Assembly: GCA_947630965.1 (NCBI GenBank)
Contig: CANRJO010000011.1
Location: 1 to 32,904 of the forward strand
Origin: an uncultured Alphaproteobacteria bacterium
Lineage (GTDB): Bacteria > Pseudomonadota > Alphaproteobacteria > RF32 > CAG-239
DNA length: 32,904 nucleotides
Direction: 5' to 3'
A model generated the notes under the pieces. The model worked only from the letters and a program-made list of their open reading frames with translations, did not search any database and was not told the origin of the DNA. Position numbers and translations under genes: made by a program. The first letter of the stretch is position 1; each line of letters starts with the position of its first letter. This document shows positions 1 through 32,904 of this stretch, one piece after another.

Positions 1-1379
1 CAATCATTGACACTACTGTTGGTGTTATAACCACTCTCGCAATCCCTTGCCGTGCATTTACCGCAAACATTCTCTCCGGAATTGGTGGAAGATTTTTCAA
101 ATGTCCAACCTTCACCTTTTTTGGTACCACAATCATCAATACCCTTCTTTTCGATGCTGTATCCATTCGGGCATGTTTTAGGCGTGCATTTACCACACAC
201 TTCGTCACCGCTCCAACCTTGTTGGCTCCATTCCCAACCGCTTTCACCGGCTTTGCCGCAGCTGCTGACATCTTTATATTTTGTCTCGTAACCACCCGTG
301 CATGCTTTCTTACTGCAACTGTAACATCTTGTGTCGCCATGATAGTTTGATGTGCCCTGATTCGTCCACCCGGCTCCCTTAGAAGCACCTGTGCCACACT
401 TGCTGACATCTTGATAATCGGTGCTTTCACCTGTCGGACAATCTTTCATGGTGCATTTGCCGCAGATTGCATTACCTGCATATTGCTCTGACTGCTCCCA
501 AGTCCAACCTTTGTTGCCACTTGAGCCGCAACTCGCTATACTTGAATATTGTGTGCTAAAACCTGGTAAACACTCTTTTGCCGTACATTTGCCGCAGGCG
601 TCATCGCCACTCCAACCGCTTTGGTTCCAAGTCCACCCCTTGGAGCCGCTATCGCCACAACTATCCACGCCTGGGTAATCTGTGCTGTAATCGCCTGAAC
701 AACTCTTTGCGGTGCATTTGCCGCAAATCTGCTCGCCGCTTTGACCTTTGCTCTCCCATGTCCAACCTTGATCTTTTGTGCGTCCACAATCCTCAATACG
801 AGCATCTGTTATGGTATAACCATCGGGGCATTGGCGGGCATAACAGGCTTCGCCCATTTGATCATACCAGTCATCACATGACCAACTTGTGATAATATCT
901 TTTGTAATATTGCACCCCGTGCAAGACTCTTTATTACCATGCGCGTGAGCCGGCACGCTGACCTTGTCTTGGCATAAATTTCTACAACTGGCATAGTGCC
1001 CGTCACAACATCTATCGCCTAACTCGCCAACGCCTTTGTTGAGATTACTCCATTGACACTCTTCGGGGTCAGGATCACAATGGCAATGATAACACTTCCG
1101 ATGATGATAATCTACCTCATCGCAAACGTAACCTTTCTCGCCCGTTAACTCTTTCGTATCACTATAACGTCCATCTTTACAGGTATATTCTTTGCACCAG
1201 ATATATTGAGAATCGAACGGACACGTAATGTAACCATCAGGGCAAAAAATCTCCTTCTCCAATTTATACCCCATTTTGGCACATTCCGGCACGGCTTTGC
1301 ACTCGTTAAAACATGCCGCTTGGACAGAATATGCTCCGGCGACCAACCCCAAAAATATGACGGCTATAAATTTACGCAT
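1..1379 (-). CDS. Secreted cysteine-rich repeat protein (5' part, runs off the left edge)
   Basis: I read 459 codons from ATG at 1379 with no stop before the window edge, so the C-terminus is missing. Residues 1-21 form a signal peptide ending in VQAA. Residues 27-67 form a module with spacing C-x5-C-x12-C-x6-C-x8-C-x4-C that contains MGY and DGYITCPFD; the gene at 25445-26617 starts with the same module. Residues 83-156 are rich in Cys and His, including HHRKCYHCHC at 92-101. From C184 come tandem units of 43-46 residues (starting at C184, C227, C270, C314, C360, C403 and C447), with consensus C-x2-G-Y-S-T...DxCG...GWTW...SGD-x2-CGKCTAK. Many disulfides in the periplasm or outside the cell are likely. 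GAGGGA lies about 8 bases upstream of the ATG. I do not recognise a named family. An adhesin or surface-structure role is a guess. Confidence 0.85.
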   Translation of the reverse strand, partial: MRKFIAVIFLGLVAGAYSVQAACFNECKAVPECAKMGYKLEKEIFCPDGYITCPFDSQYIWCKEYTCKDGRYSDTKELTGEKGYVCDEVDYHHRKCYHCHCDPDPEECQWSNLNKGVGELGDRCCDGHYASCRNLCQDKVSVPAHAHGNKESCTGCNITKDIITSWSCDDWYDQMGEACYARQCPDGYTITDARIEDCGRTKDQGWTWESKGQSGEQICGKCTAKSCSGDYSTDYPGVDSCGDSGSKGWTWNQSGWSGDDACGKCTAKECLPGFSTQYSSIASCGSSGNKGWTWEQSEQYAGNAICGKCTMKDCPTGESTDYQDVSKCGTGASKGAGWTNQGTSNYHGDTRCYSCSKKACTGGYETKYKDVSSCGKAGESGWEWSQQGWSGDEVCGKCTPKTCPNGYSIEKKGIDDCGTKKGEGWTFEKSSTNSGENVCGKCTARDCESGYNTNSSVND

Positions 1380-1471
1380 CCCGTTCTTCCCTCTAACCCC
1401 TTAAAAAACAACACTTTGTCCAATTTCTTTGCTTACATTTCCAAAAAACAGACTGTTCTCTTTTAAAGAGG

Positions 1472-1542
1472 TTTTGGGCTTTAAGGTTTGAGGGGGTGCA
1501 AAACATTGAATAGCACGTGTTTTGCTTGCTTAAAGCCCAAAA
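1472..1542 (-). promoter_or_regulatory. Large stem-loop in the leader of the cysteine-rich gene
   Basis: A perfect 14-base inverted repeat (1472-1485 with 1529-1542, core GGGCTTTAAG) encloses a second one, GCAAAAC at 1498-1504 with GTTTTGC at 1519-1525. A small hairpin CTCTT-TTA-AAGAG follows at 1458-1470. No T-run follows on either strand, so it is not an obvious intrinsic terminator. If the minus-strand gene at 1379 is transcribed from the GGTACC element, this lies in its 5' untranslated region and could stabilise or regulate the mRNA. The function is inferred; the pairing is seen. Confidence 0.5.
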
Positions 1543-1592
1543 TAGTCCATTTCGTTCCCTTGATGCTTCCCTCTCCCTCGATTCGAAAACAT

Positions 1593-1689
1593 CAAAAAAA
1601 AGGTACCTTAAAATGCAACAAATTAACCAACGCAAAACTGCGCGTTTTAGAGCTTGACAACCCCAATTTTTTAAGGTACCTTTTTTTTG
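1593..1689. repeat. GGTACC inverted-repeat element, copy 1
   Basis: Two arms, 1593-1613 and 1669-1689, are perfect 21-base inverted repeats of one another, separated by 55 bases. Each arm contains the palindrome AAGGTACCTT next to an A- or T-run. A second element of the same design lies at 26792-26905; the two share AAGGTACCTT in both arms and GCTTGACAAC 16-17 bases before the right-hand palindrome. Both elements lie upstream of a minus-strand cysteine-rich secreted-protein gene. It could be a paired operator, a small mobile repeat, or a bidirectional terminator-like structure. Confidence 0.6.
1654..1682 (+). promoter_or_regulatory. Candidate sigma70 promoter inside GGTACC element
   Basis: TTGACA at 1654-1659 and TACCTT at 1677-1682 are separated by exactly 17 bases. 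The same arrangement recurs at 26866-26894. The -10 hexamer overlaps the palindrome AAGGTACCTT, so a protein bound to the palindrome would occlude the promoter. It points towards mraY, with a leader of about 130 bases. The element could instead serve the opposite strand. Confidence 0.5.
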
Positions 1690-1764
1690 CTGTATTTCCC
1701 TTTTTCCATCGCTGATAAAAACTGCATTTTTTTGAGAAATCCGCTTTTTTATTAAGATTTATTT

Positions 1765-1794
1765 TAGACATTTGAGCTTAAAGTAGGCTATCTT
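1765..1794 (+). promoter_or_regulatory. Candidate proximal promoter of mraY
   Basis: TAGACA (1765-1770) and TATCTT (1789-1794) are 18 bases apart. The start of transcription would be around 1801, just before the AAGGAA ribosome binding site at 1808-1813. This is a weaker match than the TTGACA promoter further upstream. Confidence 0.3.
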
Positions 1795-1818
1795 GAACAT
1801 CTTTTTTAAGGAACTCAA

Positions 1819-2871
1819 ATGTTTTTAAGTTGGTTTGGAACAAGTGTTCCGTTAGGTTTGAGAGCCTTGTCGGCTTTTGCCTTAACGCTTGTATTATCAT
1901 TGGTTTTCGGGGGCGGCGTCATTAAGCTTTTGCACCATTTCCAACATCGCGGACAACCCATCAGGAAAGACGGCCCGCAAAGCCACCTGATTACAAAACA
2001 AGGCACCCCGACCATGGGTGGTCTGCTGATTTTGAGCACAATTATCCTTGCCACCTTATGCTTTGCCGACATTTCATATCATTTTATATGGATCAGCTTG
2101 CTTGTGATTTTCGTTTACGGCATGGCAGGCTTTATTGATGACTACATCAAAGTTTCCAAGCAAACCCCAAACGCCTTGACTGCCAAGGCAAAGCTCTTTG
2201 TTCAATTTATGACGGCCGTTTTGGCAGTCACGGTCATCACCGCCGCCACACCCACCGCCTCAAACACGCTTTTATCGATTCCTTATTTTAAGACAAGCTT
2301 TAATTTATCATGGCTTTACATTCCATTTGCCGTGGTTGTCATTTCGGGCGCCTCAAATGCCGTCAACCTAACCGACGGTTTGGACGGCTTGGCAAGCGGG
2401 CTTTGCGTGATGGCTTTTGCCTTTTTCGGCGTGGTGGCGTTTATTGTCGGAAGCCCTTCTGCAACGGATTTTGGTTTAACATACATCCCGCGCGCCGGCG
2501 AAATGGCGGTAGTTGCGGCGGCTGTTGTCGGCGCCTGCTTGGGCTTTTTATGGTTTAACGCCCCAAAAGCCAAAGTTTTTATGGGCGATACGGGCTCTCT
2601 GGCTTTGGGTGCGCTTTTAGGAACGATTGCCGTTATTCTCAAACAAGAAATTTTGCTCGCGATTGTCGGCGGTGTGTTTGTCATGGAAACACTTTCGGTG
2701 ATGATTCAAGTTTTTTGGTATCGCCGCACGGGAAAACGCTTTTTCAAAATGGCACCGATTCACCACCATTTTGAACAATGTGGCTGGTCGGAAACAACCG
2801 TTGTGTTTCGGTTTTGGCTAGCGGGATTTATATTGGCGTTATTGGGACTTATTGCTCTCATAAAGTATTAG
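1819..2871 (+). CDS. mraY: Phospho-N-acetylmuramoyl-pentapeptide transferase
   Basis: MraY moves phospho-MurNAc-pentapeptide from UDP to undecaprenyl phosphate, making lipid I at the inner face of the cytoplasmic membrane. The 350-residue protein is close to the usual ~360. It shows the family's hallmarks: the paired aspartates D107-D108 in FIDDYIKV, NLTDGLDG at 183-190, D257 in FMGDTGS, and the histidine motif PIHHHFE at 313-319. About ten hydrophobic segments are visible. AAGGAA sits 5 bases before the ATG. It is the first gene of the plus-strand division operon; ftsW follows after 13 bases, where murD would be expected in most dcw clusters. Confidence 0.97.
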   Translation: MFLSWFGTSVPLGLRALSAFALTLVLSLVFGGGVIKLLHHFQHRGQPIRKDGPQSHLITKQGTPTMGGLLILSTIILATLCFADISYHFIWISLLVIFVYGMAGFIDDYIKVSKQTPNALTAKAKLFVQFMTAVLAVTVITAATPTASNTLLSIPYFKTSFNLSWLYIPFAVVVISGASNAVNLTDGLDGLASGLCVMAFAFFGVVAFIVGSPSATDFGLTYIPRAGEMAVVAAAVVGACLGFLWFNAPKAKVFMGDTGSLALGALLGTIAVILKQEILLAIVGGVFVMETLSVMIQVFWYRRTGKRFFKMAPIHHHFEQCGWSETTVVFRFWLAGFILALLGLIALIKY

Positions 2872-2884
2872 AAAGGAAAAAGGC

Positions 2885-4018
2885 TTGTTCAGAATTTCGC
2901 GCATAAATCGGAGTCGGTTGGCAAACTGGTGGTGGACCGTAGATAAAGTAAGCCTCAGCCTGATTTTGGTTTTAACGTTTATCGGCGCATTTTTGGTTTT
3001 TTCGGCAAGCCCCTCCGTAGCGCGTACCATCGGCTTTGCGGATTATCATTTCATCAAGCGGCAAATTGTCTTTATTTTTATTGCTTTGGGCATTGTTTTT
3101 ACCCTCTCGCTCCAACGGCTTAAAACAATCAGACGCGTGGCAATCATCGGATATCTTTTAACGCTTGTCTTAATGTTCATTACACTTTTCGCAGGCTATG
3201 AAACAAAAGGTGCATCCCGTTGGATTCGGATTTTGGGCTTTTCGCTGCAACCGTCTGAATTTATTAAACCAACATTTGTGGTGGTTTCGGCGTGGCTTTT
3301 AGACGGCAGTAAAAAGTTTGACGATTTTCCCGGCGGCATTTTATCGGCGGCACTTTATTTTTTAACAATCGGCATGCTCTTGGCACAACCGGATGTCGGT
3401 ATGACGATTGTCGTCAGCTGCATTTGGGCTTTTCAGTTATTTTTGGCAGGCTTGCCGATGCTTCTTGTCGGAATATTGGCGTTTTTCGCGGTTTTTGGCG
3501 CGGTTGGTGCCTATTTCACTTTTAGCCATGTTCACGAGCGTGTCCGCGAGTTTTTGGCATCGGATGCCAATTTGGGTTATCAGGTTCGGCGTTCTTTAGA
3601 GGCCTTTGCTAACGGCAATCTTTTAGGACGCGGCCCTGGCGAAGGCACGGTTAAACTGCACCTGCCCGATGCACATACGGATTTTATTTTTGCGGTTGCC
3701 GGCGAGGAATTTGGCGTATGGCTGTGCCTGATTATCATTTTAATTGTGGCGGCGATTGTGATAAGATCATTATGGATTTCACTCAAAGACAGCAACCTTT
3801 TTGTGATTTACGCCTCGGCAGGTTTGGCGGCAACTTTCGGCTTGCAGGGCATTATCAACATGGCATCTACCATGCACTTGATGCCCACCAAAGGCATGAC
3901 ATTACCTTTTGTTTCTTATGGCGGCTCATCTTTGTTTGCCTCGGCTGTTGGCATCGGCATGCTGTTGGCCTTAACACGGCGCAATCAATCCGCCGAGGAT
4001 AAAGACGGTCCATACTAA
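2885..4018 (+). CDS. ftsW: Peptidoglycan glycosyltransferase, SEDS family FtsW
   Basis: FtsW is the SEDS-family glycan polymerase of the divisome, acting on lipid II with its partner class B PBP. The protein has 377 residues and about ten membrane segments. Family motifs are SRWIRILGFSLQPSEFIKP (111-129), GRGPGEG (248-254), AHTDFIFAVAGEEFG (263-277) and the C-terminal PTKGMTLPFVSYGGSS (334-349). I use the TTG at 2885: GAAAGG lies about 8 bases upstream, the N-terminal WWWTVDK is typical of alphaproteobacterial FtsW, and no ATG occurs before the first membrane helix. It was preferred to RodA because of its position between mraY and murB. Confidence 0.95.
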   Translation: MFRISRINRSRLANWWWTVDKVSLSLILVLTFIGAFLVFSASPSVARTIGFADYHFIKRQIVFIFIALGIVFTLSLQRLKTIRRVAIIGYLLTLVLMFITLFAGYETKGASRWIRILGFSLQPSEFIKPTFVVVSAWLLDGSKKFDDFPGGILSAALYFLTIGMLLAQPDVGMTIVVSCIWAFQLFLAGLPMLLVGILAFFAVFGAVGAYFTFSHVHERVREFLASDANLGYQVRRSLEAFANGNLLGRGPGEGTVKLHLPDAHTDFIFAVAGEEFGVWLCLIIILIVAAIVIRSLWISLKDSNLFVIYASAGLAATFGLQGIINMASTMHLMPTKGMTLPFVSYGGSSLFASAVGIGMLLALTRRNQSAEDKDGPY

Positions 4019-4036
4019 GATTGGAGGAGAATAAAA

Positions 4037-4948
4037 ATGTTTCATAAAAAATCAATCTTGGACTTGCTCCCTGAAATAAAGGGGAAATACCTCATAAACG
4101 AGCCGATGAATAAACACACCTGGTTTGCCGTCGGCGGACCGGCGGAAGTGATGTTTTTACCGGCTGATTTGGAAGATTTAAAAAACTTTTTAAAATGGCG
4201 TCCGTATAATCTGCCGATAAGCATTTTAGGCGGTGGCTCAAACATTTTGGTGCGTGACGGCGGTATTCCAGGCGTTGTCATCAAGTTGGACACGCCGGCT
4301 TTTAAAGAGGTGAAAGTCGAGGAAAATAAAATCACCTGCGGCGCCGGATTAAAAAATATTGAGCTTCAAAAAACACTTCTGAAACACGAGCTCGGTGGAC
4401 TGGAATTTTTGTGCTCTATCCCCGGAACCATTGGCGGCTCCATCAAGACAAATGCCGGTTGCTTCGGCAAATCCATCAAGGATGTTTTGCTTATAGCGGA
4501 AGTGATAGACGGTCAAGGCACCACGCATCAAGTGCCGGCGGAAGATTTTCAACTTTCGTACCGTTCAAGCCTTTTCCCTGATGATTGGATTATTACGGCA
4601 CTCACCTTAAAAACAGAACCTTCTTCCAAAGAAAAAATCCAAGAAATTATAAAAGAACAAAAAAATTATCGACAACAACATCAGCCCTACAATGAAAAAA
4701 CAGCCGGCTCAACCTTTAAAAATCCGGATGGCTTACGCGCTTGGGAGCTGATTCAAAAGGCGGGTTGTGCAAAGCTTCAAATCGGCGGTGCCAAAGTTTC
4801 GGAAAAGCATTGCAATTTTTTAATCAACACCGGCAACGCCACCGCGGAAGAAATTGAAAATTTGGGCAATGAAATTATCCAAAAAGTCAAAGAAAAAACT
4901 TCACTAACACTTGAATGGGAAATCAAGCGCATAGGGGTTGGGAAATAA
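4037..4948 (+). CDS. murB: UDP-N-acetylenolpyruvoylglucosamine reductase
   Basis: MurB reduces UDP-GlcNAc-enolpyruvate to UDP-MurNAc with NADPH and FAD in the cytoplasm. Visible features of the 303-residue protein are the FAD-binding ILGGGSNILVRDGG (63-76), LEFLCSIPGTIGGSIKTNAG (122-141), YRSSLF (175-180), GSTFKNP with the catalytic Ser225, and a C-terminal EWEIKRIG supplying the likely catalytic Glu295. The short form without the extra lobe indicates a type II MurB. GGAGGAG lies just before the ATG. The last codon abuts the ftsQ start, so translation is probably coupled. murG, murC and ddl, often found near murB in alphaproteobacterial clusters, are not here. Confidence 0.96.
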   Translation: MFHKKSILDLLPEIKGKYLINEPMNKHTWFAVGGPAEVMFLPADLEDLKNFLKWRPYNLPISILGGGSNILVRDGGIPGVVIKLDTPAFKEVKVEENKITCGAGLKNIELQKTLLKHELGGLEFLCSIPGTIGGSIKTNAGCFGKSIKDVLLIAEVIDGQGTTHQVPAEDFQLSYRSSLFPDDWIITALTLKTEPSSKEKIQEIIKEQKNYRQQHQPYNEKTAGSTFKNPDGLRAWELIQKAGCAKLQIGGAKVSEKHCNFLINTGNATAEEIENLGNEIIQKVKEKTSLTLEWEIKRIGVGK

Positions 4949-5818
4949 ATGGTTTTCAAGTTCGGAAAAAGTTTGTTTCGAAAACAGAAATCAATGGAAA
5001 ACATTGGTGCAAAACGCTTATATGCCCCGCGCGAAAAGCTGCCTCGTTTACTGGGTAATTTACTTATTTTGGCGCTGATTTCCTCAGTTTGTATAATTAT
5101 CGTGACTTTCAGGGATAATCTCATTAATCGTCAGATAGAATCAATACTCCAGACTTTTTATGATAAATCGGCACAATACGGTTTTGATATTGAAGATATT
5201 ATTGTTGAAGGGCGAGAAAAAACAAGTTTGGAAGAGATAAACGCTCAAATCAATCTTCATAGAGGCGATAGCCTTTTAGGTGTGGACATTAAGGCGTTAA
5301 GAGAAAATCTAAAAACGCTTCCTTGGATCAAAGATGCTCAAATTAAGCGAACATATTTTCCAAACACCATTCAAATCAGGCTTTTTGAAAAAGAGGTCAT
5401 AGCCTTGTGGCAATCCGGAAATAATTTTTATCCGGTGGATGTAGACGGTAACCTCATTGAGGCGGAATTTACCCCTACACACGAAATTTTAGTCATTGTC
5501 GGCAGACGCGCGCCTCAAAAAATTGTGGAACTACTCAACCTGACCGCGCAAACTCCTGAGATTCACAAACGCATTAAAGCCGCGGTCTTATACGGTGGCA
5601 GACGTTGGGACATCATTTTAGACAGCATAGAAAACGGCATAACCATCAAATTGCCGGAAGAAAATTTACAACAAACTTGGGACAGATTTAACAAAATCAA
5701 CAATAAACACGGACTTCTTAAGCGTAAATTAACCACTCTTGACTTAAGATACCCCAATAAGCTTAATGTGATTATTGCCGATTCGGATAAAAAAGCCGAA
5801 TCGGTCAAAAAGCAGTGA
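4949..5818 (+). CDS. ftsQ: Cell division protein FtsQ
   Basis: FtsQ is a bitopic divisome protein that links FtsB/FtsL to the rest of the ring. The 289-residue protein has a basic cytoplasmic tail (about 1-35), one membrane helix (about 36-54), then a POTRA-type domain around residues 75-145 (FDIEDIIVEGREKTS, then LPWIKDAQIKRTYFPNTIQI) and a FtsQ C-terminal domain. Sequence divergence is high, as usual for FtsQ; its place between murB and ftsA supports the call. The ATG follows the murB stop with no spacer. A second in-frame ATG at 4994 (MENIGAKR) is possible, but the first has AGGGG upstream. Confidence 0.9.
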   Translation: MVFKFGKSLFRKQKSMENIGAKRLYAPREKLPRLLGNLLILALISSVCIIIVTFRDNLINRQIESILQTFYDKSAQYGFDIEDIIVEGREKTSLEEINAQINLHRGDSLLGVDIKALRENLKTLPWIKDAQIKRTYFPNTIQIRLFEKEVIALWQSGNNFYPVDVDGNLIEAEFTPTHEILVIVGRRAPQKIVELLNLTAQTPEIHKRIKAAVLYGGRRWDIILDSIENGITIKLPEENLQQTWDRFNKINNKHGLLKRKLTTLDLRYPNKLNVIIADSDKKAESVKKQ

Positions 5819-5830
5819 AGGGGTTTGAAA

Positions 5831-7078
5831 GTGAACACGTTTGGTCGGATGTCAACTTTGACGGCTTTGGATATTGGTTCATCCAAGGTTTGCTGTGTTA
5901 TTGCACATCATGGCCGGAACGGTTTAAAAATTGTCGGTCATGGTTACAATGCGGCATTAGGCATTAAAAACGGTATTGTATCCGATATTAATCAGGCAAC
6001 ATATTCGGTCTGCAATGCAGTGGAAACGGCTGAGCAGATGGCAAATGAGCCGATTGGCCGCGTGATTATGAACATCTCCGGCGAAAAAACACAAAGCCTC
6101 ATGCGCAGTGCCGCCATTGCGTTACATAAAAATCGCCCCGTTTCAGATACGGATATTGAGAAACTCATCACAAAAGGTACCTCCAAAATTGATGCCTCTG
6201 GTGGAGAGCTTATTCATTGCCTGCCGACAACATATCGGTTAGATGGGGGCGAAAGCATCAAAGATCCGCATAACATTTACGGTGAAAACCTAAGCTTGGA
6301 TATGCTTTTAGGTTACTATCCGACGAGCTTATATAAAAACATTGTTACCGTTGTAAATAATGCGCATTTGGAAATTGCAGAAAAAACATTTTCGGCTTAT
6401 GCCTCCGCATTAGCATGCCTTGTAAATGATGAAAAAGAGCTCGGTGCCACAGTCATTGACATTGGGGGCGGCACAACAAGCATTGTGACCTTTCAAAAAG
6501 GATTTCCCGTTAAATTTTCAACCATACCCGTCGGCGGCATAAACATCACAAACGATATTGCTTGGGGTTTAACCACCTCTTTTGTACATGCGGAAGATTT
6601 AAAAGTCAGACACGGTTGCGCCTTTTTAATCAGTCAGGATGAAACGGAAATTCTAAATGTTTATCCCGTTGGGGAAGAAGACGATAATTATATTCGCCAA
6701 ATTCACAAGGCTGATTTAATCAATATCATAACCCCGCGCGTGGAAGAAATTTTTGAGCTCGTGGCACGCAAATTGGATGAGCACGGCTTAAAGAATGTTT
6801 CAAGCCACCGTGTTGTTTTAACAGGCGGAACGGCACAGCTTCCGGGTATCAGAGAAGTGGCAGGATATGTGCTTGATAAGCAGGTGCGCATCGGCGTGCC
6901 GCGCAATATTCCAAACCTGCCTAAGCCCCTTTGCACACCAACTTTTTCCTGCGCCTTGGGCATGCTTTTATTTGCAACCGAATATAATGAATGCAAGCCG
7001 CAAAAAATACAAAATCGTCCAACGGTAGAGCTAAGTGGCGTAAATAAAATTTTCGGTTGGTTTAAACAAAATTTTTAA
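5831..7078 (+). CDS. ftsA: Cell division protein FtsA, actin-fold FtsZ membrane anchor
   Basis: FtsA binds ATP, polymerises, and tethers FtsZ to the membrane. Actin-fold signatures are ALDIGSSKVCCVIA near the N-terminus, VIDIGGGTTSIV in the middle (phosphate 2) and VVLTGGTAQLPGI (adenosine motif). The C-terminal VNKIFGWFKQNF matches the short amphipathic helix that targets FtsA to the membrane. Start choice: AAGGGG at 5818-5823 is 7 bases before GTG 5831, but only 1 base before the in-frame TTG 5825, so GTG is preferred; ATG 5849 (MSTLTALDIG) is a third option. The Shine-Dalgarno overlaps the ftsQ stop by one base. Confidence 0.95.
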   Translation: MNTFGRMSTLTALDIGSSKVCCVIAHHGRNGLKIVGHGYNAALGIKNGIVSDINQATYSVCNAVETAEQMANEPIGRVIMNISGEKTQSLMRSAAIALHKNRPVSDTDIEKLITKGTSKIDASGGELIHCLPTTYRLDGGESIKDPHNIYGENLSLDMLLGYYPTSLYKNIVTVVNNAHLEIAEKTFSAYASALACLVNDEKELGATVIDIGGGTTSIVTFQKGFPVKFSTIPVGGINITNDIAWGLTTSFVHAEDLKVRHGCAFLISQDETEILNVYPVGEEDDNYIRQIHKADLINIITPRVEEIFELVARKLDEHGLKNVSSHRVVLTGGTAQLPGIREVAGYVLDKQVRIGVPRNIPNLPKPLCTPTFSCALGMLLFATEYNECKPQKIQNRPTVELSGVNKIFGWFKQNF

Positions 7079-7103
7079 AATATATCTGATACGGTAACTA
7101 AAC

Positions 7104-7128
7104 CTTAATTTATTTCGCGTAAATTAAG
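7104..7128. promoter_or_regulatory. Inverted repeat in the ftsA-ftsZ gap
   Basis: CTTAATTTA (7104-7112) and TAAATTAAG (7120-7128) are perfect 9-base inverted repeats around a 7-base loop, in the 81-base space between ftsA and ftsZ. No T-run follows, so it is not a typical terminator. It could be an operator or an mRNA hairpin that separates ftsZ expression from the upstream genes. Confidence 0.4.
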
Positions 7129-7159
7129 TAAAAATAGAGTTCTTTTGAGGAGTTGAGAA

Positions 7160-8815
7160 ATGCCGATAAATTTATCAGTTGCAGACACATCGTTTAATCG
7201 CTTAAAACCGCGGATTGCTGTGATTGGCGTGGGCGGTGGCGGCGGAAATGCCGTTAACAACATGATATCTAAAAATCTTGAAGGTGTGGATTTTATTGTA
7301 GCAAACACCGATGCACAGGCTTTAGCAAATTCTTTAGCAAGCCGTAAAATTCAGCTTGGAATGGAAATCACAAAAGGTCTGGGTGCCGGTGCCCGCCCTG
7401 AAACAGGCAAACTGGCAGCTGAAGAAGCCCAAGAAGAAATTGAAAAAGAATTGGAAGGCGCCAACATGGTCTTTATCACGGCCGGCATGGGCGGTGGCAC
7501 GGGTTCCGGTGCGGCACCAGTTGTGGCAAAAATTGCCAAAGAAAAAGGCATTTTAACAGTTGGTGTGGTTACAAAACCGTTCAGCTTTGAAGGCAAAAAA
7601 CGTATGGAAATTGCTGAATCGGCAGTTGCAAACTTCACAAAAGAAGTGGATAGCATTATCGTTATCCCAAACCAAAACTTATTCCGCATTGCCGATAAAA
7701 ACACCACGCTTGCCGATGCTTTCATTATGGCAGATAATGTGCTTTATTCCGGCGTGCGTTCCATTACGGATCTGATGATTATGCCGGGGCTCATTAACTT
7801 AGATTTTGCCGATATCAAGAGCATTATGCAAGATAAAGGCAAAGCCATTATGGGCACAGGTGAAGCCGAAGGCGAAGATCGTGCCCGCATTGCAGCGGAG
7901 CAGGCTCTTTCCAACCCACTTTTAGATGACTGCAACATGAAAGGCGCCAAAGGTGTACTGATTAACATCACCGGCGGCAACGATATCACGTTAATGGAAA
8001 TTGATGAAGCAGCAAACATCATTCGTGAAGAAGTTGATGAAGATGCAAACATCATTTTCGGTTCCAGTTATGACAATTCTTTAGATGGCAAAATTCGCGT
8101 TTCCATTGTGGTCACGGGCATCAACGGCGGCATAGCCTCTGCACGCCCGCAACCCAAGCCCGCCAAAGAAGATATCCGCATTTATGAGGAAGCGGCGCAA
8201 ACCTTGGCACAACCCGAACCTTTTATTGAAGAAAAATTAGAAATTGAGGAAAAATCAGAAGACTTCCCTCCCCTTGATACTGCAGAAGAAACAAGCGATT
8301 CGTTTGAAGAGGAAGAAGCCCCCGAAGAATCAAACTCTGATTTTTCAAGATTTGAAGATTATGACATGCTTGATAAATCTAAGGCCATGCCCGATGCCCC
8401 GCAAGCCTCAGCTCTTTTCAGCGCCATCATCAACAAATCGCCCGTTTCCACAGAAACAAAAGAACCTTTGGAGCTTTCGGGCTTTTTAAACACTGAACAA
8501 AACATTTTCCAAAGCAAAACATCTATCAACACCATAGAAGAAGAACCGGCACTGTTCCCCGAACAGAATGCTGTCTCCTTTATGCCCAAAACTGAAGAAA
8601 AAGAAGAGGAAGCCCCTATTGAAGTGAGCGGCAAGCCTAACTTTATTGATAAGATTTTAGGCATTTCCAGAGCCCGCAAAAACCGCAAGGAACAATATGT
8701 ATCCCCTGAACCGGTAACCCCTCGCTTTGAAAATGATGATAAAGATGGTTTTGCCTCCTCTAACGATGAAGAAATGGAAAATTTAGATATTCCGTCCTTT
8801 TTAAGAAGAAAATAA
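7160..8815 (+). CDS. ftsZ: Cell division GTPase FtsZ
   Basis: FtsZ is the tubulin-like GTPase that forms the division ring. The GTPase core (about residues 1-325) has [20 protein letters not shown] and the tubulin signature GGGTGSG at 111-117. A long linker rich in Glu, Ser and Pro (about 326-535) is followed by the conserved C-terminal peptide DIPSFLRRK, which binds FtsA and other partners. The 551 residues exceed the ~380 of E. coli but fit alphaproteobacteria, whose linkers are long. GAGGAG precedes the ATG. Last gene of the operon, closed by the terminator at 8834-8860. Confidence 0.98.
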
Positions 8816-8833
8816 AGCCACATAGAAAAAAAT

Positions 8834-8860
8834 ACCGCCTGAAAAGGCGGTGTTTTTTTT
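8834..8860 (+). terminator. Intrinsic terminator after ftsZ
   Basis: ACCGCCT (8834-8840), loop GAAA, AGGCGGT (8845-8851), then a run of eight T at 8853-8860. An A-rich stretch at 8826-8832 gives a T-rich tail on the other strand, so it may also end the convergent ABC-exporter transcript. Confidence 0.92.
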
Positions 8861-8865
8861 ATGCT

Positions 8866-10647
8866 TTAAGCAATTTGCGTTTTATATAAAGCTGCATAAA
8901 TAGAGTTTTCTTGAGAAATAAGCTCTTGATGCGTCCCTATTTCCACAATCTTACCATAATTGATCACCACAATCTGATCCGCATTTCGCACGGTAGAAAG
9001 GCGGTGCGCAATCACAAGCACTGTCCGATCTTTCATAAGGTTATCAATAGCTTGTTGAACAACGGCCTCTGACTTATTATCCAAAGCCGATGTTGCCTCG
9101 TCTAAAATAACGACAGGTGCATTTTTCACAAACGCCCGCGCAATGGCAATACGTTGTTTCTGCCCACCCGAAAGGCGCACGCCGCGCTCGCCAATTTCAG
9201 TATCAAGACCTTTATCCAAACTCCGAATAAATTCATCTAAACAGGCACACTCTACAGCCTTTTGTAATTTCGCATCAGAAACATCCGTGTGCCCGAGCAA
9301 AATATTTTCCCGTATTGTTCCAGCAAAAAGGAAATTATCCTGAAACACAATCGCAATCTGATCACGCAAAGACTGCAAATCTAAATCACGCACATCTTGT
9401 CCGTCAATCAAGATTTTACCGGAACTGACATCATAAAAACGGGGCAACAAATTCACCAAAGTCGTCTTACCACCGCCGGAATTTCCGACAAACGCAATTG
9501 TTTTACCACATTCAATTTTGAGGTTAATATTTTTAAGCACCGGTTTATGCGGTAAATACTCAAAACAAACATTTTGATATTCAATGCCTTTTTTAATGGT
9601 TTCAATCTTCAGAGCATCCGGTTTGTTATGAATGGCAGGAATAGACTCCAAAAGCCCGAAAACGCGTTCTATGGCCATTAGAGCCATTTGAACGGCATTA
9701 TAATTGTTTCCGATAGATTTGATGGGGTTATAAAGCATAACCAACGCCGTAATAAAGGAAACAAAATTACCAGCAGTCATATGCTCTGTCACAATCAAAT
9801 AACTACCAAGCCAAATAACAGCGGCAATACCCAATGAAACAATAAAGTGCATCAAAGGCGAGAGCATCCCCGTGCGTTGTACCATTTTCATACCAAGCTT
9901 AAACACCGAATGAAGCGTATCCCGAAAGCGGGCATTTTGATAATCATACAAATTATACGAGGTCACCACGCGGTTGCCGTTGAAAGTTTCATTATAATGA
10001 GTCATCACGGCGGCACCTGAAAAGATTGTTTTATTCATCACCGAGCGAATTCTGCGCTTCACCGTTGTTAAGGGGTAAAGCGCCCCCAAAAGAACCAAAA
10101 CTGCCACAAGGGCAAGCTGCCACGAATTATAAAACAAAACACCAATAAGAGAAAGGGAAGAAAAAAGACGCGTTGTAAAAAGTTTAAGGTTAGAAAGTAA
10201 ACCGCTGCAGGCCATATCAACATCGTTATTAAAGCGGAACAAAACATCACCCGAATTCATTTTATCAAAATAAGCGGCATTATAATGCATAAGTTTATCA
10301 AAAAGCTTCATTTTCACATCTTGCGCAATCTTTTGCCCAACCCACGTATTTAAATATGTGGCGGTATAATTAAGCAAGCTTTGGATACAACTGAAAATAA
10401 CAATCAAAAGTGGAATTAAGGCTGTTTTGCTTGGTGCTGTGGTTTGTTGCTCTAACATCACAACATCCATATAAGGTTTTAAAGACCAAGCAATCACAGC
10501 ATCCATGGAGCCAATCGGAATAGTAATAAGTACCGCAACAATAGCCCGAAACCAATAGGGTTTCACATAAGGCAAAATCTTACAATAATTCCGTACCAGA
10601 TAAAGATTTTTGACTTTATTTTCCAACAAAGCTAAAAAATTTTTCAT
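8866..10647 (-). CDS. MsbA-like ABC exporter (fused permease and ATPase)
   Basis: A half-transporter of 593 residues expected to act as a homodimer in the inner membrane. Six membrane helices span about residues 30-330. The nucleotide-binding domain has Walker A GNSGGGKTT (388-396), signature LSGGQ (492-496), Walker B VVILDEATSALD (512-523) and the H-loop AHRLST. Length and layout match the lipid-flippase/multidrug MsbA family; the substrate cannot be told from sequence. It lies 63 bases downstream of smpB and probably belongs to the same transcript. AAGGAA precedes the ATG at 10647. A lipid A precursor is one reasonable substrate given the envelope genes nearby, but no lpxK is adjacent. Confidence 0.9.
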   Translation of the reverse strand: MKNFLALLENKVKNLYLVRNYCKILPYVKPYWFRAIVAVLITIPIGSMDAVIAWSLKPYMDVVMLEQQTTAPSKTALIPLLIVIFSCIQSLLNYTATYLNTWVGQKIAQDVKMKLFDKLMHYNAAYFDKMNSGDVLFRFNNDVDMACSGLLSNLKLFTTRLFSSLSLIGVLFYNSWQLALVAVLVLLGALYPLTTVKRRIRSVMNKTIFSGAAVMTHYNETFNGNRVVTSYNLYDYQNARFRDTLHSVFKLGMKMVQRTGMLSPLMHFIVSLGIAAVIWLGSYLIVTEHMTAGNFVSFITALVMLYNPIKSIGNNYNAVQMALMAIERVFGLLESIPAIHNKPDALKIETIKKGIEYQNVCFEYLPHKPVLKNINLKIECGKTIAFVGNSGGGKTTLVNLLPRFYDVSSGKILIDGQDVRDLDLQSLRDQIAIVFQDNFLFAGTIRENILLGHTDVSDAKLQKAVECACLDEFIRSLDKGLDTEIGERGVRLSGGQKQRIAIARAFVKNAPVVILDEATSALDNKSEAVVQQAIDNLMKDRTVLVIAHRLSTVRNADQIVVINYGKIVEIGTHQELISQENSIYAALYKTQIA

Positions 10648-10710
10648 TCATTTTTCCTTCCGGAGCTAATCTAACTAATTTTTTTTCGCTTTGCAAATCT
10701 TTTTATAAAA

Positions 10711-11190
10711 TTACGCAGACAAGTAGCGAGCTTTATCACGTTGCCAATCACGCTCTTTAATTGCCTCGCGCTTATCATAAAGTTTTTTGCCGTGCCCGAG
10801 AGCAACTTCAAGCTTGGCTCGCCCATTGTCATCAAAAAAGAGCTTAACGGCAACAAGCGTTGAGCCTTTGCGGGCAAGGCCATTGATAATTTTGATCATT
10901 TCCCTTTTCTTGAGCAGAAGCTTCCGCGGACGCTTTTCTTCGTGGCTTTCGTAACCTTTGTTAGCATATTCGGCAATAAACATATTGAGCATAAAAATTT
11001 CGCCGTTTTTATCCACCCCGTAAGCATCATTGATATTGGCATGCCCAAGCCGGAGCGACTTCACTTCCGTCCCTGAAAGCACCAATCCCGCCACGAAATT
11101 TTCCTCTAACACATAATCAAAGTGTGCACGTCGATTAACTGTGACAACACCTTTTGAAATATACGCAGATTTTGCTGTTTTTTTGATCAT
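10711..11190 (-). CDS. smpB: SsrA-binding protein SmpB
   Basis: SmpB binds tmRNA and brings it to stalled ribosomes for trans-translation. The 159-residue protein carries the family pattern: an N-terminal NRRAHFDYVLEENFVAGLVL, then GTEVKSLR with the following DAYG, the basic RPRKLLLKKREM, and a C-terminal GKKLYDKREAIKERDWQRDK tail that enters the mRNA channel. Its ATG overlaps the TGA of the bactofilin gene (ATGA), which implies translational coupling. The tmRNA gene itself is not in the window. Confidence 0.97.
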   Translation of the reverse strand: MIKKTAKSAYISKGVVTVNRRAHFDYVLEENFVAGLVLSGTEVKSLRLGHANINDAYGVDKNGEIFMLNMFIAEYANKGYESHEEKRPRKLLLKKREMIKIINGLARKGSTLVAVKLFFDDNGRAKLEVALGHGKKLYDKREAIKERDWQRDKARYLSA

Positions 11191-11627
11191 GACCGATGTT
11201 GTGTATAACCGCTAGCAACACGAATCGGGGTCACGACACCCCTGTTTTCTTCTGCCTTAGGCTGATGAATACACTTACCTTCAATAAAAGCGCCCGGTTC
11301 CACTGTTAAAGATTGATGACAAAGATCACCAAGCAAATGCGCTGACGCCGCCAAAAAAACATTATCAGCTTGCGCCTGCCCCTGCAAAGAGCCGTAAATG
11401 CTTAAATTTTTAGCCTGAATTTTACCCGTGATCAGCCCTCGGGTACCGATAATCAGCTCTTGACAAACAATGTTACCTTCCAGTTGCCCGTCAATTTGGA
11501 TCACATCAGCGTTCAAAATATCACCCTTAATTTTAGCACCCGCACTCACAATGCTCGGCACAGGACGACGTGAGCCGCGTCTGATTTTAGCCAATTTCAA
11601 AGAACATTTACGCACAAAATTTTTCAT
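11187..11627 (-). CDS. Bactofilin-family cytoskeletal protein
   Basis: Bactofilins form nucleotide-independent filaments that place cell-wall enzymes, as BacA in Caulobacter and CcmA in Helicobacter. The 146-residue protein has a basic N-terminal tail (residues 1-25), then a beta-helix core with repeated short strands and glycine turns (GAKIKGDILNADVIQIDGQL, GTRGLITGKIQAKNLSIYGS), ending near residue 125 with a disordered tail. Its direct upstream neighbour is an M23 endopeptidase with 11 bases between them; this pairing is recurrent in known bactofilin systems and suggests shape control. AAAGGAAAA lies before the ATG and overlaps the end of the peptidase gene. Confidence 0.92.
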   Translation of the reverse strand: MKNFVRKCSLKLAKIRRGSRRPVPSIVSAGAKIKGDILNADVIQIDGQLEGNIVCQELIIGTRGLITGKIQAKNLSIYGSLQGQAQADNVFLAASAHLLGDLCHQSLTVEPGAFIEGKCIHQPKAEENRGVVTPIRVASGYTQHRS

Positions 11628-11638
11628 AGCATTTTCCT

Positions 11639-12868
11639 TTACAACTGAGCCTTAACAAAAGCCATCGGGTCAACATTAACCCCGTTATAAATAACCTCGT
11701 AATGCAGATGTGGACCGGTTGATCTGCCGGTTGAGCCGACTTCCGCAATCGCTTCGCCGACCTTCACCTGTTGTCCTTTTTTCACATAATACTTATTAAG
11801 ATGCCCGTAACGGGTTTTAAAGCCGTTACCATGGTCAATTTCAACCAAATTGCCATAACCTGAAGCCCATCCGGCACGGACAACCTTGCCATTGGCCATG
11901 GTCTTAACGGTATTCCCCTTATTGCTCGCTAAATCCACACCTTTATGACGTGCCGACTTACTGTTAAACGGATCCGAGCGCCGCCCGAACGGCGAACTCA
12001 GCCAATAGCTCCATACGGGTTTACCGAGAGGAACAGATTGCATCACGGTTTTATAATAATCCACATTATTGATCTTGGTAAAAACTTCTTGGAGTTTTTT
12101 GGAAATTTCCTCATTATTCACCGCGGGCACATCGGGTTCAAACGTACCGCCCGTATTGTTTTTCTTGCTATTGGCGAGCGGATTGAAATATTTATTTTGC
12201 CGCTTGATAGATTTATTAATGGAAGAAATGGTCGCCTTAATCTTATTCATTTCCTGATCCGAGAGCTTTTCAACCTGTTGCAAAATTTCCATTTCAGAAT
12301 TTTCAAGCTTACTAAGGCTATCTTCCAAAACACCGATTTTTGCCATCAGCTCACTACGTTCGGAAAGCGCTCTATCTCGTTGCAATAAGGCATCGCGCAT
12401 GGTAAGTTTTTCTTCCACTTCTTCAGTGGAAACCCACTCATTCGTATCAGTAATCTGGCGGATTTTATCTTCCATGACTTGCGCTTGTTTTTTATAGCGG
12501 TTCAGCTCGGTTTCATCCACCAAATTCCCCTCGTCTATCAAATTAAACATAGAGCTGATGTTGCGATGTATCGCCACAAAATCAGTCATCAAATCAACAT
12601 AAGCACCACGCGTTTGGCTCAATTCCTGATCTTTAAACGAGATAATCTGCCCGGATTTTGTATACATATAGTTAGAATACGCGCTCCAACCACCCACAAC
12701 AATCAAGAGCAGAATCAAAAAGATTTGCAGGCGCGAAGAAATATTAAACACTTTGGCCCGTCCGCCGCTCCTGAAAATAATCTCTTTTTGAGAGAAAAAG
12801 GGCTTACGGACGCCATAGTGCGCCATAGAGGGCTTCTTCAGCTTTATTTTCCGTACCTTACGAATCAT
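11639..12868 (-). CDS. Membrane-anchored M23 peptidoglycan endopeptidase
   Basis: A wall hydrolase that likely cuts peptide cross-links in the periplasm. From ATG 12868 the protein has 409 residues: a basic cytoplasmic N-terminus (1-44), one membrane helix (about 45-65), a long coiled coil (about 115-225), a linker, and a C-terminal LytM domain. Zinc and catalytic residues are all present: HKGVD (H308, D312), GHL (H356) and HLHYEV (H387, H389), so this is an active-type enzyme rather than an EnvC/NlpD-like degenerate one. A TTG nine bases further upstream is possible but lacks a ribosome binding site. The order peptidase-bactofilin matches known cell-shape modules. Confidence 0.92.
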   Translation of the reverse strand: MIRKVRKIKLKKPSMAHYGVRKPFFSQKEIIFRSGGRAKVFNISSRLQIFLILLLIVVGGWSAYSNYMYTKSGQIISFKDQELSQTRGAYVDLMTDFVAIHRNISSMFNLIDEGNLVDETELNRYKKQAQVMEDKIRQITDTNEWVSTEEVEEKLTMRDALLQRDRALSERSELMAKIGVLEDSLSKLENSEMEILQQVEKLSDQEMNKIKATISSINKSIKRQNKYFNPLANSKKNNTGGTFEPDVPAVNNEEISKKLQEVFTKINNVDYYKTVMQSVPLGKPVWSYWLSSPFGRRSDPFNSKSARHKGVDLASNKGNTVKTMANGKVVRAGWASGYGNLVEIDHGNGFKTRYGHLNKYYVKKGQQVKVGEAIAEVGSTGRSTGPHLHYEVIYNGVNVDPMAFVKAQL

Positions 12869-12945
12869 AAATAACAAACCAAATCAATAAATTAAAAAAT
12901 TATTTAGGGCATCATAACAGTTTTTTCAGCCAAATGCAAAATATT

Positions 12946-13275
12946 TTATTGAGTTACTAAATCTTTATCCAAAACAACAAATTCATTTGGGTGAACCATA
13001 TTCAAAACAATATGGGCGCGTTCATCAAGCATATCCAGATCCAAACTATCTGAAGATAAAAGCTCAACTTTTTCTTCCCAATGTTGCTTTTCCTGATCAT
13101 ATTTTTCCAAGACCTGACGCGCTTCGGCAACTTCATTTGTCAAGGCAAAATAGCGTATTAAGCCACGTTCGCCTTTAACAGCGTAAAAACTAAAATAAAT
13201 AAACGTCAGAATAACAATAAAGAGATATCCTGAAGAAAGTTTAATTTTAGGGCTAACACGGTTTGTCAAATCCAT
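12946..13275 (-). CDS. FtsB/DivIC-like septum formation initiator
   Basis: A 109-residue protein with a short basic N-terminus, one membrane helix (about residues 15-35, GYLFIVILTFIYFSFYAV), a coiled coil (about 45-75) and a short C-terminal part (LDLDMLDERAHIVLNMVHPNEFV). This is the architecture of FtsB/DivIC, which joins FtsL and FtsQ in the divisome. ATG 13275 is chosen because GCAGGTGA lies about 6 bases upstream; the open frame extends to 13395 but that part is not protein-like. The M23 gene follows after 77 bases. Confidence 0.85.
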   Translation of the reverse strand: MDLTNRVSPKIKLSSGYLFIVILTFIYFSFYAVKGERGLIRYFALTNEVAEARQVLEKYDQEKQHWEEKVELLSSDSLDLDMLDERAHIVLNMVHPNEFVVLDKDLVTQ

Positions 13276-13365
13276 TTTTTTCACCTGCATAACACATAAT
13301 AACTGATGCCTAAAGAAAATTATACACTGATGATGGTTAAAATTTGGTTTAGGGATTTTAAAATC

Positions 13366-13400
13366 AAAAAAAATGCCTTGAAACAAAGCGTTCAAGACAT
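13366..13400 (-). terminator. Intrinsic terminator after the outer-membrane protein gene
   Basis: On the minus strand, ATGTCTTGAA (13400-13391) pairs with TTCAAGGCAT (13382-13373), with one G-U pair and an 8-base loop, followed by a T-run (13373-13366). It separates the outer-membrane gene from the FtsB-like gene, although it lies inside the upstream extension of the latter's open frame, which further supports the shorter start at 13275. Confidence 0.8.
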
Positions 13401-13423
13401 TTCTTGATGAAACAGCCGAAGTT

Positions 13424-13987
13424 TTAGAAAGAATATCTTAAACCGGCGGTCACTTCTTTAAGATTGTTCAGGCGAGCCATACCGATGTATGTATAGCGGC
13501 CCATTACACGTGCGGCAATATGCTCATTAAAGTCATATTGCATACCAATACCGGCGCGGTAACCGATTCTTTCCTGGTGCTTACTTGTCACATCAGGATA
13601 CTGGAAACGGACGCGATAGTTTGCCATACCGAGAGAGCCGAGGAAGTTAAAGCCACTGCACCAAACGGGCGCATAAGCATACAGATCGGCACCATAGGCT
13701 AAAAATTCGCTTTTATACTGACCATCATCGCCTCTGCTTTTTCTCTCACCAGATTGCTGATAGAAAGCTTCCAAGCCGAGGTAATCATACATTCTGATAC
13801 CAAGGTTCACGGCACCGGAATTATAGCTGTCTTTCATGACCCGGGCTCTGCCACCGAATTTGGCATACGAATAGACATAATCCGCACCAATATAAGGCTC
13901 ATATTCTTGAAGTCCTTCAAAATAAGCCGCATTTGCATTCATAGCGATAACGCTTGCAACACCGGCTAGCAATAAAGTTTTTTTCAT
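13424..13987 (-). CDS. Small outer-membrane beta-barrel protein
   Basis: The 187-residue precursor has a clear signal peptide (1-20, ending NANA before AYFEG). The mature ~167 residues alternate polar and aromatic residues in about eight strands and end in Phe (AGLRYSF), the classic C-terminal signal for BAM-assisted insertion. Size and layout fit the eight-strand OmpX/OmpA-barrel/Opa-like surface antigens. I cannot assign a specific function. AGGAG lies before the ATG. It has its own terminator and faces an intergenic region shared with the divergent uracil-DNA glycosylase operon. Confidence 0.85.
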   Translation of the reverse strand: MKKTLLLAGVASVIAMNANAAYFEGLQEYEPYIGADYVYSYAKFGGRARVMKDSYNSGAVNLGIRMYDYLGLEAFYQQSGERKSRGDDGQYKSEFLAYGADLYAYAPVWCSGFNFLGSLGMANYRVRFQYPDVTSKHQERIGYRAGIGMQYDFNEHIAARVMGRYTYIGMARLNNLKEVTAGLRYSF

Positions 13988-13998
13988 AATTTAAACTC

Positions 13999-14012
13999 CT
14001 ATTTATAAATAG
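13999..14012. promoter_or_regulatory. 14-base palindrome upstream of the outer-membrane protein gene
   Basis: CTATTTATAAATAG is a perfect palindrome lying 12 bases upstream of the outer-membrane protein start and overlapping the edge of its ribosome binding site. It could be an operator or an mRNA hairpin covering the Shine-Dalgarno. AT-rich palindromes of this length can arise by chance. Confidence 0.3.
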
Positions 14013-14161
14013 TCTTTTTCATTAATCCTTAAGTCACCTAAAGTATTACGAAACTTTAACGGTAACACTTCGGTTGTGTATATATGATGTAAAAAATGGT
14101 TTTAAATAGTGCATTAAAAAAAATTTATGTTAAAATGATAAAAAAATTGGAGAAAAATAAG

Positions 14162-14806
14162 ATGTCATATTGTCCGCCGGAAAAAGATTGCTCTTTATGC
14201 CCGCGTTTAGTGGCTTTCAGAACACAAAACAAGCAAAAATTTCCACATTATTATAACGGGGCGGTAGAGTCGTTTGGCTCGTTAGAAGCGCCAATTTTGG
14301 TGGTGGGATTAGCCCCCGGCTTAAACGGTGCCAACCAAACAAACCGCCCATTTACGAACGATTATGCCGGCGATATTTTATATCCAGCATTAAAAAAATT
14401 CGGCTTTGCAGTAGGGGATTATCAAAAACGCAAAGATGACGGCTTTGAACTTAAAAATGTGCGCGTAACAAATGCCGTGCGTTGCGTGCCGCCCCAAAAT
14501 AAAGTCACAGGCGATGAAATCCAAACTTGCGGATGCTTTTTAAAAGCCGAAATTGAATCTATGCCGAATCTGCAAATTATTCTTTCCTTAGGGGCGGTGT
14601 CGCACAACGCGGTTTTAAAGGCGCTTCATATCAAACAATCCGCCTTTCACTTTGCGCACGGGATAAAACATTTGTTGCCGAATGGGCAGATTTTGATTGA
14701 TTCGTACCACACCTCGCGCTACAACATCAACACTGGTGTTTTAACAACAGAGATGTTTGAACAAATTATCAAAATGGTGCAAGAGACCTTAAATGAAAAA
14801 AATTAA
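14162..14806 (+). CDS. Family 5 (UDGb-type) uracil-DNA glycosylase
   Basis: It should remove uracil and possibly other deaminated bases from DNA. From ATG 14162 the protein has 214 residues. The signatures are GLAPGLNGANQTNRPFTNDY (motif A; Ala rather than Asn/Asp at the activating position, typical of family 5) and DSYHTSRYNINTG (motif B). Cysteines in CSLCPRL and in CVPPQNKVTGDEIQTC match the four ligands of the iron-sulfur cluster of families 4 and 5. GGAGA lies 8 bases before this ATG, which makes it better than the in-frame upstream ATG at 14096. Its end overlaps the next gene by 14 bases. Confidence 0.9.
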   Translation: MSYCPPEKDCSLCPRLVAFRTQNKQKFPHYYNGAVESFGSLEAPILVVGLAPGLNGANQTNRPFTNDYAGDILYPALKKFGFAVGDYQKRKDDGFELKNVRVTNAVRCVPPQNKVTGDEIQTCGCFLKAEIESMPNLQIILSLGAVSHNAVLKALHIKQSAFHFAHGIKHLLPNGQILIDSYHTSRYNINTGVLTTEMFEQIIKMVQETLNEKN

Positions 14807-16520
14807 AACTTTAAGCTATATTTTATTTGTGTTTGTGGCATCTGTATTGTTTTTTGCAACATTTACCGCCACGCTAATTTGGGGCAAATTCAGCTTTGAG
14901 CAAGCACTTATTCATACAAACACCACGGGCGTGCCGAAAGTGCTTGTTTATAAAATGCTAGCGGGCGCGTTGTTACCAAGCTTGGTTTTGCTCTCTTTGG
15001 CGTCTTTTTACAAAAAGAGTCGGCGGATAATCTTACTTTTAAGCGTGATAGGGCTTATTTGGAGCGCTTATAAAACCTCTGTTGTTCAATACGTTTTAAA
15101 TAATTTTCAAGAAACAGAAATTTATAAAAACGAATATGTTTATCCTTTAAAAACAACGTTTCAATTCCCCGCACAAAAACGGAATTTGATTGTTTTGTAT
15201 ATGGAATCTTTTGAAGATCTGCCTTATTTGAAAGAAATTGAGGCTTTACCGGACGGCGTGTCGTTTGACGGCTTTTGGCAATTACCCGATTCGTCATATA
15301 CAATTTCTGCTATGGTGCAGGGTTTTTGTGCTATCCCCTACATTGTTAAACCGGCGCAAAATTTTGAGAGTATGCAAAATTTTCTTTCCAAAGCCGTTTG
15401 TTACCCTGAAATTTTACAAAATAACGGCTACGAAACGAGCTTTTTGAAAGCTTTTGAGCTAGATTTTACGCGAACGGGCACATTTCTAAAACTTCATGGT
15501 TTCAATGAAGCCATCGGCAAAGAGACCCTTGATGAATCTTATCCGACATTCGTCCCCAAAAGCTCTTGGGGTTTGGCTGATCGTGATTTATATGAAATCG
15601 CCAAAAAGAAAATAACGGACTTGAGCAAACAAAAAAAGCCTTTTTTATTTGCGATGCTAACGTTGGACACGCATTTTCCAATGGAATATTTGGATGAAAA
15701 ATGCGCCAATCAATTTCATGACGAAAGAGATGTGAACATTTGCGCCGATCAAATGGCGGCAGATTTTGTGCGTTGGATTCAAGGGCAAGATTTTTATGAA
15801 AATACAACCGTGGTTGTTTTGGGCGATCATCCGTCTTATCTTTCAGAAGATGAAAATCGGCAAATTTTTAACCGCTTTTTCAACATGGCGCCCGAAAATT
15901 TAGTTAAACCGCATCAATGGACAACGCTTGACATCGCGCCAACAATTTTAAATGCGATTGGGGTTAAAATGCCTGAAAATGCTTTTGGCTTAGGGCGCTC
16001 CATATTTGCAGAAAAGCCGACACTTTTAGAAAGATACGGCAAACCTTTAGGACGTGAAATTCGAAAATCTTCGCCCGAATACGCACATTTTGAAGAAAAA
16101 AGCATTAAAAACAATCCGCTTTATAAGCCTTATCCCGTTTGGGGCGAAAATATCGTTTCGGCTGAAAAGCTTTCAAAATTTGCGACCTTTTTTAAGGAAG
16201 TGATGGGTGTTTTTTATCTGGACACGCTTTCTTTTACTTTGCCAGAGGTTTCAACACAAACGTTGATTTTAGATTTTGATTTTCAGATTATGTTTACGGC
16301 AAAAGACAAAAAAGAAATCAAAATTTTTGCAAACGGAACGGAAATTGCTTCAAAGGTGTATTCTGCTTTTGAAAAACAACCTTTTCACATTCAAGCCAAA
16401 ATTCCAGCGAATGTTGTAAAAGATAAAAAGCTTTTGCTTGAAATCAAAAGCGATGCCTTGGGCTTTACGCCGGTAGCAAGCGGCATCGGGTTAATAAATT
16501 TCAGCATTGATCCTGATTGA
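14793..16520 (+). CDS. OpgB/LtaS-like sulfatase-fold membrane transferase
   Basis: The 575-residue protein has three N-terminal membrane helices (about 7-29, 50-71, 78-95) and a periplasmic sulfatase-superfamily domain. The alkaline-phosphatase-like metal site is visible: E138 in LYMESFED, T170 in SSYTISAMVQGFC as likely nucleophile, LADRDLY, TLDTHFP and VVLGDHPS. This is the pattern of phosphoglycerol transferases (OpgB) and LTA synthases, which move phospho-alcohols from lipids to glycans. About 120 C-terminal residues form a beta-rich extra region. Downstream genes for a CDP-alcohol transferase and a choline-kinase-fold protein fit a role in phospho-substituent chemistry of the envelope, but the substrate is unknown. 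A phosphoethanolamine transferase is an alternative. Confidence 0.8.
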   Translation: MKKIKTLSYILFVFVASVLFFATFTATLIWGKFSFEQALIHTNTTGVPKVLVYKMLAGALLPSLVLLSLASFYKKSRRIILLLSVIGLIWSAYKTSVVQYVLNNFQETEIYKNEYVYPLKTTFQFPAQKRNLIVLYMESFEDLPYLKEIEALPDGVSFDGFWQLPDSSYTISAMVQGFCAIPYIVKPAQNFESMQNFLSKAVCYPEILQNNGYETSFLKAFELDFTRTGTFLKLHGFNEAIGKETLDESYPTFVPKSSWGLADRDLYEIAKKKITDLSKQKKPFLFAMLTLDTHFPMEYLDEKCANQFHDERDVNICADQMAADFVRWIQGQDFYENTTVVVLGDHPSYLSEDENRQIFNRFFNMAPENLVKPHQWTTLDIAPTILNAIGVKMPENAFGLGRSIFAEKPTLLERYGKPLGREIRKSSPEYAHFEEKSIKNNPLYKPYPVWGENIVSAEKLSKFATFFKEVMGVFYLDTLSFTLPEVSTQTLILDFDFQIMFTAKDKKEIKIFANGTEIASKVYSAFEKQPFHIQAKIPANVVKDKKLLLEIKSDALGFTPVASGIGLINFSIDPD

Positions 16521-16565
16521 AAAGTGTGACAAACGGCTTATTTCTGAAATCAACAGGAGAAGCCC

Positions 16566-17204
16566 ATGTTAGATTTTTCAACTTTACATCAGAAAAGCTG
16601 CCAATATTTTAACATTTTTTACATTCGCGTTGAAACTTTTGCCGAATTTTTGAATAAAAAGCATATCAGTGCGAATATGCTCACGTCTTTAGGCTTGGGT
16701 TTTGCCATACTAGGGCTCAATTTTTTAGCCATGGAAAATTATTTTTTGGCTTTTTTATGTTTGGTGCTTAACCGTCTGTGTGATGTTTTAGACGGCGCAG
16801 TAGCTCGCTTTTCGCACATCAGCGCCTTCGGAATTTTTTTTGATATTTTTGCTGATTATGCAGCCGCCGCCCTTTTGATATGGGGCTTTATTCTCGGTAA
16901 CGAGGCACAAAATGCTGCGGCAGGTGCTTTTTATTTGGTCGGCTTAAATTTATCAGGCGTGGCGCTTTTAGCACTTTCTGCCATTTCCAAACAAGACTAT
17001 GAAGCTCTAAACAAAACACCTTTCAAAGTTTGCTTATGGGGCGCCGTTCAAAACGCGGATATATTCACCGCCCTAACGCTCATGTGCCTTTTGCCATTTT
17101 GGTTTATGCCCATCGCCATATTTTTCGGTTTACTCTTGTTCGGAAAAACTTTATTAATATTAAGTGGAGCCTATTGGACTTTAAAAATAAAAAAACAAAA
17201 TTGA
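16566..17204 (+). CDS. CDP-alcohol phosphatidyltransferase family protein
   Basis: Members join a CDP-linked (di)acylglycerol or alcohol with a second alcohol in the membrane. The full catalytic motif D-x2-D-G-x2-A-R-x8-G-x3-D-x3-D is present in DVLDGAVARFSH...FGIFFDIFAD (about residues 74-98). The 212-residue protein has about six hydrophobic helices. AGGAGA lies before the ATG. It is more divergent than typical PgsA or PssA, so the alcohol used cannot be told. Situated between an OpgB-like enzyme and a DsbD-like gene on the same strand. Confidence 0.88.
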   Translation: MLDFSTLHQKSCQYFNIFYIRVETFAEFLNKKHISANMLTSLGLGFAILGLNFLAMENYFLAFLCLVLNRLCDVLDGAVARFSHISAFGIFFDIFADYAAAALLIWGFILGNEAQNAAAGAFYLVGLNLSGVALLALSAISKQDYEALNKTPFKVCLWGAVQNADIFTALTLMCLLPFWFMPIAIFFGLLLFGKTLLILSGAYWTLKIKKQN

Positions 17205-17212
17205 GCTTGAAG

Positions 17213-18964
17213 ATGAAAAAAAAGTTTTTTGGGATTGTGTTGTTTTTAGCGCTGATGATAAACGGAAGCGCTTTTGCAGCATGGCAAAACAACGAAATCC
17301 GGATTGATGCGTTCACAACGCCAAACAAAGTTTTGCTTAAATTAGAGCCTTTGAACGGCGGGCATATTTTATGGGACAACCCCGGCGATTTAGGCACCCC
17401 GACCACATTTGAATGGAACACGCCGGCCAAACGCCTCAATGAAACAACCCCGCAGAAGTTTATATACGATGACATCATCGGACAATACGGCTATGAAACG
17501 CCGGCTTATTATTTGTTTGAGCTTTCGGCACCAGAAAAGGCAGAAGTGAAAATCAGCTGGACAATTTGCAAAGAAGAGTGCATTCCCCAAAGTACTGATT
17601 TAAAAATAACACCCAATCCGAACACGGCAGAATTTGAAAAAGCCGAGAAAACATTTCCTCAAAATATAAATGAAAATTTGACAGTTCGTTTAGAAAATGA
17701 AAAGCTGATTTTAGAGTTGCCCAAATCGGTTAAGCCTGAAGATAAGGTCCATTTTGTTCCTGATGAAAAGGGGATTATCTCGCCGCTTACAGAACAAATA
17801 ATAAATCGCAAAAACAATGGATTAAAGCTCAAAATTGAATCAGAATATGAAGCACCAACACCCTCACGCGGGCTCTTGTTCATCAACAGCAAGGCTTGGC
17901 AGGTAACACTACAAAAGAGCATACCTGAAGAACCTTGGGCGCTATTACTGCTCTTGGCTTTTTTAGGTGGCATCATCTTAAATTTTATGCCGTGCGTTTT
18001 CCCGATCTTAAGTCTGAAGGCGCTAGCCTTAACAAAGACGGGTAAAAACCCGAAGGATGGTTTGCTTTATATGGCAGGCGTTTTAACCTGCTTTGCCCTG
18101 ATGGCAACGGTTTTGTGTTTGTTACGCCGCTCGGGCGCCGCTTTAGGTTGGGGTTTTCAGTTGCGCTCACCTATTTTTGTAAGCCTAATGCTGTTCATTT
18201 TTATTGTTGTATTTCTTTTGATGACGGACATCATCAAAATCAAAGGGCGTTTGCAAACCCTGTTTGATCGTTTTGCTGCGGCAAACGCGTTTTTAACGGG
18301 TTTATTCGCGGTTTTGATAGCAAGCCCCTGTAGCGGCCCCTTATTAGGCGCAGCGGTCGGCTATGCCCTACTCCGTTCGTCACAAGCCTGCCTGCCGATT
18401 TTTTTGAGCATGGGCTTAGGTTACGCCCTGCCTTTTACCTTGCTAGAAGTTTTTCCGCAAAGCCTGCGACGCATTTTACCGGCGCCCGGACGTTGGATGG
18501 GACATTTAAAGAAAATTTTAGCCATTCCCGTTTTATTAACCTGCTTATGGCTCGTATGGCTTTTGTACGGTCTGATTTCTGATGCCCGAAAAGAAACGCA
18601 CGGACTTTGGCAACCTTATGATCAAAGCAAAATTGAAAATCTGGTTGCAGATGGAAAACCTGTTTTGATTGACTTTACCGCAAAATGGTGTTTAACATGT
18701 TTATTAAATGAGAAAGCCGTTTTGGAATCTGCAACTTTTGAAAAAACGGTCAAAACATGCGGTATAGCGCTTTTTAAGGCGGACTGGACACCGCAAAGCG
18801 AAAGTGTTACCAAGGCTTTAGAAAGTTATGGTCGCGCAAGCGTCCCGCTTTACGTATATTATCCGTCCAAAGGAAAGTATGTGATCTTACCGCAACTCTT
18901 AACAATAAACATATTGGAAGACTATTTGAATGACTGCTTTGACAACACTGAAACATCAAATTAA
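17213..18964 (+). CDS. DsbD/ScsB-type thiol:disulfide interchange protein
   Basis: It carries electrons from cytoplasmic thioredoxin across the membrane to reduce periplasmic disulfides. From ATG 17213 the 583-residue protein has a signal peptide (1-22, ending SAFA), an N-terminal immunoglobulin-like domain with C119-x3-C123 (CKEEC), a membrane domain of about eight helices with C261 (FMPCVFPILS) and C373 (ASPCSGPLLG), and a C-terminal thioredoxin domain with C493-L-T-C496. All three redox pairs are present. The open frame extends upstream to 17030 within the previous gene, but the signal peptide fixes the start. No strong Shine-Dalgarno is seen, so it may rely on coupling with the gene before it. 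Confidence 0.93.
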   Translation: MKKKFFGIVLFLALMINGSAFAAWQNNEIRIDAFTTPNKVLLKLEPLNGGHILWDNPGDLGTPTTFEWNTPAKRLNETTPQKFIYDDIIGQYGYETPAYYLFELSAPEKAEVKISWTICKEECIPQSTDLKITPNPNTAEFEKAEKTFPQNINENLTVRLENEKLILELPKSVKPEDKVHFVPDEKGIISPLTEQIINRKNNGLKLKIESEYEAPTPSRGLLFINSKAWQVTLQKSIPEEPWALLLLLAFLGGIILNFMPCVFPILSLKALALTKTGKNPKDGLLYMAGVLTCFALMATVLCLLRRSGAALGWGFQLRSPIFVSLMLFIFIVVFLLMTDIIKIKGRLQTLFDRFAAANAFLTGLFAVLIASPCSGPLLGAAVGYALLRSSQACLPIFLSMGLGYALPFTLLEVFPQSLRRILPAPGRWMGHLKKILAIPVLLTCLWLVWLLYGLISDARKETHGLWQPYDQSKIENLVADGKPVLIDFTAKWCLTCLLNEKAVLESATFEKTVKTCGIALFKADWTPQSESVTKALESYGRASVPLYVYYPSKGKYVILPQLLTINILEDYLNDCFDNTETSN

Positions 18965-19850
18965 GCTTGTACTTGAAAAAAAGCCTTTTAAGTTAGATGT
19001 CAAAAAAATAAAAAAAGTTAATGCCGGCGCAAGCTCTGAAAATTACATCTGTGTTTGCACGCAAGATCAATTTTTCATCAAAGTTTTCCCTCAAAAAGAT
19101 AAAGCGCACGCAGAGAGACTTTTCAAAATTTTAAAAGAATTTGACCTTATTCCACATCCATTTTTGCAAACACCGTACATTTTACTTGGTACCGAAATTA
19201 TGCTTGTTCAAAAATTTTTAAGTGGGAAAGAACTTTCCGCTCGGGAATTAAACGAAACCAGAATAGACCTTTTATCAATAAGATATAAATACTTCTTAAA
19301 GAAAAGCATAAAGCTCAAAAATTTAAGCCGTGAACAAATAACTCCTGAAAAGTATTTCAAGGAATGTATGGAAGTCTTAGAAAAAAGCACAGGTAAAACT
19401 TTCAACCAAAAAATTAAAAAACGCGTTCTTCAAATTTTCCAAAATGTACCGCAACTGAAATCACAAACACAAATCATTCATGGCGATTTTTCGGTCAATA
19501 ATTTTTTATATGATGAAAAAACGGATACCCTTACATTGGTGGATTTTGAAAGTTTGAGAAAAGGTTATGTGATAGAAGACATTGCGAAATTGGTTTTAAA
19601 CGCCCTTCTCAAACATAGCGTTTTCTTTCTGCCGAAAGGAAAATTAACAAAGATGATAGCGCGGTTTAATCATAATTTTCATTTTTCAAAAGAAGAGTGG
19701 CTTTACGGTATCAAGATGTATTACATGCAATCCGTTTTACAGCGTTTAGGCCTGAAAAAGTTTCAAAACTCGTGGCGCAAAAAGCTCATCTACCTACGCA
19801 AGCTTCAAATGTTTGAAACCATCTGCCAAACGCTTGATGAAATATATTAA
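18930..19850 (+). CDS. Choline kinase/aminoglycoside phosphotransferase-fold kinase
   Basis: A 306-residue soluble protein with the APH/choline-kinase fold. The catalytic loop IIHGDFSVNNFLYD contains D186 and N191, and the metal-binding motif is LVDFES (D205). The N-lobe lysine is probably K51 in FFIKVF. The substrate is unknown: choline, ethanolamine or a sugar are possible, and the operon with an OpgB-like enzyme and a CDP-alcohol transferase makes an amino-alcohol attractive, but this is inference. Its start overlaps dsbD by 35 bases and its stop overlaps the convergent MATE stop by 3-4 bases. Confidence 0.8.
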   Translation: MTALTTLKHQIKLVLEKKPFKLDVKKIKKVNAGASSENYICVCTQDQFFIKVFPQKDKAHAERLFKILKEFDLIPHPFLQTPYILLGTEIMLVQKFLSGKELSARELNETRIDLLSIRYKYFLKKSIKLKNLSREQITPEKYFKECMEVLEKSTGKTFNQKIKKRVLQIFQNVPQLKSQTQIIHGDFSVNNFLYDEKTDTLTLVDFESLRKGYVIEDIAKLVLNALLKHSVFFLPKGKLTKMIARFNHNFHFSKEEWLYGIKMYYMQSVLQRLGLKKFQNSWRKKLIYLRKLQMFETICQTLDEIY

Positions 19851-21172
19851 AGCGGCTTTTGGCGCCAGTTGCCAAAGCGCAAATAATAAAGCGAGAGCAG
19901 CAAAATAAAAACGCCATAAACAAAATCCGCGCCCCAAGCAACAGTAAGCGATTCTTTAAAGTGAAGCACAAAAAGCCAGATATAAAACAAATAAACACCT
20001 GTGGCAGCAAGTTCCATGAAAAAAGCCTTTTTTGTTTGCCCCGTACCTGAAACAGCGCTGAAATAAATCCACCCCGGCAACAGCGGAATAAAGCTTGAGA
20101 GCATCACAAAATAAGGCTTAATAGAAAGTTCAGCAAGACGAACATCATCAGTATAAATTTGAAGCACAAGCGGCTCAAAAAAGCTCATTAAAATTAAAAA
20201 GGGCAAAAGGAGCGCAAAGCCGAACATCACAATTTGCTGACAGGTTGGCAAAACTTCCTTATAGCGCTTCAAGCCCACGAGATTACCTGTGAGCGAGCTT
20301 GCCGTTGCCGAAAGCGCATGCACGGCAATATAAAGAAAAGAAGAAATACTGCGAACAATGTTTGAAACCGCCAGTTCCTCCTCGCCCAAATGTTCAATGG
20401 CGGCAAAGAACAAAAACCATGCAAAAACCGATCCAAACTCTTGAACAACCGTCCAAACAGAAAGTTTTAAGATAGATTTCAAAAGCTTAAAATTGCACCA
20501 AACGAACCGATGAAGAGCATATTTTTTAAGTTTAACAGCAAAGAAAAAGTAAAAAATATAAACGCCCACACCGATACATTCGGCAATATCAGAGGCAAGT
20601 GCCGCACCGGCAATTTCCATACGCGGAAAACCGAATTTGCCAAAAATCAACAGATAATTCAGAACCACATTTGCAGCAACCATCACAAAGGAAATCCATG
20701 TTAAAATGCGTGTTTTGGTAATGGCCACAAAAAACGCCTGCATCATCATTAAAAGCCCAATCGGCAAAAGCCCCCACGCTCGCCAAAAAAGATATTCCTC
20801 AGTTTGGCGCACAACATCGGGGCTTTCAATGAGCGAGCTTAAAAGCGATGGCGACAAAAGATCTGAGAACAAAATCAAAAGAAGGCACAAAGGCGGCAGA
20901 AAAGTTATGCCCTGATAAAAAACGGGACCAATGCCCTCATAGCGCTTTTCGCCGTTGCGTTGCGCCATCATAATCCGCGCGCCAATACTAAAACCGAAAG
21001 GCACCATAAAAAGCATAATAAAATATGTTGAGCCAAGCGCCGAAGCGCCCAACGCCTCGGTGCTTAAGCGCCCCAAATAAACAACATCCGTAATGCCGAC
21101 CAGTTGTTCAATAAGCAAGCTGATCAGGATGGGGAAGCTCACTTTCCATATTTTTTGATAGGTGTAATACAT
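19847..21172 (-). CDS. MATE-family efflux transporter
   Basis: A 441-residue inner-membrane protein with twelve predicted helices in two similar halves. The opening VSFPILISLLIEQLVGITDVVYLGRLSTEALGAS follows the conserved MATE N-terminal pattern (P in helix 1, then a transporter-type D-x2-Y-L/M-G-R loop). Such proteins export drugs or metabolites using sodium or protons. The substrate cannot be assigned. The gene lies 31 bases downstream of the histidine kinase gene and could be cotranscribed. AAGG precedes the ATG. Confidence 0.9.
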   Translation of the reverse strand: MYYTYQKIWKVSFPILISLLIEQLVGITDVVYLGRLSTEALGASALGSTYFIMLFMVPFGFSIGARIMMAQRNGEKRYEGIGPVFYQGITFLPPLCLLLILFSDLLSPSLLSSLIESPDVVRQTEEYLFWRAWGLLPIGLLMMMQAFFVAITKTRILTWISFVMVAANVVLNYLLIFGKFGFPRMEIAGAALASDIAECIGVGVYIFYFFFAVKLKKYALHRFVWCNFKLLKSILKLSVWTVVQEFGSVFAWFLFFAAIEHLGEEELAVSNIVRSISSFLYIAVHALSATASSLTGNLVGLKRYKEVLPTCQQIVMFGFALLLPFLILMSFFEPLVLQIYTDDVRLAELSIKPYFVMLSSFIPLLPGWIYFSAVSGTGQTKKAFFMELAATGVYLFYIWLFVLHFKESLTVAWGADFVYGVFILLLSLYYLRFGNWRQKPL

Positions 21173-21203
21173 GCCTTGAATTGTAATCTTTGAAATATTT
21201 TTT

Positions 21204-22628
21204 TCAAGACACCTCTAAAGGCAGATAAACCGTAAAGGTTGTCCCGCGCGTGTTGGTAGATGTGACGGTCAGATTTCCCTGATGCCGACGGACAATCTGC
21301 TTGGCAATGGAAAGCCCCAAGCCCGTACCTTTGATATTAAGGTCTTTATGCTCCTGAATGCGATAAAAGCGTTCCGTCAGGCGGGAAATATCTTCGGGCT
21401 TAATTTTGGAGCCTTGGTTATGAACGGCAACCGAAACAGCTTTCCCTTGGAGAGCGGTCTCCGTTTTAGATGCCGGCATATTGGGAACAACGCTGATTTT
21501 AACTTGAACCGTACTGCCACCCAAACCGTATTTCAAGGCATTATCCAAGAGGTTTTGGAAAAGCTGACGCAGTTGCGCGCCATCTGCCGGAATAAGCGGA
21601 ATTTGAGAAGCCGCCTGAACTTTCACTTTCATCTTTCGGCTTTTAGCCTTGAATTCCAACGCTTCCGCCGTTTCTGACACAATTTTCACAACATCTGTTT
21701 TTTCCACCGGCCGCTCATGGAGTTGCATTTCAATTTTGGAAAGCGAAAGCAGATTTTCAATTAAAGAAGACATATATTCCGCCTGATCCGCCATAATGTT
21801 GAGGAAGTCATGCCTCGCGTTTTCATCATCTTTGGCGGTGGTTTGGAGTGTTTCAATAAAGCCCGAAATCACGGAAAGCGGCGTGCGAAGCTCATGGCTC
21901 GCATTCGCCACAAAGTCGGCCTGCATTTTTTCAACCGTCACAGATTTTGAAATATCGTAAAGCGAAATCACCGCCACAGCGCGCCCTTTAGAAAACCAAG
22001 GCAGCGCCTTGATATGGGCATACATTTTTTTATCCGGATCCGAATGAAGGTAAAAAGACAAATTTTCCGCCTCCGATTCTTGGTTTAAGATTCGGTTGAG
22101 CGCATTGATAAAATGATTATAAGGGAAAATTTGTTCCACATTTCGCTTTGTCACATCCTCGCCCAAAAGCTTGCGCGCCGAGAGGTTGGCACCCGTAATC
22201 AGCCCCGTGCGGTCAATCATCAAAATCGGGTCAGGCAAAGTGTCTAAAACTGCGGTGTCCGAAATTGCCTGCGCTTCCAGCTCATCAACCTTATAAGCCC
22301 AAAATCGGTGCATGGAGTTCACCGCCTCGGCAATCTCGCGGGCTTCGGCATCGGAAAGTGCCATATCCTCGGCATTTTCAGATTTACCTTGCGCCAAATT
22401 TTTAATATACATTTTCACCTGCATCAGCTCAAAGCTAAAGGGCAAGAGAAAAAGCATATTAAAAATCATCACCCACACATAGGACAACAGCGCCCAATAT
22501 GGCGTCAAGAGTTGCAAGGCAACCAAAAGCACAAAAACAAGCGCCGATGGGAACGATAAAATCAGCACCCTTGTCACATAATTTGAATCTTTTTCAAACT
22601 TTAACTGGCGGATTTTGCGCAAAAACAT
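21204..22628 (-). CDS. PhoR-like sensor histidine kinase
   Basis: The 474-residue protein has two membrane helices (about 20-65) with almost no periplasmic part, a HAMP-like segment, a PAS domain (about 125-230), a HisKA domain with H245 in ANASHELRTPLSVISG, and a catalytic domain with the N box NLLDNALKYG, F box ERFYRI and G2 box GTGLGLSIAKQI. The G1 box reads VHNQGSKI: the usual Asp of D-x-G-x-G is replaced by Asn, as in some CusS-like kinases. The layout resembles PhoR (phosphate), but no phoB, pst genes or other response regulator is in the window. Confidence 0.88.
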   Translation of the reverse strand: MFLRKIRQLKFEKDSNYVTRVLILSFPSALVFVLLVALQLLTPYWALLSYVWVMIFNMLFLLPFSFELMQVKMYIKNLAQGKSENAEDMALSDAEAREIAEAVNSMHRFWAYKVDELEAQAISDTAVLDTLPDPILMIDRTGLITGANLSARKLLGEDVTKRNVEQIFPYNHFINALNRILNQESEAENLSFYLHSDPDKKMYAHIKALPWFSKGRAVAVISLYDISKSVTVEKMQADFVANASHELRTPLSVISGFIETLQTTAKDDENARHDFLNIMADQAEYMSSLIENLLSLSKIEMQLHERPVEKTDVVKIVSETAEALEFKAKSRKMKVKVQAASQIPLIPADGAQLRQLFQNLLDNALKYGLGGSTVQVKISVVPNMPASKTETALQGKAVSVAVHNQGSKIKPEDISRLTERFYRIQEHKDLNIKGTGLGLSIAKQIVRRHQGNLTVTSTNTRGTTFTVYLPLEVS

Positions 22629-22661
22629 AGGTTATCCCCATTCATAAATCAAAAAAAACAA

Positions 22662-22689
22662 TAGACTTGAAGATAAAAAATTGTATAAT
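22662..22689 (+). promoter_or_regulatory. Promoter of mutS
   Basis: A perfect TATAAT at 22684-22689 has TAGACT 16 bases upstream (22662-22667). Transcription would start near 22696, giving a leader of about 30 bases before ATG 22726. This argues against the upstream in-frame TTG at 22681. Confidence 0.6.
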
Positions 22690-22725
22690 GCAATAAGTTT
22701 AAATTTATTTAATAAGCGAAAGCCA

Positions 22726-25434
22726 ATGCAAGATATTGACACAACCAATTTACGACCTGCCATGGTCAAATACGCCGAAATCAAGAATCAATATAAGGAT
22801 TATCTTGTTTTTTACCGCATGGGCGATTTTTACGAACTCTTTTTTGACGATGCCATCAAGGCATCTAAAGCCTTGGACATTGCTTTAACCAAGCGAGGTA
22901 AGGCAGAAAGTCAGAACATTCCGATGTGCGGCGTGCCGTTTCACGCCTATGAAGGTTATTTAACGCGTCTGGTAAATCAAGGCTTTAAGGTCGCTATTTG
23001 CGAGCAAATGGAAACGCCCGAAGAGGCAAGAAAACGCGGCCGTGGCGAAGTTGTCCGACGCGAGGTTGTGCGTTTGGTCACCCCCGGAACCTTAACGGAA
23101 GAAAGCATGCTTCACGCGGGGCTGAACAACTATCTTGCCTCGGTGGCCAAGCATTCCGAGGGCTTGGGCTTTGCTTGGATGGATTTATCAACCGGCGATT
23201 TTTACACGCAATTAATCCATTTTGATGAGCAAACGCTCCCGGCTGATTTGCAAAATTTTATTTATATGTTGGATCCGAGCGAGCTTTTAATCAGCGATTC
23301 GCTTTTGCAAACCCCTCGCCTGTTTGAAATGTTAAACCGCATCCGCGAAAAGCTGACCGTTTTGCCACAGGCGCGTTTTAACGCGGTCAATGCCGAAAAG
23401 CGCTTGGAAAAAACATATAAACTGACGGCTTTAGACGCTTTGGGCGATTTTTCCAAACCCGAGATATCCGCGGCAGGCGTGCTGTTAGATTATGTTGAAA
23501 ACACCCAAAAAGGCAAAATGCCACGCCTAAAAAAGCCCATTCGGATGAACAACGTTTCCTGCATGCAGATAGATGCCGCCACGCGCGACAATCTGGAGCT
23601 CGTCAATACCGATGGCGATAAAAGCAAAAAGCGCGCCACATTGTGCGGGGTCATTGACAGAACAGTCACTTCGGCAGGTGGGCGGTTGTTAAAATATCGG
23701 TTGCGCAACCCCTCGGCTGATTTAGCGGAAATCAACAACCGGTTGGACATGGTTGAGTTTTTTGTGCAGTTCCCCGAATTAAGAAAAGCCGTCCGCGAGG
23801 AGCTCCGAAACGTGTACGATGTTGAGCGCGGCATCGCGCGCTTAAGCCTCGGGCGAGGCGGCCCACGCGAGCTTGCAGGTATCGGGCAGACTTTGGCAAC
23901 ATTGCCCCGAATTAAAAACATCATCCATCACAGCAACGCGGCCAAGGCAGATTTAGTGACGATTCCACCTTTTGTGGAACAAACCTTAAACGCGTTTGGC
24001 GAGTTTTCAAATTTGGTGGAAAATTTGGACAATGCCCTCATTTCAGAAGGCGTTTTGCCACGTTTTGCCCGCGATGGAAATTTCATCAAAGAGGGTTACA
24101 GTACTGCACTGGATAATTTGAGAAACGCCAACAAAAATCATGAGGAAGCCACCCAAAAGTTGGCGGAAAAATATGCCGCCATGACCGGCGTGCCGAACGT
24201 GAAAGTCAACAACAACAGCATCATCGGTTATTATGTGGAGTTTCCCTCAAAACATGCCAAAGAAATTTTGCAAAATCCGTTTTTCATCTTTCGGCAATCG
24301 GTCATCAACGGCACGCGTTTCAGCACCGCCGAGTTAAACGAGCTTGAGAGCGACTTACGCCAGACGGCGGATCGGGCATTGGCGCTTGAAGTGGAGCTTT
24401 ACAACAAATTTGCGGACGAAATTTTGGCCCGTGCCGATAGCATATCCGAAACCGTAGATGCGCTTTCAGAGTTAGACATTGCCGCATCTTTAGCAGACAT
24501 TGCCGCGGAAAAGCATTATTGCCGACCCGAGTTGGACGATTCGCTTATTTTGGATATTAAAGGCGGGCGTCATCCGGTGGTGGAAGCCGCCCTTGAGCGG
24601 GCGCACGAGGGGCAGTTTATTGACAATGATTGCCTTTTAGACGGTGCGGATAACCGCATTTGGTTGATCACAGGGCCGAACATGGCGGGTAAATCAACCT
24701 TTTTGCGTCAAAACGCCATCATTGCCGTCATGGCGCAGATTGGCTCATTTGTGCCGGCGCAAGCGGCGCGCATCGGCATCATAGACAAGCTGTTTTCACG
24801 TGTTGGCGCCTCGGACGATTTATCGCGCGGACGCTCCACGTTTATGGTGGAAATGGTGGAAACAGCCTCCATTTTGAACCAGTCAACCGAGAAATCCTTT
24901 GTCATTTTAGATGAAATCGGGCGTGGAACCGCCACTTATGACGGCTTGTCTATCGCTTGGGCGGTGGTGGAAAATTTGCACGATGTCAACCATTGTCGCG
25001 CGCTTTTTGCCACGCATTATCATGAGTTGACGGTTTTGGAACATCGGCTGAAAGCCTTAAGCTTGCATTGTATGAAAATCAAAGAATTTCAAGACAACAT
25101 CATTTTCATGCACGAAGTCATTGACGGCGCCGCGGACAGGTCTTACGGTATTCATGTGGCTAAAATGGCGGGCTTGCCGAGCGTGGTTGTGAAACGCGCA
25201 GAGCGGATTTTGCACTCGTTGGAAACAAACCCCGAGCGGCAGACGGTGACCGCCATTGAAGATGATTTACCACTCTTTAGCGTGTTTAAGCAACAAACGC
25301 AAAAGGAAGAAGCGGAAAAGATGTCACCTTTGGACGAGGCTTTGCAAAAGCTCAACCCGGACGATTACGCCCCGCGCGACGCCCTTGACAAGCTTTATGA
25401 GCTGAAAAAACTTTATAACGAGAAGAACAAATAA
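22726..25434 (+). CDS. mutS: DNA mismatch repair protein MutS
   Basis: MutS recognises mismatches and recruits MutL. From ATG 22726 the protein has 902 residues. The mismatch-reading Phe-x-Glu is in MGDFYELF (F35, E37). Connector, core and clamp domains follow. The ATPase has Walker A GPNMAGKS (650-657), Walker B VILDEIGRGT and ATHYHEL. The C-terminal helix-loop-helix part (SPLDEALQKLNPDDYAPRDA) is intact. The neighbouring genes are unrelated, and its stop is only 10 bases from the convergent cysteine-rich gene with no terminator visible between them. Confidence 0.98.
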   Translation: MQDIDTTNLRPAMVKYAEIKNQYKDYLVFYRMGDFYELFFDDAIKASKALDIALTKRGKAESQNIPMCGVPFHAYEGYLTRLVNQGFKVAICEQMETPEEARKRGRGEVVRREVVRLVTPGTLTEESMLHAGLNNYLASVAKHSEGLGFAWMDLSTGDFYTQLIHFDEQTLPADLQNFIYMLDPSELLISDSLLQTPRLFEMLNRIREKLTVLPQARFNAVNAEKRLEKTYKLTALDALGDFSKPEISAAGVLLDYVENTQKGKMPRLKKPIRMNNVSCMQIDAATRDNLELVNTDGDKSKKRATLCGVIDRTVTSAGGRLLKYRLRNPSADLAEINNRLDMVEFFVQFPELRKAVREELRNVYDVERGIARLSLGRGGPRELAGIGQTLATLPRIKNIIHHSNAAKADLVTIPPFVEQTLNAFGEFSNLVENLDNALISEGVLPRFARDGNFIKEGYSTALDNLRNANKNHEEATQKLAEKYAAMTGVPNVKVNNNSIIGYYVEFPSKHAKEILQNPFFIFRQSVINGTRFSTAELNELESDLRQTADRALALEVELYNKFADEILARADSISETVDALSELDIAASLADIAAEKHYCRPELDDSLILDIKGGRHPVVEAALERAHEGQFIDNDCLLDGADNRIWLITGPNMAGKSTFLRQNAIIAVMAQIGSFVPAQAARIGIIDKLFSRVGASDDLSRGRSTFMVEMVETASILNQSTEKSFVILDEIGRGTATYDGLSIAWAVVENLHDVNHCRALFATHYHELTVLEHRLKALSLHCMKIKEFQDNIIFMHEVIDGAADRSYGIHVAKMAGLPSVVVKRAERILHSLETNPERQTVTAIEDDLPLFSVFKQQTQKEEAEKMSPLDEALQKLNPDDYAPRDALDKLYELKKLYNEKNK

Positions 25435-25444
25435 ACCTCAAATT

Positions 25445-26617
25445 TTAATGTTCGGCTTGCCACGAATCAGACGTTGGAACATCTGATAAGAGTATTGTTG
25501 CTTCTTTGACAGGGTGATATGTTTTGCCCTCCAAGACCAAGGTGTCGGCTGTGTTATGCGCTGTAATATATACGTTAGCTCCACCCAGCTTCATAATCTC
25601 CAAATATGCCGGCGCGGTGGAAGTACCGCTTAAAATAAAAGTTGCTTTTTTACCGTCCATATTCACACCGTTTTGAGCATTCAACACAACTTTTGATCCT
25701 TCACCAATTGTCAACATACTTTCTGCATTGTACGCATTACCATAGAAAACGTAGCTTGGTGTGCTAAATGTTAATTCGGCATGCCGAAGCGTGAGATGTG
25801 AACGTTTCATCAGAACACCTGTAGATATGACATTTAATGTTGAGTTCTCAACCAAAACCGTGGAATCGCCTATCAAATCTTTTGAAGTAGATACTGTGAC
25901 TTGAGCATCTTTAAACCGAAGATTGTGAGCATAATATGCCATTTGATAACCTTTGAGCGTAAATTGCATATTTCCCGATAAGGTCAAAACACCTTCCCCG
26001 CTAAAAATACCGGCATTATGACTGCCTAGTTGTTCAGTTATGGTCAAATTATTGACTTCTGCTTCATTGCCGCTATTTGCATTAATTAGAGTTACAGACT
26101 CCATCCCTTCGCCATTTGTAACAAGAGAAAGGTTTTGAAGTTTCGTTTGCGAGGTCAGATAAAATTTTTTAGCTCCGGGGATAGTCAGCATATGATTAGC
26201 ACCGTCAATCGTTGTATCACCTGACACCCAAAAATTAGAAACATCTGTCATGGTGATGTCGTTTCGCATGGTAACGACTTTGCATTGACGGGTTGTGACA
26301 AGGTCAGTTAGGCTTTGGGCATCGGTTGCCAGGCATGGTTTTTGACAAAGCGTCATGGCGGGATCTGATTTACACGAAATAACTGATGCACACCATGATG
26401 TTTTGTCGGATGATGTAAACCCCCACGCCGCACATTTGTAATTGACGCATTTTTTATAAGTTTTATCAAAAGGGCAAAAAATATAGCCATCATCTTTGCA
26501 ATTTGGATCTGATTCGGTGGAATAACCCATTTGAGAACAATCGGGCGTTTCCCGACACTCAACCGCATTCGCCGCATTTGCAAACATCAACACCAACAAA
26601 ACCAATAAATACCGCAT
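25445..26617 (-). CDS. Secreted protein: cysteine-rich module plus beta-helix
   Basis: The 390-residue precursor has a signal peptide (1-18, ending ANA). Residues 21-62 form the module C-x5-C-x12-C-x7-C-x8-C-x4-C with MGY, DGYIFCPFD and a following Y; it aligns closely with residues 27-67 of the left-edge gene. Four to six more cysteines follow (76-112). From about residue 110 to the end, cysteine stops and short beta-strands with repeated hydrophobic-polar pattern appear (TMTDVSNFWVSGDTTIDGAN, then LTLSGNMQFTLKG, STVLVENSTLNVIS), suggesting a right-handed beta-solenoid. There is no autotransporter barrel and no LPXTG or lipobox. AAGGAAAAGGT precedes the ATG. I do not recognise a named family; a surface or secreted adhesin is a guess. 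Confidence 0.85.
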   Translation of the reverse strand: MRYLLVLLVLMFANAANAVECRETPDCSQMGYSTESDPNCKDDGYIFCPFDKTYKKCVNYKCAAWGFTSSDKTSWCASVISCKSDPAMTLCQKPCLATDAQSLTDLVTTRQCKVVTMRNDITMTDVSNFWVSGDTTIDGANHMLTIPGAKKFYLTSQTKLQNLSLVTNGEGMESVTLINANSGNEAEVNNLTITEQLGSHNAGIFSGEGVLTLSGNMQFTLKGYQMAYYAHNLRFKDAQVTVSTSKDLIGDSTVLVENSTLNVISTGVLMKRSHLTLRHAELTFSTPSYVFYGNAYNAESMLTIGEGSKVVLNAQNGVNMDGKKATFILSGTSTAPAYLEIMKLGGANVYITAHNTADTLVLEGKTYHPVKEATILLSDVPTSDSWQAEH

Positions 26618-26656
26618 ACCTTTTCCTTTCTTCTCTTAATCGCGACCACCTCTTTT

Positions 26657-26759
26657 TGTCATCCTGAGCTTTGCCCGTAGGGCATTCGCGAAGGATCCAG
26701 GAAAAAAGTAGCTATATTATTTGTCCTGGACTCTTCGGACTAAAGTCCTCAGAGTGACG
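26657..26759. repeat. Degenerate palindromic intergenic repeat
   Basis: The left arm (GTCATCCTGAG at 26658-26668, then CGAAGGATCCAGGA at 26689-26702) and right arm (TCCTGGACTCTTCGG at 26724-26738, then CTCAGAGTGAC at 26748-26758) are imperfect inverted repeats. The words TCATCCTGAG and GAAGGATCC recur in intergenic palindromic repeats of many bacterial genomes. It probably belongs to a dispersed, non-coding, MITE- or REP-like family. A single copy is present in this window. Confidence 0.65.
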
Positions 26760-26791
26760 TTATGGGAATGTTTCTTCCCGTTCACAAAAAA

Positions 26792-26905
26792 GCAATTTAA
26801 AGGTACCTTTAAATTGCTATGGTTTTTAAAGTATGCGGATGTTGATTCTGCGGGATTTTTTGGGCTTGACAACGCATCAAATTTAAGGTACCTTAAAATT
26901 GCTTT
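26792..26905. repeat. GGTACC inverted-repeat element, copy 2
   Basis: The left arm sits in a perfect 28-base palindrome (26791-26818) centred on GGTACC at 26802-26807. The right arm, around AAGGTACCTT at 26885-26894 with flanking AAATTTAAGG and TTAAAATTGC, is an imperfect inverted copy of the left. The interior contains GCTTGACAAC, as in copy 1 at 1593-1689. The element lies about 175 bases upstream of the minus-strand cysteine-rich gene at 26617. Confidence 0.6.
26866..26894 (+). promoter_or_regulatory. Candidate sigma70 promoter in GGTACC element, copy 2
   Basis: TTGACA (26866-26871) and TACCTT (26889-26894) with a 17-base spacer, identical in design to 1654-1682. No plus-strand gene follows: the predicted start near 26902 is only about 20 bases from the terminator hairpin. 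A short RNA of about 50 bases is possible. Confidence 0.4.
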
Positions 26906-26916
26906 ATTAAAGCAAC

Positions 26917-26950
26917 AAAAAACGTCCGAAGAAATCGGACGTTTTTTTTA
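26917..26950. terminator. Bidirectional intrinsic terminator
   Basis: AACGTCCGA (26921-26929), loop AGAAA, TCGGACGTT (26935-26943), followed by T-run to 26949 on the plus strand and by a T-run (complement of the A-run 26917-26920) on the minus strand. On the minus strand it is the first good terminator after rbfA, so it likely ends the rimP-rbfA operon. Confidence 0.85.
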
Positions 26951-26966
26951 TTTACTCCCAAGCCGA

Positions 26967-27093
26967 GGGAATGCGGAGAGTGGTGCAGATAAAGTCGTTT
27001 TAAGGGCGAGCAAAATTCTAGTGTACAAAAAAGGTACATGAATTTTGCGAGACCCGAAAAAACGGCTTTAGATGTGCCGCTATACGCGTTCCC
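26967..27093 (+). other. Long imperfect hairpin next to rbfA
   Basis: The left arm (26967 onward, GGGAATGCG...AAAGTCGTTTT...GCAAAATTC...GTGTAC) pairs with the right arm (ending ...CGCGTTCCC at 27093) over about 60 positions, with a short loop around 27027-27032. At six positions the arms differ by a transition, and in each case the plus-strand RNA would keep a G-U pair while the minus-strand RNA would have an A-C mismatch. The right arm ends on the last base of the rbfA stop codon. It may be a structured RNA on the plus strand, part of the rbfA 3' untranslated region, or an old palindromic repeat. Confidence 0.45.
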
Positions 27094-27473
27094 TAAACGC
27101 CTTTCTCCAAGTCGCGAGCAACCTTAGGATGGCGGAGAAGCTTTTCTATTTTATCCACCTCTGCAAACGTATCATCAGCACGGAAAGTCAAATCAGGCGT
27201 GTAACGAAGCTGAAGCTTGGTGGCGATTTGCTTTTTGAAAATCCACGCATCAGCATTGAGCTCTTCCAAAACAAGCCCTAAATCTTTGCCATTAAGAGTC
27301 ATGATGTAGGCATGCGCATACTTTAAGTCGGGCGAAACACGAACTTCCGTCACGGTAATAAACGCGGACTTTACGGTTTCACTCCGGATATCGCCCCGCT
27401 CCAAAACGGAAGTAATCACACGCTTAATTTCTTGACCGACACGGAGCTGACGTTGAGATAGTTCTTTTTCCAT
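27093..27473 (-). CDS. rbfA: 30S ribosome-binding factor A
   Basis: RbfA binds the 30S subunit during late maturation of 16S rRNA. The 126-residue protein has the KH-like fold pattern: RQLRVGQEIKRVITSVLERG at the start, VTEVRVSPDLKYAHAYIMTL with the characteristic VSPDL motif, then LRYTPDLTFRADDTFAEVDKIEKLL, which carries the family's L-R-x-x-P-x-L-x-F-x-x-D-x-S/T motif. GGAG precedes the ATG, which lies 11 bases after infB. It is the last gene of the operon here; truB, often next in this order, is absent. Confidence 0.96.
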   Translation of the reverse strand: MEKELSQRQLRVGQEIKRVITSVLERGDIRSETVKSAFITVTEVRVSPDLKYAHAYIMTLNGKDLGLVLEELNADAWIFKKQIATKLQLRYTPDLTFRADDTFAEVDKIEKLLRHPKVARDLEKGV

Positions 27474-27484
27474 AGGTTTTCTCC

Positions 27485-29947
27485 TTAAAGTGTGGCGGCA
27501 ATAGTTTCAAGCTCATAGCATTCGATAAAGTCGCCAACTTGAATATCGCTATAATTTTCAAAGCTCATGCCGCATTCATAACCTTCGCGAACTTCCTTAA
27601 CGTCTTCTTTAAAGCGTTTCAATTGCGCAAGATTACCGTCATGAATCACCACGTTATCACGCAACAAGCGAACTTTGGCACCACGTTTGACGAGCCCTTC
27701 GGTCACCATGCAACCGCCAACCTTGCCAACACCTGTGATGTTAAAGACGTTGCGGATTTCAGCATAGCCCAAAAGTTTTTCTCTGATTTCAGGCGAGAGC
27801 AAGCCTTCCAAGCCCTTCTTAACATCATCGGCGACATCATAAATAATGGAATAATAACGGATATCAACCCCGTCACGACGCGCCATATCGCGCGCTTGCG
27901 GAATGGCGCGGACGTTAAACCCGATGATAAAAGCGTTAGAGGCTTTAGCAAGCGAAATATCCGATTCTGAAATCGGACCAACCGCCGAGTGCAAAACATG
28001 CACCGAAACTTCATCAGTGGAGAGCTTTTTAATCGTGCCCTCAATCGCCTCAATGGAGCCTTGAACATCGGCCTTGATAATAACCGACAGATATTTGGAT
28101 TCGCCTGATTTAATTTTATCAAGCATCAATTCCATAGCTGATTTTGCGCTCTTCACCAGCTTGGCGTCACGTTCTTTGCGAATACGATAACTTGTCACTT
28201 CTTTGGCTTGGTTTTCATCTTTGACCACAATAAAGTTATCGCCGGCGGACGGTGTACCCTGCAAGCCCAAAACCTCAACTGGCGTGGCGGGCAAAGCCTC
28301 CAAAACCTTTTTGCCATGCTCGTTAAACATCGCGCGGACATGCCCCCATTCCTTACCGGCAATGAAAATATCACCCACTTTAAGCGTGCCATTTTGCACC
28401 AAAATTGTCGCCACACTACCGCGGCCTTTTTCCATTTTCGCTTCAACAACCGTGCCTTCGCCGTTCCTGTTCGGGTTGGCGCGCAAGTTCAAAATTTCCG
28501 CCTGAAGCAAAATAGCTTCCAAAAGTTTATCAATGTTAATGCGCTTTTTGGCGGAAACTTCAGCGCACAAACATTCGCCGCCCATTTCCTCCACGGCAAT
28601 ACCGTGTTGCAAAAGCTCGGTCTTGACCTTCATCGGATCAGCCCCTGGCAGGTCAATTTTATTAATCGCCACCACAATCGGTACTTCCGCAGCTTGCGCG
28701 TGACGAATGGCCTCAATGGTTTGAGGCATAATGCCATCATTGGCGGCCACCACCAACACCACAATATCGGTCACTTTCGCACCGCGAGCGCGCATTTCGG
28801 AGAATGCCTCATGCCCCGGCGTATCAATAAACGTAATTTTCTGCCCGCCGTTAACCTCAATTTGATAAGCACCAATATGTTGCGTGATACCGCCAGCTTC
28901 TTTGGCAGCAACGTTTGTTTCGCGCAAAGCATCCAAAAGCGAAGTTTTACCATGGTCAACGTGCCCCATAACAGTCACCACCGGCGCACGCGGCAATAAA
29001 TCAGCTTCCGTATCAGCCGGACCGCCGAGCCCTTCTTCAACATCGCTGTCCGCCACACGCTTAAACTTATGCCCCATTTCCTCAACAATAATTTGTGCCG
29101 TATCGGCATCTATCGCCTGGTTAATGGTGGCCATCACGCCCAACGACATCAACTTTTTAATCACTTCCGCGCTTTTTTCAGCCATACGGTTGGCAAGCTC
29201 TTGAACGGTAATCACTTCCGGAATAATCACTTCTTTAATGATTTTTTCCTGCGGCGCCTGCACCACAATCGGCTTAGGTTGCTTGCGCTTAAAGCGGCGA
29301 CGTGGCGCACCAAAGCCATAATCGTCATCATCGTCATCAGAAGCATTCATATAGTTGTTGACATTAATTTTGTTGTTCCGCCGTGGCGATTCAAAACTGC
29401 GCTTTTGAATTTTCTTACGTTCCTGCTCAAAAGTTTCTTCTTTAGATAGGGGGCGTGAAGATTTTTTATAATCCTCGTCATCATCGTCAAAATCTTTTTG
29501 TTTTTTCTTATTAAAGTGGCGGTCTTCCTCAACAACCGGCGGCTGATTCTGAATTTCTTTGCGGTGCTGTTCTTTTGCCTGTTCCTTAGCCTGCTTTTCA
29601 GCCTGTTTTTCGGCCTCTTTTTTAAGACGAGCCTCTTCCTCAAGACGCTGATTTTTTTCTTCCTCGCGCTGTTTTTGGCGCAAGATTTCTTTTTCTTCCT
29701 GTTCCTGACGCCGCTTTGCCTCGTGCTCTTTAGCCTCGGCAATCAGCTTTAATTTTTGAGCGGTTGCCTCATCAATTTTCTGCACTTTGACCGGTTCAGG
29801 GGCGTTTGGGTTCACCACACGTTTTTTCCGCACTTCAACCTGAACCATTTTTTTGCCGTCAGAGGCGCTGCTCCGTCCCGCATTTTTTAACGTGAGGGTA
29901 GATTTACCGGATAATGTTAATTTTATTTTTGCATTATCTTCTGCCAT
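27485..29947 (-). CDS. infB: Translation initiation factor IF-2
   Basis: IF-2 is the GTPase that places initiator tRNA on the 30S subunit and promotes subunit joining. ATG 29947 ([15 protein letters not shown]) is chosen: GGAGA lies about 10 bases upstream, whereas the TTG at 29965 has none. This gives 820 residues. The N-terminal part has a short IF2-associated motif, then a long Lys/Glu/Gln-rich segment (about 70-235), an IF2-N domain (about 243-295) and the G domain: GHVDHGKT (328-335), [25 protein letters not shown] and SAKKR. Domains II, III and IV follow, ending with [20 protein letters not shown]. No alternate in-frame starts for shorter isoforms were assessed. Confidence 0.98.
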
Positions 29948-29970
29948 ATTATCTGTTCTCCACAATCCCT

Positions 29971-30540
29971 TTAATCAAGAAAATCCTGATATTTTTTGAT
30001 GTTATCATAAACCATTTTTTGCATTGGACCTTTCAAAACCGCCAGATGTACCGTACTCACCCGATCAAGCGCCGCATCCAAATCCGCTGAGAGGTAGGGG
30101 CGCAAAACCTCAAGCCCCTCGGCCTGTTTCTCCAGTTTACGGCAACCATCGGGCGCGGCGTCTTGCGCCTGAATAATGAAAGCCACCTGCCCTTTCTCAA
30201 GCTTATCTTTCACTTTTTCAAAGCCACTCACGAGCGCCCCTGCTTTCACTGCCAAATTAAGACTTTCCAAACCTTTTTTATAAAGCAATTTCTCAACTGT
30301 TTCCAAAAGATCTGGCTCAATTTTTAAGCTGAGATGAACGGCTTTAACAAAGAAATTACCCTTCAAAGCCTTGGCAAGCGCCTGACGCGAGTTGGAAACA
30401 TACAGCCCCCGCCCCGGAATTTTTTTGTTAAAATCCGGAAGCAGACGGCTGTCTTCAGTCACGACAAAGCGCAAAAGCTCTTCCTTCGGCTGAACAACGC
30501 CTGTCGCAATGCACTTTCTTTCTGTTTCCTCTTGCTTCAT
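29971..30540 (-). CDS. ylxR: YlxR-domain RNA-binding protein with L7Ae-like C-terminus
   Basis: Residues 1-80 form the YlxR (DUF448) domain with [19 protein letters not shown] and the PGRGLYVS motif. Residues 90-189 ([20 protein letters not shown], then [17 protein letters not shown]) resemble an L7Ae/L30e-type RNA-binding fold, a fusion common in alphaproteobacteria. The gene sits between nusA and infB as in most genomes, 17 bases after nusA. YlxR proteins bind RNA and have been linked to RNase P and transcription control; the exact role here is not known. Confidence 0.92.
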
Positions 30541-30557
30541 GAAAGCTCCATCTCGGT

Positions 30558-32081
30558 TTATTGTTGATCCTCAGCATACCAGTGTTCACGCGCCGCCATA
30601 ATGATGCGGTTAGCTTCCACCTGTGTTAAGGCTTCGGCGCCCAAAATTTCCAAAAGCTCATCAGCTGCCAAATCCGCCAAGTCATCAAGCGTTTTCACAC
30701 CGTTTTCAGCAAGCTTGATAATCATATCTTGATCCAAGCCGTCAACGGTTTTGAGCTGTTCATCAATGCCCAAAGCTTTGCTCTTCTCGGCAAATGTTGC
30801 GTTACGCTTTTCAACATATTCCTTAGCACGGTTTTGAAGTTCGGTTGCAACATCTTCATCAAAACCCTCAATTTCAGAAAGTTCTTTCAAGTCAACAAAC
30901 GCCACTTCATCAATGGTAGAAAAGCCCTCGGCAATCAACAGATGCGCAATCATCTCATCAACGTCTAAAGCTTCCATAAAGCGTTGTGAACGCACCTTGT
31001 TTTCATTGGCGCGACGTTCTTGCTCTTGTGCCTCAGTCAAAACATCAATATCGGCGCCCAAAAGCTGCGAAGCCAACTTCACATTTTGTCCGCGCCGACC
31101 AATCGCAATAGAAAATTGCTCTTCCGGCACAACGGCTTCCATACGGTTGTTTTCTTCATCAATCACCACCTTAGTGACTTCCGCCGGCGACAACGCTGAC
31201 ACCAAATATTGGGCACGATCCTCGGAATAAGGTACAATATCAATCTTTTCGCCCTGCAACTCGGTCACAACCGCCTGCACGCGAATACCTCTTAAACCAA
31301 CGCAAGCGCCCACGGGGTCAACAGTCATATCATTGGCACGCACGGCAATTTTCGCCTTAGAACCGGGGTCACGTGCCACGCCCATAATTTCAACAATGCC
31401 GTCATAAATTTCCGGCACTTCGGAGGTGAAAAGTTTCGCCATAAATTCGGGGCAAGTACGTGATAAGAAAATTTGTGGTCCGCGGTTTTCACGGCGCACA
31501 TCCAAAACATAAGCACGCACACGATCGCCGTTTTTGAACTTTTCTCTCGGGATCATTTCATCGTGACGCAACACAGCCTCGGTTTTGCCAATGTCTAACA
31601 CCACATTGCCGAACTCGGCGCGTTTGACAGTACCATTAATAATGGTGCCGATTTTTTCTTTATATTCTTCATATTGGCGGTTACGCTCAGCATCGCGCAC
31701 TTTTTGCACAATCACCTGTTTCGCGGTTTGCGCGGCAATACGGCCAAAATCAATCGGGGGCAAGGGGTCAATCAAGAAATCGCCAACTTTGAGGTTTTTA
31801 TCATAAGCCTTGGCATCACTCAAACGCAGCTGCGCCGCCTCATTTTCCACTTCGGCATCATCAGGCACAACCTCGCGATAACGTGAAAGCGAAATAGCGC
31901 CCGTTTTACGGTCAATCACAGCGCGGATATCATGCTCCATACCATAACGTGAACGCCCTGCCTTTTGAATGGCAACTTCCATAGCGACAAAGACATCTTC
32001 TTTATCAATATTTTTCTCACGCGCGACCGTATCCGCCACAAGGACGATTTCAGGACGCGGCATATTTTCAGTATTTTCCAT
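30558..32081 (-). CDS. nusA: Transcription termination/antitermination protein NusA
   Basis: NusA binds RNA polymerase and nascent RNA and modulates pausing, termination and antitermination. The order of domains is N-terminal RNAP-binding domain (about 1-130), S1 (about 135-200, IGTIINGTVKRAEFGNVVLDIG), KH1 (VGACVGLRGIRVQAVV), KH2 (SIAIGRRGQNVKLASQLLG) and two C-terminal acidic helix-hairpin-helix repeats (about 365-430 and 440-500), as in E. coli-type NusA. Two adjacent ATGs exist; 32081 lies 6 bases from AAGGGG (32088-32093) and 32084 only 3, so the second is preferred. It gives 507 residues. Follows rimP by 15 bases. Confidence 0.97.
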   Translation of the reverse strand: MENTENMPRPEIVLVADTVAREKNIDKEDVFVAMEVAIQKAGRSRYGMEHDIRAVIDRKTGAISLSRYREVVPDDAEVENEAAQLRLSDAKAYDKNLKVGDFLIDPLPPIDFGRIAAQTAKQVIVQKVRDAERNRQYEEYKEKIGTIINGTVKRAEFGNVVLDIGKTEAVLRHDEMIPREKFKNGDRVRAYVLDVRRENRGPQIFLSRTCPEFMAKLFTSEVPEIYDGIVEIMGVARDPGSKAKIAVRANDMTVDPVGACVGLRGIRVQAVVTELQGEKIDIVPYSEDRAQYLVSALSPAEVTKVVIDEENNRMEAVVPEEQFSIAIGRRGQNVKLASQLLGADIDVLTEAQEQERRANENKVRSQRFMEALDVDEMIAHLLIAEGFSTIDEVAFVDLKELSEIEGFDEDVATELQNRAKEYVEKRNATFAEKSKALGIDEQLKTVDGLDQDMIIKLAENGVKTLDDLADLAADELLEILGAEALTQVEANRIIMAAREHWYAEDQQ

Positions 32082-32096
32082 CATTTACCCCTTAAA

Positions 32097-32600
32097 TTAA
32101 AGTTCGTTTTCTTGTTTGGTTTCATATTCCGCCAAAAGTTCATCGGTTAGAACAATTTTGGCTTTGGCAATGTTTTGAAAAGGCACAACATATTCCGTCC
32201 CTTCCATCAAAAGATGAATTTGATCTTTCGAGTCGGTATCGGTCAATTCCCCTTTAAATCTTTTGCGATCATCGATAGGTTCCAAAGTTTCAAGCTTAAT
32301 GAGCTTGCCTTTGAAACGCTTAAAATGCTTTATTTTTGTAAGTGGACGATCAACCCCCGGCGAGCTCACTTCAAGCTGATAACGCCCCTTGATTGGATCT
32401 TTTTCATCCAAAACAGCGGAAAGCGCGCGGCTGACTTTAGCGCAATCATCCACCATGATGTCGCGGCTACCATCGGGAATATCAATCATCACCTGCAAGA
32501 CAGGGTTTGTTTTGCCCACCGTCAGGATTCGGATTGTCTCATAGCCCAATTTTTCAACCACAGGCTCAAGCATATCTTGTAAAACGTGTTTTTCCATCAT
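32097..32600 (-). CDS. rimP: Ribosome maturation factor RimP
   Basis: RimP helps assemble the 30S subunit. The 167-residue protein has the N-terminal domain with LQDMLEPVVEKLGYE and VMIDIPDGSRDIMVDDCAKV, the hallmark YQLEVSSPGVDRPL between domains, and the C-terminal SH3-like barrel (KGKLIKLETLEPID, FKGELTD, then VPFQNIAKAKIV). Two adjacent ATG codons (32600, 32597) could start it; AAGGAAA lies just upstream. It is the first gene of rimP-nusA-ylxR-infB-rbfA and has a hairpin with T-run in its leader. Confidence 0.96.
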   Translation of the reverse strand: MMEKHVLQDMLEPVVEKLGYETIRILTVGKTNPVLQVMIDIPDGSRDIMVDDCAKVSRALSAVLDEKDPIKGRYQLEVSSPGVDRPLTKIKHFKRFKGKLIKLETLEPIDDRKRFKGELTDTDSKDQIHLLMEGTEYVVPFQNIAKAKIVLTDELLAEYETKQENEL

Positions 32601-32612
32601 TTTCCTTTTTTT

Positions 32613-32642
32613 CTAAAAAAGAAGCGGGGCAAAAGCCCCACT
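32613..32642 (-). terminator. Terminator/attenuator hairpin in front of rimP
   Basis: On the minus strand, AGTGGGGC pairs with GCCCCGCT (one G-U) around a TTTT loop, followed by the T-rich CTTTTTTAG. It lies downstream of the candidate promoter at 32675-32702 and only 13 bases before rimP. It may be an attenuator for the operon. Alternatively it ends the upstream minus-strand gene and the operon promoter lies elsewhere. Confidence 0.7.
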
Positions 32643-32674
32643 ACACAACTAAATTAACGAAAGGATTGTCAAGA

Positions 32675-32702
32675 TATATAACACAAAAAAACATAATGTA
32701 AA
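32675..32702 (-). promoter_or_regulatory. Candidate promoter of the rimP-rbfA operon
   Basis: On the minus strand TTTACA (32702-32697) and TATATA (32680-32675) are 16 bases apart. Transcription would start near 32668, giving a leader of about 68 bases containing the hairpin at 32613-32642. A TTGACA at 32672-32667 has no good -10 partner downstream. Confidence 0.4.
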
Positions 32703-32733
32703 GCATTTTTTTAAAAAAGTGGAAAAAAAGCCT

Positions 32734-32904
32734 TCAAAGCTCCAGTTCGGCAATATTAATAACTTTTTTCTTAAGCTTTTCTGCCAACTTCACAGCTTTA
32801 TACGCCCCGCCATAATGACGCGTGATGTAACAAAGAATGATATCGGCATTTTTGACCATGTACTCATTGCGCTTGACAATAGCCGCTTTCCAAGGAACAT
32901 GGTA
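32734..32904 (-). CDS. Probable SLOG/YpsA-like (DUF1273) protein, C-terminal 56 residues
   Basis: An open frame enters from the right edge and ends at TGA 32736-32734. The 56 residues read YHVPWKAAIV, then RNEYMVKNADIILCYI (likely core strand), YGGAYKAVKLAEK and VINIAEL. The pattern R-N-x2-M-V-x3-D-x-I/L-x-x-Y, then GG-x-x-x-A-V-x-x-A, then K-V-I-N is that of SLOG-superfamily nucleotide-binding proteins such as YpsA. The N-terminal two-thirds lie outside the window, so the assignment is tentative. A short stem AGCTT/AGGCT with T-run at 32743-32724 may be its terminator. Confidence 0.55.
   Translation of the reverse strand, partial: YHVPWKAAIVKRNEYMVKNADIILCYITRHYGGAYKAVKLAEKLKKKVINIAELEL

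Follow-up and report, generated by a model that had tools for sequence, protein, structure and literature searches.

In Bacteroides fragilis, at least 13 regions are targets of the DNA invertase Mpi (PMC5903667), whose repeat has the sequence ARACGTTCGTN (PMC8375218). The switches of B. intestinalis are 183–186 bp (PMC8375218). One survey found no promoter-inversion systems in the four Alphaproteobacteria datasets that it tested (PMC5903667).

Here we describe a candidate system of this kind in an alphaproteobacterial genome of 1.52 Mb that is 94% complete (G000), together with its counterpart in a sister species (G001). The stretch of DNA analyzed, referred to as the window, is 32,904 bases long. 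As in the Mpi invertible promoters of B. fragilis and its relatives, many dispersed short promoter segments lie between inverted repeats, surface-related genes are found downstream, and an Mpi-family serine invertase apparently acts in trans (PMC5903667, PMC8375218). The core of the sister-species box also appears nearly the same as that of the Mpi repeat (PMC8375218). The present system differs from Bacteroides Mpi in occurring in Alphaproteobacteria and in serving one protein family, rather than capsule and other loci. It has ~57 elements against at least 13 regions, a spacing of 73–85 bp against 183–186 bp in B. intestinalis, and a −10 hexamer within the box, and its inversion is deduced from assemblies. 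We consider it probable that a ~60-member family of adhesin-like proteins is under promoter inversion, with its cassettes homogenized within species. If the flipping is real, this would be a large promoter-inversion system in Alphaproteobacteria, and an Mpi-like switch devoted to a single adhesin repertoire in the 1.5-Mb genome of a gut bacterium.

A cysteine-rich module common to a large protein family

Two genes on the minus strand of the window encode proteins with related N-termini. P0002 (25445–26617; 390 amino acids; class A, defined below) is composed of a signal peptide, a ten-cysteine module and a β-solenoid passenger. P0001 (3–1379; 459 amino acids; class C) is composed of a signal peptide, the module and Cys/Trp repeats, and is cut by the contig end, since the window is an entire contig (G000:C11, 32,904 bases). 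A sequence-only reading of the window had proposed that both proteins carry, directly after the signal peptide, a module of six cysteines with nearly identical spacing and with MGY, DGYI and CPFD in common. Both open reading frames bear this out, the spacing being C21-x5-C27-x12-C40-x7-C48-x8-C57-x4-C62 in P0002 and C27-x5-C33-x12-C46-x6-C53-x8-C62-x4-C67 in P0001. The two modules are 38% identical over 68 amino acids, far above chance (BLASTP E 9e-15; phmmer 6e-14). In the main classes of the family, however, the module is longer than first described and has ten conserved cysteines, which run from C21 to C95 in P0002. The signal peptide and module of P0002 (residues 1–98; 26324–26617, minus strand) are the part common to the whole family, and in P0001 the signal peptide and six-cysteine part span residues 1–67 (1179–1379, minus strand).

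The module had been left without a named domain, and our searches agree. Matches to Pfam were at chance level only (Nodulin_late, E 0.03), no NCBIfam family was found and no PDB sequence matched. A known domain was rejected on these searches, which matched no curated family or solved structure. The sequence-only reading also suggested a common role in targeting, anchoring or assembly, which the module may have. Elsewhere in the window, positions 17030–18964 encode a DsbD-like thiol:disulfide interchange protein (read from sequence), a plausible aid to Cys-rich exported proteins.

Both genes first noticed are real members, but two was an undercount: ~60 genes with a signal peptide and the cysteine module are dispersed in the source genome. 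A search of the whole genome with P0002 found 64 places, which we assigned, as an interpretation of the matched ranges, to class A (18 full-length matches, P0002 counted), class B (34 matches over approximately residues 1–100 only), class C (7) and others (5). The sister species has 64 module matches. A hidden Markov model built from 13 modules recovered many signal-peptide proteins with the module and varied C-termini. This supports the earlier proposal of a modular signal-peptide family in which one N-terminal module is joined to differing passengers, and the family is large. Within the same taxonomic family, 83 of 152 genomes gave a match to the model. Among 385 genomes drawn from the class, five had a module match, all five within that same taxonomic family and none outside it. 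The weak matches seen in distant genera probably represent divergent modules, and a search of viral contigs for the module found none. At L044:3269-5597, two adjoining genes carry a shorter, weakly related cysteine module that includes CPFD and C-x-LNYT repeats; they may represent an older branch of the family.

Passenger domains and structure models

Three kinds of passenger follow the module. Class A has a β-solenoid, class B has Lcl_C/DUF1566, and class C has Cys/Trp repeats ending in Lcl_C. Lcl_C/DUF1566 domains form the C-termini of the class B proteins and of some in class C. The passenger of P0002 had been read as a cysteine-free β-helix. It is a β-solenoid but not strictly free of cysteine, C112 being invariant in class A. 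A relative sharing the N-terminus of P0001 is 1647 amino acids long and has three Lcl_C domains. The class C protein at L053 scored 85 bits to Lcl_C (PF07603), above the curated cut-off of 34.9 bits, in three stretches (E 5e-24 overall), and a class B member matching PF07603 scored 23.5 bits, below that cut-off.

AlphaFold2 models reached a mean pLDDT of 85 for class A and 89 for class B. The best solved neighbors in Foldseek were the Lactobacillus reuteri SRRP adhesin (E 3e-3, TM 0.44–0.49) for the class A model and, for the class B model, a fimbrial protein of B. ovatus (E 4e-5) together with the C-terminal domain of Legionella Lcl (E 0.01). Class A has the β-solenoid fold alone in common with the SRRP adhesin, at 15% identity that is not significant by sequence, and its proteins come from a different organism with a different export route. 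In Legionella Lcl, the C-terminal domain (PF07603) is joined to a collagen-like stalk. The likeness to it lies in the class B passengers and class C ends, whereas Lcl_C is here joined to the family-specific cysteine module. Together, the models suggest that the passengers are adhesin-like, short of proving adhesion, and the family proteins are presumably displayed at the cell surface.

The C-type-lectin fold is linked to the targets of diversity-generating retroelements. Class B resembles such targets in its Lcl_C-like passengers and highly variable C-termini, and differs in the lack of a reverse transcriptase in the assembly. A diversity-generating retroelement was ruled out, as the source genome, at 94% completeness, gave no reverse transcriptase (PF00078) match.

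A two-box element upstream of family genes

The conserved unit exceeds the module and also takes in ~350 bp of upstream DNA, where there is an apparently invertible promoter element. The element is composed of two palindromic boxes with a GGTACC core, positioned 73 or 83–85 bp apart upstream of family genes in the source genome. A flank script located it upstream of 49 of the 52 complete class A and B genes, 46 forward and 3 reversed. Genome-wide, the two-box pattern occurs 57 times, compared to 0 for a control. The architecture in the sister species is the same, but with SGTACS, that is, (C/G)GTAC(C/G), as the core. The two-box pattern was absent from the 11 genomes of the taxonomic family searched outside the genus. 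A search for exact 10-bp arms found no comparable inverted-repeat pair ahead of the module genes of other genera, and the element therefore looks genus-specific.

Both window genes have the element in the forward, common orientation. The boxes of the candidate invertible promoter element of P0002 are at 26802–26807 and 26887–26892, 85 bp apart, and those of P0001 are at 1602–1607 and 1675–1680, 73 bp apart. Just outside the P0002 distal box is a terminator-like hairpin with A and T runs (26917–26949; AAAAAACGTCCGAAGAAATCGGACGTTTTTTTT). Such hairpins lie 16–28 bp beyond the distal box in 21 of 48 elements in the source genome and in 3 of 40 in the sister species, and are absent in shuffles. They were excluded from the core model because they are common in one species but rare in the other. 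Four elements in the source genome without a class were read individually. Two are at contig ends with a class C leader and one precedes a truncated class B gene. The fourth (L173:1668-1756; G000:C8:32167-32255) has an unrelated inner sequence and precedes an opposite-strand gene for a different secreted protein; the switch may therefore also serve genes without the module.

The element contains a putative promoter, called by consensus only. In all 91 clustered elements, which fall into six sequence groups less than 70% identical, a spacer of exactly 17 bp separates TTGACA from a box TAC, and the −10 of this TTGACA-N17-TAC promoter falls within the box. In the P0002 element, TTGACA (26866–26871) is followed after 17 bp by TACCTT (26889–26894), so that the promoter-like sequence (26866–26894, plus strand) points away from P0002. 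The P0001 element has the same arrangement, with TTGACA (1654–1659), 17 bp and TACCTT (1677–1682) pointing away from P0001 (1654–1682, plus strand). As a −10, TACCTT fits the general consensus only weakly. Of 51 elements in the source genome, 46 have the promoter directed away from the gene, as do 39 of 41 in the sister species. This orientation, found at most loci, would be OFF, and a promoter directed into the gene, found at few loci, would be ON. Fourteen sister loci additionally have a −35 matching at five of six positions and directed at the gene, and 'OFF' may therefore mean 'weak'.

The boxes are near-perfect palindromes, and the spacing classes of 73 and 83–85 bp differ by about one helical turn. 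These features, and the single orientation at most loci, would also fit paired operators of a transcription factor, in which two bound dimers, spaced by ~7 or 8 helical turns, hold the promoter in a loop, the loci form one large regulon, and reversed segments are old static rearrangements. We consider this unlikely. It does not predict reversed inner segments between normally ordered flanks, which are clear at three loci, and it is disfavored by the Mpi-family invertases encoded in the genome and by the resemblance of the sister box to the known Mpi repeat.

Reversed copies of the inner segment

The segment between the boxes is reverse-complemented at L010 (C31), L039 (C37) and L009 minus (C19) in the source genome, and at L111+7961 (C22) in the sister species. 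After reverse-complementing, these segments are 97, 91, 96 and 97% identical, respectively, to another locus. Reversed loci are few (3 of 49 in the source genome and 1 of 40 in the sister species). The outer flanks scored higher in the normal than in the swapped arrangement at L010 (55.0 versus 28.1), L039 (50.7 versus 19.0) and L111 (37.9 versus −13.7), while those of L009 were ambiguous (32.9 normal versus 30.8 swapped). The second box of L039 is GGTACT. For two elements serving the opposite strand, the flank scores go the other way, favoring the swapped arrangement. The distal elements at L011 and L111+749 were rejected as reversed copies, as the flank test shows entire elements on the opposite strand, and the one at L011 accompanies a divergent class C gene. 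We infer that the reversed copies arose by DNA inversion at the boxes, based on orientations compared across loci in assemblies, where both were never seen at one and the same locus. Flipping may be ongoing in living cells.

Candidate invertases of the Mpi family

Three serine recombinases of ~200 amino acids in the source genome scored 309, 282 and 281 bits against NCBIfam NF009949, for which the cut-off for Mpi-family master DNA invertases is 272 bits. The enzyme encoded on C35 has a sister homologue that is 84% identical and adjoins an 85% identical pfkA-like gene. Relatives without the two-box element also encode such recombinases. The sister-species box, AAACGTACGT, is one base off the Mpi repeat ARACGTTCGTN, and the GGTACC core of the source genome is further away. 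At L153:5211-5822 (minus strand) and L155:2658-3254 (plus strand), diverged paralogues lie directly behind two Mpi-family invertase genes, beside sugar-modifying genes. In both, the RVSTD stretch that carries the catalytic serine is missing, and the paralogue that was scored reached 50 bits, far short of the cut-off of 272. These paralogues are possibly inactive partners or regulators.

Nearly all family genes begin with a common 5′ cassette, composed of a boxed promoter segment of 73–85 bp, a leader, the signal peptide and the Cys-rich module, followed by a varied passenger. Under promoter inversion, a Mpi-type serine DNA invertase, acting in trans, would flip the boxed segment, the box itself supplying the −10 of a strong TTGACA-N17-TACC promoter. 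Each cell would then make a small, changing subset of the family proteins. Cassettes stay similar within each species, probably through gene conversion among loci. The full combination, in which a Mpi-type invertase runs ~57 very short switches with the −10 within the recombination site, few adhesins are made per cell, and the cassette is converted while passengers keep their own history, is a tentative proposal to which we give somewhat less than an even chance.

Inverted repeats that are short, near-perfect and close together favor template switching and RecA recombination. The boxes have these properties, and the inner segment might invert through such processes with no dedicated enzyme. 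We regard this as improbable, as it leaves unexplained the box core kept in ~57 copies, its likeness to the Mpi repeat and the spacing classes. The 73–85 bp between boxes is short compared to the 183–186 bp of known Bacteroides switches (PMC8375218), which counts against the proposed promoter inversion, as do the small number of reversed loci, the ambiguous flanks of L009, the recombinases of relatives without the element, the weak −10 and the gene-directed −35 of 14 sister loci.

Apparent concerted evolution of the 5′ cassette

Module and passenger were compared between the species in 20 pairs that are reciprocal best by passenger. Passengers are 44–96% identical (18 of 20 above 60%) and modules 47–70%, with between-species identity jumping around residues 90–120. 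Within each genome the pattern is reversed, as modules average 66–78% identity and passengers 33–39%. Because passengers are mostly above 60% identical between species and modules mostly 50–60%, the 5′ cassette appears to evolve in concert. The greater likeness of modules within a species than between orthologues suggests that conversion or movement affects the cassette as a whole. At L002/L103, alignment holds in the upstream flank (92%) and across the gene and its downstream flank (85%) but not from −262 to −10. In four class C loci, a stretch of DNA that starts ~310 bp ahead of the ATG and extends into the gene is 91–99% identical, and the outer flanks differ. The system makes it testable whether promoter, signal peptide and module undergo joint conversion across ~60 loci as passengers follow separate histories, and why a species keeps one module kind.

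Were the module an ordinary conserved secreted domain spread by duplication, with a normal promoter copied along, upstream DNA and module would be shared together, as they are. This account predicts the same history for module and passenger, and is highly improbable because their identities differ (passengers 60–96% and modules mostly 53–61% between species, against 66–78% for modules within a genome); the reversed segments are also left unexplained by it.

On the evolutionary point only, passengers could instead have been transferred between species and captured behind resident cassettes. Some passengers are 91–96% identical between species, compared to 74–85% for the cell-division genes of the window, and L010 is mixed, its passenger matching L094 and its downstream flank L097. 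Other neighboring genes, however, are up to 100% identical between species, including some flanking genes at 95–100%, and syntenic pairs have alignable flanks beside a diverged 5′ region (L002/L103, L036/L123, L024/L103). As an alternative to within-species conversion of the cassette, we find transfer rather unlikely, though both processes may be acting. At L172:532-1137, the element is followed by a class B gene without its module, a decaying family member.
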